This document shows positions 1 through 64,000 of a DNA stretch of 64,000 bases, piece by piece. A model generated the notes under the pieces. The model searched no databases, was not told where the DNA came from, and saw nothing but the letters and a program-made list of their open reading frames with translations. The position numbers were made by a program, and so were the translations under genes. This stretch comes from Candidatus Rifleibacteriota bacterium. Lineage in GTDB: Bacteria; Muiribacteriota; Ozemobacteria; Ozemobacterales; Ozemobacteraceae. Position 1 is the stretch's first letter, and every line of letters starts with the position of its first letter. The stretch is taken from contig JAAYVD010000168.1 in assembly GCA_012517355.1 (NCBI GenBank), positions 1-64,000 on the forward strand, read 5' to 3'.

Positions 1-820
1 GCCGACGACGGACGGCGGGCTGGGCTTCGACGCGTTCTGGTATGCCGACTTCTATCACCACCTGGTCGGCGGATCCGACAAGGGGTCCGACTACGCCAAG
101 CTGATCCGCAGCTGCGGCGACGGCGGCGACGGGCCCCTGGCCATGGACTACTTCGCCGGCGCGCTGACCGCCAGCGCCAACGACACGGTGGTCTACGCCA
201 GCGTCCACGACCACGCCGGCAACGCCGAGCAGTCGGCGCGCAACATCGTGCTGGCCTCGGGCGGCGCCCCCCTGATCGGCGACACGCGCCGGTTCGCCGA
301 AGCGCGGTGCCGGTTCGCGGCCGGCATGACCATGATGAGCGCCGGCACGCCGTTCTTCTTCATGGGCGAGGAGGTGGCGGCGGCCAACCGCTACACCTAC
401 GACACCTTCCTGGACAACCGCGAGGACCTGCGCCGGCTCCGGGTCGAGGAGGGGGCGGCAATGTTCCGCTTCCACCAGGACGTGATCCGCTTCTACCGGC
501 GGCACCCGGCGTTGCGGTCGCGGGAGATCGACGTGGTCTACACGCACAACGAGAACCGGATCATCGCCTTCCTGCGCCGGCAGGGGCCCGACCTGTTGCT
601 GATCGTGGGCTCGCTCAACAACCGCCCGTTCAGGGAGGGCTACGAGCTGCCCATGCAGCGGGTGCCCGACGCCTGGTGGAAGGAGATCTTCAACAGCGAC
701 GCCGAGGCCTACGGCGGCTGGAACATCGGCAACGGCGGCCACGGGCGGCAGAGCGTGGGCGGCCGGCTGACCTCCATCCTGCCGGCCTGCGGGTTCGTCG
801 TCTTCACGCGGGTGGGCTGA
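1..820 (+). CDS. GH13 1,4-alpha-glucan branching enzyme-like protein, C-terminal part (5' truncated by window)
   Basis: The reading frame is open from base 2, so the start lies before the window. Visible at the N-terminal edge is GLGFDAFWYADFYHHL, the end of a GH13 (beta/alpha)8 barrel segment. VHDHAGN follows, at the place of conserved GH13 region IV, where the usual acidic pattern is HDEV. The last ~80 residues form the all-beta C-terminal domain of alpha-glucan branching enzymes (WWKEIFNSDAEAYGGW). The likely role is cytoplasmic glycogen branching, or a related transglycosylation such as malto-oligosyltrehalose hydrolysis. The barrel nucleophile and acid/base are outside the window, so activity cannot be judged. 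An exported pullulanase at 41.9 kb gives a second alpha-glucan gene in the region. Confidence 0.75.
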   Translation, partial: PTTDGGLGFDAFWYADFYHHLVGGSDKGSDYAKLIRSCGDGGDGPLAMDYFAGALTASANDTVVYASVHDHAGNAEQSARNIVLASGGAPLIGDTRRFAEARCRFAAGMTMMSAGTPFFFMGEEVAAANRYTYDTFLDNREDLRRLRVEEGAAMFRFHQDVIRFYRRHPALRSREIDVVYTHNENRIIAFLRRQGPDLLLIVGSLNNRPFREGYELPMQRVPDAWWKEIFNSDAEAYGGWNIGNGGHGRQSVGGRLTSILPACGFVVFTRVG

Positions 821-1111
821 ACGCCGCGCCCGGTCAGCCGGACCAGTGGTGGGCTTGGGAGGGGAAGGGACGATGCGGCAGGCGGAACGGAACCGGGTGC
901 GGTCCATCGCGGCGCGGCACCCGATGGCCGTCTTCTTGGTTGGGTCGTGGTCTGGAGACCGCTCCTGCCCACCAGGGAAGGGGATGCCAGGCCGGACCAA
1001 GGGCACCCTGCTGGTCGAGACGACAACAGCAAGGGATGCAGAGCGAAGAGAAATACGGGGGGCGACCGGAAAGGGCCACATCCTTGCCCGTGAGAGTCTG
1101 AGACAGGAAGG

Positions 1112-4100
1112 ATGAAGCTTTTCCGGCGATCGGTCCTGCCGCTCGGCTCCTGTCGCTTCCGCCCCGGAACCGTGCTGGCCCAGTCCACGCATTCCCTGGT
1201 GATCCGGGGACACTGCCTGCAGGCGGGGCAGCCCGTCATCCTCAAGACCATCCCTTTGGAAGCCCGCACCCCGGCGCGGCTGGCGGGATTCGAACGCGAG
1301 AGCGGACACCTGGCCGCGGTGGCCGCCATCCCCGGGGTGGTCCAGTGCCTGCTGCGGCAGCCGCGGGGCCCGATCCCGGCCATCGTCTTCCGCGACCCGG
1401 GCGCTTCGGCGTGGCACCTCCACCTGCAGGGACCGCGCCTCGCCCGGCTGCCGCTTCCCCAACGGCTCCGGCTGCTCGCCAGGCTGGCGGGAATCCTGCA
1501 TCGGGTCCACCAGGCGGGCCTCGTGCACCGGGACGTCACGCCGGCCAACGTCGTCTGGCTCCCCGGCCGGGACCTGCTCGAACTCATCGATTTCAGCCTG
1601 GCCGGCCCGCCCCGGCCGGCTCCCCGCCGCGCCTCCCCGAACCTCGAAGGTACGCTGGCCTACCTCGCCCCCGAGCAGACCGGCCGTCTGCATCTGGCCC
1701 AGGACCACCGCCTCGACCTGTACAGCTTCGGCTTGACGGGCTTCGAGATCCTGACCGGGGTCCACCCGTTCGCCGGCCTGGCCGCGGAAGAGCTGATCCA
1801 TGCCCACCTGGCGGTCATCCCGCCCGCCCTTTCCGCGACCGGGCTCCCCGTGCCCGACGAAGGGGAGGAGTTGTTCGCCCGGCTGCTGGCCAAGGATCCC
1901 GCCGACCGGCCGCCCGATGCGGGCGTCGTGGCGGCGGCCCTGGCCGACCTGGCCGACCGGCTGGCCGCCACACCGGTGGCCAGCAGGGGCGGGCACCGGG
2001 TGGGCAAGGGAGCGACCGCGACGACCGCCGCCGGGACAAGCCGGGCGGTGGCTCCAACCCGCCGTTCCCCTTTGCCGACCGTCGGGCGGCTGGCGGGCGC
2101 GGCCAGGTCGGCCCCAGACCGCAAGGCGCCCGACCGACCGACCGCGATCCGCCGGACCACGACAACCCCGGCAACCACCAGGTCGGAAGCGGTGCGACCG
2201 ACGGCGACGAGGCCGACGACAGTCCGCCCGACCCCGGCCCGGTCGGGGGCACCCCGGTCGGCGGGGAACGGGGTTTCCCGCGCGCCGTCGACGAAGAGAC
2301 GCGCAGCGCCCCCCCCGTCGATGGCTCCCCGTACCACGGCGGCCCGGTCGGCCGCGTCCCCGCCCCCCGCCGCGAAAACCCCGGTCCGGGCCCGCCTGCG
2401 CGCCCCCGACCTGGCCACCCCGCTGGTGGGCCGGCAGCGGGAAACGGCCTGGCTGTGCCGGAAACTGCAGCCCGGGAGCGGTCCTCCGGCCCGGGCGGTC
2501 ATCATCGCCGGGGTCTCGGGCATCGGCAAGAGCGCCCTCGCCCACCAATTCCTGGCCGGGTTGGGGGCGGCTCCCGACCGGCCCTGGCTGGCCACGGCCA
2601 AGGGGGAGCGGGACGGCCAGCAGGGGCCCCTCGGCACCCTCCGGGCGCTGTTCCAGCAGGTGGCGAGGTTCGGCCTGAGCGAACCGCCGGCGAGCCGGAG
2701 CCGCCTGGCCAAGGGCTTGCAGGCCAGCGCCACCGCCGACTGGCAGGCCCTGGCCCTGCTCGACCCGGACCTGGTGCGTCTGGGCGGGAAGTCGCCAGCC
2801 GAAGTCCGCTCCACCTCGACGGACCAGGAACTGGCCCTCCGTCTCTCCCTGGCGGCGTTTTCAGAGACGCTGGGGCGGACCGGCCGGCGCGTCTTCCTGC
2901 TGGTGGACGACCTGCCGTGGACTGACGCCCCGTCGCGGCGTTTGCTGGAATTCCTGTTGTCGAAACAGGGCGACCAGGGTCCCTTCACACTGCTCGCCAC
3001 CTGGCGCACCGGGGCGGACGGCGAGCCCCCGGAGCGCCTGGTCGCGCAGGTGATGGGGTGGCGGGCGCTGGGCGTCCCGGTCGAATGCCTCGACCTGGCA
3101 CCGCTCCCGGCGAAAGCGATCGGGGAGCTGGTCCAGAGCCTCGTCTCCCGCCCGCTCCCCCCCTCCCGGCTGGCCCGGGAAGCCACCCGCCTGCAGCGGC
3201 TCACGGGTGGCAATCCCCTGGGGCTGGCCCAGGTCCTGCGCAGCCTGGCCCTGGTCCCCGGGTTCGACCCGACGGCCCCGGCCACCGCCTGGCAGGAGGC
3301 GATCGGGAGGGCGGGCGGCCTGGCCATCTCGGGAAGCCTGCCTGACCTGCTGGCCAGCCGGCTCGTCGGGCAGACTCCGGAGGTGCGCCGGTGGCTGCAC
3401 CGGGCGGCCTGCCTGGGCCACCAGTTCGAGGCGGACCTCCTGGCCCGGGCGGCGGGGGTCCCCCCCGGGACGGTGGCCAAGGCCATGGAATCGGCCACCG
3501 GCGCCGGCCTGGTGGTTCCGACGGAAGCCACGGCGCCGCTTCCCCCCCCGGTCCGTTGGCGGTTCGCCCACGACCAGGTGCGCACCGTCTGCCTTGGCCT
3601 GTTCCCTCAGGCAGAGGCCAATGCCTGGCGGGCCCGACTGGCCCGGGCCGTGGCTGCCGTGGCCCCCGATCCGCCCGACGACGCCAGCCTGCTTCGCCTC
3701 GCCACCCTGATCGAACCGGTCGCCCGAACCATTCCCGATCCCGATGAGTGCTGGCAGGCCGTCACCTGGCTGGGCGCAGGCGGATGGCTGGCCAGCCTGA
3801 TTCCCGACTTTGAAACGGCCCAGCGGTGGCTCGACCTGGCCTGCGACCTGGGCGAGGCTCTCCGACCCACGGGAAGCCGCCGGCCGATCCTGCGCCGGTT
3901 TCAGGAAGAGCGGATGCGGATCCTGTTCCTGGCCGGGAATTTCCCGGCCGGCGAGCGGGAGTTCGAGAGGTTGTGCGCGGACGATCGCTCGTCGCCCGGA
4001 TTCCTCCAGCTGGTGACAAGAAAGGCCCACGGTCTCCGGCACGATCCCAAGCGCCTCCCGGAGGTCATCGACCAGTGTCTGAACGCCCTGGGGGCCAGCC

Positions 4101-7100
4101 TGGGCGAGCTGCCGGGGGCCGCCGACCTGCCGTCCATCCTTCCCCCCCTGCAGGAGGCGGCTTTCGCCCGGCTCGAAACGATGAGCCCGGGGGATATCCT
4201 GACCATGCCGGTTTCAGAGGACCGGGAAACCACCGCCCTGAGCCGCCTCCTGGAAATCCTGCAGGAAGCGACCTATCATTGCCAGTCCCCGTGGAACCCC
4301 TGGGTGATCGTGCAGGGGGTCCGCCTACTCCTCGATCGGGGGGTGGTTCCCGGGGTCAGCAACCACCTGGCCACCCTGGGCATGGCCGCCGTCCAACAGG
4401 AGCGGTATGACCGCATCCGATGGCTGGTCCCGCTCGCCCGGGCCTTCCAGGCCCACCCGGCGGAAAAGGGCGACAAGACCTGGGGAGACCTGTTGCTGGG
4501 AGCATACCTCCTGCCCTGGATCCAACCGCTGCCGGACTGTCTGGCCTGTCTGGCCAGGGCCCGTCTGGGAGATCCCCGGGAGCGGGAAATGTCCATCGCC
4601 AAATATTCCCTGGTGCATGAGTTTCCCATGATGGTGACCATGGGAAGGCCCTGGCCGGAGCTGGCCCGGTTGGCCCAGGCCAGCCACACCACCGCCCGGG
4701 TCCTCCTGAGCTTTCCGATCGAAGCCCTGTTCGTCTCTTTCCAGGCCTTGTGCCGGTGCATGCTTGGCGAGACCTCGGCCCCCTGGTCGCTCTCGGATGC
4801 CACCTTCGACCACGAGGCCTGGTTCGGAACGTTCCGGGGCAACCCCCTGGAGCCCCTCTTCGGCAAGGCGTTCGTCTGGCTCCTGCGGGTGAACCTGCTC
4901 TTCGACCGGATTCCACAGGCCGTGGAACTGCTCGAGAGGATCGAAGATCGACTGCTGTTCAGCCTCGGTATGAGCATCGAACTGGGAGAGTACCACACCA
5001 TGGCCGCCCTCATCCGGTTGAGACAGGCCGGGGAGGAGGGCGCCCCGCCCGGGGAGGGAGGCACCGTCCAGCTCCCGCACCAGCCGGCGCGAAACGCCGG
5101 CACCCCCCCGGCCGATGAGGCGGAGAACCCCCTCGACGTGCGCGATACGGGCCTTTCGCGCCGCCAGCCGGCGCGGCCAAGGGGCCCTTCCGACCTCGTG
5201 CCGGTCGGCCCCGAGGTGCCCGCCAGGGTCGCCGCCCACGCCGGCTTCCTGGAACGGGCCGCCACTTCGGCGCCGTTCACCTTCCGGCACAAGAGCCTGC
5301 TCGTGCAGGCCCACCTGGCGCGGCGGGCGGGCCGGACGGACGACTGGCTGGGGATGATGACCGAAGCCATCGACCTGGCGCAGCAGGGAGGGTTTTCCCC
5401 CGATGCCGCGCTGGCCCACGAACTGCTGGGCCGCTGGTGGCTGGCCCGGGGGAATACGGGCTACGGGCAGCTCCACCTGCGGCGGGCGTTCGAGTTCCAT
5501 TCCCTGCTGGAAGCCCGGCCCCAGGTGGACCGGCTGCGCCACGAGTTTCCCCACCTGTTTCTCGGCCTTTCCTCCAGCGGAGACGGCCGGGCCTCCCCGG
5601 CCGCCACCATCCATGCGGGGGCCGAACTGTCCCTGCCCGCCCTCACGCTCGACGCGGGATTCGTGCTGACCGCCAGCCGCGCGCTGGCCGCCGAGTTCCG
5701 GCCCGCCCCCCTGCAGCGGCTGCTGCTCCGGCTCATGCTGCAGTCAGCCGGGGCCCAGCGGGCCTCCCTGGTGCAGGAGATGGATGACCCGTTGGCGGAG
5801 CGCGAACCGGGCGTGGCGCGCCGCCCTCCGCGGCGGCAGGGGGGAACCCGTTCCGGCGTCGTGTCGGTCGGGCCGCCCACATCCGGCTGGAGCCTGCTGG
5901 CCACGGCCGAGACGGCGGCCGGGGGCATCGTCTTCCCCCGGGGGCAGACCGGGAGGCGCACCGACGCCGGCAGCGCCGACCGGCTTCCCATCGGGCCCCT
6001 GCGGTTCGTTCGGGAGACGGGGCACCCCCTGCTGGTCCGCGACGCCCAGGCCGAACCGCCCTGGAACCAGGATCCCTGCCTGCGCCGGCGGGGAACGCGG
6101 GCCCTGCTCGTCCTGCCGCTGGCCAACCAGAGCCGGGTGGTGGGATACGTGCTGCTCGAGCACGGCACCCAACCGGGCGCCTTCACCACCCACCACCTCG
6201 ACCCGCTGGCCATCCTGGGGGCCCAGGCGGCCGGGCAGCTGGTCCAGGCCAGGAACCGGCGGGACCTGCAGCAGGCCAACCGCGCCCTGCGGGCGGAGAT
6301 GCAGGACCGGATCCGGGCGCAGCACGAACTGGCGGCCGCCGAGCGGTTCCGCCGCACCCTCGTGGACAGCCTCGAAGACATCGTCGGCGCCACCGACGCG
6401 GCTGGCCGCGTGACCTTCCTTTCCCCCGCCGGGTTTGAGGCCTTCCCTGGCTGGCAGACTCCGCGGGGATCCCCACCCACCGGCGAGGCGATGCTCCAGG
6501 GGCAGGGCCACGAGGATGGGACCAGGTCTTCGGGAGATCGGGAGCGCCGCCGGAAAACCGGTCAGCGGGAGCCGACCGGGCGGGGTCCCGCGACTGGCGG
6601 GCCGGCGGGAGGTCCTGGGAAGGTCACCCCGGACGGGGCGATCGGCCCTTTGGCATCGCGCGCAAGGGGCGTCGAACGCCCCCAGCCAGGACGGCAGGGT
6701 GGCCCCTGTGCGATGCGCGAAACTCGCGTTTCGCGCCGCCATCCGTGGCGGCACAGGGGCACTTCCGACCTCGTGTCGGTCGGGATGGCGGACATCGTCC
6801 CGGCCGGGCCAGCCCGGGACCTGGCGGTCGGGTTTGCCGCCGACCCGCTTCCGGTGTTGTTGGGCGGGTCAGCGTCCGAAGTGGCCGACTGGCCCTGGCG
6901 GAACGTCGAACGGCACGTCGAGACCCCCGGGGGGCGGCGGGTCCTGCTGGTCAGCACCCGCCCCCTGGGCCGGGCGGGGGCGGGCTGGGTGTTCACCCTG
7001 CACGACATCACCCAGCGCCGGGTCCTGGAGGGGGAGTTGCTGCAGGCCACCGAGCGGGAGCAGCAGCGGGTGGGCCGGGAGCTGCACGACGGCCTGTGCC

Positions 7101-7852
7101 AGGACCTGGTCGGGAGCAAGCACCTGGCCTACCTGCTGCGGGAGCAGCTGCAGGCGACCGTTCCGGCCCTGGCCGAGACCGCGGGGCACCTGCACCAGGC
7201 CCTCGACCGGAGCCTCGAGCAGACCCGGGCGCTGTCGCACGACCTGTCGCTCTATTCCGACCGGCTGTCGCTCGGCCAGCACCTGGAGCGGCTGGCGGGC
7301 CACCTGCGGCAGGCCTGGAGGGTCCGGGTCACGGTGCGGGCCCGCGGCACCCCGCCGGTCTTCACCCCCACCGAGATCCTGCACCTGTTCCGCATCGCGC
7401 AGGAGGCGGCCGGCAACGCCCTCCGGCACGGCGGGGCCACGGCCCTGTCGTTCACCCTGGCCCGGGCGCACGGGAAGAGAACCCTCACCATCACCAACGA
7501 CGGCCGGCCCTGGGCCGACCGGGACCAGGCGCCAGACTCTGCCGACCTGCCTGCTGCCCTCCCGGGCAACCGCCCGGCCCCGCCGCGGGGCATTCCGCCG
7601 GCCCAGATCCCCGAGCCTGCACCGATAGGCGCCAGACGAGGGGGTGGTCGACGTCAGGAGCCTCCTGAGGCAAAGTCCTGCGGCACCCCTCGAGTTGGTG
7701 CCGACGGGGGAGCGGCAAGCTCCAGGCCGGCCGATCCCCGGCCGGGGATCGGCCTGCGAACCATGGAATACCGCGCCAATCTCCTCAACGGCCGTCTGCA
7801 TCTGCGCCGCGGCCGGCCGGTCACCGTCACGGTGACCCTCCCCCCCCTCTGA
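1112..7852 (+). CDS. Giant hybrid Ser/Thr kinase - AAA ATPase - TPR-like - GAF - PAS - NarL-type histidine kinase
   Basis: A 2246-residue cytoplasmic sensor kinase. Residues ~25-290 are a Ser/Thr kinase: HRDVTPANV (about 139-147), then IDFS in place of DFG, then YLAPEQ. A Pro/Arg/Thr-rich linker follows to ~435. An AAA/STAND ATPase starts at LVGRQRE (~437), with Walker A GVSGIGKSA (~470) and Walker B VFLLVDD (~597). A long helical TPR-like region leads to a GAF domain (~1510-1713), a PAS domain (~1740-1960) and a HisKA_3 dimerisation domain with phospho-acceptor His in RELHDG (~1991). The HATPase has an N box (RIAQEAAGNALRHG) and a late G box (GIGLRTMEYR, ~2212). Three palindromic elements lie in frame (about 1342-1366, 1560-1587, 1864-1891). 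A ~75-residue Pro/Arg-rich insert splits the HATPase, and ~120 residues split the PAS domain. ATG follows AGGAAGG with almost no spacer. The probable partner is the response regulator at 8.7-9.4 kb. Catalytic competence of the interrupted HATPase is uncertain. Confidence 0.88.
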   Translation: MKLFRRSVLPLGSCRFRPGTVLAQSTHSLVIRGHCLQAGQPVILKTIPLEARTPARLAGFERESGHLAAVAAIPGVVQCLLRQPRGPIPAIVFRDPGASAWHLHLQGPRLARLPLPQRLRLLARLAGILHRVHQAGLVHRDVTPANVVWLPGRDLLELIDFSLAGPPRPAPRRASPNLEGTLAYLAPEQTGRLHLAQDHRLDLYSFGLTGFEILTGVHPFAGLAAEELIHAHLAVIPPALSATGLPVPDEGEELFARLLAKDPADRPPDAGVVAAALADLADRLAATPVASRGGHRVGKGATATTAAGTSRAVAPTRRSPLPTVGRLAGAARSAPDRKAPDRPTAIRRTTTTPATTRSEAVRPTATRPTTVRPTPARSGAPRSAGNGVSRAPSTKRRAAPPPSMAPRTTAARSAASPPPAAKTPVRARLRAPDLATPLVGRQRETAWLCRKLQPGSGPPARAVIIAGVSGIGKSALAHQFLAGLGAAPDRPWLATAKGERDGQQGPLGTLRALFQQVARFGLSEPPASRSRLAKGLQASATADWQALALLDPDLVRLGGKSPAEVRSTSTDQELALRLSLAAFSETLGRTGRRVFLLVDDLPWTDAPSRRLLEFLLSKQGDQGPFTLLATWRTGADGEPPERLVAQVMGWRALGVPVECLDLAPLPAKAIGELVQSLVSRPLPPSRLAREATRLQRLTGGNPLGLAQVLRSLALVPGFDPTAPATAWQEAIGRAGGLAISGSLPDLLASRLVGQTPEVRRWLHRAACLGHQFEADLLARAAGVPPGTVAKAMESATGAGLVVPTEATAPLPPPVRWRFAHDQVRTVCLGLFPQAEANAWRARLARAVAAVAPDPPDDASLLRLATLIEPVARTIPDPDECWQAVTWLGAGGWLASLIPDFETAQRWLDLACDLGEALRPTGSRRPILRRFQEERMRILFLAGNFPAGEREFERLCADDRSSPGFLQLVTRKAHGLRHDPKRLPEVIDQCLNALGASLGELPGAADLPSILPPLQEAAFARLETMSPGDILTMPVSEDRETTALSRLLEILQEATYHCQSPWNPWVIVQGVRLLLDRGVVPGVSNHLATLGMAAVQQERYDRIRWLVPLARAFQAHPAEKGDKTWGDLLLGAYLLPWIQPLPDCLACLARARLGDPREREMSIAKYSLVHEFPMMVTMGRPWPELARLAQASHTTARVLLSFPIEALFVSFQALCRCMLGETSAPWSLSDATFDHEAWFGTFRGNPLEPLFGKAFVWLLRVNLLFDRIPQAVELLERIEDRLLFSLGMSIELGEYHTMAALIRLRQAGEEGAPPGEGGTVQLPHQPARNAGTPPADEAENPLDVRDTGLSRRQPARPRGPSDLVPVGPEVPARVAAHAGFLERAATSAPFTFRHKSLLVQAHLARRAGRTDDWLGMMTEAIDLAQQGGFSPDAALAHELLGRWWLARGNTGYGQLHLRRAFEFHSLLEARPQVDRLRHEFPHLFLGLSSSGDGRASPAATIHAGAELSLPALTLDAGFVLTASRALAAEFRPAPLQRLLLRLMLQSAGAQRASLVQEMDDPLAEREPGVARRPPRRQGGTRSGVVSVGPPTSGWSLLATAETAAGGIVFPRGQTGRRTDAGSADRLPIGPLRFVRETGHPLLVRDAQAEPPWNQDPCLRRRGTRALLVLPLANQSRVVGYVLLEHGTQPGAFTTHHLDPLAILGAQAAGQLVQARNRRDLQQANRALRAEMQDRIRAQHELAAAERFRRTLVDSLEDIVGATDAAGRVTFLSPAGFEAFPGWQTPRGSPPTGEAMLQGQGHEDGTRSSGDRERRRKTGQREPTGRGPATGGPAGGPGKVTPDGAIGPLASRARGVERPQPGRQGGPCAMRETRVSRRHPWRHRGTSDLVSVGMADIVPAGPARDLAVGFAADPLPVLLGGSASEVADWPWRNVERHVETPGGRRVLLVSTRPLGRAGAGWVFTLHDITQRRVLEGELLQATEREQQRVGRELHDGLCQDLVGSKHLAYLLREQLQATVPALAETAGHLHQALDRSLEQTRALSHDLSLYSDRLSLGQHLERLAGHLRQAWRVRVTVRARGTPPVFTPTEILHLFRIAQEAAGNALRHGGATALSFTLARAHGKRTLTITNDGRPWADRDQAPDSADLPAALPGNRPAPPRGIPPAQIPEPAPIGARRGGGRRQEPPEAKSCGTPRVGADGGAASSRPADPRPGIGLRTMEYRANLLNGRLHLRRGRPVTVTVTLPPL
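5135..5209 (+). repeat. Palindromic element, copy A (in frame inside hybrid kinase)
   Basis: A diverged copy of the ~85-nt palindromic element. Hairpin 1 remains as CGCGATA/TTTCGCG-like arms and hairpin 2 as CCGCCAGCCGGCGCGG. The right outer arm (CCAAGGGG) and the third hairpin core (CCGACCTCGTGCCGG) are still visible. It is translated as DVRDTGLSRRQP and onward to DLVPVG, the same frame as copies B and C. It sits in a Pro/Gly-rich loop of the TPR-like region. Confidence 0.7.
5791..5872 (+). repeat. Palindromic element, copy B (in frame inside hybrid kinase)
   Basis: A copy with the core GAGCGCGAACCGGGCGTGG, followed by CGCGCCGCC and GGCGGCAGGGGGG, then the TCGTGTCGGTCGG end. It is translated LAEREPGVARRPPRR and ends VVSVG, in the same frame as copies A and C. 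It falls within the GAF region of the kinase. Confidence 0.72.
6701..6784 (+). repeat. Palindromic element, copy C (well preserved, in frame inside hybrid kinase)
   Basis: The best-preserved intragenic copy. The outer stem is GCCCCTGTGC (6702-6711) with GCACAGGGGC (6751-6760), a perfect 10-bp pairing. Hairpin 1 is GCGCGAAAC (6715-6723) with GTTTCGCGC (6728-6736). Hairpin 2 is GCCGCC with GGCGGC (6735-6740, 6747-6752), sharing two bases with hairpin 1. Hairpin 3 is CCGAC/TGTCGG near 6766-6780. It is translated AMRETRVSRRHPWRHRG and ends SDLVSVG. It lies within a ~120-residue insert that splits the PAS domain. Confidence 0.88.
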
Positions 7853-7868
7853 GATCCAGGGGTGGCGG

Positions 7869-8216
7869 TTACCCCTGCGGCGAAGCCGGGGCAGGAGAGG
7901 TGGCCGGTGTCGCGGCCTCCCCCTGGCCGCCCGAGCAGAGTCCCTCGAAAATCTCTCTGAGGTGGCAGCACTTCTCCGTCACCGCGCACAGCATTCCCCA
8001 AAAGCCGAGGGAGGCCATTTTCGCGGAAGCAAAGAACAGCATGAACGAAAAACCGCAGAGCAACAGGAGGATGATATGGGTTTCAAACTCCCTGATGATG
8101 CGGAGGATCGATTTGGAAACCCGGCGGGATTTTCGGGCGGGATGAAAAGGGTGCTCCTCTTCCCACGGCTCGATCAGCAACGGCGGCTTCTTGCGAAACT
8201 TGTCGAACAGTTTCAT
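7869..8216 (-). CDS. Small membrane protein of unknown function
   Basis: A 115-residue protein that I do not recognise. The N-terminus is basic and amphipathic (MKLFDKFRKKPP). A single strong membrane segment follows at about residues 49-68 (HIILLLLCGFSFMLFF), then a Cys pair (TEKCCHL), and the C-terminal tail is rich in Ala and Pro. The start is supported by AAGGAAGAGGG immediately upstream of ATG. The gene converges with the hybrid kinase, its stop 17 nt from the kinase stop. Base composition is visibly less GC-rich than its neighbours, which could reflect an older or foreign origin. Placement between the kinase and the response regulator suggests, but does not show, a link to that signalling pair. 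Confidence 0.7.
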   Translation of the reverse strand: MKLFDKFRKKPPLLIEPWEEEHPFHPARKSRRVSKSILRIIREFETHIILLLLCGFSFMLFFASAKMASLGFWGMLCAVTEKCCHLREIFEGLCSGGQGEAATPATSPAPASPQG

Positions 8217-8520
8217 GTCCCTCTTCCTTCGTCCGCTCAGAGTAGGTAATGCTCATACCTCTCCCCGTCAGGAATCGGATCGCGGGGATCGGTTGGTTTT
8301 CTTAACGATAGCGGGGAAGGGGGGGAAAATCAGTCGGAAGAATTCTGATTTTCCGACCAAGCCGAGGTCGGGAATGAGGGGAAGGCGGAACCAGCGCACG
8401 GGAGGAAGATGAGAGGCCTGGACGAACGACTTGGGGGCCCGGGAGAGGATGGGCCTGACCAACCGGCATCTGCCCTGCACGAAGGGGGGGCCTGTTCCAG
8501 GCTGGAATCACCTGCCTGGC

Positions 8521-8580
8521 GCCGCCCTCCGTGCCGGTGTTACCATGCCGGCAAGGGGACTCTTCCGACATCGCTGCGGT
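8521..8580 (+). repeat. Palindromic element, partial copy D0
   Basis: The second half only of the element: GCCGCCCTCCGTGCCGG, then GGCAAGGGGACTCTTCCGAC and ATCGCTGCGG. It lies directly upstream of full copy D in the same orientation, giving a 1.6-copy tandem. Confidence 0.65.
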
Positions 8581-8665
8581 CCGCCCCTTGGCGATGCGCG
8601 AAACGGGCGTTTCGCGCCGCCGTCCGTGGCGGCAAAGGGGTATGGCCGACATCGTGTCGGTCGGG
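8581..8665 (+). repeat. Palindromic element, copy D (near-consensus, intergenic)
   Basis: Near-consensus copy. The outer arms are CCCCTTG and CAAAGGGG. Hairpin 1 is GCGCGAAAC/GTTTCGCGC with loop GGGC. Hairpin 2 is GCCGCC/GGCGGC. Hairpin 3 is CCGACA (8646-8651) with TGTCGG (8655-8660). It lies in the gap downstream of the response regulator. Confidence 0.9.
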
Positions 8666-8744
8666 TGGTTCACCCCGGCGGCCTGGCCGGGACCGAGTGC
8701 CCGTGCCAGCAGCAGTCAGCCTCGTTGGGGGCCCGAAGCGTAAC

Positions 8745-9419
8745 TCAGAACCGTTTCTGGGCACGCTCGACGGCGTGGCGGATCAGGGCCTTGCGGGAAT
8801 CGAATCCCAGTTTCCGACACAGGCGGGAGACGTAGGTATCCACGGTCTTCACGCTCAGCGCCAGCTGATCGGCGATCTCGGTCAGGCGGAACCCGCGGCC
8901 GAGCAGGCGCAGGATCTCAGCTTCCCGCGGCGGAAGCGGTTCCCCCTCTTCCGGGGAGTTGGCCAGACCCGCCTCGACGTCGGGGGATCGGTAGACGCGC
9001 CCCGCGAGCACCTCCGCAAGGGCGACCTGCAGGAACTCCTGGGGGGCCGACTTGGAAATGAACCCGGTGACGCCCAGGTGCTGGGCCTCCTGGATGGTGT
9101 CAGCCGTCAGGAACATGGAATACAGGATCACCCGGGTCGGCCCGGCGGCCAGGTCGGTTGGCAGGCGCAGCAGGTCGAGGCCGTTTTCGGCACCGAGGGA
9201 GAGGTCCAGCAGCAGGATGGCGGGGTGCCAGACAGAAAGGGCGGTCCGGGCCGAGGAGAGATCCGCCGCTTCGCCGACCACGGTCCAACCGGCCATCTCG
9301 AGGAAGCCCCGCAGACCCAGCCGCACGATGTCGTGATCGTCGACCACCAGCACGGTCCGGTCGTTGCGCGACCCGCCCGTCGTGCCCTTCCTTCCCGCTT
9401 TCCGAAGTTCGTCATCCAT
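8745..9419 (-). CDS. NarL/FixJ-family response regulator (REC - LuxR-type HTH)
   Basis: A 224-residue DNA-binding response regulator. The receiver domain spans ~21-135, with the acidic pair in VLVVDDHD, the phospho-acceptor Asp in LLLDLSLG (~73) and the conserved Lys in FISKSAPQ. The LuxR-type HTH spans ~158-222 (LPPREAEILRLLGRG, then LSVKTVDTYVSRLCRKLG), with the usual spacing. NarL-type regulators are phosphorylated by HisKA_3 kinases, and the hybrid kinase ending at 7852 carries exactly that type, so the two probably form a pair. The genes are convergent rather than co-transcribed. The DNA target is unknown. Confidence 0.92.
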   Translation of the reverse strand: MDDELRKAGRKGTTGGSRNDRTVLVVDDHDIVRLGLRGFLEMAGWTVVGEAADLSSARTALSVWHPAILLLDLSLGAENGLDLLRLPTDLAAGPTRVILYSMFLTADTIQEAQHLGVTGFISKSAPQEFLQVALAEVLAGRVYRSPDVEAGLANSPEEGEPLPPREAEILRLLGRGFRLTEIADQLALSVKTVDTYVSRLCRKLGFDSRKALIRHAVERAQKRF

Positions 9420-9631
9420 CAGGGTGTTGCTTTCTTTTCACCAGGTGATGATACCGCGAACCGCCCCCAGAGGGCTACCACGATTACTCTCCCCCAAGAT
9501 CCCCGATGGTCCAGGGAAACCCAGCCAGCCCCATCCCGGAAGGGCGGCGTCAAGCCTTCCCCATGGGCGTCCGGCCGGCTTCATCGCCGCTCCTGGGATG
9601 GATGCTTCACCGCCCCCGGAAACCGGCGGGT

Positions 9632-10657
9632 TCAGTCCGTTCCGCGCTCGGCAGGCTCGTCGCCGCTCCCCTGGGAACCGGGTTCCGTCGCCGGGGAGGG
9701 CGGCCCCTTGGCGGAGCGCGAAACGGGCGTTTCGCCCGGCCCTCCGTCGCGACCAGGGGGGGTGACCGACATCCTGTCCGTCGGGTCGGCGGGGTCAATG
9801 GGGCGAGCCGGGTCGTCGCGCCCCGGCACCCGACGACAGATCCGGAGCAGGTCGCGGAGTTTCGGAGCGGGCGCATAGAGAGTCGCGGGCATGGCCGATA
9901 CCGCGTCGAACCGTTGCTCGGTCAGAATCTGCGCCTCGGCCAGCTCGCGCAGATGGCGGGCGAGGAAGGCCTTTCCGGCCGACTCGTCGGGGAAGGTGTC
10001 GGGAAAGCGCGTCCGTAGCAGGTTCCAGGCCTTTTCGAGGGAAACCGGTTGCGGCACCTGGGCCAACAGGAAGCACAGGCGGGTCACGGCCGTCAGGGGG
10101 TCCGCGCCCGGAGCCTCGCGGCCGCCGGGCAGCAGGCAGGTGAGGGCATAGGTGGGGGCCAGCAGCAGGATCCGCCAGAGCAGGTGGAGGAAGTTCCGGT
10201 AGGAGGAGCACCCGCCACCCACCCCGACATAGTCGTCGCCCTGCCGGAAGGGATCGGCAGCCGCCCGGTGGGCGGCGCGCAGGGTCCCTCGGAGAGCCCA
10301 GGCATAGGTTCCGACCATCAATACCGTATAGGTTATCAGGACCAACTGGTTGTATATGGCCCTTCCGAATTCCGTCCACATCCCCCACTCCCAGAAGAGA
10401 CGCAGGAAGTCCGCCACCAACCCGCCCAGAAGGAGAGCCACGATCCACAGCGGGAACCAGACGAAAACCGCCCAGATCAGGGCCAGGAGGCCAAGGTGCA
10501 GGAGCAGGAAGAAGATGCCCGTGCCGAGGCGCAGCCGCCGCGGCTCGACCGGCAGGTCGTCGGCCACGAACGGCTTGAGATGCCCCTGCAGCCGGTGCAG
10601 GATCTCCGCTTCGGGAATCTCGGGGGCCGCGGTCGGCGTGGTGGACCCGGGTTCCAT
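9632..10657 (-). CDS. Multi-pass membrane protein with a repeat-derived C-terminus, unknown function
   Basis: A 341-residue protein that I do not recognise. The chosen start is ATG at 10657, preceded by GTGGA at ~5 nt; an in-frame start further upstream would add 39 non-conserved-looking residues. There are at least three membrane segments (GIFFLLLHLGLLALIWAVFV, WIVALLLGGLVADFL, LVLITYTVLMVGTYAW). A conserved-looking soluble stretch follows (FPDTFPDESAGKAFLARHL). The last ~60 residues are Pro/Gly-rich and include translation of palindromic element copy E read on the opposite strand (TDRMSVTPPGRDGGPG, then ETPVSRSAKG). The stop codon lies past the element, so insertion probably replaced or extended the original C-terminus. 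Confidence 0.7.
   Translation of the reverse strand: MEPGSTTPTAAPEIPEAEILHRLQGHLKPFVADDLPVEPRRLRLGTGIFFLLLHLGLLALIWAVFVWFPLWIVALLLGGLVADFLRLFWEWGMWTEFGRAIYNQLVLITYTVLMVGTYAWALRGTLRAAHRAAADPFRQGDDYVGVGGGCSSYRNFLHLLWRILLLAPTYALTCLLPGGREAPGADPLTAVTRLCFLLAQVPQPVSLEKAWNLLRTRFPDTFPDESAGKAFLARHLRELAEAQILTEQRFDAVSAMPATLYAPAPKLRDLLRICRRVPGRDDPARPIDPADPTDRMSVTPPGRDGGPGETPVSRSAKGPPSPATEPGSQGSGDEPAERGTD
9703..9786 (+). repeat. Palindromic element, copy E (inside the 3' end of a minus-strand gene)
   Basis: GGCCCCTTGGCGGAGCGCG, then AAACGGGCGTTTCGC, then a diverged hairpin 2 and CCGACATCCTGTCCG. The element is oriented plus while the gene is minus, so the peptide differs from that of copies A-C, yet the frame is open throughout. 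Confidence 0.85.
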
Positions 10658-11032
10658 GATGTCCACAGGATACCATGACCGCCCATTCCTTTCCGAAGCC
10701 GCAGGCCCCGGGGCGACAGGGGATACCCCAACGACCGGGCATCCCGGAAGCGCCGTCGATTCGCCCCAGGGCAAGCGGGAGGGGGCGGTGGTGGCCCTCC
10801 TGGGGGTGGGAGGGGAAGACCCACGGTCTCACCTGGCCCGGGAGGGGTCGACCCGAGGGGGGCCACCCGCCGGAGACGGCCAGCGGCCCCTGCTCGCCCT
10901 TCACGAGGGCGGATCACGTGATCGGCAGCCCTCCCAGTGGCAGGATCGCGGGAATCATGGCAGAATGTCAGCGCCACCAGTTCCCGCGGAGGCAAGACCG
11001 TCCCACATGAACCAGACATCGCCCCGGACCAG

Positions 11033-11111
11033 CCCGACAGGATGTCGGAAGTGCCCCTTTGCCGCCACGGATGGCGACGCGAAACGCGAGTTACGCGCAC
11101 CGCCAAGAGGC
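11033..11111 (-). repeat. Palindromic element, copy F1
   Basis: Minus-oriented full copy. It starts with CCCGACAGGATGTCGG (hairpin 3), then GCCCCTTTGCCGCC, then GACGCGAAACGCGAGTTACG. It ends at the outer arm GCCAAGAGGC. Confidence 0.85.
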
Positions 11112-11168
11112 ACTCCTTTGCCGCCCCCGATGGCGGCGCGAAACGACCGTTTCGCGCACCACGGAGAG
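11112..11168 (-). repeat. Palindromic element, partial copy F2
   Basis: Minus-oriented copy lacking hairpin 3. TTTGCCGCCCCCGATGGCGG, then GCGCGAAACGACCGTTTCGC. Directly adjacent to F1, so the two form a head-to-tail tandem. Confidence 0.78.
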
Positions 11169-11221
11169 ACCCCTCCGCCGGCCCCCGGCCGGCTGCGTTG
11201 CGCCCTGCAGGAGCCGCCGCC

Positions 11222-12433
11222 ATGAACCGCCCCTCCCTTCCCCTCCTCGCCCTGGCCATCCTCGCCCTGGCTGCCGGCGCCCTCTGGTGCCGGCCCGGGT
11301 CCCCCCGCGCCGAAGCGCAGACCGCGGCCCCGACCGTCGAGGTCGCCGGCAACGGCATCGTCGAGGCGACCGAGGTGGAGATCACCACCAAGGTGACCGC
11401 CCGCCTCGCCTCGCTGGCCGTGCGCGTCGGCGACGAGGTGCGGGCCGGCCAGACCGTGGCCCTTCTCGAGAACGAGGACTTCGCGGGCAACCTGGAACAG
11501 GCCAGCGCCGGCCTGCGGCTGGCCGAGGCCCGCCTGGCCGAGCTCGTCAACGGCACCCGCCCGGAGGAGATCGCCCGGGCCCGCGCCCAGCTGCGGGCCG
11601 CCCGCCAGGCGCTTCAACAGGCTCTGGCGCGGCAGGCGCTGGTCGAGGAGGGGCCGCGGCGCGAACTGGTCTCCCAGCTCGAGGCGGGACTGGCGCAGGC
11701 CCGCGCCACCAGCGAGGATGCCGACCGCGAGCGCGCCCGCATCGAGCGGCTGGAACGGGAGGGGGCGGCCCCGAAACAGCAGGCCGACCAGGCCCGCACC
11801 CGCAGCGAGGTGGCCCGCGCCCAGGTGGCGGCGGCGGCCCAGAAGCTGGCCGAGGCGCGGGCCGGCGCCCGGTCGCAGGAGCGGGCGGAGGCGGCGGCCG
11901 CGGTGGCCGGCGCCCAGGCCCAGCTCGACGCCGCCAGCGCCACCCTCGACCTCGCGCTGGCCGGCCCGCGCGCCGAAGTCATCGAGGCGGCCCGTGCCCA
12001 GGTGGCGCTGGCCCGCGGCCAGGTCCGCACCGCCCAGGCCCAGTTCGACTTCACGAGGCTCCTCTCGCCGATCACCGGCCGCGTGACCGAGCGCGACCTC
12101 GAACCGGGTGAACTGGTGACGCCCGGCCTGGCCGTCGTCGAGGTCGCCGACCTGGCCACCGTCTGGATGAAGGTCTACATCCCCGCCACGCAGGTGGGGC
12201 TGGTCACCTTCGGGCAGAAGGCCGAGGTGGTCTGCGACTCGCTGCCCGGCCGCACCTTCCCCGGCACCGTGGTCGAGATCTCCGAGACCCCCGAGTTCAC
12301 CCCCAAAAACGTGCAGACCCGCGACGAGCGAACCAAGCAGATCTTCTGGGTGAAGATCGAGCTGCCCAACCCCGACCTCGCCCTCAAGCCCGGCATGCCA
12401 GGCGACGCGGTCATCCACGTCGGCAAGCCCTGA
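11222..12433 (+). CDS. HlyD-family periplasmic adaptor of an ABC-2 exporter (YbhG-like)
   Basis: A 403-residue membrane-fusion protein. The N-terminal hydrophobic segment (SLPLLALAILALAAGALWC) anchors or exports it. A biotinyl-lipoyl-like half (VEVAGNGIVEATEVEITTKV) follows, then a long Ala/Arg/Glu-rich coiled coil (~100-260). The second half-motif (ITGRVTERDLEPGELVTPG) comes next, with a beta-barrel (VWMKVYIPATQVGLVTFGQ) and a C-terminal PGMPGDAVI motif. It would bridge the inner-membrane transporter to an outer-membrane channel. It is the first gene of a five-gene operon with two ATPases and two permeases, matching the YbhG-YbhF-YbhS-YbhR arrangement. ATG follows GGAG at ~9 nt; the palindromic repeat tandem ends just upstream. 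Substrate unknown. Confidence 0.9.
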   Translation: MNRPSLPLLALAILALAAGALWCRPGSPRAEAQTAAPTVEVAGNGIVEATEVEITTKVTARLASLAVRVGDEVRAGQTVALLENEDFAGNLEQASAGLRLAEARLAELVNGTRPEEIARARAQLRAARQALQQALARQALVEEGPRRELVSQLEAGLAQARATSEDADRERARIERLEREGAAPKQQADQARTRSEVARAQVAAAAQKLAEARAGARSQERAEAAAAVAGAQAQLDAASATLDLALAGPRAEVIEAARAQVALARGQVRTAQAQFDFTRLLSPITGRVTERDLEPGELVTPGLAVVEVADLATVWMKVYIPATQVGLVTFGQKAEVVCDSLPGRTFPGTVVEISETPEFTPKNVQTRDERTKQIFWVKIELPNPDLALKPGMPGDAVIHVGKP

Positions 12434-12597
12434 GCCCGGGCCGGCACCAGGGACTGGGAAGGCATGAACCCGAGCATCCGACCGACCGGCGGCAGGGCCG
12501 ACAGACCCTCCCGCCGCCCGGGCCGGCAGGGTGGGGCGTCCCCCTCACCCCGGGCAGGGGGACCCTGCCGCCGGGCCCCGCACCGGGAAAGGACCGC

Positions 12598-13656
12598 GTG
12601 ACCACGGCATCGGGGTTGGAGACCGTCCGGGCCACGGCCCCGGCCGCGGCGGGGGCGGGGGCGGGCCCCGTTCCCCCCTCCGCGCCGGGGAACGGCATCG
12701 TGGCGCGGGGTCTGCGCAAGACCTTCGCCGACCTGGTCGCGGTGGACCGCCTCGACCTCGAGGTCAGGCCCGGCGAGATTTTCGGGCTGGTCGGCCCCGA
12801 CGGGGCCGGCAAGACGACCACCCTGCGGCTGCTGTGCGGCATCCTCGACCCCGACGCGGGCGACGCCGAGGTGGGCGGCCGGTCGGTGCGCCAGGACCCG
12901 GAGGGGGTCAAGGCCCTGGTCGGCTACATGTCGCAGCGGTTCAGCCTGTACGGCGACCTGACGGTGGCCGAGAACATCTTCTTCTTCGCCAACCTGTTCC
13001 ACGTGCCGGCCGACGAGCGGCGGCGCCGCGAACAGGAACTGCTCGAAGCCAGCCGGATGACCCCGTTCCGCGACCGCCTGGCCCGCAACCTCTCGGGGGG
13101 CATGAAGCAGAAGCTGGCGCTGACCTGCACCCTCATCCACCGGCCCCAGATCCTGTTTCTGGACGAACCGACGACCGGGGTCGACCCGGTCTCGCGCCGC
13201 GACTTCTGGAAGATCCTGTACGGGCTGGTGCGGCAGGGCATGACGCTGGTCGTCTCGACCCCCTACATGGACGAGGCGGAACGCTGCAACCGGCTCGCCT
13301 TCATGCACCAGGGGCGGCTGCTGCGCTGCGCCAGCCCCCGGGAACTCAAACAGGATCTGCCCGGCGACCTGGTCGAGGTGGCGGGGGCCCCGGCGCACGA
13401 GCTGGCGGAGCGGCTCCGCGGCCTGCCCTTCGTGGACGGCCTGCAGTTGTTCGGGAGCCGCCTGCACGTGCAGGTGGCGCGGGCGGGGGAAAGCCTCGCC
13501 CTGATCGGGCAAGCCCTGCGCCAGGCCGGTGTGCAGGGCCACACCCTGCGCCAGATCGTCCCCAGCCTGGAAGACGTGTTCATCTCGCTCGTCCGCTCCC
13601 CGGCTGGCGGACAGGGATTCGAGGCCGGCGCCGGCAAAACGGAGGGGGCTGGATGA
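12598..13656 (+). CDS. ABC-2 transporter ATPase, first (non-canonical H-loop)
   Basis: A 352-residue ATPase, GTG start after GGAAAGGA. A short Ala/Gly-rich leader precedes the domain. Walker A is GPDGAGKTTT, the Q-loop lies in GYMSQRFSLYGDLTV, the signature is LSGGMKQK and Walker B is ILFLDEP. The switch position reads VVSTPYMDEAERC, with Pro where ATPases normally carry His, while the second ATPase has the standard VTTHYMDEAEHC. In YbhF-type exporters the two ATPase units are fused in one protein; here they are separate genes with a 4-nt overlap. The degenerate H-loop suggests one catalytic and one regulatory site in the heterodimer. Confidence 0.92.
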   Translation: MTTASGLETVRATAPAAAGAGAGPVPPSAPGNGIVARGLRKTFADLVAVDRLDLEVRPGEIFGLVGPDGAGKTTTLRLLCGILDPDAGDAEVGGRSVRQDPEGVKALVGYMSQRFSLYGDLTVAENIFFFANLFHVPADERRRREQELLEASRMTPFRDRLARNLSGGMKQKLALTCTLIHRPQILFLDEPTTGVDPVSRRDFWKILYGLVRQGMTLVVSTPYMDEAERCNRLAFMHQGRLLRCASPRELKQDLPGDLVEVAGAPAHELAERLRGLPFVDGLQLFGSRLHVQVARAGESLALIGQALRQAGVQGHTLRQIVPSLEDVFISLVRSPAGGQGFEAGAGKTEGAG

Positions 13657-14627
13657 ACGGCCCTACGCCCGGCATACCGACCGCGGAGGCGGCGGTCGAG
13701 GTCAGCCACCTGGTCAAGCGGTTCGGGGAGTTCACCGCCGTCGACGACATCTCGTTCCGCGTGCGTCGCGGCGAGATCTTCGGTTTTCTCGGCCCGAACG
13801 GGGCCGGCAAGTCGACGACGATCCGCATGCTGTGCGGGCTGCTGGCCCCGACCGCCGGCACCGGCCGGGTCGGCGGTTTCGACATCGCCGCCGAGTCGGA
13901 ACGGATCAAGGAACGGATCGGCTACATGAGCCAGCGGTTCTCGCTGTACGAGGACCTGACCGTGCTCGAGAACATCGACTTCTACGCCGACGTCTACGAT
14001 GTCGAGCCCGCCAGGATGGCGGAGCGGCGGGCCTGGGTGCTCGAGCTGACGCGGCTGGGCGACCGCCGGCACAGCCTGACCGGCGAGCTGCCGATGGGCC
14101 TGAAGCAGAGGCTGGCCCTGGGCTGCGCGGTGATCCACGAGCCGCCCATCCTGTTCCTCGACGAGCCGACCTCGGGGGTCGACCCGGTGTCGCGCCGCGC
14201 CTTCTGGGAGCTGATCTACGGCATGGCCGCCCGGGGCATCACCGTCTTCGTCACCACCCACTACATGGACGAGGCCGAGCACTGCGACCGCCTGGCGATG
14301 ATCTACCGCGGCCGGCTGATCGCCCTGGGCAGCCCCGTCGAGATGAAGGAGCAGGGCGGGCACGGCACCCTGCTGGAGATCGAGGCCGACCCGCTGATGG
14401 AGGCCCTCGAGCTGCTCGAGGGGGAACCGGCCATCCGGGAACTGGCCGTCTTCGGGGCGACCCTCCACGCCCTGGTCGGCGACGAGGAACAGGCCCGGCA
14501 GGCCATTCCCCGGCGGCTCGCCGCGCGCGGCCTGCGGGCCTCCGCCATCACCCGCATCCAGCCCACCCTCGAGGACGTCTTCGTCTCGCTGATCGAGCGC
14601 GCCGACCGCGGACGGGAGGAGGGCTGA
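13653..14627 (+). CDS. ABC-2 transporter ATPase, second (canonical)
   Basis: A 324-residue ATPase whose ATG overlaps the previous stop (ATGA), indicating translational coupling. Walker A is GPNGAGKSTT, the Q-loop lies in GYMSQRFSLYEDLTV, the signature region reads LPMGLKQR rather than LSGGQ, Walker B is ILFLDEP and the switch His is in VTTHYMDEAEHC. It is most like the C-terminal half of YbhF. It should pair with the first ATPase and the two permeases. The two ATPases therefore carry complementary deviations: the first lacks the H-loop His, the second has a weak signature motif. Confidence 0.93.
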   Translation: MNGPTPGIPTAEAAVEVSHLVKRFGEFTAVDDISFRVRRGEIFGFLGPNGAGKSTTIRMLCGLLAPTAGTGRVGGFDIAAESERIKERIGYMSQRFSLYEDLTVLENIDFYADVYDVEPARMAERRAWVLELTRLGDRRHSLTGELPMGLKQRLALGCAVIHEPPILFLDEPTSGVDPVSRRAFWELIYGMAARGITVFVTTHYMDEAEHCDRLAMIYRGRLIALGSPVEMKEQGGHGTLLEIEADPLMEALELLEGEPAIRELAVFGATLHALVGDEEQARQAIPRRLAARGLRASAITRIQPTLEDVFVSLIERADRGREEG

Positions 14628-14629
14628 CC

Positions 14630-15763
14630 ATGCTGCTGCGCCTCGCCATGGTGGCCTGGAAGGAGTTCGTCCAGATCGGCCGCGACCGCCGCATGCTGGG
14701 TGTCAGCGTCGTCCTGCCCGTCTTCATGGTCATGCTCTACGGCTACGCCATCAACCTCGACGTCAAGCACCTGCGCATCGGCATCCTCGACCACGACCGC
14801 ACCGACGCCTCGCGGGCGCTGATCGAGGCATTCGCCAACACCGAGTATTTCTCCGTGGTCGTCCGGTTCGCCGCCGACCGCGAGATCGAGCCCGCCCTGA
14901 ACACCGAGCGGGTGCGCGGGGCGCTGGTCATCCCGCGCGGGTTCGGCCGGGACCTCGCCCGCCGGCGCACGGTTCCCGTGCAGTTCATCATCGACGGGTC
15001 GGACAGCACGTCGGCCAGCACGGTGGTGGGCTACGTCTCGTCCCTGCTCGCCGGCTACTCGAACACGCTGGCGGTGCAGGCGGTGCGGCGGGCGGGGGTG
15101 GGCCGCCGCGACTTCCTGCCGATCGACAACCGGTTCCGCAACTGGTACAACCCCGAACTGCGCAGCAACAACTTCATCGTGCCGGGGCTGATCGCGGTGG
15201 TTCTGATGATGCTGTCGGCCCTGCTGACCTCGGTGACCATCGTGCGCGAGAAGGAACGGGGCAGCTTCGAGAACCTGATCGTGTCGCCCGTCACCGCCTT
15301 CGAGCTGGTGCTCGGGAAGCTGCTGCCCTACGTCGTCATCGCCTTCGGCGACGTGCTGCTGGTGTTGCTGACCAGCCATTTCCTGTTCGCCATCCCCTTC
15401 CGGGGAAGCCTGGCGGTGCTGTTCCTGCTGTCGGGGGTCTTTCTGACCGCGGCCCTCGGCATCGGCCTGCTGATCTCGGCGAAGGCCCCCACCCAGCAGA
15501 TGGCCAACATGGCGGCCATGGTGGGCACCCAGCTGCCGGCGGTCCTGCTGTCGGGGTTCATGTTCCCCATCACCAGCATCCCCGAGTCGATCCAGTGGAT
15601 CCCCACCTTCATCCCCGCCACCCACTTCATCCGCATCCTGCGCTCGCTCTTTTTGAAAGGCAGCCCGCTGTCGGACCTGCTGGCGCCCGCCGGCATCCTG
15701 CTCGGGTTCGGCCTCGTGATGATCGTGGCCAGCGCCCGCAGTTTCCGGAAGAAGCTGGAATGA
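14630..15763 (+). CDS. ABC-2 transporter permease (YbhS-like)
   Basis: A 377-residue inner-membrane permease. TM1 is at about residues 20-40 (MLGVSVVLPVFMVMLYGYAI), followed by a large periplasmic domain with WYNPELRSNNFIVPG at its end. Five C-terminal membrane helices (about 180-370) follow, containing EKERGSFENLIVSP, the ABC-2 coupling region. The ATG lies 2 nt after the previous stop. It forms the transport path with the next gene. Confidence 0.93.
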   Translation: MLLRLAMVAWKEFVQIGRDRRMLGVSVVLPVFMVMLYGYAINLDVKHLRIGILDHDRTDASRALIEAFANTEYFSVVVRFAADREIEPALNTERVRGALVIPRGFGRDLARRRTVPVQFIIDGSDSTSASTVVGYVSSLLAGYSNTLAVQAVRRAGVGRRDFLPIDNRFRNWYNPELRSNNFIVPGLIAVVLMMLSALLTSVTIVREKERGSFENLIVSPVTAFELVLGKLLPYVVIAFGDVLLVLLTSHFLFAIPFRGSLAVLFLLSGVFLTAALGIGLLISAKAPTQQMANMAAMVGTQLPAVLLSGFMFPITSIPESIQWIPTFIPATHFIRILRSLFLKGSPLSDLLAPAGILLGFGLVMIVASARSFRKKLE

Positions 15764-16902
15764 TGCGCGCCAGCCTCCGCCGCCTGGCGCGGCTCATCCG
15801 GAAGGAACTGACCCAGTCGCTGCGCGACCCCAAGATGCTGGGCCTGATGTTCCTGATGCCGGTCTTCGAGCTGTTCATCTTCGGCTACGTGGCCACCACC
15901 GACATCAACCACATCCAGACCGCCGTCCTCGACGAGGACCGCACCTTCGCCAGTCGCGAGTTCATCGACCGGCTGCGCGGCTCGGGGTATTTCACCTTCC
16001 TGGGGTTCATCGCCACCGAACGCGAAGCCACCGCGGGGCTGGCGCGGGGCGGGGTCCAGCTGGTGCTGCGGCTGCCGTCCGGGTTCTCCCGCGATCTCGA
16101 GCGGGGCCGCACCGCCGCCATCCAGACCCTGTTCGACGGGTCCGATTCGATGTCGGCGAGCATCATCAACGGCTACGTGGGCCAGATCGTGCGGTCCTAC
16201 GCCAACGAGTACGCGGCACGGCGGCTGGCCCGGCAGCGGGAGAAGCTGAACGGCGTTCCCGGCATCGAGCCGCGGCTGCGGGTCTGGTTCAACCCCGAAC
16301 TGCGCAGCGTGGTGTTCATGGTGCCGGGGGTGCTGTGCCTGATCCTGTTCCTGGTGACGATGATCGAGACGGCGTTGTCGATCGTCAAGGAGAAGGAGGT
16401 CGGCACGCTCGAGCAGATCATCGTCACGCCGATCCGGCCCTGGGAGTTCATCCTGGGCAAGACGATCCCCTTCTTCCTGAGCGGCCTGGTGACCACCGCC
16501 CTCGTGCTGGCGGTGGCGATGGGCTGGTTCCGGGTCTTCCCGGTGGGCAGCCTGACCCTGCTGGTGGGGCTGATCTGCGTGTTTCTGCTGACCAGCCTGG
16601 GGCTGGGCATCTTCGTCTCGACGATCTCCGAGACGCAGCAGGAGGCGGTGATCAGCTGCTTCTTCTTCCTGTTCCCGATGATCATGCTGTCGGGGTTGAT
16701 CTTCCCCATCGACAACATGCCCGCCCCCGTGCAGGCGCTGTCGCGGCTGGTGCCGCTGCGCTACTTCCTCGAGATCATCCGGGGCGTCTACCTGAAGGGC
16801 ATCGGCCTCGAGGTCGTCTGGCCACAGACGCTGATCCTGCTCGGCTTCGGGGTCGGCATCCTGACCCTCAGCGCCCTCCGGTTCTCCAAGCGGCTCGACT
16901 GA
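15760..16902 (+). CDS. ABC-2 transporter permease (YbhR-like)
   Basis: A 380-residue permease paralogous to its neighbour: TM1 MLGLMFLMPVFELFIFGYVA, a periplasmic domain ending WFNPELRSVVFMVPG, the coupling segment KEKEVGTLEQIIVTP and five C-terminal helices. Two in-frame ATGs (15760, 15763) overlap the previous stop; the first is used here. It is the last gene of the operon. Downstream, between convergent genes, are two near-identical GGGGC-AAGGCCCC hairpin sequences. Confidence 0.93.
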   Translation: MMRASLRRLARLIRKELTQSLRDPKMLGLMFLMPVFELFIFGYVATTDINHIQTAVLDEDRTFASREFIDRLRGSGYFTFLGFIATEREATAGLARGGVQLVLRLPSGFSRDLERGRTAAIQTLFDGSDSMSASIINGYVGQIVRSYANEYAARRLARQREKLNGVPGIEPRLRVWFNPELRSVVFMVPGVLCLILFLVTMIETALSIVKEKEVGTLEQIIVTPIRPWEFILGKTIPFFLSGLVTTALVLAVAMGWFRVFPVGSLTLLVGLICVFLLTSLGLGIFVSTISETQQEAVISCFFFLFPMIMLSGLIFPIDNMPAPVQALSRLVPLRYFLEIIRGVYLKGIGLEVVWPQTLILLGFGVGILTLSALRFSKRLD

Positions 16903-16950
16903 CCGGGCGGCCACCCGGCCACCCAGGCCCCGGCGGGGGTCGGCCGGGGT

Positions 16951-17034
16951 CGGGGCAGAAAGGCCCCTCCTGCACGGCCTTTGGACAGGCGTGACCAGCC
17001 GACTGGTTCCGGGGCGGGAAGGCCCCTCCTACTT
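16951..17034. repeat. Pair of direct repeats with hairpin potential between convergent genes
   Basis: CGGGGCAGAAAGGCCCCTCC near 16951 and CGGGGCGGGAAGGCCCCTCC near 17012 are 18/20 identical. Each can form a GGGGC/GCCCC hairpin. The second copy overlaps the last codons of the minus-strand P-type ATPase gene. No U-tract follows, so a terminator role is unproven. Confidence 0.5.
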
Positions 17035-19749
17035 CCGGACCATCTTGGAGAGCTCGACGGCGGGAATGACGGTCAGGGAGATGCCGAGCACGAGTGCCAG
17101 CTGGGTCATGCTGAGGGAGACGGTTCCCATCAGGCCCTGCATGGGGGGGAAGTACATCGCGGCCAGCTGCAGCAGGGAGGCCAGGGCGACCGCCCCGACC
17201 AGGGTGGGGTTGGTGAAGAAGCCGACCCGCAGGAGCGATTTCTCGTAGCTGCGGCAGTTGAAGATGTTGAACAGCTGGAAGAAGACCATCGTGCCGAACG
17301 CCATGGTCTGGGCCAAGCGGGCGGCGGCGGCCGGGTCGGGGGCGGCGGCCAGGGCCATGGCGTGCCCGATCTTGTAGGCCATCAGGGTGCCGATGGCCAT
17401 CAGCACCGAGACGATGACCAGCTGGGTCTTCATGGGCGGCGACAGCAGGTCCTCCTTCGGGTTGCGGGGGGGTCTCTCCATCTCGTCGCCCTCGGCAGGA
17501 TCGACCCCCAAGGCGATGGTGGTGAACCCGTCGGTGACCAGGTTGACCCACAGGATCATGACCGCGCGCAGGGGGTTGCTCAGGCCCATCAGCGAGGCGG
17601 CCAGCAGGGTCAGCACCTCGCCGGTGTTCGTCGACATGAGGAAGCCGAGGGCCTTCTGCAGGTTGTTGTAGATGACGCGGCCTTCCTCGACGGCCGAGAC
17701 GATCGAGGCGAAGTTGTCGTCGACCAGCACCATGCCGGCCGCCTCGCGGGCCACGTCGGTGCCGGCCTTCCCCATCGCCACGCCGATGTCGGCGCGGGTC
17801 AGGGCGGGGGCGTCGTTGACCCCGTCGCCGGTCATGCTGACGACGTGGCCGTGCCACTGCAGGGCCTGGATGATGCGCATCTTGTCCTCGGGGCTGGTGC
17901 GGGCGTAGATGGCCACCGTCTGGACGATCTTGCGCAGGCCGTCGTCGTCGAGCTTGGCCAGGTCCGCCCCGGTCATCATCTGCATGCCCTCGTCGAAGAT
18001 GCCGACCTTGCGGCCGACGGCGCGGGCGGTGGCCGGGTGGTCGCCGGTGATCATGACCACCTTGATGCCCGCCTTGCGGCAGCGGGCGACGGCCTCGATG
18101 GCCTCGGGCCGCGGCAGGTCCATCATGCCGACCATGCCGAGGAAGGTGTAGCCCTCGTGGTCCTGGTCGGCGAAGGTGTTGACGTCGATGTCGGCGGGAA
18201 GGTCCTTGGCGGCGAGGCCCAGCACGCGCAAGGCTTCGTCCGCATAGCCGAGGTTGACCGCCTTGAACTTCTCGGCCATGGCCGGGGTGAGCGGCTGCGG
18301 GCCGGCGAAGGTCCAGTAGTGGGAACAGCGGGCCAGCACCGCCTCGAGGGAACCCTTCAGGTGGGCGCGGGGGCCGCCGTCGGCCTCGTGGATGGTGACC
18401 ATGAACTTGATCTTGCTGTCGAACGGCACCTCGCCGAGGCGTTTCTTCGCGTTGCGCAGGGTGAGGAAGGAAGCCCCCGCCTTGCCGGCGAGGGTCATCA
18501 GGGCGCCCTCGGTGCCGTCGCCCACCATGTGCCAGGTGCCGTCGGGGTCGAGCTTCAGCGAGGAGTTGTTGCACAGGACGGCGGTCTCGAGGAAGGGGGC
18601 CAGGGCGTCATCGTCGGCCGGCTGGCCGTCGGCGCGGCGGATGGTCCCCGCGCAGGCGTAGCCCTCGCCCGTCACGGCGTATTCCACGTCGGCGGCGTGC
18701 ACCTTGACCACGACCATCTCGTTGCGGGTGAGGGTGCCGGTCTTGTCGGTGCAGATGACGGTGGCCGAACCGAGGGTCTCGACGGTGGGCAGCTTGCGGA
18801 TCAGCGCCTGGTGGGCGGCCATGCGGCGGACGCCGATGGCGAGCACGAGGGTGATGACGACGGGCAGGCCTTCGGGGATGGCCGAGACGGCCAGGGCGAT
18901 GGCGTTGAGCAACACTTCGCTGAACTTCTGGCCGTAGACGACGTAGCTGCTGACGAAGATCATGGCGCAGATGCCCAGCACCGATTTGGCGATGAAGGTG
19001 CTGACGGCGTCGAGTTTCTTGGTGAGGGGGGTCTGGACCTCCTCCGCGGTCTGGACGAGGCCGGCGATCTTGCCCAGCTCGGTGGCCATGCCGGTGGCGG
19101 TCACGACCGCCTCGCCCCGCCCGCTGGTGACGTGGGTTCCCGAGAACACCATGTTGGTCTTCTCGGCGAGCACCGAGACGGCCTCGAGCCGTTCGGCCTG
19201 CTTGGCGGCGGCGACCGTCTCGCCGGTGAAGATGGCCTCCTCGACGCGCAGCCGGACCGTGGCGGACAGGCGGGCGTCGGCGGGCACGCGGTCGCCCTCC
19301 TCGAGGACGATGACATCGCCCGGCACCAGCTCGCCGGCGGTCAGGTCGAGGACGTCGCCGCCGCGCCGGACGCGGCAATGGGGGGCCGACATGCCCTTGA
19401 TGTTGTTGATGGCGCGTTCGGCCTTGCGCTCCTGGTGGAAACCGATGCCGGCGTTGATGACCAGCACGGCCAGGATGATGTAGACGTCGCTGGGGTGCTC
19501 GCTGACAAAGAAAGTGACGGCGGCGGCGGCCAGCAGGATGTAGATCAAAGGGCTCTCGAACTGCCGCTTGAGCAGGATGTACCAGGGGGTGGGCTTGCCC
19601 TGGGCGATCTCGTTGGGTCCGAAGGCCGTGGCCCGCGCGGCGGCCTCGGCGGCGGAAAGCCCCGCCTGGCCGCTGCCGAAGGCCTTCCAGGTCTCCTCGA
19701 CCCCCTGGACCGACCAGTCCTGTCTGACCGCCTGCCGAATCTGCTCCAT
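17029..19749 (-). CDS. P2-type (calcium-like) cation-transporting P-type ATPase
   Basis: A 906-residue inner-membrane pump. The start at 19749 is chosen because GGGAGG precedes it by 5 nt; an upstream in-frame start would add 11 His-rich residues. Actuator motif FTGET, phosphorylation motif DKTGTLT (Asp ~334), nucleotide-domain MITGDHP and hinge GDGVNDAP (~640) are all present. M4 carries AIPEGLPVVITLVLAIG, M5 NTGEVLTLLAAS and M6 NLVTDGFTTIALG. This is the P2A/P2B set with the acidic residues that bind calcium in SERCA-type pumps. The C-terminal six-helix bundle is complete. Substrate is therefore probably Ca2+, though Mn2+ or Na+ cannot be excluded. Monocistronic as far as can be seen. Confidence 0.94.
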   Translation of the reverse strand: MEQIRQAVRQDWSVQGVEETWKAFGSGQAGLSAAEAAARATAFGPNEIAQGKPTPWYILLKRQFESPLIYILLAAAAVTFFVSEHPSDVYIILAVLVINAGIGFHQERKAERAINNIKGMSAPHCRVRRGGDVLDLTAGELVPGDVIVLEEGDRVPADARLSATVRLRVEEAIFTGETVAAAKQAERLEAVSVLAEKTNMVFSGTHVTSGRGEAVVTATGMATELGKIAGLVQTAEEVQTPLTKKLDAVSTFIAKSVLGICAMIFVSSYVVYGQKFSEVLLNAIALAVSAIPEGLPVVITLVLAIGVRRMAAHQALIRKLPTVETLGSATVICTDKTGTLTRNEMVVVKVHAADVEYAVTGEGYACAGTIRRADGQPADDDALAPFLETAVLCNNSSLKLDPDGTWHMVGDGTEGALMTLAGKAGASFLTLRNAKKRLGEVPFDSKIKFMVTIHEADGGPRAHLKGSLEAVLARCSHYWTFAGPQPLTPAMAEKFKAVNLGYADEALRVLGLAAKDLPADIDVNTFADQDHEGYTFLGMVGMMDLPRPEAIEAVARCRKAGIKVVMITGDHPATARAVGRKVGIFDEGMQMMTGADLAKLDDDGLRKIVQTVAIYARTSPEDKMRIIQALQWHGHVVSMTGDGVNDAPALTRADIGVAMGKAGTDVAREAAGMVLVDDNFASIVSAVEEGRVIYNNLQKALGFLMSTNTGEVLTLLAASLMGLSNPLRAVMILWVNLVTDGFTTIALGVDPAEGDEMERPPRNPKEDLLSPPMKTQLVIVSVLMAIGTLMAYKIGHAMALAAAPDPAAAARLAQTMAFGTMVFFQLFNIFNCRSYEKSLLRVGFFTNPTLVGAVALASLLQLAAMYFPPMQGLMGTVSLSMTQLALVLGISLTVIPAVELSKMVRK

Positions 19750-20103
19750 GGGCGCCTCCCGGGTGATGTGCTGGTGATGCATACGTTGGTTGCCTGGCTG
19801 CCCGGCGCGGCACAGGCCAGCCGGCGACCTTTCCCCCCGCGGGGGGTCAGGCCATGCTATCCCAGGGAAGGGGTCCTGGCAAACGTCTCCCCGGGACCAC
19901 CCGCCGATGGTCGCCCAAAGGTTTGCCAGAGCGGTTTTCCGGCCCGCTCCGGCCGGTCTTCTTGCCGGGGCCAGGACTTGCCAGAATCGCTGACCACCCG
20001 GGGAAATCCTGGATGGGGGAGTGATGCGGGCCAGGGGCCACCAAACAGGGATGGCGACGGGGTTTCCGCCTTTGGTTCGTTTCCTGGTTCCGGCAGGCCG
20101 GGG
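19750..20103. other. Intergenic region, nothing recognised
   Basis: About 350 bp between two minus-strand genes. I see no credible reading frame, promoter pair, repeat of the palindromic family or terminator with a U-tract. It must hold the promoter of the P-type ATPase gene. Confidence 0.5.
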
Positions 20104-21417
20104 TCAGGGAGTCAGCACTTTCAGCAGCCAGGCGTCATACCCCGCGTGGCCGAGGGGAACGTCGTCGCCGCCGGAGGGAACGCCCTTCCCGCCGACCAGC
20201 CAGTTCCCGTCGGCGGTCTCGCGCAGGTCGAACCCGGCCTCGTCGAACCGGCCGCCGAGGGTCTTCTGCCACAGCAGGGTGCCGCCGGCGTCCAGGCCGA
20301 CCAGCCACAGGTCGCTGCCGCCGTGGGTCCCCTCGACGTCGCCGTCGAACGAGGCGGCCTCGCCGCAGAACACGAACCCGCCGTCGGCGGCTTCACGGAT
20401 GCTGTAGGCGAGATCGTCGGCCACCCCGCCGTAGCAGCTCTGCCACTCGATCGTTCCCGAGGCATCGAGTTTCAGGACCCAGGCGTCGAGGCCGCCCATC
20501 CAGCCTTCCGGGATGCCCGACAGGGAACTGGCCGTTCCGGCGACGACGAACCCGCCGTCGGAGGTGGGGCGCACGGCGTAGGCACGCTCCTCGTCGACGC
20601 CGCCGTAATCCTTCTGCCAGAGCACCGTCCCGGAAGCGTCGAGGCGGGCGACGAGCACGTTGCCGAGGCCGAACCCGTCGGCGTCCTCGCCGGCGGTGTG
20701 GGAGGCCACGCGGCCGGCCACGACGCAGCCGCCGTCGGCGGTCGGTTCGACGGAGGCGGCCAGGTCGTCGAGCGGGCCGCCCAAACTGGTGGCCCACTGC
20801 AGGGCACCGGCGGCGGTCACCTTGACCACCCAGGCGTCGGTGCCCCCGAGCGCGGTGGCGACGTCCCCGTTGAGGGAATCGGCTCCGCAAGCGAGGAGGA
20901 ACCCGCCGTCCCCGGCCTGGCGGACGGCGTAGGCCGTGTCCTCGCCGTTCCCGCCGAAACACCGCTTCCACAGGAGGTTTCCGGCGGAGTCGAGGCGCAT
21001 GAGGAGCACGTCGGTGCCGCCGTGGTAGCCGATGGCGGGGTCTTCGAGGAAGGTGCTGCCGGCGACCACGAAGCCGCCGTCGGAGGTCTGGTCGATGGCC
21101 TGGGCGAGATCGTTCTCGGGGCCGCCGTAGAGTTTCGTCCAGGCGGGTTTGCCGTCGGCTCCGTAGCGGACGACGAGGACGTCCTTGCGGCCGTGGGCGC
21201 CGGCCAGGTCGCCGTCGCGCGAGTTCGAGAACCCGGCCGCCACGCAGCCGCCGTCGGCGAGCAGGACCAGGCCGTGATAGGCCTCGTCGGTGGTCCCGCC
21301 CAGGACGTGCTGCCAGGCGAGGTCCTCGACGTAGGCGCGGGACTGCGCCGACAAGGGAACGAAGCTGCCCAACACCCCCTGCAGGAAAACCAGGGCCATC
21401 ACCGCCAGATTCGCCAT
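20104..21417 (-). CDS. Exported repeat protein (beta-propeller-like DGGFVVAG repeats)
   Basis: A 437-residue exported protein. The start at 21417 is set by AGGAG ~8 nt upstream and by a signal peptide (MANLAVMALVFLQGVLGSFVPLSAQS). The mature part is about seven units of 52-60 residues. Each contains a version of GG..DD.AY.....DGGFVVAG followed by WV.KLDA.G...W, for example TSDGGFVVAGTASSLSG and EAADGGFVFCGEAAS. Such repeats are typical of large secreted or surface proteins and probably fold as a propeller. There is no C-terminal sorting domain, and the protein ends shortly after the last repeat (YDAWLLKVLTP). Function unknown; adhesion or polysaccharide binding is a guess. Palindromic element G lies 30 nt upstream of the start. 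Confidence 0.85.
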   Translation of the reverse strand: MANLAVMALVFLQGVLGSFVPLSAQSRAYVEDLAWQHVLGGTTDEAYHGLVLLADGGCVAAGFSNSRDGDLAGAHGRKDVLVVRYGADGKPAWTKLYGGPENDLAQAIDQTSDGGFVVAGSTFLEDPAIGYHGGTDVLLMRLDSAGNLLWKRCFGGNGEDTAYAVRQAGDGGFLLACGADSLNGDVATALGGTDAWVVKVTAAGALQWATSLGGPLDDLAASVEPTADGGCVVAGRVASHTAGEDADGFGLGNVLVARLDASGTVLWQKDYGGVDEERAYAVRPTSDGGFVVAGTASSLSGIPEGWMGGLDAWVLKLDASGTIEWQSCYGGVADDLAYSIREAADGGFVFCGEAASFDGDVEGTHGGSDLWLVGLDAGGTLLWQKTLGGRFDEAGFDLRETADGNWLVGGKGVPSGGDDVPLGHAGYDAWLLKVLTP

Positions 21418-21447
21418 TCCGTCCACTCCTGTTTCGCCGGATCGGGT

Positions 21448-21531
21448 CCCGACCGACACGATGTCGGAAGGGCCCCCTTGCCGCCACGGATGGCGGCGCG
21501 GAACGCCAGTTTCGCGCACCGCCAAGGGGCC
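21448..21531 (-). repeat. Palindromic element, copy G
   Basis: Minus-oriented near-consensus copy. Hairpin 3 reads CCGACACGATGTCGG. The outer stem is GGCCCCTTG with CAAGGGGGCC on the sense strand, different bases from copy C but still paired. Hairpins 1 and 2 are present with small changes (GCGCGAAAC/GTTCCGCGC). It is in the 5' leader of the exported repeat protein. Confidence 0.88.
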
Positions 21532-21557
21532 TACCGACACGATGCCGGAAGTGGGCC
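21532..21557 (-). repeat. Palindromic element, partial copy (hairpin 3 only)
   Basis: ACCGACACGATGCCGG followed by AAGTGGGCC repeats the 3' end of the element directly next to copy G. This is the same tandem habit as at 8.5 and 11.1 kb. Confidence 0.6.
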
Positions 21558-21681
21558 ACGGGCGCCACGAGGGCGCTCCTCCGCGGACCCTTCATCGGCA
21601 GAAAGTTCCCCCGGCCGAACCCCGGCCGGAGGGCGGTGGGGGTGACCGGGCGGATGCCAACCATGGGAAACCCGTTCAGAG

Positions 21682-21734
21682 CTGGAGGAGCTCCGCTCCT
21701 CCAGACCACCTCGCCAGGGGCCACCGGCCCCTGG
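21682..21734. repeat. Two adjacent perfect hairpins (intergenic repeat block)
   Basis: CTGGAGGAGC (21682-21691) pairs with GCTCCTCCAG (21695-21704). CCAGGGGCC (21714-21722) pairs with GGCCCCTGG (21726-21734). The linking ACCTCGCCAG and the second hairpin recur in similar form at 50.69-50.73 kb, so this is a second, unrelated dispersed repeat. It lacks a U-tract. Confidence 0.6.
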
Positions 21735-21855
21735 ACCCCCGTTGCCTGCCAGCCGCTACGCGGACCGCCCCCGCCGTTCGTTTCCTCTGCCAACGCAGGT
21801 TTCCCTCTGGCGTTTGCCCTGGTGGGCGTGGAGGCCGCGGGCATCGGGCCCGCCG

Positions 21856-21864
21856 TGCTACAAT
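21856..21864 (+). promoter_or_regulatory. Extended -10 promoter for the alpha/beta hydrolase gene
   Basis: TGCTACAAT: the TGn extension plus a TACAAT -10 hexamer, placed so that transcription would start near 21871, 23 nt before the ATG at 21894. No good -35 is present, as is common with extended -10 promoters. Confidence 0.5.
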
Positions 21865-21893
21865 GCGGGCAACTTCGCTCCCGAAGGAGGAGT

Positions 21894-22802
21894 ATGAACC
21901 CGTCGCCGCCCCGTGTCCGCCCGCTGTGGGTCAAGGTCCTGGTGGTCGCCGCCCTGCTGGGGGTGGTTCTGGTCGGTGCGGTGGGCCGGTTCGCCATGCG
22001 GAACGTGCGACGGCCGTCGTTCGGCCCCCCGGAAGCGTTTCCCGAGGAGGGGTTCGCCCGCTTTTCGGCCAGGAATGCGGATGGTAACGAGATCCAGGCC
22101 TGGTATGCCAGCGGCACGGCGACGGCGGGCACGGTCCTGCTCTGCCACGGGCACGGGGTCGACCACACCAACATGGCCTCCATGACGTATCTCCTCCGGG
22201 GGGCGGGACTGTCGCTGCTGCTGCTCGATTTCCGGGCGCACGGGGCCAGCGGCGGGGAGTTCTCCTCGATCGGCCTCCACGAATGGGACGACCTGCGGTG
22301 CGTGCTGGAGGAAGCGCAGGCCCGCGGCTTCCTCGCCTCGGGGGCGGCCCTGGCTGCCTTCGGCCGGTCCATGGGCGCGGCGACGCTGATCAACGGGGCG
22401 GCCCGCCTCCCCCAGATCCGGGCGTTCATCCTGGAATCCTCCTTCGCCGATCTGCGCCTGATCGGAGGCCGCGACTTCACGCGCCTGACCGGGATTCCCG
22501 ACACGGTCCTGACCGACCTGGGGTTCCACCTGATCAGCTGGTGGACGGGCATTCCCTTCCTCGCCAACAAGCCGGTCGAGGCCATCGGCGGCATCGGCAG
22601 CCGCCCCACCCTGCTCATCCACGACCAGCTCGACCCCCGCGCGACCCGGCCCGACCACGACCGGCTGAAAGCTGCGCTTCCCCACGCCGCCGAGCTGCTG
22701 GTACCCGGGGCGGGCCACGTGCAGGCCTACCGGGTGGCCTCGACTGCCTTCGAGACCGCCGTCCTTGACCTCCTGGCCACCGCGGGAGTGCTCGTCAGGT
22801 GA
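21894..22802 (+). CDS. Membrane-anchored alpha/beta hydrolase
   Basis: A 302-residue serine hydrolase. The ATG at 21894 follows a strong AAGGAGGAGT. One N-terminal membrane segment (VKVLVVAALLGVVLVGAVG) anchors the domain outside the cytoplasm. The oxyanion and fold motifs are LLCHGHGVDH, the nucleophile Ser is in AFGRSMGAAT (~164), a candidate Asp lies in LLIHDQLDPRA and the His is in VPGAGHVQAY. The family covers esterases and peptidases of the BAAT/YqiA/Bem46 type; the substrate is not predictable. The gene is monocistronic in appearance. Confidence 0.85.
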   Translation: MNPSPPRVRPLWVKVLVVAALLGVVLVGAVGRFAMRNVRRPSFGPPEAFPEEGFARFSARNADGNEIQAWYASGTATAGTVLLCHGHGVDHTNMASMTYLLRGAGLSLLLLDFRAHGASGGEFSSIGLHEWDDLRCVLEEAQARGFLASGAALAAFGRSMGAATLINGAARLPQIRAFILESSFADLRLIGGRDFTRLTGIPDTVLTDLGFHLISWWTGIPFLANKPVEAIGGIGSRPTLLIHDQLDPRATRPDHDRLKAALPHAAELLVPGAGHVQAYRVASTAFETAVLDLLATAGVLVR

Positions 22803-22863
22803 CGTCCGGGCCGGGTGATTGCATCCACCGCGGAATGGTGGCATATTTGAACCCGTTTTCCCC

Positions 22864-24606
22864 ATGAGCCCACTTTTCTTCGGCCTCGCGTTTCTTGCCT
22901 GGTTCGGCATCATGTCAGCCCTCCTGTGGGGGAGCTGGCTGGTGTTGCTGCTCCTGTGGACGATCCTTCCCCTTGGAATGCTGTTCGCCTGGCAGGCCGC
23001 CGAGTCGCCCGATTTCCTGAAGTTCGGGCCGTTCCGGCCCCACCCCCCGGCCCCGCCACCCGCCTCCGGGCCGCCCCCCCGGGCCGCGCCGGCCCCTTCC
23101 CCCGGCACCTCGCCCGCCCTCCCCCCACCCGGCACCTCTTCCCGGCCGGTCAAGGCCGTCCCGGCGACCGCCCCCCTCCCCCGGTCCCCCGAAACCGTGT
23201 CGCCGCCGCCCGCCCCCCTGCCACCCCCTCCCCCCGAATTGTTCGGTCAGCCCATCGCCCCCTTCCTGGAGTCGATGATCCGCATCCTGGCGACCCTGAC
23301 GGGCCCCGAGGGCCAGGAAACGCCGGCGGAGGAAAAGGTCCTGGAAATGCTGTGCCCCGCCCTCGGCATCCAGCAGGGCCAGGTCTACCTCCTCGACCCG
23401 GCGAAGCCGGAGTTCCTCGAGCTGAAGGGGTGCCACCCGAAGCAGGAGTGGAACGCCAAACGGGTCCGTTTCGAATGGAAGGACACCCAGCTGGAGCGGC
23501 TGGTCGATCACGGGGAGATCTTCAGCACCTCCAGCGCCCGACGCGGCGAACCTCCCCCGATCAGCGTCATGTGCGGCATTCCCCTGATCGACGGTGATCG
23601 GGTGGTCGGCCTCCTGGCCATTGAAACCGCCCCCCCGCTGATGTTCCAGAAGGCCGAGAACCAGATGGCCCTGTTCCTCATCGGCCAGGTGCTGGGGCGG
23701 CTGATCGGGGAACGGCAGCGGGCGGGCGGCCTGCTGGCCGAGGCCTACACCTTGAAGCAGAAGGTCGATCACCTGGAACAGACCAAGCGGAAACTGGAAA
23801 ACACGACCGAGTTCCTCGACCGGGAATACGACCGGCAGTATTTCGAGAAGGTCGGCATCGAAAAAGACCGGGCGCAGTTGTTCGAGAGCTTCCAGAAATT
23901 CCTGTCGCCACTGGTCATCGACCGCATCATCGCCGATCCCAACTCGCTGCAACTGGGCGGGTCGAAGCAGCAGGTCACCGTGATGTTCGCCGACGTTCGC
24001 GGGTTCACCCCGCTCAGCGAGAGGCTCGACCCCAGCCAGGTGGTCGCCCTGCTCAACGAGTATTTCTCGGCGATGACCGAGATCATTCTGAGGTTCCAGG
24101 GCACCCTCGACAAGTACATCGGCGACGAGATCATGGCCCTGTTCGGGGCCCCGCTGGCCGTCAGCGAGGCCGAGCCGCGGGCGGTCTTCTGCGCCATGGC
24201 GATGATGAAACGGCTCGAGACGCTGAAGGGGCACTGGCGGGAACGGGGCCTGCCCGAGATCGACATCGGCATCGGGCTGAACACGGGCGACGTCACGGTC
24301 GGCTTCATCGGTTCCGAGAAGATCCTGTCCTACACGGCGATCGGCGACACGGTCAATATCGCCAACCGCATCTGTTCGAATGCGCGGCCCGGCAAGATCC
24401 TGATCAGCCGCGAAACCGCCGCCCGGCTGGGGGAGACCGCCTGGCTGAAGAAGCTCGACCCGATCCCGCTGAAGGGGAAGGCCCGACCGGTGGACATCTA
24501 CCAGGTGGTGGCCCCCGCCTGCTTGACCACGTTCGCCCCGTCGGGCGATCTGCCGGCGGTCCCGCCCGTCCCGCCCGAGAAGGCGACGGTAGGGTTGAAG
24601 GACTGA
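22864..24606 (+). CDS. Membrane-bound GAF - class III adenylate/guanylate cyclase
   Basis: A 580-residue cyclase. Two closely spaced membrane helices (FFGLAFLAWFGIMSALLW, WLVLLLLWTILPLGMLFAW) precede a Pro-rich cytoplasmic linker (~60-145). A GAF domain (~150-290) and a coiled coil (LKQKVDHLEQTKRKLENTTE) come next. The cyclase homology domain (~375-550) has both metal-binding Asp residues (MFADVRGF and YIGDEIMALFG) and the transition-state Asn/Arg (VNIANRIC), so it should be active. Adenylate cyclase is more likely than guanylate, but I would not insist. The ATG at 22864 lacks a clear ribosome site; an upstream TTG at 22819 would add 15 residues. The Pro-rich linker is another low-complexity stretch of the kind seen in other genes here. 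Confidence 0.88.
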   Translation: MSPLFFGLAFLAWFGIMSALLWGSWLVLLLLWTILPLGMLFAWQAAESPDFLKFGPFRPHPPAPPPASGPPPRAAPAPSPGTSPALPPPGTSSRPVKAVPATAPLPRSPETVSPPPAPLPPPPPELFGQPIAPFLESMIRILATLTGPEGQETPAEEKVLEMLCPALGIQQGQVYLLDPAKPEFLELKGCHPKQEWNAKRVRFEWKDTQLERLVDHGEIFSTSSARRGEPPPISVMCGIPLIDGDRVVGLLAIETAPPLMFQKAENQMALFLIGQVLGRLIGERQRAGGLLAEAYTLKQKVDHLEQTKRKLENTTEFLDREYDRQYFEKVGIEKDRAQLFESFQKFLSPLVIDRIIADPNSLQLGGSKQQVTVMFADVRGFTPLSERLDPSQVVALLNEYFSAMTEIILRFQGTLDKYIGDEIMALFGAPLAVSEAEPRAVFCAMAMMKRLETLKGHWRERGLPEIDIGIGLNTGDVTVGFIGSEKILSYTAIGDTVNIANRICSNARPGKILISRETAARLGETAWLKKLDPIPLKGKARPVDIYQVVAPACLTTFAPSGDLPAVPPVPPEKATVGLKD

Positions 24607-24865
24607 CCCACGGCCGTCGGGCTCGGATCGTTTCGCCGCAGGCCGGAAGCCGGAGTGAAGGCGGAGAGGCCGCATGGGGGGAGTATTCCCGGCGACGGGG
24701 CCTTTCCGCCCCTGACCATTTCGGCACTCCCAGGTCCCACTCTGTCTGGCGAGGTACCAGGAAATTTGCCAACCGTCGGAAGTTCAGGTATTTTTAGAGC
24801 AGAGGGGCCCATTTAGATGCCCCCGCGATCATGGAAGATCATGGGTACTGCAAGGAGGCAGGCTT

Positions 24866-27082
24866 ATGGTGTACCGCATCAATTCCTATTCCCTGTCTTT
24901 TCGAGCGCTCGATTCGCTCACGCAAACTTCGTCGCGCCTGGAGAAATCGCTCGAGAAACTGAGTTCGGGCCTGCGGATCAATTCGGCCGCCGACGATCCC
25001 ACCGGCCTGGGGGTCGCCGAGCGGCTGCGGATGCAGGCCCGGGGCCTGTACCAGGCGAGAATGAACTCCCAGAATGGCGTTTCGATGTTGCAGGCGGCCG
25101 ACACGGCCATGGAGTCGACACATGCGATCCTGCAGACGATGCGGGAACGGGCCCAGGAAGCCCTTGACGGCACCCTGACAGCCGAAGACCGGCTCCAACT
25201 GCAGAGCGAAATCAACCGACTGCGTGACGACCTGAACGAGATCGCCTGGAATACCGAGTTCAACACGCTGAAACTCCTCGACGGCAGCCGCAACGGGGTT
25301 GTGACCTCCTCATCCCCCGGCGTCAAAGGGATCCTCACCGGCATCCCGGAAGCCAGCGGCCAGTATCTGGTGAGCATCGCCCTGGTTTCCCCTGGCACCA
25401 GCCAGATCCAACAGACCCAGACCTTTACGAACAAGAGTACCGGCGCCCTGGCCCAGGGGACGACCACCCTGCAGAGCATCGCCCAGTTCTACGACGGGGC
25501 GAATTTCCTGCTCGACATTCCGGCCACCGTCACGGTTTCCCGCAACGGAGAGACGTCCTCCTTCACGATCGACGGGTCGACCACCCTCGGCACCTTGGCG
25601 TCCTCATTCCAGGCGGCTTTGCGACGCGATTCGGGCCCCGACATCGCAGGGTCCACGGCCCTGTACGTTGGAACGGCCATGACCGGCCTGGCCAATGTCG
25701 GGGGCTACGTCGAACTGGTATCGGGGCAACTGGGCACCGCCGGCGAGTTTTCGGTGGTGGCCGACACCTCGGTGTTGCAGGCGCTGGGGCTCACGACCAC
25801 CCGTAACGCCAAGGGCAGCACGGTGAACCTGACCCTCCAGGACCTGTTTGGCAACATGTCGACGGTCCAGACCAGTTCCGACCGGGCGGTCGGCCTTCTG
25901 GACGGGGTTGATGTCCAGTTCGCCTCACAGGCGGCCCAGATCGCCGGAACGCGCGGATTGTCCACCGGCTTGAACATGGCCGCCACCGCTCTGACCATCT
26001 CGGCCGGGGGCACCACGCTCAACGTCAACATCGCCGCAGGCAACTGGACCCTGGAGGGGCTGGCCCGCCGGATCAACTCCCAGACCACCGCGGTCACCAC
26101 CCTGTCGACTTCCGTGGTGGACGGGGAACTGCGCATGACCTACACGGGAGGGCCGGACTTCAAGATCACCGCCGCCACAGCGAACAACAATCTCGGGATC
26201 ACGGTCGGCACCTATAGCGGATACCTGGAAACCGTTCACAACACCGCGGCGGAAACCCTTGGTTTCTCCCGGTATTATGCCTCGACGACGACGGGGGTGT
26301 TGGCCGGCAGCACCGCCGTCTTCACCATCACCGACGGGGCCGGTGCCACGGTCGCCATCACCGCCTTCAACACCATCGGTTCGGCGGCCATCGCCACCCC
26401 CGACATGCAGACCTTCGCCGCCTTCCAGGCCACCGCCAACGCGGTCCTGACCATTGCCAGCGTCCAGGTCCAGGTCGACCAGGTCGGCATGAGTTTCGCG
26501 TTCACGTCGAAGCTGGTCGGAACCTACACACCCTCTTCAGGAGCATCGGTGCCCAGCTACCTGGCAGCGAATGTCGCGGGGACGGACGCCGCTCTCCAGG
26601 CCCCCCTGCAATACCAGTTCGGCCTATATGCCGGGAACGATTACGGAACAGGGGACAAGAACTTCTCCCTGTTCGTCGTCAAGACCAACTCGGCCTTCCA
26701 ACTCGGCAGCAATGCCGGCCAGGCCTTGTCCCTGGACATCGGCACCATGAGCGCGGAAGCCCTCGGTCTGGGTACCCTGGATGTGACCTCCACGGCAGGG
26801 GCCGAACGGGCCATGGCCCGCATCGACCAGGCGATCGACCGGGTGTCGGCCGAGCGCGGGAAGGTCGGGGCCCTGCAAAACCGGCTCACCTCGGCGATCA
26901 CCTCGCTCACCGAACAGCGCACCAACGCCCTCGACGCCGAAGCCCGCATCCGCGACGTCGACATGGCGGCGGAGATCATCGAGTTCACCCGCAACTCGGT
27001 CTTCCTCGAATCGGGAACCGCCGTCCTGGCGCAGGCCAACCTGTTCCCCGGCAACGTGATGAGGCTTCTCGACAACGACTGA
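24866..27082 (+). CDS. Flagellin
   Basis: A 738-residue flagellar filament protein, larger than the ~270-500 residues usual for the family. The D0/D1 N-terminus (INSYSLSFRALDSLTQTSSR, then LRINSAADDPTGLGVAERLR) and the C-terminus (RIDQAIDRVSAERGKVGAL, then DVDMAAEIIEFTRNSVF and AQANLFP) are classic flagellin. The middle ~500 residues are Thr/Ser/Ala/Gly-rich beta-type sequence, repetitive in style (for example TALTISAGGTTLNVNIAAGN), giving a large surface-exposed D2/D3. The start follows AAGGAGG by 8 nt. No canonical sigma-28 or sigma-54 promoter was found. No other flagellar gene is in the window. Confidence 0.95.
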   Translation: MVYRINSYSLSFRALDSLTQTSSRLEKSLEKLSSGLRINSAADDPTGLGVAERLRMQARGLYQARMNSQNGVSMLQAADTAMESTHAILQTMRERAQEALDGTLTAEDRLQLQSEINRLRDDLNEIAWNTEFNTLKLLDGSRNGVVTSSSPGVKGILTGIPEASGQYLVSIALVSPGTSQIQQTQTFTNKSTGALAQGTTTLQSIAQFYDGANFLLDIPATVTVSRNGETSSFTIDGSTTLGTLASSFQAALRRDSGPDIAGSTALYVGTAMTGLANVGGYVELVSGQLGTAGEFSVVADTSVLQALGLTTTRNAKGSTVNLTLQDLFGNMSTVQTSSDRAVGLLDGVDVQFASQAAQIAGTRGLSTGLNMAATALTISAGGTTLNVNIAAGNWTLEGLARRINSQTTAVTTLSTSVVDGELRMTYTGGPDFKITAATANNNLGITVGTYSGYLETVHNTAAETLGFSRYYASTTTGVLAGSTAVFTITDGAGATVAITAFNTIGSAAIATPDMQTFAAFQATANAVLTIASVQVQVDQVGMSFAFTSKLVGTYTPSSGASVPSYLAANVAGTDAALQAPLQYQFGLYAGNDYGTGDKNFSLFVVKTNSAFQLGSNAGQALSLDIGTMSAEALGLGTLDVTSTAGAERAMARIDQAIDRVSAERGKVGALQNRLTSAITSLTEQRTNALDAEARIRDVDMAAEIIEFTRNSVFLESGTAVLAQANLFPGNVMRLLDND

Positions 27083-27089
27083 CCTGGTC

Positions 27090-27118
27090 TTGTCTTCCTG
27101 AGCGCCTCCGGGTATACT
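27090..27118 (+). promoter_or_regulatory. Sigma70-type promoter upstream of rubrerythrin
   Basis: TTGTCT (27090-27095), 17-nt spacer, TATACT (27113-27118). Predicted transcription start ~27125 falls in the left arm of the hairpin at 27122-27151, so promoter and flagellin terminator overlap. Confidence 0.5.
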
Positions 27119-27121
27119 CTT

Positions 27122-27159
27122 CCTCGCCTTCGGATCCGTCTGAAGGCGAGGTTTTCTTT
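27122..27159 (+). terminator. Rho-independent terminator after flagellin
   Basis: CCTCGCCTTC (27122-27131), 10-nt loop, GAAGGCGAGG (27142-27151), then TTTTCTTT. A perfect 10-bp stem with a U-rich tail. It also lies between the rubrerythrin promoter and its ribosome site. Confidence 0.85.
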
Positions 27160-27204
27160 CTGCACGTGAGTCCATCCCACCAACAACCGAAGGAGGGTTT
27201 TCCC

Positions 27205-27795
27205 ATGGCCGAGTTCAAGAATTCCAAGACCTGCGGCAACCTGATGAAGGCTTTTGCCGGCGAATCCCAGGCCCGCAACCGGTACACCTACTATGCCTCC
27301 GTGGCCCGCAAGGAAGGGTACCACCAGATTTCCGAGATCTTCACCGAGACCGCCGAAAACGAGAAGGAACACGCCAAGCTTTTCATGAAGGCCCTTTTGA
27401 AGCACGGCATGAACGAACAGGTCGTGGTCATCAACGACGGCGGCTACCCGGTCGCCTTCGCCGACACCCTGAAGAACCTCGGCTACGCTGCCGACGGCGA
27501 GAAGGAAGAATGGACCGCCATCTATTCGAACTTCGCCAAGATCGCCGAGGAAGAGGGCTACAAGGACGTCGCCACCGTCTTCAAGATGATCGGCCTGGTC
27601 GAGAAGCGCCACGAAGCCCGCTACCGCAAGCTGGCCGACAACGTGAAGAAGCAGATGGTCTTCAAGAAGGAGAACAAGGCCGCCTGGATCTGCCGCAACT
27701 GCGGCCACATCCACGAGGGCAACGAGGCTCCCGGCACCTGCCCGGTCTGCGACCATCCCCGCGACTACTTCCAGATGTTCGTGGAAGCCTACTGA
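27205..27795 (+). CDS. Rubrerythrin
   Basis: A 196-residue non-haem iron peroxidase that reduces hydrogen peroxide in anaerobes. The N-terminal ferritin-like four-helix domain (~1-150) has the ligand motifs [26 protein letters not shown] and [12 protein letters not shown]. The C-terminal rubredoxin-like domain has a [Fe(SCys)4] site (ICRNCG and GTCPVCDHP). The order is the usual one. The start follows AAGGAGG. It is co-transcribed with the rubredoxin 22 nt downstream, the likely electron donor. This implies an anaerobic or microaerophilic lifestyle with oxidative-stress exposure. Confidence 0.97.
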
Positions 27796-27817
27796 GCGGA
27801 GAGGGCAGGAAACGACC

Positions 27818-27955
27818 ATGAAGAAATACGTCTGCGACGCCTGCGGCTACGTCTACGACCCGGCCGAACACGACAACGTCCCGTTCGAGAAACTGCCCGA
27901 CGACTGGACCTGCCCGACCTGCGGGGTGGGCAAGGACATGTTCAGCCCCCAGTAA
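27818..27955 (+). CDS. Rubredoxin
   Basis: A 45-residue electron carrier, [20 protein letters not shown] at the N-terminus and [13 protein letters not shown] at the C-terminus. Four Cys in two CxxC pairs bind one iron. It is slightly shorter than the usual 52-54 residues because the loop between the two pairs is short. It follows rubrerythrin by 22 nt, with a GGCAGGA ribosome site, and ends at a strong terminator, making a two-gene operon. It probably donates electrons to rubrerythrin. Confidence 0.95.
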
Positions 27956-27978
27956 CGTCACACACGCCCTGACCCGGA

Positions 27979-28017
27979 GGCGCCGCGGGAAACCCATTTC
28001 CGCGGCGCCCTCTTTTC
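27979..28017 (+). terminator. Rho-independent terminator after rubredoxin
   Basis: GGCGCCGCGG (27979-27988) with CCGCGGCGCC (28000-28009), followed by CTCTTTTCT. A 10-bp all-GC stem extended by AAA/TTT pairing across the loop. Confidence 0.85.
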
Positions 28018-28122
28018 TGGCTGTCTGCCCAGGAACACGGCGCCAACCGCGGAGGGCCACCGATGAACACCCTTCCAGCGGAATCCGTGTCCATCGGTGG
28101 TTTCCGACGCCCCGGCCGTCCC

Positions 28123-29853
28123 CTACTCGTCGGGATCCTTGGCCTTGACCACGGCGCGGATCATGCGGATGCCGAGGAAGGCGGCCCCGACGTAGCCGAT
28201 GGCGCCCAGAAACAGGCTGGCGGGGATGCCGAGGATCACGTATTCGAACTTGGTGAAGGTCAAAAAGAGCGACGAACTGAGGATCAGCGCACTGATGACC
28301 AGCGCGGCCGAGATCTTGCCGGCGATGGCCTCGAGGTTCCGCATCAACTGGCCCTGTTCGAGCTGCTCGACCTTGACCCGCAGCTCGCCGGCCTGCAGAT
28401 CGTCGAGGATGGTCATCACGTGGCTGGGCAGCTCGTGCGACCAGTGGTAGAACTCGTTCAGACGCTTGGTCATGGTGCGGGTCAGGTGCTTGGCGGAATA
28501 CCGCACCAGGATGAGCTTCTGGATGAAGGGGGCGACCTCCGACTCGATGTCGAGCAGGGGGTCGAGCTCGCGGCCGAGCCCCTCGATGGTCAGCAGGGCC
28601 TTGCCCATCAACGTGTACTCGTTGGGAATCTTGAGGTGGTGCCGGCGCGCCCCTTCGAGCAGGTCGGTGAGGATCTCGCTGAACCGGATCTCCTCGAGCG
28701 GCAGGCCGAGGATCTTGTCCATCACCTCGGAGATGTCGCGGCGCAGGCGCGGCTGGTTGACCTTCCCTTCCCGGATACCCATCATCAGCAGCAGCCGGGC
28801 GATCTCCTCGACGTCGCGCTCGAGCAGGGCCACGATGAGGTCGGCCATGCGGAACCGCATCCCCTCGTCGAGGCGGCCGACCATGCCGAGGTCGAGGAAG
28901 GCGACGCGGTTGCCCTCGAGAGCGAAGATGTTGCCCGGGTGGGGGTCGGCGTGGAAGAACCCCGCCTCGAAGACCATCACCAGGACGGCGCGCAGCGCGG
29001 TGCGGGCCAGGATCTTCTTGTCGTCGCCGATCGTCTCGCCGAGGGTGATCTTGACCCCGCGGATCCGCTCCATGGTCAGGACCTGGTGCGAACTGAACGG
29101 CTTGTAGACGCGGGGGATGGTCACCTCGGGGTTCTGGCGGAAGATGTCGGCGAAGCGCAGGCAGTTGCGCAGCTCGGTGGTGTAGTCGAGTTCGCGGCAG
29201 ACCGCCTTGTGGAACTCCTGCAGGATGCCGGTGGCGTCGTACGGCTTGAACCGGGGGAACCGGGTTTCGAGCTGGGAGGCCAGGGCGGTCAACAGGTTGA
29301 TGTCGCTTTCGATCTTGGCGCGCACCCCGGGCCGCTGGACCTTGACCACCACCTCCTCGCCCGTCTTCAGGCGGGCGGCGTAGACCTGGCCGATCGAGGC
29401 GGTGCCCAGGGGGGTCTCGTCGAACCGGTCGAAGACCGCCGACAGGCTGGCCTTCAGTTCCCCCTCGATCTGGGCGCGGGCCTCGGCGAACCCGAAGGGC
29501 GGGACGTTGTCCTGCAGCTTGCGCAGTTCGGCGGCATACTCGTCGGGAATCAGGTCGGGCCGGGTGCTGAGGATCTGGCCGAGCTTGATGAAGGTGGGCC
29601 CGAGATCCTGGAAGACCAGCCGCACGCGCACGGCGTTGGTGGTCGGTTCGCCCGGCTCGCCCGGCTCGGACGGCGACTGGAAGGGCATCGACCGGATCAG
29701 CGGCCCGATCCCGTAGGCGTCGATCTGGGCCAGGGCGGTGACCAGCTGGCCGAAACCGTGTTTGACCAGGACCGCCGCGATGTCGCGGACCCGGCCCAGG
29801 TCCTTGATCATGCTCATCGGGTTGAGGAACGGAAACTGCCTGTCGCTGGCCAT
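28123..29853 (-). CDS. UbiB/ABC1-family atypical kinase-like protein
   Basis: A 576-residue member of the UbiB/ADCK family, ATPases associated with isoprenoid-quinone biosynthesis. The start at 29853 is set by AAGGAG at 6 nt. Family motifs are visible: the KxGQ segment (PTFIKLGQILSTRPDLIPDEY), the Ala-rich-type loop (LGTASIGQVYAARL), the catalytic FFHADPHPGNI and the metal-binding DLGMVGRLDEG. Two or three C-terminal membrane helices (SAALVISALILSSSLFLTFT, YVILGIPASLFLGAIGYVGAA) give membrane anchoring. No other quinone gene is nearby. It stands 116 nt upstream of nothing on its own strand; the DUF445 gene is separate, further upstream. Confidence 0.93.
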   Translation of the reverse strand: MASDRQFPFLNPMSMIKDLGRVRDIAAVLVKHGFGQLVTALAQIDAYGIGPLIRSMPFQSPSEPGEPGEPTTNAVRVRLVFQDLGPTFIKLGQILSTRPDLIPDEYAAELRKLQDNVPPFGFAEARAQIEGELKASLSAVFDRFDETPLGTASIGQVYAARLKTGEEVVVKVQRPGVRAKIESDINLLTALASQLETRFPRFKPYDATGILQEFHKAVCRELDYTTELRNCLRFADIFRQNPEVTIPRVYKPFSSHQVLTMERIRGVKITLGETIGDDKKILARTALRAVLVMVFEAGFFHADPHPGNIFALEGNRVAFLDLGMVGRLDEGMRFRMADLIVALLERDVEEIARLLLMMGIREGKVNQPRLRRDISEVMDKILGLPLEEIRFSEILTDLLEGARRHHLKIPNEYTLMGKALLTIEGLGRELDPLLDIESEVAPFIQKLILVRYSAKHLTRTMTKRLNEFYHWSHELPSHVMTILDDLQAGELRVKVEQLEQGQLMRNLEAIAGKISAALVISALILSSSLFLTFTKFEYVILGIPASLFLGAIGYVGAAFLGIRMIRAVVKAKDPDE

Positions 29854-29918
29854 GCCTGGCTCCTTGCGCGCAAATCCGGCCGGGAACCGCCGGGCGGCCG
29901 GCCTCTCCACCGGCCTGC

Positions 29919-29927
29919 ACCACTATA
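29919..29927 (-). promoter_or_regulatory. Extended -10 promoter for the UbiB-family gene
   Basis: On the minus strand TGCTATAGT: TGn plus TATAGT, ~70 nt upstream of the ATG at 29853. It has the same TGCTATA form as other minus-strand promoters here. The -35 is poor. Confidence 0.38.
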
Positions 29928-29968
29928 GCACAGGGGGGAAAGGGGGAAGCAGGGAAACCGCCCCGGGC

Positions 29969-31528
29969 TCAGAACAGGAGCTGCATCGCCCCGATCATGG
30001 CCCCGAGGACCCCGCCGAGCCAGGTGATGGCCTTCAGTTCCCGGGCCGAGATGGCCAGCACGAGCTTCTCCAGCTCTTCGGGGGGGTAGCCGTTGAGCTC
30101 GGTGCGGACGATCTCCTCCATGTTGACGGCTTCGAGCACCTGGGGGGCCTTTTCCGACACCATCTGCAACAGGTGCTCGAGGGCGATGCCGGTGGCCTGC
30201 CGCAGCAGGTCGGGGCTGCCGAACCGCCCGAGCCGGCCGATCGGGATGTTCAGGAGGATGTCGAACAGCCACCATCCCTCGCGGGTCAGGAACCCGGAGA
30301 TCTTGCCGCGACAGGCCGGGCCCCCGATGGCGCGCGTCCAGGCGGCCTGGAAATCGGGCGGGAAGCCGGTCAGGGTCACCAGGTCCCGGGCGGGGCGCTG
30401 GGCCAGCCGGCGGCCTTCGTCGGCCAGGGCGCGGGCCAGGAACTCGCGCAGTTCCGGCTTGTGCAGGCCGCCCTCGGCCAGGTCGGTCAACCGCTCCAGC
30501 AGCCGGTCGAGGGTGTCCGCCGACCGGCCGGCCAGGAGTTCGTTGGGGGTCCGGGCCAGCAGGTCGGTGAGCAGCTCGTGCAGGGCCTTTTCCAGGCGCT
30601 GGCGGGTCTCGGTGTCGGCGAGGGCCGCCTTCAGCTCGGGGACGTTGGCGGTGAACATGGCGTCGACGCGATCGAGAATCGGCTGCTTGAGGAGGGCCCG
30701 GGCGCCGATTTCCACGATGCCCCCGAAGCTGTTGGCATCCTGGACCGGCTTGCGGACCTCCTTCTCGACGCCGGCCCGCACCGCCTGCCGCATCTTCTCG
30801 AGGTTCTCGGGCGTGAACAGGATCTGCTGGATGCGATCCTGCAGGACCGGGGCCAGGCCGCCCATCTCCTGTTTCAGGAGGTCGTGGGCATCGGGGGGAA
30901 GGGAGGCCCCGACGGTGGTGCCCGAATTGGCCCAGTCGACCACCAGGCGGGACATGCCCTGCTTGATGGCCGGGCGCAGGTCGCCCTGGCTGAGGAACTC
31001 CTCGAGGCCGGCGCGCAGTCGTGGCTCGAGATCGAGGTCCTGGTCGCGGAAGATCTCCTCGGGGCAGCGGGCCAGGATCTTGTCGAGGAGCCCGGAGACG
31101 AAGGTCTGGCCGGGTTCGGTGCCCAGCCAATCCTCGATGGCGGTTCCCAGGCGGGCCAGGCCGGCCGAGACGGTCTCGGCCAGGCGCGTCTTCTCGGCCG
31201 GTGACAGGTACTGGCCCAGCGCGCCGAGATCGAGATCGAGGAACCGCTCGAGCATCTCGCGGATCATGCGCTCGAGGGAGGCGCGGACATCGGGGTCGGC
31301 GAACCGGGCGATGATCTTGTCGCGGGTGAGCAGGCGGGTGGTGACGATGGTGGCGATCTTCGCGGCCAGTTCCGGCTGCCGCTTCGGGATGAGGCCCTGC
31401 CACTCGATTCCCAGCAGGCGGTGCTTGTGGTAGGGCCGGAAGATCATGCGGATGGCGACCTCGTTGGTCAGGGCGCCGATGACGAAGCCCACGGTCACGG
31501 GGTTCAGCAGGAGATCCCAGGGGGTCAC
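29969..31528 (-). CDS. DUF445-family membrane protein
   Basis: A 519-residue member of the DUF445 (YheB/YjiN-type) family. It starts with a membrane segment and the diagnostic GALTNEVAIRMIFRPYHKH, then RLLGIEWQGLIPKRQPELAAKI. A long helical domain follows with repeated DUF445-type units (about 150-430), and a C-terminal membrane segment (ITWLGGVLGAMIGAMQLLF) returns to the membrane. The GTG start is supported by AAGGAG at 8 nt. The family is widespread and lacks a settled biochemical role; inner-membrane organisation has been proposed. The gene stands alone, 115 nt before the UbiB-family gene on the same strand. Confidence 0.9.
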   Translation of the reverse strand: MTPWDLLLNPVTVGFVIGALTNEVAIRMIFRPYHKHRLLGIEWQGLIPKRQPELAAKIATIVTTRLLTRDKIIARFADPDVRASLERMIREMLERFLDLDLGALGQYLSPAEKTRLAETVSAGLARLGTAIEDWLGTEPGQTFVSGLLDKILARCPEEIFRDQDLDLEPRLRAGLEEFLSQGDLRPAIKQGMSRLVVDWANSGTTVGASLPPDAHDLLKQEMGGLAPVLQDRIQQILFTPENLEKMRQAVRAGVEKEVRKPVQDANSFGGIVEIGARALLKQPILDRVDAMFTANVPELKAALADTETRQRLEKALHELLTDLLARTPNELLAGRSADTLDRLLERLTDLAEGGLHKPELREFLARALADEGRRLAQRPARDLVTLTGFPPDFQAAWTRAIGGPACRGKISGFLTREGWWLFDILLNIPIGRLGRFGSPDLLRQATGIALEHLLQMVSEKAPQVLEAVNMEEIVRTELNGYPPEELEKLVLAISARELKAITWLGGVLGAMIGAMQLLF

Positions 31529-31691
31529 GCCGGCCGCTCCTTCGGTGAAGTCCCTTCCACTCTACCACAGGCCGCCGGGGCCCGGGAGCCGCGGTACAGA
31601 AAGGAACCCCGCCGCTGGCGGGGCCGAAGCGGGAATCGATCCTTCGGATCCAGGGGACCGGCTTCTGTTCCCTTGTGGTCTGGGCGGTTCC

Positions 31692-32831
31692 CTAGATCAC
31701 GGTGACGGGCGATCCACCATCCGTGGGGGCATCCGTCCCGGGCTCCGTGCCATCCGTGGTCGCCGCCGTGCCCGTGGCATCGGTGGGGGACCCGGTGATT
31801 GCCGTGGTGGCGGGGGTGGTCGGGGTGGCGGGGGCGGCCTGGTCGGAGGTGGCGGTGGTGGCACTTTCCCCGCCGAGGTCGTCGAGGAAGGAGGAGACCA
31901 GGCCGAGGAACCGCTTGAGGAAATCGAGGGCGGCCTCGGAAGGCTGGGAATCGCCACCCGACACGGTCAGCCGTGCCGACACGCGAACCATGCCGGTCTC
32001 GGTGTTCCCCGCCCCGGTGCTGCCCGTGCTGGTGCTGTCCGTGGTGGTGCCGGCCGCCGTGGCGCGGGCGGCGCCGGGGTAGCCGTCCAGGGGGAAGACG
32101 CGGCCGTAGGGCGAAGACAGCGCGGAAGCCTGCGCGAAAGTGCGGACCGTGCTGGTGTTGGCCAGGGGGAGCGGCTGGCGGGTCTGGGTGAGGGCCGAGA
32201 CCCGCAGGCGGGCGAGGTCGAACGAGCCCGAGCCGGGAATGCCGGCGGCGGAAGAGGAGCCCAGGCCGGCGAGGGAGGACGAGCCCAGGAGGGTATCGGC
32301 CAGCGGGTCGAAGCCGGCGGCCGCCTGGTCGCGGATGCTCTGGAAGAACGAGGAACTGCCCGACAGCCCGGTCTGCACCGCGCGATCGGCCCCTTCCAGG
32401 AACAGGCCGACCGGGTCGCCCTGCCAGCCTCCCTGGTTCAGGAAGGTTTCGGCGACCGCCTGGCCGGCCCGGTAGAACTGGGCCTGGACGGGCTTTCCCC
32501 AGCCCGAGAGGTCGCCCGAGACCCGGGCGAAGAAGGAGAAATGCCAGGAGTAGGAGACCGGCCCGTCGCCTGGGCAGGAGTCGGCGCAGGGCTGGTTCAC
32601 CGCCAGGGATCCCGCGGCGGGGACGGCCGCTGCCGGGGCGACGGCGGCCGCCGACACGATGGCGGCGGCCTCGGTACCGGCCCCGCCAGCCGACTGGACG
32701 GCCGACAGGACCTTGTTCTGGAGGGTGGCCTCGAAGCCGGCCCCATCGACGGAGTCAGGGGAACGGGCGGGGGAACCGGTGGTCACCGGGGAAGTCAGGC
32801 GGCCGACGACCTGGACGTTGCTGCTGGACAT
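31692..32831 (-). CDS. Hypothetical Ala/Ser/Gly/Thr-rich protein
   Basis: A 379-residue protein that I do not recognise. ATG at 32831 follows GAGGAGG. The only compact region is ~95-190 (YSWHFSFFARVSGDLSGWGK, then AETFLNQGGWQGDPVGLFLE); the rest is low-complexity. The C-terminal ~60 residues are Thr/Ala/Pro/Asp repeats. There is no signal peptide or membrane segment. A short helical segment (SEAALDFLKRFLGLVSSFLDD) precedes the tail. The N-terminal style (MSSSNVQVVGRLTSPV) and the composition recall flagellar hook-length or secreted structural proteins, but this is only an impression. Preceded by a 39-codon ORF with a good ribosome site. Confidence 0.75.
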   Translation of the reverse strand: MSSSNVQVVGRLTSPVTTGSPARSPDSVDGAGFEATLQNKVLSAVQSAGGAGTEAAAIVSAAAVAPAAAVPAAGSLAVNQPCADSCPGDGPVSYSWHFSFFARVSGDLSGWGKPVQAQFYRAGQAVAETFLNQGGWQGDPVGLFLEGADRAVQTGLSGSSSFFQSIRDQAAAGFDPLADTLLGSSSLAGLGSSSAAGIPGSGSFDLARLRVSALTQTRQPLPLANTSTVRTFAQASALSSPYGRVFPLDGYPGAARATAAGTTTDSTSTGSTGAGNTETGMVRVSARLTVSGGDSQPSEAALDFLKRFLGLVSSFLDDLGGESATTATSDQAAPATPTTPATTAITGSPTDATGTAATTDGTEPGTDAPTDGGSPVTVI

Positions 32832-32875
32832 GTGGTGCCTCCTCTTTCGGCGGATTTCACTGCGTGGGGCGGGTG

Positions 32876-32926
32876 GGCGGCCCCGGGCCCTGGTGAACTG
32901 ATACCCTTATGAGACCCGGGGCCGCC
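32876..32926. repeat. GC-rich inverted repeat between two minus-strand ORFs
   Basis: GGCGGCCCCGGG (32876-32887) with CCCGGGGCCGCC (32915-32926): a perfect 12-bp stem with a 27-nt loop, between the 39-codon ORF and the start of the hypothetical protein. There is no U-tract, so attenuation or mRNA stabilisation is more likely than simple termination. Confidence 0.5.
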
Positions 32927-32953
32927 TGCCCCCAACCGGAGAATCCGTGCGCC

Positions 32954-33073
32954 CTAGCGTCCCATGTGGAGGGTCGGCCGACTTCCCTTTCGCGCCGGAG
33001 CCTCGATCTCCCAGTCCCAGAAGATCCATCCCTCCACCCGCTTGTTCGGGTCTTTTCGCTTGACGCTGAGCAT
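32954..33073 (-). CDS. Small ORF with strong ribosome binding site (39 aa)
   Basis: MLSVKRKDPNKRVEGWIFWD, then WEIEAPARKGSRPTLHMGR. The ATG is preceded by AAGGAGG at 8-9 nt, as good a site as any in the window. The peptide is basic with a Trp-rich centre (GWIFWDWEI). I know no family for it. It could be a genuine small protein, a leader peptide for the gene at 32831, or chance. The strong site and position favour a real translated ORF. Confidence 0.5.
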   Translation of the reverse strand: MLSVKRKDPNKRVEGWIFWDWEIEAPARKGSRPTLHMGR

Positions 33074-33411
33074 GGAACCTTGCCTCCTTCAATTTCGGGC
33101 CAGACGGGGGGCTATCCTGTTTCCCTGACTCCTACATGTTTCATCGTCCTTCCCTGACAGGTCCATGAATCCGATGGCTGCCATTTTTTATGTCATTTCG
33201 ACTGTTTTTCGCCGGTTTTCGCCTCTTTTCAAGAAAATGAACGGGTGTACCGTTTTTTTCCCAGGTGCGCGGAAACGGTCCCTCAGGACCACGTGCCCGG
33301 CCGTGGACAAGCGGGATGTGGAGGATTCCGGGTAGCGAAACAAACCCTGGCCGCCGGGGAAGATGCCCGGGAGGCAGTGTTGAAGAGAGGAAAAAGCCCG
33401 AGACCTCCCGG
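33074..33411. other. Intergenic region with an AT-rich patch
   Basis: No supportable gene. Positions ~33175-33262 are clearly AT-rich compared with the rest of the window and should contain the promoter of the 39-codon ORF, though I cannot assign a clean -35/-10 pair. Confidence 0.4.
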
Positions 33412-33966
33412 TTACAGGGACCGGCCGAGAGCTTCGGCCTCACGCAGCAGCTCGTGCCGCTCGTGGATGTCACCCGGTTCGTGGAGATCGCCGGCAACGA
33501 GGCTTCCCGCGTGCTTGAGCTTGAAGAAGTCGCCGACCCAGTGTTTCAGATACTCCGTCACTTCCTTGAACTGCTGGGCGGGGGCCCCGGAGGTGACGAT
33601 GGTGACGAACCGCTTGCCCACGACGTGCCGGATCGAGAAGTCGGCCTCGGCGAAGGTGAGCCACCGGTCGAAAAAGGTCTTGAACAGGCCGGTGACCTGC
33701 CCCATGTAGACGGGTGAGGCCATCACGACGACGTCGGCGGCCATGATCTCCTTCGCCATGCCGATGAAATCGTCGTTCTGGCTGCAGATCTCGGCCTTGT
33801 GGCCCATGCAGGAGTAGCAGGCGATGCAGGGCTTGACGTCCTGGTCGATCAGGTGGAAGACGCGGGTGGTGTGCCCCTTTGCCCGGGCCCCCGCACAGAG
33901 GGACTCGATCAACGTGGCACAGGCCGCCGTCTTGCGGGGACTGCCATTGAACGCAACGATCTTCAT
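33412..33966 (-). CDS. NAD(P)H-dependent FMN reductase / iron-sulfur flavoprotein-like
   Basis: A 184-residue flavodoxin-fold oxidoreductase. The start at 33966 is chosen because the FMN-binding loop MKIVAFNGSPRKTAACATLI begins there, with AGGAGA upstream. Further motifs are the second phosphate and isoalloxazine loops (VVVMASPVYMGQVTGLFKTF, IVTSGAP) and a Cys cluster, CIACYSCMGHKAEIC (~47-61). That cluster is typical of NADPH-dependent FMN reductases that resemble iron-sulfur flavoproteins. It probably reduces quinones, nitro compounds or small electron acceptors. Its 5' region carries two facing palindromic repeats (34.00-34.19 kb). Confidence 0.88.
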   Translation of the reverse strand: MKIVAFNGSPRKTAACATLIESLCAGARAKGHTTRVFHLIDQDVKPCIACYSCMGHKAEICSQNDDFIGMAKEIMAADVVVMASPVYMGQVTGLFKTFFDRWLTFAEADFSIRHVVGKRFVTIVTSGAPAQQFKEVTEYLKHWVGDFFKLKHAGSLVAGDLHEPGDIHERHELLREAEALGRSL

Positions 33967-34000
33967 GGGGATTCTCCTGGGTGGGATGGGGGACATTCTA

Positions 34001-34193
34001 CCCGAAAATGGTGCCACCATACCATTTTCGGGACCCCCTCAGGATGAGGCTTGGCGGAGGCCAAGGTGTCCCTTCGGGCTCAAGCGGCAAGGGAAGCGGC
34101 TTGGTCAGGGCAGAGGAACAAAGCGGGACACCTTGTCCTCCGCGAACCGGCTCCCAGAGCACGTCAAAAAATCAGTATGGTGTCACCATTTTC
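34001..34193. repeat. MITE/REP-like element pair with terminal inverted repeats
   Basis: The left end GAAAATGGTGCCACCATACC (34004-34023) matches the reverse complement of the right end (34174-34193), GAAAATGGTGACACCATACT, at 18 of 20 positions. The left end is itself part of a perfect palindrome: CCCGAAAATGGT with ACCATTTTCGGG (34001-34012, 34021-34032). Inside lies a second inverted repeat, CGGAGGCCAAGGTGTCCC (34055-34072) against GGGACACCTTGTCCTCCG (34125-34142). The whole ~190 bp is non-coding apart from its right end, which supplies the last six residues and the stop codon of the RluB-type gene. Confidence 0.75.
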
Positions 34194-35116
34194 CGTTCGG
34201 CAGGGGTGAGAGGGCGGCAGGCCCCCTTGGGGAGGTCGCCGAGGGCGAGGCGGCCGATGGCCACGCGGACCAGGCGGAGCACGGCGGTGCCGAGGGCTTC
34301 GAGCAGGCGGCGGATGTGGCGGTTCCTGCCCTCGTCGAGGACGATCTCGAGCCAGCAGTGCCGCACCCCGGTCCGCAGGACGGACACCTGCTTGACGGTC
34401 AGCTCTTCCCCGTCAGCCCCGGCGCGGACCCCGGCCCGCAGACGTTGCAGCAGGTCCTCGTCGGCCAGGCGGTCGATCTGGACGTGGTAGGTCTTGTCGA
34501 CGTGGGTGGCCGGGTCGAGCAGGCGCGCGGCCCAGCCGGTGTCGTTGGTGAACAGCAGCAGGCCCTCGCTGGCGCGGTCGAGCCGGCCGACCGGGGCCAC
34601 CCAGGGCAGGGCGGGGTCGTCCAGGCAGGTGTAGACCGTATCCCGTCCCTTCTCGTCGGAGCGGGTGGTGACCAGCCCACGGGGTTTGTTCACCATCAGG
34701 TAGACGAACGACGGGCGGCGCAGGGCAACGCCGTCGACGGCCAGCCGGTCCCGATCGAGATCGACGCGGTGGTTCGGGTCGCGCGACCGGGTCCCGTTGA
34801 CGGTCACCGTCCGGCCGGCGATGACCTCTTCGGCCTGGCGGCGGGAACAAAACCCGAGCTTCGAGAGGGCGCGGGCCAGGCTGATCCGGGGGCCTGCCGC
34901 CGGGGAAGGGCGGCCCGCCGCCGGGGAGGGACGCCGCCGAGCCAGGGCAGAGCTCGGAGCCCGTGAGGAGCGCGGAGGGAAGGGGGGGGCAGGCGGGTGG
35001 CCGGAACCATGCCGTGGCACTCCCCCGGAAGGCCGCCCCTGACCGCCGCGGGATAAGGGTTTCCTCCCCCCCGGGGGCCCCGCGGGGGGTCTGGCATCTC
35101 CCTGGCGCCGGTTCAT
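34172..35116 (-). CDS. RsuA/RluB/RluF-family 16S/23S rRNA pseudouridine synthase
   Basis: A 314-residue enzyme that isomerises uridine in rRNA. After an ~80-residue Pro/Arg-rich leader come the S4 RNA-binding domain (RISLARALSKLGFCSRRQAE, then IAGRTVTVNG) and the catalytic domain, with the Asp in VGRLDRASEGLLLFTND. YHVQIDRLADED and EIVLDEGRNRHIRRLLEALG complete the RluB/RluE-type signature. The C-terminus (KMVTPY) and stop codon are supplied by the end of a MITE/REP-like repeat, so the original C-terminus may have been trimmed or replaced. The start codon is uncertain within the low-complexity leader. Confidence 0.9.
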   Translation of the reverse strand: MNRRQGDARPPAGPPGGRKPLSRGGQGRPSGGVPRHGSGHPPAPPFPPRSSRAPSSALARRRPSPAAGRPSPAAGPRISLARALSKLGFCSRRQAEEVIAGRTVTVNGTRSRDPNHRVDLDRDRLAVDGVALRRPSFVYLMVNKPRGLVTTRSDEKGRDTVYTCLDDPALPWVAPVGRLDRASEGLLLFTNDTGWAARLLDPATHVDKTYHVQIDRLADEDLLQRLRAGVRAGADGEELTVKQVSVLRTGVRHCWLEIVLDEGRNRHIRRLLEALGTAVLRLVRVAIGRLALGDLPKGACRPLTPAERKMVTPY

Positions 35117-35228
35117 GTGCCCAGTCTACCCCAAGCCCGTCCTTCCTTCCAGCCGGGCAAAACGCAGCCGATGAACCCGTTGCCCCGACGGGTTCCTGCC
35201 ACCGCCACACGACCGGCGCACATTCCCC

Positions 35229-35257
35229 TTGACTTATTGTAATTTCGACATTATGTT
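35229..35257 (+). promoter_or_regulatory. Sigma70-type promoter of the PP2C/kinase/vWA cluster
   Basis: TTGACT (35229-35234), 17-nt spacer, TATGTT (35252-35257), in an AT-rich patch unusual for this DNA. Predicted start near 35264, ~32 nt before the supported ATG at 35296. Confidence 0.6.
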
Positions 35258-35295
35258 GTTAGTGTAGAATGAACACCTATTACGGGAGGCGAACG

Positions 35296-36474
35296 ATGGA
35301 GTTCCACCGCTGCTTCGAGGTCGCTGGAGGATCGGTCGTGGGAACCGCCCATGGGCGGATCGGCCGGAACAACCAGGACGCCTGGGCGGTGCGGGCCGGC
35401 CCCGAGGGCGTCGTGGCCATCGTGGCGGACGGCTGCGGCAGCGGCGGGTCCTCGGAAGTGGGCGCGCGGCTGGGGGCGACCCTGCTGGCGGAAGGGCTGC
35501 TGCGGCGCCTGCGCTGGCCGGACCCGGCACGGCCTTTTGGCGAGGCGGAAGCCGCCACCCTTCTCGAAGGGGCCCGCCAGGATCTCCTCGCCCACCTCGC
35601 CCGGCTCGCCATCGACCTGTCCCGACAGGACCACCGGCCGTCGACCGGCCCCTGGACCGTGGAGAAGTGCCCCACCAGCACGTTTCCGGCCCGCCCTCCA
35701 GCGGAGGGGAAAGGGGATGGCCCCACCGGCTCCTGGCCGGGACCCACCCCCGAAGATCTCCTGGCCGCCATGGGCGACCCGCTTCCAAAGGACCTGGCCA
35801 GAGACACCCTTGCCGGTGACGACGGCCGATCCGGGCCCGCCGCGGTCCCGGCGGTGGCGCCAACCGCCGATGCGCGGACGTCAGGACTGACCGCCGCCGC
35901 CTGCCGTCCTGGCGGGGCCCCTGCCCCAGGGAACGGGCGGGGGTCGACCCTGGCGGTCCCGGTGGGAGAGTTCTTCCTGTTCACGGTGGTCGGGTTCCTG
36001 GCGACCCGCACGACGGCGGTGGCTTTTCACGGGGGCGACGGGGTCCTGGCCTGGAACGGGGAGATCACCGTCTGGCAGGCCCTCCGCAACGCGCCGGCCT
36101 ACCCCGCGTATGAACTGACCGGATCCTCCCTGCAGGGCCTGCAACCGGACGCCTTCCGGTTCGCCATCGACCGGTGTCTTTCCGTGGACCGGCTGGACAG
36201 CTTGTTGATCGGCACCGACGGGGTGACCGATTGGCTGGCGGCGGCCGCAGAGAGCTTTCCGGGGACCACCGAGCCGATCGGCCCCCTGAGCCGGTTCTGG
36301 GAGGACGACACCCTGTTCGCCAACCCGGACGCCCTGCGCCGCCGGCTGTTCCGCGCCAACCAGGCGCACCAACGGGCCGACTGGGAGGGACGGCGCCTGC
36401 ACCGGATCCCGGGCCGGCTGCCCGATGACACCACCCTCGTGGTGATCCGGCGGCGGCGGGAGGGACAGGCATGA
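35296..36474 (+). CDS. PP2C-type Ser/Thr protein phosphatase (TerY-P-like triad member)
   Basis: A 392-residue PPM-fold phosphatase. Metal-binding motifs are NQDAW, VADGCGSG, LLIGTDGVTDW and PDDTTLVVI. The start at 35296 is preferred over an ATG at 35269 because GGGAGG lies 6 nt upstream. A ~95-residue Pro/Gly-rich insert (about 117-213) separates the N-terminal strand pair from the core (TLAVPVGEFFLFTVVGFLAT). DNA at 35668-35725 in this insert resembles a decayed palindromic element. The stop overlaps the kinase ATG (ATGA), so phosphatase and kinase are translationally coupled. The vWA gene follows at 39.66 kb. In Ter-type stress systems such a PP2C acts with a partner kinase and a vWA protein. 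Confidence 0.9.
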   Translation: MEFHRCFEVAGGSVVGTAHGRIGRNNQDAWAVRAGPEGVVAIVADGCGSGGSSEVGARLGATLLAEGLLRRLRWPDPARPFGEAEAATLLEGARQDLLAHLARLAIDLSRQDHRPSTGPWTVEKCPTSTFPARPPAEGKGDGPTGSWPGPTPEDLLAAMGDPLPKDLARDTLAGDDGRSGPAAVPAVAPTADARTSGLTAAACRPGGAPAPGNGRGSTLAVPVGEFFLFTVVGFLATRTTAVAFHGGDGVLAWNGEITVWQALRNAPAYPAYELTGSSLQGLQPDAFRFAIDRCLSVDRLDSLLIGTDGVTDWLAAAAESFPGTTEPIGPLSRFWEDDTLFANPDALRRRLFRANQAHQRADWEGRRLHRIPGRLPDDTTLVVIRRRREGQA

Positions 36475-38355
36475 CCATCAACGTGTTCCGCCAGGGGCGA
36501 CGGCTCCCGGTCTCCCCTGCCCAGGCCATTGGCAAGGGCGGCGAAGCCGACATCTACGACCTGGGCAACGGCGAGGCCCTCAAGCTGTTCAAGGGCCCCG
36601 ACCACCCCGACTACGCCGGCTCCCCCGCCGACCAGGACGCGGCGCGCGAGCGGCTCGCCCTCCACCAGGACAAGCTCCGGGCCTTCCCCACCGGCCTGCC
36701 CGGCCGCGTCGTCGCCCCGGCCGACCTGGTCACCGACCAGCGCGGCCGACAGGTTCTCGGGTACACCATGCCCCTGATCACCGGGGCTGAGGTGATGGCC
36801 CGCTGGGCCGAACCGGCGTGGCGGAGCGGGGTCGGCGGCGCCCAGATCACCGCCGCCTTCCTCGACCTGCATGCCACCGTGACCGGCCTGCACCGGGCCG
36901 CGGTGGTCATCGGCGACGGCAACGACCTCAACATCCTGGTCCGGGACGGGGAAGCCTGGCTGATCGACACCGACAGCTTCCAGTTCGGCCGTTTCCCGTG
37001 CCGGGTCTACACCTGGCGGTTCGCCGACCCGCTGTTGTGCCGCGAGCGGAACGGGCAGCCGGTGTTCGACGGCCCCTTCGGCCCCGGGTCCGACTGGTAT
37101 GCGTTCGCCGTGCTGCTGTTCCAGAGCCTGCTTGGTGTCCATCCGTTCGGGGGGGTGCACCGCCCGGCGCTGGCCGCCCACCGGGTGCCCGCCGACCTGC
37201 GGCCCTTGCGGCGCCTCAGCATCCGGCACGCCGACGTCCGTTACCCGGCCGCCGCGCTGCCGCTGGAGACGATTCCCGACGACCTGCTGCAGCGCTTCCA
37301 CCGGATCTTCGAGGAGGACGACCGGGCTCCCTTCCCGCCTTCCCTGCTGCAGGGGCTTTTCTGGCAGACCTGCGCCGCCTGCGGGCTGGAACACGCCCGC
37401 CCGGCCTGCCCGCGGTGCCGGCAGGCCGCTTCTTCCCCTGCCCCCGCGGTTCTGGTCAGGAACCGGCTGCTCGCCCGCCGGCTCCTGCAGACCACTGGTG
37501 ACGTCGTCGCCCTCCCGGCAGCGGGCGGCGGGAAGGCCTGGATCGTGCACGAGGGGGACGCCTGGCGCCGCGAGGACGGAAGCGTCGTCTGGACGGGCCC
37601 CCGCGACCCGCGCCTGCGGTTCGCGATCCTGGGGCCGACCACCCTGATCGCGATCGGCCGGACGCTGCTGTCCGTGCCGCCCCAGCCGGGCACCCCGACC
37701 CGCCTGGCGGTGGACGTCGCCGAGGGGGTCCCCCAGTTCGGCACCACCTCGCGGCACCTGTTCCGCCTGGAGGGCGGGCGGCTGCTCCGGGAAGGGCCCC
37801 TGGCCCCCACGCCCTGGGGGGAAGGGCTCGCCGGGCAGACACGGTTCTGGGTGGGCGAGACGTTCGGGTTCGGGTTCTACCGGGCGGGGCGGCTGCACGT
37901 CGCCTTCGTCTTCGGCACCGACCGGCCCGGCCTGAACGACCGGGTGAAGGTGCCGCCCATCCCCGGCCAGCTGGTGGGCACGCGTTGTTTCTTCGGCGAC
38001 GGCCTGGCCTGGTTCTTCGCCGAGTCCCGCGACCACGGCCGCTCCCTCACCCAGTGTGTAGTGGTGCGGGCCGACGGGGAGACGCTGGCCGCCTGGCTGG
38101 GGCCGACCCCGGACCAGGGCTGGGCGGCCAGCCTCGACGCCAAGGCCGCCATCGGGGGCGTCCTGTTCGCCCTCACCGGGTCAGGCCTCGTCCGGCTGGA
38201 GATCCAGGCCAGGCAGATCGTGGAAACCCGGCGGTTTCCGGACACCGAGAGCCTGGTTCCCCGCCGGACGTCACCTGGTGGCCGGCCCGGACGGCCTGTA
38301 TGCCGCCGACGGCCAGTCCGTCTGGCGGCTGCAGCTCGACCCGGCCCGGCCCTGA
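36471..38355 (+). pseudogene. TerY-P-type protein kinase with zinc ribbon and C-terminal beta domain (frameshifted)
   Basis: The kinase domain (~1-290) has GKGGEADIYDL (Gly loop), EALKLFK (Lys), VIGDGNDLNILV (catalytic loop, Asp and Asn present, HRD degenerate) and LIDTDSFQ in place of DFG, the form typical of TerY-P kinases. A zinc ribbon follows (CAACGLEHARPACPRCRQA, ~302-320), then a ~300-residue beta-rich domain. At 38259-38262 a run of four C moves the frame. Removing one C gives LVPAGRHLVAGPDGLYAADG then QSVWRLQLDPARP and a stop at 38353-38355, a coherent end for a 627-residue protein. As it stands, the frame instead runs on into the next gene and would make a false fusion. This could be a true mutation or a sequencing error. 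Confidence 0.85.
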
Positions 38356-38423
38356 CCGCCCCGCACGCGTCGCCCGGGCAGGCCCGCCGCCCGGCGACAT
38401 CGACCCGAGAAAGGAGCCAGATC

Positions 38424-39491
38424 ATGGCCAGTCGCACTCTTCCCTCCTCCCGGCAGCCGCTGCCGCTGCCCCCCCGCTACGAGGCGCGCCACGCCTTCGA
38501 GGCCGTCTACACCCCCGCCGACGTGGCGGCCCTGCAACGCGAAGCCGAGTCCTGGAAGGCGGCGCACGCCCTGAAACCGGCCGGCGGCGACCGCGTGAAG
38601 ACCCACCTGCTGGTCATCGACGACCAGTTCGACTTCACCTTCCCCGAGGGCTCGCTGTTCGTGGCCGGGCGCTCCGGCCAGGGGGCGATGGAGGCCCAGG
38701 ACCGCCTCAGCCGGTTCATCTACGCGAACCTGGGGGTCATCACCCAGATCACCTGCACCATGGACACGCACCTGCCCTTCCAGATCTTCTTTCCCAGCGC
38801 CCACCTGCGGGCCGACGGCACCCACCCCGACCCCCACACGGTGATCTCCGCCGCCGAGTACCGGGCCGGCACCTACCGGCCGAACCCGGCCATGGCCAGG
38901 CAGCTGGGGGTCGACCCGGTCTGGCTGGAGCGGCAGTTCGTCCACTACTGCGAACAACTCGAACGGAACGGTAAGTACAAGTTGTACTTGTGGCCGTATC
39001 ACTGTCTGCTCGGGGCGAACGGGCACCGGCTGGCCGGGGTCGTCGAGGAGGCGCGTCTGTTCCACGGGTTCTGCCGGGGCGCCGAGAACCGGCCCGAGAT
39101 CAAGGGGGGCAACCCGCTCACCGAGCACTATTCGATCTTCTCGCCGGAAGTGACCACCTGCTGGGACGGCCAGCCGATCCCCGGCGCCCAGAAGAACACG
39201 CGGCTGCTCCAGACCCTGCTCGAGGCCGACCTGGTGGTGATGGCCGGTCTCGCCTCCAGCCACTGCGTGAAGGAGAGCATCGCCGACTTCCTCGGCGAGA
39301 TCCGGCGGCAGGACCCGGCCCTGGCGCGCAAGGTCTACCTCCTGCGCGACTGCACCGCCCCGGTGGTGATCCCCGGCGGGCTCGACTTCACCGAGGCGGC
39401 CGACCAGGCGTTCGCCGGGTTCGAGGCGGCCGGCATGCACGTGGTGGAGTCGACCCTTCCCCTCGACCGCTGGCCCGACCTGCCGAACTAG
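38424..39491 (+). CDS. Isochorismatase-superfamily cysteine hydrolase (nicotinamidase-like)
   Basis: A 355-residue hydrolase, longer than typical nicotinamidases (~180-220). ATG at 38424 follows AAAGGAG at 8 nt. Catalytic candidates are Asp in LLVIDDQFDFTFPEG, Lys in KYKLYLWPYHCLLG and Cys in GLASSHCVKES. The TMDTHLPFQIFFP segment carries Asp and His positioned as metal ligands. WPYHCLLG replaces the usual WPxHC. The extra length is an insert of ~100 residues around AAEYRAGTYRPNPAMARQLG. It probably cleaves a nicotinamide-like amide, feeding NAD salvage. An NrtR regulator 1.6 kb downstream supports this. Only a frameshift upstream makes it appear fused to the kinase. Confidence 0.85.
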   Translation: MASRTLPSSRQPLPLPPRYEARHAFEAVYTPADVAALQREAESWKAAHALKPAGGDRVKTHLLVIDDQFDFTFPEGSLFVAGRSGQGAMEAQDRLSRFIYANLGVITQITCTMDTHLPFQIFFPSAHLRADGTHPDPHTVISAAEYRAGTYRPNPAMARQLGVDPVWLERQFVHYCEQLERNGKYKLYLWPYHCLLGANGHRLAGVVEEARLFHGFCRGAENRPEIKGGNPLTEHYSIFSPEVTTCWDGQPIPGAQKNTRLLQTLLEADLVVMAGLASSHCVKESIADFLGEIRRQDPALARKVYLLRDCTAPVVIPGGLDFTEAADQAFAGFEAAGMHVVESTLPLDRWPDLPN

Positions 39492-39663
39492 GACCGACGG
39501 CGGCGGCACCGTGAAAGACGGTGGAGCGGAGGGCCGGCAGGAAAGGGGCCGGGATCGCCGGAGAGAAACCGTGACCCAACGATGGGCACGAAGGAAGGAT
39601 GGACCGAGCATTCGGAAGATTTCAGGGGAGGGGCGCGAGGCCCCTCATGCGAAAGGAGATCGT

Positions 39664-40509
39664 ATGAGCATTCCCAGCATCCAGACGTTGTTCCAGCAGG
39701 CGCACGCGGACGGCACGTTGTCGGCGGCATCGTTGCAGGCCCTGCAACAGATCGACCTCGGGGCCCAGATCCAGGCGGGCCTCGGGGTGTCGGTACAGAA
39801 CGTGACGGCCAGCGAGGTGATCCTGGTCACCATGATGATCGACGATTCGGGGTCGATCCGGTTCGCGGGCCACGCGCAGACCGTCCGCGACGGCCACAAC
39901 GCCGTCCTCGACGCCCTGACCGACAGCAAGCAGGGGGGCGGCATCCTCGTCCACACGTGCTACCTGAACGGCCGGGTGCTGTTCCCCTACCTGCCGCTGG
40001 CCATCGTCGACGAGGCCCGGAAGAAACAGACCGGCCAGGTGCGGTTCATGGCAAACCCGGGGGTCGTGCGCATGGACTCCCACAACTACGACCCCGACCT
40101 GGGCACGCCGCTGTATGACCAGACCGTCGTCCTGCTCGGGCGGGTCCTGGCCAAGTACCAGGAGTTCGCCGAGGCGGGGGTGCCGGCGCGCACCATCACC
40201 CTGGTCATCACCGACGGCGCCGACGAGCACTCGACGCGGGCACGCGCCGCCGAGGTGAAGGCGCTGGTCGACGACCTGCTCGGCGAGCACCACATCATGG
40301 CCGCCATGGGCATCGACGGCGGAGGGAAGGCACCCTTCCGCAAGATCTTCCGCGAGATGGGCATTCCCGACCGGTGGATCCTGACGCCCGGCCACAGCCC
40401 GTCCGACATCCGCCGGGCGTTCCAGGTGTTCTCGCAATCGGCGGTGCGGGCCAGCCAGGGGGCTGGGACGTTCACCCAGGCGGCGGCGGGCGGCTTCCTG
40501 ACCGCCTGA
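39664..40509 (+). CDS. von Willebrand factor A domain protein (TerY-like)
   Basis: A 281-residue protein, ATG after AAAGGAG. The vWA domain has a complete MIDAS: DDSGS in VTMMIDDSGSIRFAGHAQ, Thr in LGTPLYDQ, and Asp in LVITDGADEHST. There is no signal peptide, so it is cytoplasmic. Size and motif order fit TerY, the vWA protein of Ter-type systems, which works with a PP2C phosphatase and a kinase; both lie just upstream on the same strand. Metal-dependent protein binding is the expected role. Targets are unknown. No TerD/TerC gene is visible in the window. Confidence 0.88.
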   Translation: MSIPSIQTLFQQAHADGTLSAASLQALQQIDLGAQIQAGLGVSVQNVTASEVILVTMMIDDSGSIRFAGHAQTVRDGHNAVLDALTDSKQGGGILVHTCYLNGRVLFPYLPLAIVDEARKKQTGQVRFMANPGVVRMDSHNYDPDLGTPLYDQTVVLLGRVLAKYQEFAEAGVPARTITLVITDGADEHSTRARAAEVKALVDDLLGEHHIMAAMGIDGGGKAPFRKIFREMGIPDRWILTPGHSPSDIRRAFQVFSQSAVRASQGAGTFTQAAAGGFLTA

Positions 40510-40640
40510 GGGGAGGAGAGCCCCGACGCCCCCCCCTTTCTTCGCCCACAGGGGAAAGGGGAAGGGGCCGGCCGGGCCGTCCACCCGCCTTCCGGGAACC
40601 GGCCACCCTGGCCTTGGCAACTCCGCTCCCCGTCAGCGTC

Positions 40641-40668
40641 GGAAAAATAGTATGGTGTCACGGTTTTT
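40641..40668 (+). repeat. Solo end of the MITE/REP-like repeat
   Basis: AGTATGGTGTCAC (40649-40661) flanked by A/T runs (GGAAAAAT before, GGTTTTTGG after). It matches the right end of the 34 kb element over its core. It lies ~50 nt upstream of the TTG start at 40714, where it could act as a regulatory site or be a solo repeat. Confidence 0.6.
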
Positions 40669-40713
40669 GGATGTGGTAAGTACAAGGCATCCCTGTCGGT
40701 CCAGGAGGACGGT

Positions 40714-41136
40714 TTGGACGAGAGAGAAAAGGCCATCCGGGAGGCCCTGAAGGTGATTCCCGAGATGAAGACCCGGTTCGGGGTCAAGCGGAACGCCCAG
40801 GAAAATGACCCCCTGATGTTCGTGGGGGTCACCGAGACGGCGGCCATCAAGGACGTCGCCCCGCTGGTCGAGCAGTATTTCGGGAAGGCGTACAAACCGC
40901 CAGGCGAGACCGCCTTCCTGATGAACCTGTTCGACCACTTCGTCAAGGAGGTGGGCGGGGTGCGGCGCGAGCAGACGCTGTTCCGCAAGGAGATCGGCAA
41001 GGGATTGAACCTGTTCTGCGCGTTCTGGCCCTGGGCCTCCGACCCGACCAAGACCTCGGTGCGGATCGGCCTGCTGTGTGCCGAAGAAGACGAGGAGCGG
41101 GCCCTGGCCAAGACCCTGAAGGATGCCTTCCGGTAG
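40714..41136 (+). CDS. Conserved-looking hypothetical protein in the Ter/NAD cluster
   Basis: A 140-residue protein that I do not recognise. The start is TTG with a strong AGGAGG at 6 nt. It appears to be a compact alpha/beta domain ([20 protein letters not shown], then [20 protein letters not shown] and [16 protein letters not shown]). There is no membrane segment or signal. It overlaps the NrtR gene by 14 nt, so the two are probably translated from one message. Its place suggests a role in the same response, but that is inference. Confidence 0.75.
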
Positions 41137-41848
41137 GGGGGCGGGGACGGCCCGGGCCGGGTCGTTCGCCTACGAGTATCCCCGGCCGGCGGTCACGGTC
41201 GACGCGGTGGTCTTCGGTCTCGACGAGGAGGCCCTGAAGGTTCTGCTGATCGAGCGTGGGGTCGATCCGTTCCTGGGCCAGGCCGCCCTGCCCGGCGGCT
41301 TCGTGCGGATGACGGAATCGCTGGAAGCGGCCGTCCGGCGCGAACTGGCCGAGGAGGCCGGTCTGCGCGACATCTTCCTCGAGCAGCTCTACACCTTCGG
41401 GGAGGTCGACCGCGACCCGCGCGACCGGATCATCTCGGTGGCCTACTTCGGGCTGGTGAACATCCGCGACCACCGGGTGCGGGGGGCCACCGACGCCCGG
41501 GCCGCCGGCTGGCACGACGTGAAGCGGCTGCCGCCGCTGGCCTTCGACCACGCGGCGATCGTCCGCACCGCCCTGGTGCGGCTCCAGGGCAAGGTGCGGT
41601 ACCAGCCGGTCGGGTTCGAGCTGCTGCCGGCGAAGTTCACGCTGACACAATTGCAGCACATGTACGAGACGATCCTGGGCCGCGACCTGGACAAGCGGAA
41701 CTTCCGCCGCAAGATCCTGGAGATGGGGCTGCTCGAGGGGCTGCCGGAAAAGCAGACCGGCGTGGCCCACCGGGCCGCGCAGCTGTTCCGGTTCGACCGG
41801 GAGGCCTACGAATCCCTGACCCGGCGCGGGTTCAACTTCGAAATCTGA
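41123..41848 (+). CDS. nrtR: NrtR-type transcriptional regulator with intact Nudix box
   Basis: A 241-residue protein. The N-terminal Nudix domain (~15-140) has a complete Nudix box, [18 protein letters not shown] then AEEAGL, so pyrophosphohydrolase activity may persist; many NrtR proteins have a degenerate box. The C-terminal winged-helix domain (~170-235: [20 protein letters not shown], then [12 protein letters not shown]) is the DNA-binding part of NrtR, which senses ADP-ribose and controls NAD biosynthesis or salvage operons. The presence of a nicotinamidase-like gene upstream fits. ATG at 41123 overlaps the preceding gene by 14 nt. I cannot identify its operator with confidence. Confidence 0.88.
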
Positions 41849-41895
41849 GCGTGGGGGCGGTGGGGAATGACGATGTTCACGGAGGGGGAAACACC

Positions 41896-43989
41896 ATGAA
41901 GGCGCGAAACTGGGCCTGGATGTTGATGGTCGCCCTGGTGCTGCCACCGGCGATGGCCCTGGCCGCGGGGCCGGAGGGCGACCGGGGAACGGCTCCCGGG
42001 ACCGGTCGGGCCAGGGCATTCCCCGTTTACGGCCAGTCCGACCTGGGGCCGACCTTCACCGGGCGGGGGATCACCCTGAAATTCTGGTCGCCGGCCAGTG
42101 CCAAGGTGGTCCTGGTCCTGTTCGACCCCGCCGACCAGACCGCCGAGATCGGGCGCCGGGAGATGGCCAAGGGCCCCGACGGCACCTGGGAGGTCACCCT
42201 CACGGCCGACGAAATCACGGCCAACCCGAAACTGGGCCAGGCGTTCTACCAGTTCGAGTCGACCCTCCCGGGCCGGACGGTCCGGGTCCTCGACCCCTAC
42301 GCCCGCTCGATGGCCGAGTTCGCGGGCGGCCCGGCCGACCCGGTCGGCAAGGCGGCCCTGGTGGACCCGGCCGCGGCCGGGACGGTCACCGGCTATGCGA
42401 AGATCCCCGGGTACCGGAAGCGGACCGACGCGATCATCTACGAAGTGCATGTCCGCGATTTCACCTCCGACCCCGACCTGCCGACGAAGGCCCGCTTCGG
42501 CACCTACCGGGCGTTCGCCGAGAGGCTCGACCACCTCAAGACGCTCGGGGTGACGCACGTGCAGCTGCTGCCGGTGCAGTCGTGGAATTACGGGGACGAA
42601 GCGAAGGGCGGGGTGCGCGAGCTGCACTGGTCGGTCAAGGACAACACCTACAACTGGGGGTACGACCCGCACGGCTATTTCTCACCCGAGGGCATGTATT
42701 CGGAAAACCCGCGGGACCCGGCGCGGCGCGTCGCCGAGCTGAAGGCACTGATCGAGGCGATCCACCGGGCGGGCATGGGCGTGATCCTCGACGTGGTCTA
42801 CAACCACACGGCGAGGACCGACACCTTCGACGACATCCTTCCCGGCTATTTCTACCGCCGGGGGCCCGACGGAAAACCGACCAGCAACTCGGGCTGCGGC
42901 AACGATTTCGCCACCACGCAGCCCATGGCCCGGAAGCTGATCATCGATTCGGTATCATACTGGACCCATGAGTACAAGGTCGACGGGTTCCGGTTCGACC
43001 TGATGGGGCTGATCGACACCGAGACGGTCACCATGGCCTACGTCGAGGCGGCGCGGGCCAATCCCGACGTCCTGTTCCTCGGCGAGGGCTGGCGCATGTA
43101 CAACGGCCCGGCGGGGACGAAGGGCGCCGACCAGGACTGGATGGCCGAGACGGACGACGTGGCGGTCTTCTCGGACAGCTTCCGCGACCTGTTGAAGTTC
43201 GGCGGGTTCAACGAAGGGGTGCCGGCCTTCCTGACCGGGCGACCGACCTCGTTGCAGGACATCTTCCGCAACCTGAAGGGGCAGCCGACCAACTTCGCGG
43301 CCCGCTCGCCGGCAAACGTGGTGCAGTATCTCGAGGCGCACGACGGGCTGACCTGGCACGACACCATCTGTTGCGCGCTCAAGCTCGATCCGCGGAAGGA
43401 TCGGCCGGAGATCTTCCAGCGGCTGAAGCTGGGCAACCTGATGCTGCTCACCTCGCAAGGCATCGCCTTCCTGCACGCCGGCCAGGAGATGGGCCGCACC
43501 AAGGAATGGCGGGGCCCCGGCCTGCCGCCGGGCGAGAACAAGGAAGGGACGCCGTTCATCCGCAACTCCTACGACTCGTCCGACGCCATCAACGCCTTCG
43601 ACTGGGACCTGCTGCAGACCCCCGAGGGCGGGGAACTGGCCGCCTACACGCGTGGCCTGATCGCCCTGCGCAAGTCGTCCGACGCCTTCCGCCTGGCCGA
43701 CCCCGCCGTGATCGACAAGAACGTCGCGCTCGTCCCTGCCGGGGGGCCGGCCGAGGACCTGGCGATCGGCTGGCGGTGCCGCGGCACCGACGGGAAGGAG
43801 TTCGGCGTGTTCGTCAACGCCGACCGGAAGCCCCGCTCGTTCCCCCTCCCGGGCGAGCTGACCGACGCCCAGGTCGTGGTCGACGCGGTCACCGCCGGCA
43901 CGACGCCGATCATCACCCCCACGGGCATCGAACTCACCAGCACCACCATCACCCTGGCGCCCCTGACCGGGGTCGTCCTGGCGAGGTAG
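41896..43989 (+). CDS. Exported pullulanase type I (GH13 debranching enzyme)
   Basis: A 697-residue secreted alpha-1,6-glucosidase. The signal peptide (WAWMLMVALVLPPAMALAAG) follows ATG at 41896, with GGAGGGGG upstream. A CBM48-type N-terminal domain (ITLKFWSPASAKVVLVLF) leads to the barrel, with the type I pullulanase hallmark YNWGYDPHGYF. Catalytic residues are the nucleophile Asp in VDGFRFDLMG, the acid/base Glu in FLGEGWRMY and the stabiliser Asp in EAHDGLTWHD. The C-terminal beta domain is complete. It removes branches from pullulan, glycogen or starch outside the cytoplasm. A 15-bp hairpin begins at the stop codon. Confidence 0.93.
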   Translation: MKARNWAWMLMVALVLPPAMALAAGPEGDRGTAPGTGRARAFPVYGQSDLGPTFTGRGITLKFWSPASAKVVLVLFDPADQTAEIGRREMAKGPDGTWEVTLTADEITANPKLGQAFYQFESTLPGRTVRVLDPYARSMAEFAGGPADPVGKAALVDPAAAGTVTGYAKIPGYRKRTDAIIYEVHVRDFTSDPDLPTKARFGTYRAFAERLDHLKTLGVTHVQLLPVQSWNYGDEAKGGVRELHWSVKDNTYNWGYDPHGYFSPEGMYSENPRDPARRVAELKALIEAIHRAGMGVILDVVYNHTARTDTFDDILPGYFYRRGPDGKPTSNSGCGNDFATTQPMARKLIIDSVSYWTHEYKVDGFRFDLMGLIDTETVTMAYVEAARANPDVLFLGEGWRMYNGPAGTKGADQDWMAETDDVAVFSDSFRDLLKFGGFNEGVPAFLTGRPTSLQDIFRNLKGQPTNFAARSPANVVQYLEAHDGLTWHDTICCALKLDPRKDRPEIFQRLKLGNLMLLTSQGIAFLHAGQEMGRTKEWRGPGLPPGENKEGTPFIRNSYDSSDAINAFDWDLLQTPEGGELAAYTRGLIALRKSSDAFRLADPAVIDKNVALVPAGGPAEDLAIGWRCRGTDGKEFGVFVNADRKPRSFPLPGELTDAQVVVDAVTAGTTPIITPTGIELTSTTITLAPLTGVVLAR

Positions 43990-44019
43990 CCGGGGAAGGG
44001 ACGACCTTCCCCGGCTACC
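43985..44019 (+). terminator. Hairpin at the end of the pullulanase gene (no U-tract)
   Basis: GGTAGCCGGGGAAGG (43985-43999), 5-nt loop, CCTTCCCCGGCTACC (44005-44019): a perfect 15-bp stem that includes the TAG stop codon (43987-43989). No U-tract follows. It is probably a terminator of the intrinsic-like or Rho-dependent kind, or an mRNA 3' stabiliser. Confidence 0.55.
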
Positions 44020-44254
44020 CCGCGCCCCCCGTCATCAGGCAGCAGGAACCAGGGCCCCGCGGCGGTCGCGCCATGGTCCCCCGTCGGGCTCGCCGCGAGG
44101 ACGCGGGGGCCGGGCCGTTCCCGGCCCGCCATCAGCGGGGGTCCGGGCGTCAGCGGTCGCCGGACACCGGGAGGATCCGGCCCGGGCGCGGTCTTCTGGT
44201 CAGCAAAAGCCCCCGGAGGGGTTCCCCGGGGGCGGCCAGTGGTGAGGAGAATCT

Positions 44255-44446
44255 CTAGGAATCGATGCGGACGCCGATGGCCTGGAGTTCGGGCACCAGG
44301 ACCTCGGCCAGCCGTTCGACGATGCGCCGGCGCTGGTCGGGGGTGGTGTGGTTGAGGCGGTAGTAGTCCTGGGGGGTGCCGATCTGTTCGAGGCGGTCGA
44401 GCAGACGGTGGATCTCGAAGACCTCGGAAATCTCGGTGCGCGTCAT
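44255..44446 (-). CDS. Small protein of unknown function (63 aa)
   Basis: MTRTEISEVFEIHRLLDRLE, then QIGTPQDYYRLNHTTPDQRR and RIVERLAEVLVPELQAIGVR. A compact helical, acidic protein that I do not recognise. The start at 44446 is chosen because an extended -10 promoter (44481-44489) puts transcription start ~28 nt before it, although the ribosome site (GGCGGCAG) is weak. The frame is open further upstream, but that part is low-complexity and would lie upstream of the promoter. Confidence 0.6.
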   Translation of the reverse strand: MTRTEISEVFEIHRLLDRLEQIGTPQDYYRLNHTTPDQRRRIVERLAEVLVPELQAIGVRIDS

Positions 44447-44480
44447 CTGCCGAACTGCCGCCTCATCGTAGGATGGCAGG

Positions 44481-44489
44481 TTTATAGCA
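44481..44489 (-). promoter_or_regulatory. Extended -10 promoter for the 63-aa gene
   Basis: On the minus strand TGCTATAAA: TGn plus TATAAA. Predicted start is near 44474, ~28 nt before the ATG at 44446. Confidence 0.45.
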
Positions 44490-44907
44490 CCCCTCCCCCG
44501 ATCGCGCAAGGTCACCCTCCCGTTCCGCGGTCGGGAAAACCCGCATGGTTCCATGAGGGTCTCCCGCGCACCCCGGGCGTTTCTCCCACGAGGAGCCATC
44601 TTGCGGAATACCAGACTTTTTTTCGCGTCCAGCCTGGACACACGGGGGAAATCCGTCACCGCGGGGAGGAAGCCCGCGCGGTCAGGAACGGCCACGGCAG
44701 GCCGGTGGGCCGCGGGCCGGAGACCGGTCGCCGCCATGCGGATGCCGCGATACCGCCTGGCGGCCGCGCGGGGGGGGGGGAGCCGACACGCGGGCGCAAG
44801 GCGGTGATATCAGCGGTGGGGGCGGACGCGCCAGTCACCAGGGGACGGCGGGAGAGTCCGGAGGCACGGCCGGGAGTCTGGACGCTTCCGATCGGAAGGA
44901 GCCCCTA

Positions 44908-44916
44908 TGGTAGGAT
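44908..44916 (+). promoter_or_regulatory. Extended -10 promoter abutting the SpoIIE phosphatase start
   Basis: TGGTAGGAT: TGn plus TAGGAT. If used, transcription would begin at or within a base or two of the GTG start at 44923, giving a leaderless message. TATGGT at 44906-44911 is an overlapping alternative. Confidence 0.35.
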
Positions 44917-44922
44917 ACAGGC

Positions 44923-47838
44923 GTGACCGCCACCTCACCGACACCGCCACCGAATCTCCCCTGGACCCGGGGCCTGATCCTCCTGGGACGGGGGCTGCTG
45001 GCGTTCTGGGTGTTCGCGGCCTTTCCCGTCCTGGTCCTGCAGATCGCCCTCGCCCAGATCGAGGCCATGGAAGTTGAGGCCCGCCTCGACCGCCACGAGG
45101 CGACCCAGGAGAAGCGTCTGGGGAAACTGCTGGCCATCGGTGACGACGTCGGGCTGCTCTGCCAGATGCTGCGCGGCAGCCTTTCCCGCATGGGCATCCC
45201 CGGCCCGGGGGGCGGCCGGGCCCGGCTGCGTCGCCTGGAGCGCCTGTTCCCCGGGGCCTTCGACGTCTACTGGTTCGACGGGGACGGCCGGGTCATCCCC
45301 GGCCTGTCGGCCGGCCGCCATCCGCGGCGGGCCACCGAAATGGTCTTCCGGGCCCTGCGGAAGGTGGAGAAGACCCCCCTGACCCACAACGAGGAAGGCC
45401 TGGTGATGAGCTTCCTCCGGATCACCTCGGCGGACGGGCTGGCGGCCTCCCGCGATCGTCCCTTCCGCCTGCTGCGGCGGGAAACGGACGGCTTCCTGTT
45501 CTGGAACGTGCAGGAGCACGGCCCGGCCACCGCCCCCCCGGTCGCGACCGGCACCCCGCGGGGATTCATCGCCCTGCTCCACCCGGCCGGCTTCCGGCGG
45601 AATCCGGCACTCCAGGCGGGACTGCGGTTGTTCGGCCGGCGGTATCCCGCCGACCGGTACGGACGGGTGGCCCTGGGCGGCGGACGGATCCGGCTGTTCC
45701 CCACCTCCCTCGGCCTCCGAAGCGACCTCCGGCGGGGGTTGCTGGCCGCCCTGGGCCGGTACGACCGGCAATTCGAAACGGAAGGCTCGGTGGTGACCCT
45801 TCTGCGCCGGAGCCCCACCGAGTATCTGCTCGCCCTCAGCCCCCGGCCGCGGTTCTTCCGACCGGTGACCTGGACCGCCTTCCACCTGGCCTGCGCCGCC
45901 TGGATCCTGGTGGTGGCCGGGCGTCTGCTCGGCGGCGGAGGGTTGTTGTGGGGCCCGATCCCTCGCAAGCTGATGGGCCTGTTCTTCTTCGCGGTGGGCA
46001 CCCCGGCGCTGGTGCTGCTGGTGATCGGGTTCTACGCCTTGCGCGATCACGGCAACGTGCTCCGACAGAATCTCGAGACCCGGATCCGGCAGAAACTGGC
46101 GCTGTACGACCGCCACCTGAGTTCCGAACTGGCGCGGCTGGAGGCCCGGCTGAACCAGATCGTCGGGAGGGCGCGGCTGGCCCGCAGCCCCGGGGCCCGC
46201 AACCAGGCGCTGGAGGAGATCCGGACGGAATCCCCCCTGGACCAGGCGTTCCTGGTCGACCAGACGGGCTCGGCGGCCTTCATGCTCAACGACACGATGG
46301 GGATCGAACTGACCCGGAAGCGGAACAACCTGTCCCTCATCCTGTGCCGGGAGGTGCTGCGGCGGCTGAACAAATCGATCGTGTTCGACGCCGGCAGCAT
46401 CGTCGCCCAGGCCACCGAAAGCATGTTCGATTCGCTGGTCGGCGGGGGAGGGACCGACTTCGACAAGCTGTCGCGGGAAATGGGGAAGTTCACCGAGATG
46501 ACCTTCTTCGACGAGAGCGCCTTCCTGTATCTGGACGCTTTTTTCAACCGGGAAGGGCAGGCCGAGAGCCTGCTGCTGGTCCACATGTCGCGCGACCGGC
46601 TGGAGCGGTCGTTCCTGGCCAAGACCCTGCGGGGCCTGGTCCGGCAACCCGACTTTTCCTGGCGGGTCAACGCGCTCGGGGTGATCAGCCGTTTCGAGGA
46701 TGTCCTGACCACCCGCGACGACCTCGGACAGTATGACCGGATCGCCCAGGCGGTGATGGCCACGCGGGGGGCGGTGCGGGAAGTGACCGCCTCGGGGACG
46801 GAAGAGTCGCTCTGGGTTGGACTGGCCGGGCAGAACATCACCCGTTACGTCCTGGTGGCGCGCGCCCCGCTGGGCCCGGTCGGGGAACGGCTGCAGGTCC
46901 TGTGGGGCTGGCTGGTGGCCGTGGCGCTGCTGATCTTCCTGGCCACGGGGGTGATCGCGGTGCTGCTGCTGGAGAACATCCTGGCCCCCGTGGAGTCGTT
47001 GCAGACGGGCATCAACGCCATCCAGGGACGGCAGTTCGACCACCGCATCCCCATCCATGCCGACGACGAGCTGGGCCACGTGTCGAGCCTCATGAACACG
47101 ATGATCGAGGGCATGCATGACCTGCAGGTGGCGAAGATCGTGCAGGAAAGCCTGTTCCCGGCGGGCGACCTGGCCGTCGGCGGATACGGCATCCGGGGCC
47201 GGAGCCGGGCCATGGCCGACATCGGGGGCGACTACTACGACTATTTCCAGGGGCCCGACGGCCGCCTGATCGGGCTGATCGGCGATGTGTCCGGGCACGG
47301 CGTGTCGGCCGCCCTGATCATGGGCATGGCCAAGTGCGCCCTGACCATGGACGAGACGCCCGGGCGCAGCGTCACCGAGATGATGATGGCCTTCAACCGG
47401 TTTTTGCTCAAGACGATCAAGCGCAAGAAGATGATGACGATGTTCTGCTTCGCCCTCGACCCGGCCGGCCACGAGTTGACCTTCGCCAACGCCGGCCACA
47501 ACTACCCCTTCCTGCAGCGGGCCGGAGTCGCCGGCGTCGAGGAGCTGAAGCAGGATTCGATGCCGCTGGGGGTGCGGGCGGGCGTCAAATACACCACCAG
47601 CGTGCTTCCCCTGCGCCCCGGCGATGCCATCCTGCTCTACACCGACGGCCTGGTGGAGGCCCCCCTGCACAACGGGGAACAGGTCGGGTACGACCTCGCC
47701 AAGGACTGGTTCGCCCGGGCCGCCCACCTTCCCCCCGACCAGGTGGTCGACCGGCTGTTCCAGAAGTTCGACGAGGAGACCGCCAGCGACCAGCCGAGTG
47801 ACGACGTGTCGCTGATCTGCCTCAAGCGCCTGGCCTGA
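44923..47838 (+). CDS. Membrane sensor with HAMP and SpoIIE/RsbU-type PP2C phosphatase
   Basis: A 971-residue membrane sensor. TM1 (GLLAFWVFAAFPVLVLQIALA, truncated here to GLLAFWVFAAFPVLVLQIAL) is followed by a first extracytoplasmic domain (~45-300) and a hydrophobic hairpin (~315-375). A second extracytoplasmic domain (~380-640) precedes a last TM (WGWLVAVALLIFLATGVIAV), then HAMP and a coiled coil. The SpoIIE domain (~755-970) has IGGDYYDYF, GDVSGHGVSAALIM, LLYTDGLVEA and QPSDDVSLICLK, the complete metal-binding set. It would dephosphorylate an anti-sigma-factor antagonist or similar partner in response to an external signal. The GTG start has AGGA at ~7 nt. No antagonist or anti-sigma gene is nearby. 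Confidence 0.92.
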   Translation: MTATSPTPPPNLPWTRGLILLGRGLLAFWVFAAFPVLVLQIALAQIEAMEVEARLDRHEATQEKRLGKLLAIGDDVGLLCQMLRGSLSRMGIPGPGGGRARLRRLERLFPGAFDVYWFDGDGRVIPGLSAGRHPRRATEMVFRALRKVEKTPLTHNEEGLVMSFLRITSADGLAASRDRPFRLLRRETDGFLFWNVQEHGPATAPPVATGTPRGFIALLHPAGFRRNPALQAGLRLFGRRYPADRYGRVALGGGRIRLFPTSLGLRSDLRRGLLAALGRYDRQFETEGSVVTLLRRSPTEYLLALSPRPRFFRPVTWTAFHLACAAWILVVAGRLLGGGGLLWGPIPRKLMGLFFFAVGTPALVLLVIGFYALRDHGNVLRQNLETRIRQKLALYDRHLSSELARLEARLNQIVGRARLARSPGARNQALEEIRTESPLDQAFLVDQTGSAAFMLNDTMGIELTRKRNNLSLILCREVLRRLNKSIVFDAGSIVAQATESMFDSLVGGGGTDFDKLSREMGKFTEMTFFDESAFLYLDAFFNREGQAESLLLVHMSRDRLERSFLAKTLRGLVRQPDFSWRVNALGVISRFEDVLTTRDDLGQYDRIAQAVMATRGAVREVTASGTEESLWVGLAGQNITRYVLVARAPLGPVGERLQVLWGWLVAVALLIFLATGVIAVLLLENILAPVESLQTGINAIQGRQFDHRIPIHADDELGHVSSLMNTMIEGMHDLQVAKIVQESLFPAGDLAVGGYGIRGRSRAMADIGGDYYDYFQGPDGRLIGLIGDVSGHGVSAALIMGMAKCALTMDETPGRSVTEMMMAFNRFLLKTIKRKKMMTMFCFALDPAGHELTFANAGHNYPFLQRAGVAGVEELKQDSMPLGVRAGVKYTTSVLPLRPGDAILLYTDGLVEAPLHNGEQVGYDLAKDWFARAAHLPPDQVVDRLFQKFDEETASDQPSDDVSLICLKRLA

Positions 47839-47994
47839 GCCGGCCGCCACGACAGGGGAGCGCCTTTTCCCGCCACGGCTGCCGGTGCGGGACGGCGGTT
47901 CCCCGAATCCCCAGAGGGTCCTCCGGCCCGCCCCGGAGGCGGAAGGACGAGGACCCGGGCCGCGGCCCAGGCCGGCCCGTCGGCCCCCAGCCGA

Positions 47995-48021
47995 TTGACC
48001 GCATCCGGGGTTTGGTATACC
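47995..48021 (+). promoter_or_regulatory. Promoter-like pair upstream of the GAF/PAS cyclase
   Basis: TTGACC (47995-48000), 15-nt spacer, TATACC (48016-48021) with a TGG extension. The spacer is short, but the extended -10 could compensate. Predicted start is ~22 nt before the ATG at 48050. Confidence 0.38.
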
Positions 48022-48049
48022 GTGCGGAGAGAGGATTCCCCGACCGGGC

Positions 48050-50395
48050 ATGACTTCCCATCTCACCATCATCCAGGAGATCCTGACCCACCGCCTGTCG
48101 GCCGCCGACGTGGAGCGGATCCTGTCGCACCTGGCGACCGGCGACCCGGCGAAGTATCCCGAGGCGGTGGCCGACGTGCTCGGGCACGTGGCGTCGCTGC
48201 TGGAGGTCTCCAACCGGCTGCTCGACAACCTGTTGTTGATGATGATCCGCATCAGCACCCAGCTGGCCGACGCGGAGCGGGGCACCCTGTTTCTGATCGA
48301 CCAGGAGAACAAAGAGCTGTTCTCGCGGGTGCTGCAAGGGGAGAACATCACCGAGATCCGCTTCCCGATGGACCAGGGGATCGCCGGGGCGGTCCTGGCC
48401 ACGGGCGAACCGATCGTCATCGCCGATGCCTATCACGACGAACGGTTCAACAAGGAGATCGACAAGAAGACCGGGTACCAGACGCGGAACATCCTGGCCC
48501 TGCCCATCCAGAGCGCCCAATCGAGCGCGGTGATCGGGGTCCTGGAGGTGCTCAACAAGCGCCACGGCGGGTTCACCGCGGCCGACCTCGCCGCCCTGCG
48601 CACGGTCACCACGCATGCCGCCACCGCCCTGCTGAACGCCCAGAATTTCGAGCAGGTGCAGCAGGCGCGCGAGAACGAGTCGCGGCTGCTCGAGGTGACC
48701 GCCGCCATCTCCAGCGAGCTGAAGCTGAAGCCGCTGCTGGAGAAGATCATGGAATCGGTGATCCTGATCCTCAACTGCGACCGCAGCACGCTGTTTTTGC
48801 ACGACGAGAAGACGAACGAACTGTGGTCGCAGGTGGCCCTCGGGCTGGGCGGCCAGGAGATCCGGTTCCCGGCCGACCGCGGCATCGCCGGGCAGGTGTT
48901 CACCACCGGCCAGACGATCAACATTCCCGACGCCTACGCCGACCCCCGGTTCAACCAGGAGATCGACAAGAAGACCGGCTACCGCACCCGCCACATCCTG
49001 TGCATGCCGGTGGTCAACCGTCACGGGAAGGCAATCGGGGTCACCCAGGTGCTGAACAAGAAGGACGGGGCGTTCACCCGCCTCGACGAGAAGAAGCTGC
49101 GCACGTTTTCCGGACAGGCGGCGATCGCCATCGAGAACGCCAAGCTGTTCGACGAGGTGCTCAGCATGAAGAACTACAACGAGAGCATCCTGCAGAGCCT
49201 GAGCAACGGCGTCATCAGCGTCAACGCCATGCGCCGCATCGAGAAGGCCAACATGGCCGCCCTGCGCACCTTCGGGGTCGAATACGACCAGATCGTCGGG
49301 AAATACTCGGAGCTGTTCTTCACCGGCGACAACCACTGGATCGTGGACAGCCTGCGCCGGGTCATCGCCACCAACGAGCCCGACATGTTCTACGAGGCGG
49401 AGATCCTGAGCAAAAAGGGCGACCGGCTGGCCGTCAACGTCGCCATCGCCCCCCTGCGCGACGCCCAGGACAAGGCGGTGGGCGGCCTGCTGGTGTTCGA
49501 GGACCTGACCAAGGAGAAGCGGCTGAAGGGCACCCTGGCCCGCTACATGACCAAGGAGGTCGCCGACCAGCTGATGAACAGCGAAGCCGAGCTGGGTGGT
49601 CAGATGAAGGAGCTGTCGGTGCTGTTCTGCGACATCCGCAATTTCACCACCATCTCCGAGAAGCTGGGCCCGCAGGAAACGGTCGCCATGCTGAACGAGT
49701 ATTTCACCCTGATGGTCGACATCGTCTTCCACCACGGCGGCATCCTCGACAAGTTCATCGGCGACGCCATGCTGGCCGTGTTCGGCGCCCCCTTCAGCTC
49801 GGGGGAGGACGCCGACCGCGCCGTCACCACCGCGGTGGAGATGATGAAGGCGCTGCGCACCTTCAACCAGCAGCGCCTGCAGAAGGGCCTCGAGCCGATC
49901 GCCATCGGCGCGGGCATCAACACCGACCTGGTGCTGGTCGGCAACATCGGGTCGATGAAGCGCATGGACTACACCGTCATCGGCGACGGGGTCAACCTGG
50001 CCTCCCGCCTGGAGGGGGCCAACAAGTTCTACGACTCGAGCATCCTGATCAGCGACAAGACCTTCCGGTCGCTGAAGTACCGTTACCACACGCGGGAGGT
50101 CGATCTGCTGCGGGTCAAGGGCAAGAAGGAACCGGTCAGGATCCACGAGGTGCTCGACCATTACGATCTCGACTCGTTCCCGGGCCTCGACGACGTGCTC
50201 GCCCTGCACGCCGACGCCCTCGGCCTCTACCGGCAACGCGAGTGGGCCAAGGCCGAGGCCCGCTTCCTCGAGATCCGGAACCTGCGGCCCGACGACGCCC
50301 TGGCGCGCGTCTACCTCGAACGGTGCGCCCACTTCAAGGCCGAGCCCCCCCCCATCGGCTGGGACGGCGTCTGGACCGCCACCTCCAAGTCCTGA
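48050..50395 (+). CDS. GAF-GAF-PAS class III adenylate cyclase (CyaB-like)
   Basis: A 781-residue cytoplasmic cyclase. Two tandem GAF domains (~60-205 and ~215-365) each contain a cyclic-nucleotide-binding signature (RFNKEIDKKTGYQTRNIL and RFNQEIDKKTGYRTRHIL), close to the NKFDE region of CyaB/PDE GAFs. A PAS domain follows (~375-500: ILQSLSNGVISVNAMRRIEK), then the cyclase domain (~515-690) with both metal Asp (LFCDIRNFTTISE, DKFIGDAMLAVFGAP) and the transition-state Asn/Arg (VNLASRLEG). A short TPR-like tail (LGLYRQREWAKAEARFLEIR) ends it. The architecture matches cyclases that are autoregulated by cAMP. ATG at 48050 has only a weak ribosome site. Confidence 0.93.
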   Translation: MTSHLTIIQEILTHRLSAADVERILSHLATGDPAKYPEAVADVLGHVASLLEVSNRLLDNLLLMMIRISTQLADAERGTLFLIDQENKELFSRVLQGENITEIRFPMDQGIAGAVLATGEPIVIADAYHDERFNKEIDKKTGYQTRNILALPIQSAQSSAVIGVLEVLNKRHGGFTAADLAALRTVTTHAATALLNAQNFEQVQQARENESRLLEVTAAISSELKLKPLLEKIMESVILILNCDRSTLFLHDEKTNELWSQVALGLGGQEIRFPADRGIAGQVFTTGQTINIPDAYADPRFNQEIDKKTGYRTRHILCMPVVNRHGKAIGVTQVLNKKDGAFTRLDEKKLRTFSGQAAIAIENAKLFDEVLSMKNYNESILQSLSNGVISVNAMRRIEKANMAALRTFGVEYDQIVGKYSELFFTGDNHWIVDSLRRVIATNEPDMFYEAEILSKKGDRLAVNVAIAPLRDAQDKAVGGLLVFEDLTKEKRLKGTLARYMTKEVADQLMNSEAELGGQMKELSVLFCDIRNFTTISEKLGPQETVAMLNEYFTLMVDIVFHHGGILDKFIGDAMLAVFGAPFSSGEDADRAVTTAVEMMKALRTFNQQRLQKGLEPIAIGAGINTDLVLVGNIGSMKRMDYTVIGDGVNLASRLEGANKFYDSSILISDKTFRSLKYRYHTREVDLLRVKGKKEPVRIHEVLDHYDLDSFPGLDDVLALHADALGLYRQREWAKAEARFLEIRNLRPDDALARVYLERCAHFKAEPPPIGWDGVWTATSKS

Positions 50396-50664
50396 CCCGC
50401 GGGCCGCCTGCCGATCCGCGTCCACCGACCTCCGGCAGCGGCAAGATCCTCCCTGGACCCTTTCCGGCCAGGATCGGCAAGACACGGGTTTTCCTCATGT
50501 TCCCCGGCATGCCTCCGTGGGTCCCGGAGGGGCCGCCTTCCGCCGCGCTCCGACCCTCCGCGAAGCCGGGCACCAGCCCTGAATCGCCGAGGGAAGGTTT
50601 CCCGCTGAGGAAAAAAAGACTACCGTCCGTTCCAGGGCTAACGGACCGCGACGCGGAGCTTCCG

Positions 50665-50751
50665 CGAGGTGAACGCGACAGCGTTCACCTCGCCAGCAGA
50701 AAGGGTCCAGGGCCATCGGCCCTGGTGGGGTGAAGGGGCAAAGCCCCTTCG
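50665..50751. repeat. Array of three perfect hairpins
   Basis: CGAGGTGAACGC/GCGTTCACCTCG (50665-50676, 50681-50692), CCAGGGCC/GGCCCTGG (50708-50715, 50719-50726) and GAAGGGGC/GCCCCTTC (50733-50740, 50744-50751). The first two resemble the hairpin block at 21.68-21.73 kb (ACCTCGCCAG junction), so this looks like a dispersed intergenic repeat. Confidence 0.6.
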
Positions 50752-50789
50752 GCAAGCCTTTATGCGGATCGTTGAAAAAAGACCGGCCT

Positions 50790-50813
50790 GGGCCGGGCCG
50801 GGCCGGGCCGGGC
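50790..50813. repeat. GGGCC pentanucleotide tandem repeat
   Basis: Four to five head-to-tail GGGCC units just upstream of the end of the membrane protein gene. A short repeat of this kind can vary in copy number by slippage. Confidence 0.6.
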
Positions 50814-50823
50814 GGAACCCGGG

Positions 50824-52623
50824 TCAGTTGCCGGAGGCGGGGTCGAACCGGATGAAGGTGACCTGGGTCACCGGATCACGCCAGGCAACCGTGAACCGCC
50901 AGGGCCCGGAGCGCTCCCCCGACCGCTGGAACTCGTTGCGGCAGATGGCGTCGAGGGTGGCCTGGTCGAGGGTGGAAGGCAGGGGCCGGGTCAGGTAGGC
51001 GAGGGTGGCGAAGACGCGAAAACCCCGTTCCCAGGCCAGTTTGAACAGTTCGCCGCGGCCGCGGGCGGCGAACAGGTCGCGATCGCCCGCGAAACAGAAG
51101 CCGTGCAGGACGGGCACCCCGAGCGAGAAGGAGAAGATGCCGTCGTCGAACTCCAGGACCCCGGAGCCGGGGACGGCGGCGGTCAGGCCGGCGGTGATGG
51201 CCTCGCGGTTGGCCCAGAAGCGGTAGAGGTGGTGGTTGTAGTCGGTGTTCCACTTGAGCCGTCCGAAGCCGTTGGCCTGCACGAGCACGAGCGCGACCAC
51301 GGCCAGTCCCAGGCCGAGGGCCCCGGGGCCCCCTTCCCGGGTGCAGGCAGGGGGGGTCGCGCCGCCTGCCGCGGCGGCCAGGGGGGATGGCCGTTCTCCC
51401 GCCGGGCGGCCTCGTTCGACGGGAACGAGCACGGGAGCAAGGGCGCGGGCCGCCAGCAGGTTGAACACCAGGATGGACCCCGCGAAATACCAGGGTCCGG
51501 TGTGGACCATCAACACGTTCACGAGGTTGTACAAACCCTTCAGCAGGACGTACCCGGACAGCACGAACAGCAGACGGCTGTCGGGGTCGGCCACCCAGCG
51601 CACCGGCAACCAGCCTGGTTCCGCCGGCGTGGCATCCGGGGAGTCGACGGCACCGCTCACGACCTGGCCCCCCTGCCCGCCACCGGCCGCCGGCCGGGCC
51701 AGCCAGAGGGCGGCGACGACCATCGGGGCCCAGAGCTGGACGGTCCGGTAGGCGATCTCCTTCCAGGCGAATCCCGTTTCCGAGCGGATCACCGGATTGG
51801 GGAGGAGCGTGTAGACCAGGCATCGGAGGTTTTCCCACAGCCCGAGCCCTCCCTTGACCAGCCCACTGAGCGGCAGCAGGGAACCGGCGCGGATCTGGTT
51901 GTAGGCGAGGAAGGCGCCGAGGACGGCCACGGGAACGGCCAGGAAAACCAGGAGGCCTTCCCCCCGGCGGCCCGCCCAGGCGGAGGTCAGCAGGATCAGC
52001 ACCAGCGGGGGCAGGAGCAGGAACCCGTCGTCGAGACGGGCCAGGGTCAGCAGCGTGAGCAGGCAGGACAGGAGCAGCAACCTCCCGCGGCCGGCCCGAC
52101 CGAAGACGTCGCACCGCACCAGGAACAGGATCAGGATGCCGAACAGGCAGATGGACAGCGGTGATTCCATCCCGTTCACGAAGCTCCACGAGCTGCCGAA
52201 CTGCGGCTCCAGGAGGGCGAATCCCAGGTAATACCACCCGGGAACGGCGGCCAGCAGGGCGGCGGCGAACGACCCGGTCAGGTCGAGGACGGCGAGGGCG
52301 AAACAGGCCAGGCCGGCGGTGGCCAGGGCCAGGCCGAGCAGGAAGGCGCCCATGAGCAGGAACTCCTGGTCGTCCGGGTCGCCGAGGGCGGCGAGGCCGG
52401 ACAACGTCCACTGCCAGAGCGGGTGGAACCCGTTGATCGGATGGGTTCCGTCGAAGGTGAAGAAGTTATTCCCCTGCGAATGCCGCGCCACCGCCAGGTA
52501 GGTGAAGGCGTCGGTGGCGAAGAACTGGAAGGCGGCGACCGGGCCACGTTCCATCAGGAGGGCCACCGGCGGATAGAGGATGGCCAGGACGACGAGGACG
52601 ACCAGCAGACCGCCGCGGCTCAC
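50824..52623 (-). CDS. Multi-pass GT-C-type glycosyltransferase-like membrane protein
   Basis: A 599-residue inner-membrane protein with ~11 helices. The first loop carries FFATDAFTYLAVARHSQGNN then FFTFDGTHPINGFHPLW, an acidic residue in the position of the catalytic Asp of GT-C lipid-linked sugar transferases. A C-terminal soluble domain (VLEFDDGIFSFSLGVPVLHG, then FATLAYLTRP) follows. A ~40-residue Pro/Gly-rich insert (about 393-433) interrupts the helices. The start is GTG at 52623, 6 nt after the upstream gene's stop, with no obvious ribosome site, so coupling is likely. The acceptor and donor are unknown. Confidence 0.75.
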   Translation of the reverse strand: MSRGGLLVVLVVLAILYPPVALLMERGPVAAFQFFATDAFTYLAVARHSQGNNFFTFDGTHPINGFHPLWQWTLSGLAALGDPDDQEFLLMGAFLLGLALATAGLACFALAVLDLTGSFAAALLAAVPGWYYLGFALLEPQFGSSWSFVNGMESPLSICLFGILILFLVRCDVFGRAGRGRLLLLSCLLTLLTLARLDDGFLLLPPLVLILLTSAWAGRRGEGLLVFLAVPVAVLGAFLAYNQIRAGSLLPLSGLVKGGLGLWENLRCLVYTLLPNPVIRSETGFAWKEIAYRTVQLWAPMVVAALWLARPAAGGGQGGQVVSGAVDSPDATPAEPGWLPVRWVADPDSRLLFVLSGYVLLKGLYNLVNVLMVHTGPWYFAGSILVFNLLAARALAPVLVPVERGRPAGERPSPLAAAAGGATPPACTREGGPGALGLGLAVVALVLVQANGFGRLKWNTDYNHHLYRFWANREAITAGLTAAVPGSGVLEFDDGIFSFSLGVPVLHGFCFAGDRDLFAARGRGELFKLAWERGFRVFATLAYLTRPLPSTLDQATLDAICRNEFQRSGERSGPWRFTVAWRDPVTQVTFIRFDPASGN

Positions 52624-52629
52624 CGGGGG

Positions 52630-53280
52630 CTACTGCTCGATTGGCGCTCCGCATTGGCTGCACGGTCTGATGTTGCCGTCTTCATCGGTCGAAATCGTCA
52701 CCCAGCCGTTGCAATAGGCACAATGGGTCTTGCCGTGGGTTTTCTCGATCGCGGCACAGGCCCGCTCGAGTTCCTCGATGGCGTCGAGAAGAGACTCGCG
52801 CGCCGCCTTGGCCTGAGCAACCGCCCAATCGCACAACTCCCCTTTGCGCCGGCCGATCGGACACTGGATCAACGCTTTGGCGGTATTGGGCGCGCGCTTG
52901 TAGACACCGTCGATGATGGTGAACGATCTGCTGACCGAAGATCGGACCGCCGGGTACGGATCAAAAGGCAGAATTCTGCCCACGTCCGTGTTGGCGTCGA
53001 ACCAGCGTTTGACGGGCTCGAGCGATTCGCGCATCTGCCCGAAGTAGCTGCCCTTGAAGGCCCCGTAGTCGAGACCACCGTTCTGGATCGTGTCGGTGAT
53101 GAATTCCTGCAGATTCACGGCAACGTAACCGATCTGCTGACGCATCTGCTTGAGCATGCCCCACTGCTCGTTGAGCGATTTCGCCAGGGCCTTGGCTCCG
53201 GCAGCCTCGACTTGCGCGCACAGCCCACCAATGACGATGCCGACCGCGAGAATCAGGAAGAGAGAACGGCGAATTTTCAT
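52630..53280 (-). CDS. Exported protein with C-terminal CxxC pairs, low GC
   Basis: A 216-residue protein that I do not recognise. ATG at 53280 follows GAGGAGG. A signal peptide (MKIRRSLFLILAVGIVIGGL, cleavage near VEAAGA) directs export. The middle is helical and amphipathic (LAKSLNEQWGMLKQMRQQIG). The end carries a zinc-ribbon-like pair, HCAYCNGW and PCSQCGAPIE, unusual for an exported protein. GC content (roughly 58%) is below that of its neighbours, and the promoter region is AT-rich, which suggests horizontal acquisition. It lies next to the GT-C-like gene and probably shares a transcript with it. Confidence 0.8.
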   Translation of the reverse strand: MKIRRSLFLILAVGIVIGGLCAQVEAAGAKALAKSLNEQWGMLKQMRQQIGYVAVNLQEFITDTIQNGGLDYGAFKGSYFGQMRESLEPVKRWFDANTDVGRILPFDPYPAVRSSVSRSFTIIDGVYKRAPNTAKALIQCPIGRRKGELCDWAVAQAKAARESLLDAIEELERACAAIEKTHGKTHCAYCNGWVTISTDEDGNIRPCSQCGAPIEQ

Positions 53281-53352
53281 GTGTGCCTCCTCGGCTAGTC
53301 CGGTGTCAGGTTGAGGGGAAACTGGAACTCCTTGATTTGATAATGCCATTCC

Positions 53353-53380
53353 AGTATAGCACCATTTTGTCTTGTTGCAA
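53353..53380 (-). promoter_or_regulatory. Sigma70 promoter of the low-GC exported protein
   Basis: On the minus strand TTGCAA, 16-nt spacer ending in TGC, TATACT: a near-consensus extended -10 promoter. Predicted transcription start is near 53346, leaving a ~66-nt leader before ATG at 53280. Confidence 0.65.
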
Positions 53381-53390
53381 GAAAGCGAGT

Positions 53391-53715
53391 CGCGCCATCT
53401 CCCGGGAACGCTCCGCCCTGGACCTCGTTCCGGCCGGCCGGGACGACCTGGCCGCCCTGCTGGTGGCCCACGGGGCCCGGATCATCCACCCGGACCGGGA
53501 CGAGACAGCGTCCTGGCTCGCCGACCAGGGATATGCCCAGGCCCTGCGCCTGCTGGGCGGGGGGAAGGGAAGCGCCCGCGCCGACCTCGGGCCCGCACTG
53601 TTCGCGGCCGCCCGGGAGGGGAACGCCGCTCTGCTCGGGCAGATTCTCGACCAGGGGGCTCCCCCCGACGCCACCGACGACGATGGCTGGACCGCCATGC
53701 ACCTGGCTTCCGGAC
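53391..53715 (+). pseudogene. Ankyrin-repeat protein remnant
   Basis: An open stretch without start codon or ribosome site. It encodes two ankyrin-like units: RSALDLVPAGRDDLAALLVA then HGARI, and LGPALFAAAREGNAALLGQI then LDQGAPPDATDDDGWTAMHL. The similarity stops abruptly at 53715, and the 5' side is cut by the AT-rich promoter region. This looks like the middle of a larger ankyrin protein gene left after deletion at both ends. It is not expressed from any visible signal. Confidence 0.65.
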
Positions 53716-53756
53716 GGCCCTCCCTTCCCTGCCGGAAAGGCCCTCCCGGAAACCGG

Positions 53757-56078
53757 TCAGGGCGTGGACGGGGCCTTCCCCTCCGTTCCGGTTTCCGGGG
53801 GCAGCAGGCCGAACGTCTTCAGGATGAAGGCGTATTCGAAGGCGATCTCGCGCAGGTAGTCGTAGCGGCCCGAGGCACCGGCGTGGCCCTGGCCCATGTT
53901 GGTCCGCAGCAGGAGGGGGTTGGTGTCGGTCTTCAGGGCGCGCAGGCGGGCCACGTATTTGGCGGGCTCCCAGTACATGACGCGGGCGTCGTTGAGGCCG
54001 GCGGTCACCAGCATGGGCGGATACGCCTTGGCGGCGATGTTGTCGTAGGGCGAGTAGGAGCGGATGTACGCGTAGTCGTCGGCCTTCTCGGGGTTTCCCC
54101 ACTCCTCGTATTCCTCGACGGTCAGGGGCAGGGACGGGTCGAGCATGGTGTTGATGGCGTCGACGAACGGCACGTCGGCGACCACGGCGCCCCACAGGTC
54201 GGGCCGCAGGTTGGTGACCGCGCCCATCAGCAGGCCCCCGGCGCTGCCGCCGTTGATGGCCAGCCGGTCGGTCGCGGTGTAGCCCTCGCGCACCAGGTGC
54301 TCGGCGCAGGCGATGAAATCGGTGAACGAGTGCATCTTGTTCTGCAGCTTGCCGTCGAGATACCACCGGCGGCCCATCTCCTCGCCGCCCCGGATGTGGG
54401 CGACGGCGTAGAGGAACCCACGCTCGAGGAGCGACAGCCGGGTGCTGGAGAAATAGGGGTCGTTCGAGGACCCGTAGGCCCCGTAGGCGGTCAGGTACAT
54501 CGGGTGGCTCCCGTCGCGCTTGAACCCGCGCGGCCCGACGAGGGAGATGGGGACGCGGGTGCCGTCGGCGGCGACCGCCTCGAGTCGCTCGACCTGGAGG
54601 CTGGCCGGGTCGTAGCCACCCAGCACCTCCTTGCGTTTTCGCAGTTCGAGCCGGCGGTCGGCGAAATGGTAGTCGTAGACGGTCTCGGGGGTGACCAGCG
54701 AGGTGTAGTGGAAACGCAGGTATCCCGCGGTGAACTCGCGGTTGCCGCCCATCCAGTAGCTCCAGACCGGCTCGTCAAACGGGATCTCATGGAACGTGCG
54801 GGTGGCCATGTCGCAGACGCGGAGGCGCTGCAGGCCGCCCCGACGCTCGAGGACGACCAGCCACTTCTCGAACACCTCGATGCCGTCGATCTTGACGCCG
54901 GGGGTGTGGGGGATGAACTCGCGCCAGCCCGGGACGGGGCCGGCCCGGTTGGCCCCCAGGCCCGGCGCGGCACTGCCGTCCCGCGTCGCCATCGTGGCCG
55001 GTTCGGAGGCCGGCACGAGGGCAGCCACGGCACCGGGCCGGTCGGGCCCCTCGAGGACCTTGAAGTCGAGCGCGTCCTGGTTGGTCACCACGAAGAACGA
55101 GGACCCGTGGTGCTCGACCGTGTACTGGACCTCCTGGACCCGCGGCAGCAGCACGGTGAACGTGCCTTCGGGATGGTCGGCATCGAGCACGCGGACCTCG
55201 GAGGTGGTGTTGCTGTCGCTGCTGAGCAGCAGGAACCGGTCGTCGCGGGTCTTGCCGGGACCGAGGTTGAACCGGTCGTCGGTCTCCTCGAAGACGAGGG
55301 CGTCGCGGGAGGGGTCCTCGCCCAGCCGGTGCCGGTAGACGCGCCAGGGGCGGTGGGCGTCGTTGAGCACCGCGTAGAAGAGCGTGCGGTTGTCGTTGGC
55401 CCAGGCCACGCCGGGGGCGGTGTTGGGGATCTTCTCGGGAAACAGCCGGCCGGTGGCCAGTTCCTTCACCTGGAGGGCGTAGGTCTCGCCGCCCGCCTCG
55501 TCGATGGCGAAGGCCAGCAGGCGGTGGTCGGGGCTGACCTCGAGGGTGCCCAGGTCGAAGCAGGTCTTGCCGACCGCCATGGCGTTCTCGTCGAGCAGGA
55601 CCTCCTCGGGGGCCCCCTGGGCGTCCTTCCGGCGGCAGTGGATGCGGTACTGCCTGCCCTTTTCGGTGCGATCGTAGTAGAGGAAGGGGCCGTGTTTCTC
55701 GGGGACGGACAGGTCGGTCTCCTTGATGCGACCGACCATCTCCTGGAACAAACGCTCCTGGAACGCCTCGGTGTCGCGCATGACGTGGCGGGTGTAGCCG
55801 TTCTCGGCCTTGAGATAGCGGATCACTTCCGGGTTTTCCTTGTCGCGCAGCCAGAACCAGTCATCGACGAACCGTTCGCCGTGCAGGTCGCGCACGTGCG
55901 GCTGCGGCCGCGCCCGCGGCGGCCGGCGGTAGAAGGAGGCGGGCAGCCCGCCCGCCGCCGGGACCGGCCAGATCCAGGCGAGGACCAACAGCCCCGCCAG
56001 CACCGCGCGCCAACCCGGCTTCCGCCAGACCCGAGCCCCGTATGTGTCCAAAGTTGTCATTTTGTACTTGTACTCCAT
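53757..56078 (-). CDS. Oligopeptidase B (S9A prolyl oligopeptidase family), exported or anchored
   Basis: A ~773-residue serine peptidase. The N-terminal beta-propeller (~90-450) precedes the alpha/beta hydrolase domain. The catalytic triad is visible: Ser in INGGSAGGLLMG, Asp in TAGLNDARVMYWEP, His in MGQGHAGASGRY. YWEPAKYVARLRALKTD is typical of oligopeptidase B, which cleaves after basic residues in short peptides. An N-terminal hydrophobic segment (AVLAGLLVLAWIWPVPAAGG) indicates export, unusual for a family that is often cytoplasmic. A ~45-residue Pro/Gly/Ala insert (about 350-395) sits in the propeller. The start is uncertain: ATG at 56078 or 56060, neither with a good ribosome site. 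Confidence 0.92.
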   Translation of the reverse strand: MEYKYKMTTLDTYGARVWRKPGWRAVLAGLLVLAWIWPVPAAGGLPASFYRRPPRARPQPHVRDLHGERFVDDWFWLRDKENPEVIRYLKAENGYTRHVMRDTEAFQERLFQEMVGRIKETDLSVPEKHGPFLYYDRTEKGRQYRIHCRRKDAQGAPEEVLLDENAMAVGKTCFDLGTLEVSPDHRLLAFAIDEAGGETYALQVKELATGRLFPEKIPNTAPGVAWANDNRTLFYAVLNDAHRPWRVYRHRLGEDPSRDALVFEETDDRFNLGPGKTRDDRFLLLSSDSNTTSEVRVLDADHPEGTFTVLLPRVQEVQYTVEHHGSSFFVVTNQDALDFKVLEGPDRPGAVAALVPASEPATMATRDGSAAPGLGANRAGPVPGWREFIPHTPGVKIDGIEVFEKWLVVLERRGGLQRLRVCDMATRTFHEIPFDEPVWSYWMGGNREFTAGYLRFHYTSLVTPETVYDYHFADRRLELRKRKEVLGGYDPASLQVERLEAVAADGTRVPISLVGPRGFKRDGSHPMYLTAYGAYGSSNDPYFSSTRLSLLERGFLYAVAHIRGGEEMGRRWYLDGKLQNKMHSFTDFIACAEHLVREGYTATDRLAINGGSAGGLLMGAVTNLRPDLWGAVVADVPFVDAINTMLDPSLPLTVEEYEEWGNPEKADDYAYIRSYSPYDNIAAKAYPPMLVTAGLNDARVMYWEPAKYVARLRALKTDTNPLLLRTNMGQGHAGASGRYDYLREIAFEYAFILKTFGLLPPETGTEGKAPSTP

Positions 56079-56125
56079 CGATATTTCGCCCGACCGGCCC
56101 GCGGACCGGATGACCGGCGCGGGTA

Positions 56126-56134
56126 TGATACCAT
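56126..56134 (+). promoter_or_regulatory. Extended -10 promoter for the amidohydrolase gene
   Basis: TGATACCAT: TGn plus TACCAT. Predicted start is near 56141, ~24 nt before ATG at 56165. Confidence 0.45.
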
Positions 56135-56164
56135 GGAGGGAGCCCATCAAGGAGCGGAAACCGC

Positions 56165-57814
56165 ATGTCCCTTCCCGAATCCCGCGACTGGCTGTTCCGG
56201 CGGGCGACCCTGCACCTGGCCGGCCGCCCCCCCCTGCGTCCCGGCGCCCTGCTGGTCAAAGAGGGCCGCATCGCCTGGCTGGGCCCCGACGGGGAGGCTC
56301 CCACCCCGCCGCCCGGCGCCGAGGTGTTCGACCTGGCCGGGGCCACCCTGCTGCCGGGCTTCCAGGATTCCCACCTGCACCCGTTCATCGGGGCGACCGA
56401 CCTGGTCGAGTGCCGCCTGGAACCGGACGACGGTCCCGAAGCCTGCGCCCGGAAGGTGGCCGCCTACGCCGCCGCCCACCCCGACCGGCGGCTGCTCCGG
56501 GGCAGCGGCTGGGGCTACGGCGCCTTTCCCCCGACCGGCCCGCGCCGCGAGATCCTCGATGCCGTCGTCCCCGACCTGCCGGTCTTTCTCAAGGCCAACG
56601 ACGGCCACTCCGCCTGGGTCAACTCCGCCGCCCTGCGCCTGGGAGGCATCACCCGCGACACCGTCCCCCCGACCGGCGGGGTCATCGGACACGACCCGGC
56701 CACCGGCGAGCCCACGGGCGTGCTGCGCGAGTGGCCGGCGATGCTGCTGGTGGCCGACCATTTCCCCCTGCCCGGCCACGACGAGATGCTCGAGGGCGGC
56801 CGGCTGTTCCTCGCCGGGGCCGCCCGTTGCGGGCTGACCGCCATCCACGACGCCCAGGGGAAGGACCCCCACCCCGAACTGTGGCAGACCCTGGAACGCC
56901 GCGGCGAGCTGACCGTGCGGGTCTCCGCCTCGCGCCGCCTGCACCACGCCAAGGGGGTGGCCCAGCTCGACGACCTCCGGGCGGCGGTCGAGCGCCACCG
57001 GTCACCCCTGTTCCGCTTCACCTCCGCCAAGGTCTTCCTCGACGGCGTCGTCGAGGGGAACACCGCCTTCCTGCTGGAACCCTACGCCAACCGGCCCGAC
57101 ACCAGGGGCGAGCCGATGTGGGCCTCGGTCACCCACCTGGCGGAAATGACCGCCGACCTCGGCCGGATCGGACTGCCGATCCACGTGCACGCCGTCGGCG
57201 ATGCGGCCGTGCGGTTCACCCTCGACGCCATCGAGGCCGCGCAGGCCCTGGGCACCGACCCCGGCCTGCGGCACCAGATCACCCACGCCGACCTGGTCGA
57301 TCCCGCCGACCGGCCCCGGTTCGCCCGCCTGGGGGTGATCGCCAACCTGCAGCCGGCCTGGTTCTGCCGCGACTCCTCCTACGCGCGCATCACCCTGCCC
57401 GGCCTCGGGCCCGAACGCGCCGGCCGGCTGTACGCCCTGGCCAGCCTCCTCCGGCTGGGAACCCGCGTCGCCTGCTCGACCGACTGGCCGTTCATGGGGG
57501 ACCGCGTCGACCTGTCGCCGCTGAACTCGATCCGTACCGCCATCCTGCGCCGCAGCGTCGGCCAGCCCCCCGGCGAGGAACTGAACCCCGCCGAGGCGGT
57601 CGACCTGCCGACCATGCTCGACCTGCACACGCTGGGGTCGGCGTATGCCAACTTCCGGGAGGCCGAAACCGGCTCGCTGGAAGTGGGCAAGCTCGCCGAC
57701 CTGGTGGCCCTCGACCGCGACCTCCACGCGACCCCCACCGAGGACCTGCACCTGGCCCGGCCGGTGCTGACCCTGCTGGGCGGCCGCCCCGTCTGGCGGG
57801 AACCCGGCCGGTGA
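56165..57814 (+). CDS. YtcJ-like metal-dependent amidohydrolase
   Basis: A 549-residue member of the amidohydrolase_3 family. Metal ligands are seen in GFQDSHLHPF (HxH), FTSAKVFLDG (bridging Lys), IHVHAVGDAAV, HQITHADLV and the Asp in CSTDWPFMG. A composite N/C-terminal beta-sandwich surrounds the barrel (LLVKEGRIAWLGPDG; GKLADLVALDRDL). It has no signal peptide and is probably cytoplasmic. The substrate is unknown; YtcJ relatives hydrolyse amide or formamide bonds, and some are exoenzymes. ATG at 56165 is preceded by AAGGAG at 10 nt. Confidence 0.9.
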   Translation: MSLPESRDWLFRRATLHLAGRPPLRPGALLVKEGRIAWLGPDGEAPTPPPGAEVFDLAGATLLPGFQDSHLHPFIGATDLVECRLEPDDGPEACARKVAAYAAAHPDRRLLRGSGWGYGAFPPTGPRREILDAVVPDLPVFLKANDGHSAWVNSAALRLGGITRDTVPPTGGVIGHDPATGEPTGVLREWPAMLLVADHFPLPGHDEMLEGGRLFLAGAARCGLTAIHDAQGKDPHPELWQTLERRGELTVRVSASRRLHHAKGVAQLDDLRAAVERHRSPLFRFTSAKVFLDGVVEGNTAFLLEPYANRPDTRGEPMWASVTHLAEMTADLGRIGLPIHVHAVGDAAVRFTLDAIEAAQALGTDPGLRHQITHADLVDPADRPRFARLGVIANLQPAWFCRDSSYARITLPGLGPERAGRLYALASLLRLGTRVACSTDWPFMGDRVDLSPLNSIRTAILRRSVGQPPGEELNPAEAVDLPTMLDLHTLGSAYANFREAETGSLEVGKLADLVALDRDLHATPTEDLHLARPVLTLLGGRPVWREPGR

Positions 57815-57854
57815 GCGGGCGGTTCCGAGGCGCCCGCGGCGGCGGCAGGCGCCC

Positions 57855-59210
57855 GTGCGCCTGCCGCCCCCCGACATCCAGGGTGGTTATGCCGCACCCG
57901 GCGGCGGAGCCGGCCCCGGACCCGGCGCCGCCGTCCCCTCGGACGGGTCTGGCCCCGGACCGTCGATGACGTCCGCCATGACCGCACCCACTGGCGGAGC
58001 CGGAGCCGGAGCCGGACCAGCGGCGACGCCCCCCGCCGCCGCTGCACCAGCGACCGCTGGACCCTTTTCCGACCAGGGCCCCGGGCCACAGGCAACCACC
58101 CAGCCGGAACCGTCACCGGCCACCGACTTCCGACGGCCACCCACGCGGGCGGAGGCGGTCGAGTTCGGCCTGCTGCTGGCGCTGCTGGTGCCGTTCTACA
58201 CCTGGCTGCTGCCGCAGGAGGGGCCGCTCCAGTGGGCGGGCTTCGCCCTCGTCGCCATGGTCATTGTCTACATCGTCTGGTTCTCGCCGCACCGCCGACT
58301 CGAAGCCGCCGCCCGCCGCAGCCTGCTCGAGGTGCCGGCGATGCTGGCCTGGAGCATGGTCGTCATCTGGGGCATCCTTCCCCTGGGGCCCTTGGGCAAG
58401 ATGGCGGGCAACGGCCTGATCGGCTGGACCGTGGTCTACATCCTGTTCTTCGCCCGCCAGGCCCAGGGCGACTCCTGGGAGGACTGGGGCATGGGTGACC
58501 CGTGGCGGTATCTCGCCGCCCTGCGCGCCGGGCCCCGCCGCCGCGAGGTCTGGCTGGCCCTGCTCGGCGTCAACCTCGCCCTGGCCCTGGCTTGCTGGTT
58601 CGCCGACGACACCGTGCACGCCATCGTCCACCGGGCCCTGCGCAAGGCATTCGGCCTGCGCCACGAGGGGCATCTCCCCTTCCCGGCCCTTCTGGCGGTC
58701 GTGCTCCCCGCCGCCAACCTGTTGCTGGCCTTCGTCCGCTACGACAACCTGCGGGAGGCCGGCCGCCTGCTCGGCTGGTACTTCGCCCTCGGGTCGGCGG
58801 GGGCGATGCTCGCCGGGTACTGGTACATCTACGTGATCCACGCCGGGTGGGTCGAGATCCAGCCGATGAGGGGGCTGACCGGCATGGGCGGCTACGTGCT
58901 GTGGGGAACCCTGCAGGAACTGCTGTTTCTGAGCTATTTCAACACCCGCATCCGGAAGGGGCTCGACAGCCCCCTGCTGTCGGCCCTGCTGACCGCGATC
59001 GTGTTCTCGCTCTACCACCTGACCGCCTACACCCTGATGGGCATCTGCTTCGCGGTGATGATCGTCTGGGCGCTGCTCTTCCAGGCCGCCCCCAACCTGT
59101 TCCTGCTCGGGTTCGTCCACGGCATCAGCGGCGGCTTCGGCACGGCCTTCGCCATCCAGGGCATGCCGCCGATCCGGATCAAGGCCTCGGTGGGCCCCTT
59201 CAACCGCTGA
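57855..59210 (+). CDS. CPBP-like intramembrane protein (degenerate motif 1)
   Basis: A protein of up to 451 residues with a Gly/Pro/Ala-rich N-terminus (~85 residues) followed by 8-10 membrane helices. The C-terminal half resembles CPBP (CAAX protease and bacteriocin-processing) intramembrane proteases. It has LWGTLQELLFLSYFNTR in place of the EExxxR motif (the first Glu is Gln), then VFSLYHLTAY and LGFVHGISGGFGTAFA, which supply the two His-containing motifs. Activity may therefore be altered. GTG at 57855 is the most upstream start; ATGs at 57966 or 57978 are equally plausible, and no ribosome site decides. It follows the amidohydrolase by 40 nt and may be co-transcribed. Confidence 0.6.
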   Translation: MRLPPPDIQGGYAAPGGGAGPGPGAAVPSDGSGPGPSMTSAMTAPTGGAGAGAGPAATPPAAAAPATAGPFSDQGPGPQATTQPEPSPATDFRRPPTRAEAVEFGLLLALLVPFYTWLLPQEGPLQWAGFALVAMVIVYIVWFSPHRRLEAAARRSLLEVPAMLAWSMVVIWGILPLGPLGKMAGNGLIGWTVVYILFFARQAQGDSWEDWGMGDPWRYLAALRAGPRRREVWLALLGVNLALALACWFADDTVHAIVHRALRKAFGLRHEGHLPFPALLAVVLPAANLLLAFVRYDNLREAGRLLGWYFALGSAGAMLAGYWYIYVIHAGWVEIQPMRGLTGMGGYVLWGTLQELLFLSYFNTRIRKGLDSPLLSALLTAIVFSLYHLTAYTLMGICFAVMIVWALLFQAAPNLFLLGFVHGISGGFGTAFAIQGMPPIRIKASVGPFNR

Positions 59211-59412
59211 GCGGCCCCCGCCGGGTTTGGCCAAGGCCAGGGCTAAAGACGGCGGCCAAAGCGGGGACCGGATCTCCTCCCGGCCGGGTCCGGACGGCAT
59301 CGCCCCGGCCCGCGGCAATAGGCCACCACCCGGGCCCCGGCGGCACGTGGAGTCGCCCTTCACCGGCGGCCAACCCTGCCGCCAGGAACCCGCCTGGTCA
59401 GCCCCGCCCCGG

Positions 59413-60321
59413 TCAAGGCCCTTCGGCCGCCCCCTTCCCGACCCCGGCCGGGTCGCCCGCGCCCGGCTCCGGGCCTTCACGGGGCTGCAGGAGGAAGGTC
59501 AGCGCCGCCTCGAGCGCGCCCTGGTCCAGGACGTGCGCGCCGCCGTGCCGGAAGGTCTGCAGGTCTGACCCCTCGGCCCATCCGTGGGCGACGAGGTAAT
59601 CGCGGAAAGCCTCCACGTTGGGCCGGTTGTACAGGTCCCGATCGCCCCAACTCAGGAAGATGGGCCGCCGCCGCGCCGCCGGGTGCCGGCCGTAGGGCCA
59701 GGCTCCGCCGTCGAACCAGAAGGCGGCGAAGGGGGTGTCGGGATTGGTCAACACTTCGATGCCCCCGAAATATCCGCCGTTGGAGAAGCCGGCCAGCACG
59801 ACCCGCCGCGGGTCCACCGGCAGGGTCGCCACCAGGTGCGCGGCCAGGGAGGCGAGGAAGGCCCGGTTTTCCAACAGGTGCCCGGGATACCAGGCGCGCA
59901 CCTCGGGCACCTCCGGGAAGGCTCCCGGCCAGCCGCGCGGGAAGACCGCGATGAACCGGCGATCGGCTACCCGGGCGGCGAGGTCCCGGTAGACCCCCTT
60001 GGTCGACTGGGACAACCCGCCGACCGTGTCGAACCCTTGCAGGACGAAGACGAGGGGAAGCCGCTCGCCCGGCCCGATGCCGTCCGGCCTGACGAGAAAA
60101 TACGAGCGTTCGCCATGCGGCATGGGGAAAGGCCGTTCCGGCCACGGGAGCGGGGCCCAGTCCCGCAGGATGGGGATCCAGAGCCAGACCAGCAGCCCCC
60201 ACAGGCCGGCCGCCACCCAGAGCACCCAGGCACGGCGCCGGCCAGGGGCCGCCCCCCCGGGCCCGCCCGGGCGCGGCGGTTCCTTTTCCGGCCCGGTTCT
60301 GCTACCATGGGAGCCATCCAC
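59413..60321 (-). CDS. Membrane-anchored PHB-depolymerase/feruloyl-esterase-like hydrolase
   Basis: A ~302-residue serine hydrolase of the polyhydroxybutyrate depolymerase/LpqC esterase type. One membrane helix (WVLWVAAGLWGLLVWLWIPI) anchors it, with the catalytic domain outside: oxyanion strand PLVFVLQGFDTVGG, Ser in LAGFSNGGYFGG, Asp in LSWGDRDLYNRP, His in RHGGAHVLDQG. The substrate could be a polyester or an ester-linked oligosaccharide. The start is uncertain: GTG at 60321 is used here, and an ATG at 60387 would run into the start codon of the divergent gene. A Pro/Gly-rich segment precedes the helix, and the C-terminus ends in low-complexity sequence. Confidence 0.78.
   Translation of the reverse strand: MDGSHGSRTGPEKEPPRPGGPGGAAPGRRRAWVLWVAAGLWGLLVWLWIPILRDWAPLPWPERPFPMPHGERSYFLVRPDGIGPGERLPLVFVLQGFDTVGGLSQSTKGVYRDLAARVADRRFIAVFPRGWPGAFPEVPEVRAWYPGHLLENRAFLASLAAHLVATLPVDPRRVVLAGFSNGGYFGGIEVLTNPDTPFAAFWFDGGAWPYGRHPAARRRPIFLSWGDRDLYNRPNVEAFRDYLVAHGWAEGSDLQTFRHGGAHVLDQGALEAALTFLLQPREGPEPGAGDPAGVGKGAAEGP
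60300..60308 (+). promoter_or_regulatory. Extended -10 promoter for the YHS-type gene
   Basis: TGCTACCAT: TGn plus TACCAT, ~78 nt upstream of ATG at 60386. It lies inside or just upstream of the divergent esterase gene, depending on that gene's start. Confidence 0.35.
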
Positions 60322-60385
60322 AAGCCCCGGGCCGGGCGGCTCCGCCCCCCGGGAACCCGCTTGAACTTCGCTTTCGGAGGCAACC

Positions 60386-60919
60386 ATGTTTCGAAGATAC
60401 TCTCTGCCCACCCTGCTGGCAATCGTCGCCACCGCCGCCATCGCGTTCGGTCAGGCCCTTCCCGCCACCGTGACCGACGTCGGCAACGCCATCTGCCCGA
60501 GCTCCGGCGAGAAGGTCCAGGAGGGGGTCACCCTTCTGCACGAGGGCAAACTCTACCATTTCTGCTGCCCCGACTGCTTCGGCGCCTTCCAGAAGGATCC
60601 CGCCGCCATGATCGCGAAGATCACCGACGCGAAGGAGACCCCCCTCACCGTCACCAACGTCGGGGGGAACTGCCCGGTCACGGGGTCCCCGGCCAAGGCC
60701 GATTTCTACCTCGTCCGCGGCGACAAGATCACCTTCTACGCCAATGCTGAGAGCAAGGGGAAGGACACCCTGCCCGGCACCCCCACCTCCGCGCCGGCTC
60801 CGGTCGCTCCGGCGGCCGCCCCGGCCCCGGCCGACAGCGGCGCGGCCCCCGCCCCCCAGAGCGAGGGTGAGGCCTGCGGCGACTGCTCCAACTGCAGCGG
60901 GTGCCCCTCCGGCCACTGA
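60386..60919 (+). CDS. Exported YHS/TRASH-type metal-binding protein with a Cys-rich tail
   Basis: A 177-residue periplasmic protein. The signal peptide (YSLPTLLAIVATAAIAFGQA) follows ATG at 60386, with GGAGG upstream. The core (~35-80) is a YHS-like metal-binding fold: ICPSSGEKVQEGVTLLHEGK, then LYHFCCPDCFGAFQKDP. A second, weaker unit follows (GGNCPVTGSPAKADFYLVRG). An Ala/Pro-rich linker ends in a Cys-rich tail, ACGDCSNCSGCPSGH, that looks like an additional metal or disulfide site. The protein probably binds copper, zinc or another soft metal in the periplasm. It stands alone, divergent from the esterase. Confidence 0.8.
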   Translation: MFRRYSLPTLLAIVATAAIAFGQALPATVTDVGNAICPSSGEKVQEGVTLLHEGKLYHFCCPDCFGAFQKDPAAMIAKITDAKETPLTVTNVGGNCPVTGSPAKADFYLVRGDKITFYANAESKGKDTLPGTPTSAPAPVAPAAAPAPADSGAAPAPQSEGEACGDCSNCSGCPSGH

Positions 60920-61019
60920 GCCGGCCCGTTCGCCACATCCGGCCGCCCGGGGACGCCACCGCGCCCCGGGCGGCCCCTTTCGCGGCAGGGAATGGTCGCG
61001 CCATGCCAGGGGCCATCCG

Positions 61020-62696
61020 CTACCTGGGCGGCTGGCGCTTCCAGGCCCAGTAGGAAAGAGCCTCAGCCCACAGGAGGGGCACTTCCTGATGGCGGTGGAT
61101 GGTCTCCGAGAGGGCCAGTTCCCGGCCGTCCTTCCCCTGGACGACGAGGTGATACTGGAACCCGAACAGGGTGGAAAGGACCTCCGAGACCACGGGCACC
61201 CCGCCGAAAACCGCCCAGGGATCCTCCATGACATGGATCCCCGCCACCTGGCTGAACGACAACACCGGCTCTTCGCGCTCCCACCACAGGATCCGGGAGT
61301 GGAAGCGGATCCAGCCGCTAGCCAGGTCGACCACGTAGTATTCGTCGATCACCCGGTTCCAGATCCACAGCAGGCTGACGACCACCGTGGCGGAATCGAG
61401 GAGCAGCAGGTACCAGGCCCGCGGATGGCTGGCCAGGAACGACCACTGGGTGGCGATCATCCAACCGGTGACCCCCAGGAACCCCAGGGTGAGAAGCCCG
61501 AGCAGGGCCTTCTCCAGCATGGTCGACACCGGAATCTTGACCTCGCCGTCCGCGCCCACTTCGAAGAACAGCGAACTGGCGACCAAGGCCTTGACCAGGG
61601 GATCCCCGTGGCCGGCAGGGTTGGCAGCGGCAGGGGAACCCTTCCCCAGGACAGGCACCAGATCGAACGCAGACACCTGCCCTTCCTCCATCAGAAAGGG
61701 CAGACCGACGCCGGCGGCCAGCTCCCGGGCCCGGCCCGTGGCGCTCTCGAAGGCCTGGCGCACCTCGCCCGATCCCAATGTGACCGTGTCCAGCTCCAGG
61801 ATCTCGCGGGCGCGGGTGACCAGGACCAGGGAATACCGGAAGGAGAACCAGTTCAGCAACAGGGGAAACCCCTGCATCTCGCCCCGGACGGCGATTCCCT
61901 CGATCCCGTCGAACGGGATCTCCCGGCTCTGGTGATACAACGGATTGACCCAGCGGAAGCGGACCACGCGCCGACCGGGGTCGAACCGGACCGAGGCCCG
62001 GGAACACCACATGGCGACCAGGGTCAGCAGGAAGAGAATCCCGGCATCGGCCTGGAAGTGCTCGGGGAGCAGGCCGAACCCGTACCCCATATCGAAGACG
62101 GCGAGCGACATCAGGACGACGCTGCCCCGCAGCGCAAGCCCGGCCCATGCACGGGCCGGGCTTGGAATGTCCAGGGGTTCGCCTTCTGCGCAAGCGCCGA
62201 GCCCGGCAGGGGAAGGGTCCGTTTCGGGAACGTGGCCCGCGGTGGCCTCCTCCCCGGCCGCGACCGGAGCGGAGACCCCTGCGGGAGCCATGGGGGGCAT
62301 GCCCACCACCGGAGCGCCGGCGGCCGGCCCGGATGCCGGATCCGAGACTCCCTGGTCCCCCGGGGAAAGGAAGGCCCGCACGATCTGGCCGGGGAGATTC
62401 ACCAGGACGAGGAAGATCTCCAGAACGGCCTTCCCCAGGTCGCAGGCCATGTTTCCCGCCGCCGCCGCCACGCCAGGAATCCAGTCAAACGGCCGTTCGG
62501 GCGCCAACCCGATGAGATCGAGACCCCAATGAAGGATGACCATGAGCACGAGGCACGCCATCAGGAAGGCGGAGAGGGCTCCGATGATCCCCATGGCGAT
62601 GGGAAAGGCGACCGCCAGCGCGATGAGCAGGCCCACGACCACCACCATGATCGTGGAACGGGCCACCTGAAAATGCCGCACCCTGGCCTCGGCCAT
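61020..62696 (-). CDS. Multi-pass membrane protein of unknown function
   Basis: A 558-residue protein that I do not recognise. ATG at 62696 follows GGGGGAAGGG. The N-terminal helices (TIMVVVVGLLIALAVAFPIA, then IIGALSAFLMACLVLMVILH) are followed by a low-complexity linker (Ala/Pro/Gly, ~115-175) and more helices. Two PH-like or DUF-type cytoplasmic beta domains follow (VRFDPGRRVVRFRWVNPLYH, then EILELDTVTLGSGEVRQAFE; SGWIRFHSRILWWEREEPVL, then YHLVVQGKDGRELALSETIH). The repeated pattern of a helix pair followed by a beta domain with W/R-rich strands suggests an internal duplication. No enzyme motif is visible. Confidence 0.75.
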   Translation of the reverse strand: MAEARVRHFQVARSTIMVVVVGLLIALAVAFPIAMGIIGALSAFLMACLVLMVILHWGLDLIGLAPERPFDWIPGVAAAAGNMACDLGKAVLEIFLVLVNLPGQIVRAFLSPGDQGVSDPASGPAAGAPVVGMPPMAPAGVSAPVAAGEEATAGHVPETDPSPAGLGACAEGEPLDIPSPARAWAGLALRGSVVLMSLAVFDMGYGFGLLPEHFQADAGILFLLTLVAMWCSRASVRFDPGRRVVRFRWVNPLYHQSREIPFDGIEGIAVRGEMQGFPLLLNWFSFRYSLVLVTRAREILELDTVTLGSGEVRQAFESATGRARELAAGVGLPFLMEEGQVSAFDLVPVLGKGSPAAANPAGHGDPLVKALVASSLFFEVGADGEVKIPVSTMLEKALLGLLTLGFLGVTGWMIATQWSFLASHPRAWYLLLLDSATVVVSLLWIWNRVIDEYYVVDLASGWIRFHSRILWWEREEPVLSFSQVAGIHVMEDPWAVFGGVPVVSEVLSTLFGFQYHLVVQGKDGRELALSETIHRHQEVPLLWAEALSYWAWKRQPPR

Positions 62697-63169
62697 CCCT
62701 TCCCCCTTTGCCAACCCGGGCAGGATCCCGCAAGGGGCATACCAGTTCCCTCGACCGCGGAGACCGGCATGGAAAGGGCACCCCAGCCAGAACCTTCCCT
62801 GTGCCGGAGCTGTCCAGGTGCGCCAGGCCTGGCACGGGGAACCGGTCAACCGCCGTGCCATGGTCCGGTCCGCCGGGGTTCCCGCCGCGCGCGAAACCGG
62901 CCGGGCATGGCCAGCCCCCGTCCTGCGGTTCAGCCACTTGCTCACCGCGGCCCACACGAGCGGCAAGTGGCGGGGCCGGGCCAGCCACGGCCCCGGCCAG
63001 GCCCGTTCCCGCCCCTGCAGGCGGCCGACGGTCTGCCGCGGCTCCGGATGATCGGCCCTCGCCGGGAAGGGCCCGTTCCGTGGCCAAGGCGGTGGCGGAG
63101 GCGATTGAGACGCGGCCCCTGGCACGGTAGAATGGTGCCGCCCGTACCCCACCAGAGGAGTTTGAGAGC
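62697..63169. other. Intergenic region upstream of the A2M-like gene
   Basis: No supportable gene: reading frames here have no ribosome sites and no recognisable domain. The only supported signal is the promoter at 63105-63133. Confidence 0.5.
63105..63133 (+). promoter_or_regulatory. Sigma70 promoter of the A2M-like gene
   Basis: TTGAGA (63105-63110), 17-nt spacer, TAGAAT (63128-63133). Predicted start is near 63140, ~30 nt before ATG at 63170. Confidence 0.6.
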
Positions 63170-64000
63170 ATGAGCCGTTGTCGCCGCCTGTTGTCCCTGA
63201 CCGTCCTGGTTCTGTTGGTCGTGGTGTGCGCCTTCCCCTACCCCGGCCTGGCCAAGGCCGGCCTGGTCACCACGACCCTGGGCGGAACCGACCGCTACCT
63301 GGGCCACGTCGCCCTCGACAAGCCCATCTACCGCACGGGCGAGCCCTTGTTCGCCCGGGTCACGGTCCTGCACGCGATGACCAGGAAACCCTGGCCGTCC
63401 ACCGGCTACCTGGGCGCCCTGGTCGAGGTGCGCGGACCCAAGGGCGAGATCGTCCACTCCAGCTACGTCAACGGCGCCGACGGCCTGCTCGGCTTCCGCT
63501 GGGACATCCCCGACGGCCTGGCCGGCGGGGAATACACGCTCGCCATGACCTTTCCCGACCAGGGTCTGCCCCCCGCCGAACGGACCTTCGACATCCGGGT
63601 GTTCCGCGCCCCGCGCCTGAAGAGCCAGATCGTCTTTCTTCGCGACGGCTACGGCCCCGGCGACCAGGCGGCCGCCGCCCTGCACGTGGAACGGGCCGAG
63701 GGCGGCTTCCCGGCCGGGGCGAAGGTGACCCCCAGCGTCCTGGTCGATGGCCGGCCCGTGACGGCCGATCCCGCCACGGTCGACGGGGAGGGCAACGCCA
63801 CCGTGCGGTTCACCCTGCCCGCGGCCATCGAGCGCTGCGAGGGCACGCTGGCGCTGACCATCGAGGACGGCGGCACGGTCGAGACGGCCGCCAAGACCAT
63901 CCCCATCCTGCTGCAGACCCTCGACGTGCAGGTCTACCCCGAGGGCGGCGACCTCGTGAACGGCCTCCCCGGCCGGATCTACGTCGAGGCCCGCACCCCG
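63170..64000 (+). CDS. Alpha-2-macroglobulin-like (MG-domain) exported protein, N-terminal part
   Basis: The first 277 residues of a protein cut by the window end. The signal peptide (RLLSLTVLVLLVVVCAFPYP, cleavage near GLAKA) follows ATG at 63170, with GAGGAG at 9 nt. The mature region starts with HVALDKPIYRTGEPLFARVT, a macroglobulin MG-domain signature, followed by two more MG-like beta-sandwiches. VQVYPEGGDLVNGLPGRIYV at 253-272 matches the MG3/MG4 region of bacterial alpha-2-macroglobulins. These trap proteases in the periplasm or on the surface. The thioester motif, if present, lies beyond the window. Whether a penicillin-binding protein 1C gene follows, as is frequent, cannot be seen. 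Confidence 0.85.
   Translation, partial: MSRCRRLLSLTVLVLLVVVCAFPYPGLAKAGLVTTTLGGTDRYLGHVALDKPIYRTGEPLFARVTVLHAMTRKPWPSTGYLGALVEVRGPKGEIVHSSYVNGADGLLGFRWDIPDGLAGGEYTLAMTFPDQGLPPAERTFDIRVFRAPRLKSQIVFLRDGYGPGDQAAAALHVERAEGGFPAGAKVTPSVLVDGRPVTADPATVDGEGNATVRFTLPAAIERCEGTLALTIEDGGTVETAAKTIPILLQTLDVQVYPEGGDLVNGLPGRIYVEARTP

Follow-up and report, generated by a model that had tools for sequence, protein, structure and literature searches.

Three in-frame copies of a hairpin-forming repeat in one bacterial hybrid kinase gene, probably insertions of a mobile element carried as passenger peptides

Introduction

Palindromic sequences inserted in frame into protein genes are best known from Rickettsia. 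The Rickettsia palindromic elements (RPEs) are short palindromic repeats, partly intragenic, which lie in frame in many unrelated intact genes (PMC2229807, PMC10969869, PMC3767692), and the genome of R. japonica has a GC content of 32% (PMC3767692). The repeat described here resembles RPEs in being palindromic and in frame in unrelated protein genes, with 22 clusters whose homologues lack the element. RPEs, however, are about 100-150 bp long and belong to obligate intracellular bacteria, whereas our units measure 60, 81 or 84 bp and are GC-rich; RPEs have terminal inverted repeats and form one long stem-loop, whereas our unit combines a three-way junction with a separate 3′ hairpin. Further differences are the head-to-tail arrays, the roughly 660 copies in a 7.1-Mb genome, and a host that is neither Rickettsia nor Wolbachia, the repeat occurring in this genome and in a few members of its family. 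The first-pass annotation of this locus had noted an echo of RPEs, which holds for the behaviour of the repeat and fails for membership, since sequence, architecture and taxon all differ.

Among other described systems, MITEs such as ERIC, YPAL and the 107-bp Correia element are likewise non-autonomous, form hairpins and occasionally produce in-frame gene fusions (PMC2229807), whereas in our repeat neither long terminal inverted repeats nor a TA motif at the ends are seen, and the element is asymmetrical with one 3′ hairpin. PARCELs, too, are palindromic DNA in tandem arrays, and the peptide that they repeat, of 25 residues, is about as long as ours (PMC2996958). They are, however, amphipathic tandem protein domains in particular ORFs, while the present repeat is scattered, lies mostly between genes and is read in several different frames. 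REP/BIME sequences with RAYT (Y1) transposases consist of many short palindromes in mosaic and tandem arrays at high copy number. Our repeat has the same abundance of short palindromes, arrays and large copy number, but its units are longer and enter genes, and the single Y1 gene of the genome is flanked by another repeat. The in-frame behaviour known from Rickettsia is shown here by an unrelated repeat in a GC-rich genome of large size. Some sister genomes have this repeat while in others it is undetected, so that filled sites lend themselves to direct comparison with empty ones.

Results

The kinase gene and its three elements

The window, that is, the whole stretch of 64,000 nucleotides analysed here (bases 1-64000 of contig C71), belongs to a GC-rich genome of 7.1 Mb in 184 contigs. 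Its hybrid kinase gene (Table 1) is a single open frame of 2246 codons, free of stops and of the frameshifts that would have marked it as a pseudogene, and its product comprises a Ser/Thr kinase, an AAA_16 ATPase, a linker region, GAF, PAS and HisKA_3 domains and an ATPase. The window was searched with R2, a covariance model built from copies in this genome, A, B and C among them. The three matches in the gene lie on the + strand and start in an identical codon phase, in agreement with the earlier description of three palindromic elements in one orientation and frame at 5135-6784; that span points to the right locus, although its start falls a few bases inside copy A. With copy B inside it, the GAF match extends over 172 amino acids compared with 143 in the orthologue from genome G001, and copy C leaves the PAS match in two parts, at profile positions 2-34 and 68-109.

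The G001 orthologue comes from the same genus, from a genome in which neither the 81-bp model R2 nor the 60-bp model R3 finds a copy. It is a stop-to-stop frame of 2019 codons, 54% identical to the window kinase, and it aligns over its entire length with no counterpart of A, B or C, so that the element peptides are missing from this lineage, in which the repeat is undetected, as expected of RPE-like in-frame insertions; polarity is read here from few genomes, one close kinase orthologue having been found. The alignment was also to show insertions that match the element boundaries precisely, and it leaves all three elements out, whereas for A and C, which are surrounded by poorly conserved sequence, the edges of the sites are not fixed to the residue. 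Over the aligned codons outside the elements, nucleotide identity at codon positions 1, 2 and 3 is 0.66, 0.71 and 0.50. This is the pattern of purifying selection, which indicates that the kinase gene is still selected, as the first-pass annotation had supposed.

Given an orthologue only 54% identical, some of the length change around the elements is not element-derived. At the C site, 115 residues are extra relative to G001, of which about 28 come from the element. Except for a stretch at 6646-6702 that weakly resembles the element, the remainder is single-copy in the genome; a second repeat family in this part of the insertion was ruled out, since no other copy of it exists in the genome. 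Elsewhere in the gene, 41 residues between the motifs of the kinase ATPase (7616-7738) are missing in the G001 orthologue and are not the element. Pfam detects HATPase_c weakly in that orthologue and not in the window kinase, and the orthologue (L061 3271-9327) carries lineage-specific inserts of its own, of 12-39 residues, at other linkers.

Table 1. Kinase gene and repeat copies in the window, with R2 or R3 model scores
Feature	Position	Strand	Evidence
Hybrid kinase gene, host of copies A, B and C, 2246 aa	1112..7852	+	Single ORF; Pfam; full-length orthologue in G001
Copy A, 81-nt type, in linker	5127..5207 (model match 5124-5207)	+	R2 62.7 bits; missing in G001 orthologue
Copy B, 84-nt subtype, in GAF domain	5784..5870	+	R2 56.1 bits
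Extra sequence at the C site, missing in G001	6455..6698	+	Comparison with G001 orthologue
Copy C, 81-nt type, in PAS domain	6699..6783 (model match 6699-6782)	+	R2 104.1 bits
Element copy outside the kinase gene	8580..8663	+	R2 103.3 bits
Diverged element copy	9700..9783	+	R2 67.9 bits
Element copy	11031..11114	-	R2 86.4 bits
Element copy	21450..21533	-	R2 101.1 bits
60-bp sister element	21530..21590	-	R3 74.1 bits; alignment A2

The repeat family

Forty-one aligned copies define a unit in which an outer stem encloses two inner hairpins, forming a three-way junction, and is followed by a 3′ hairpin. The 81-base unit equals exactly 27 codons, the subtype that includes B has three extra bases (84 nt, 28 codons), and a 60-bp sister family joins a shorter head to the same 3′ hairpin; all three sizes are divisible by three. 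On either strand, intact copies fold far better than their shuffles, with z between -2.9 and -5.7. Across genera, the 3′ hairpin is paired in every sequence and both sides have changed at two pairs. For the 81-bp family by itself, as many double changes as observed arose in 107 of 500 shuffles, which makes this a weak test of covariation. In copy C the fold is kept (z -5.7 against shuffles) and the outer stem carries a paired T-to-G/A-to-C change (alignment A1), whereas in A and B it is lost (z -1.1 and +1.7). Mismatches to the family consensus number 18 of 84 positions in A and 7 in C. Copies A and B look older than C, which agrees with the greater divergence ascribed to them before.

Isolated copies end on the right with GGTCGG and start after a looser GGWNGG motif, so that a GGWNGG-like motif stands at both ends as a direct repeat, variable on the left and fixed on the right. 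The element is probably mobile, and its ends are to be read as uncertain by a few bases. The elements form head-to-tail arrays in which the commonest spacing, found in 33 of 57 tandem pairs, is exactly 81 bases. In the window, an 81-bp and a 60-bp element stand head-to-tail at 21450-21590 on the - strand, a mosaic tandem with the common 3′ hairpin. Close by, a - strand gene contains six direct repeats (20189-21142) that recur about every 174 bases and probably encode a protein repeat domain. No Rfam family matched at its gathering score within the window.

At least 150 matches to the family were found genome-wide, all of the listed ones scoring, and 20 stretches of 20 kb sampled blind to the repeat (400 kb) held 37 copies, compared with none in the same DNA reversed; A, B and C are therefore not chance matches. 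Scaled from this sample, the estimate is about 660 copies in the 7.1-Mb genome. Among relatives, R2 finds copies in G002 and one weak match in G004, and R3 finds copies in G000, G002, G004 and G010. A scan for the exact core across 84,980 species, which may leave out this genome's own records and those very close to it, returned two stray single matches, neither of them titled Rickettsia or Wolbachia.

Insertions in other genes

Coding potential over 240 bases on each side of an element cluster was used to recognise intragenic copies. At least 22 clusters, those of A and B included, have both flanks coding in one frame that stays open across the element, with no stop in any of the 22, and two more lie between different frames of one strand. 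The hosts include an NAD-dependent epimerase, a YdjC-type protein (deacetylase), an ATP-grasp protein, a pseudouridine synthase, a sulfatase and cyclases. The YdjC-type gene has gained a net 81 bases, exactly 27 codons, relative to its G001 orthologue; once the 27 element residues are removed the flanks align without a gap, and alignments to homologues with solved structures are interrupted where the element lies. Homologue alignments of the epimerase and the pseudouridine synthase likewise break around it. More than one cluster per gene also occurs in three other genes (L114, L178 and L202).

The family is strongly depleted inside genes. By a strict test on the repeat-blind sample, 0 of 28 clusters lie inside genes, compared with 49% of random positions; a looser count places up to 63 clusters of a combined, biased set inside coding segments. 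Because the two counts differ in this way, the genic share is uncertain, between near zero and about a third. Under the strict genic density, three insertions in a gene of 6.7 kb are unusual (expectation 0.09), while under the looser share they are unremarkable, about two such genes being expected by chance. When gaps and orientations were roughly counted with a simple gene finder, some of whose segments were faulty, neither a gene orientation nor convergent or divergent gaps were clearly preferred.

Frame and selection on the elements

The first-pass annotation had taken the open frame of the diverged copies as a sign of selection on the gene, a reading that is not supported for the elements themselves. 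The family consensus is free of stops in all six frames, but so are 22% of dinucleotide shuffles, and six-frame openness was on this ground rejected as a designed property. Of the changed codons, 13 of 74 are synonymous in coding copies, as against 123 of 702 when non-coding copies are read in that frame, an equal share; the score counts differences from the family consensus and hence includes subfamily differences. Indels in coding copies were multiples of three in 26 of 26 cases as against 187 of 203 elsewhere (P 0.23), which is not significant, and a restriction to whole codons was set aside. The element peptides thus look like tolerated passengers under no detectable constraint.

The shared frame proved no peculiarity of the kinase either, for it is the family's commonest frame among genic copies (9 of 22 clusters; usage against uniform, P 0.010, or 0.048 with A and B left out). 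Three copies would share one of six frames in about 3% of cases under uniform usage and in 7.5% under the frame usage of other genes. The common frame of A, B and C is therefore mildly unusual (P about 0.03-0.08) and by itself weak evidence.

Discussion

The most probable reading, to which we give a probability of about 0.87, is that a mobile repeat, non-autonomous and hairpin-forming, inserted independently on three past occasions to give A, B and C, and that its peptides are carried as passengers. In each event, an 81-nt unit would have inserted by active transposition and added whole codons, 27 of them, or 28 for the 84-nt subtype. Since whole codons are added and the GC-rich consensus is stop-free in any frame, a genic insertion would read through and be translated as a short extra loop in the folded protein. 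Selection would remove most such insertions and leave survivors at tolerant sites, here a linker, a GAF domain and a PAS domain, with the extra peptide as a passenger and the function of the kinase presumably retained. The family amounts to a large set of natural insertion experiments, in enzymes as well as in signalling proteins, and it is a case in which insertions can be seen to be mostly purged and survivors mostly unconstrained.

It could be argued instead that the inserted peptides were recruited for kinase function, for example as linkers or interaction loops, with frame and sequence kept by selection. Three insertions in one gene where the strict density predicts 0.09, the single frame of all three copies and the fold retained by C would fit such a role. 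Yet coding and non-coding copies do not differ in their synonymous fraction, A and B have accumulated many differences, L114, L178 and L202 also hold multiple clusters, and the looser genic share yields about two such genes by chance; we consider recruitment quite improbable. Selection might also act on the repeat as nucleic acid, were it a structural RNA or a regulatory element (terminator, mRNA stabiliser) kept for its function, with genic copies as side effects. Its strong fold on both strands and mostly intergenic position are what one would expect, but the rough count of gaps and gene orientations gave no clear preference and an Rfam match is absent, and as the main explanation this is unlikely, while the repeat may have a role of a secondary kind.

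The two remaining explanations concern the gene itself. A decaying pseudogene or an assembly artefact might collect repeats, and the expansion of several linkers together with the loss of a detectable HATPase_c, weakly seen by Pfam in G001, could be taken as signs of decay; against this stand 2246 codons without a stop or frameshift, the full-length alignment and the codon-position identity of a selected gene, and the same pattern recurs on many contigs, which makes this explanation very improbable. That the peptides are ancestral to the kinase and were lost in the orthologue, the DNA repeats having spread from the gene, is extremely unlikely: the small number of genomes that give the polarity, with one close kinase orthologue, leaves some room for it, but the repeat lies mostly outside genes, and it interrupts members of many unrelated protein families in which the homologues, proteins of solved structure among them, are without it. 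Insertion of a mobile repeat thus remains the preferred reading.

As for how such a repeat might move, a putative mobilising enzyme would recognise the 3′ hairpin common to the 81-bp and 60-bp families. A bolder and rather doubtful extension is a modular superfamily in which one 3′ hairpin serves integration and the heads are interchangeable, the sizes 60, 81 and 84 nt being seen because only gene-compatible lengths persist; insertion would then be precise, and the family a continuing source of loops of 20 to 28 residues. The search for a mobiliser covered Y1 transposases and found no element within about 1.5 kb of the one Y1 gene; as that gene is flanked by another short repeat, the Y1 transposase is unsupported in this role. 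Y1 (RAYT-like) transposases number one each in G000 (L239 1171-1962) and G002 (L240 1162-1965) and none in G001, and both genes are flanked by another short palindrome, which contains GTCCCCGGAACT.
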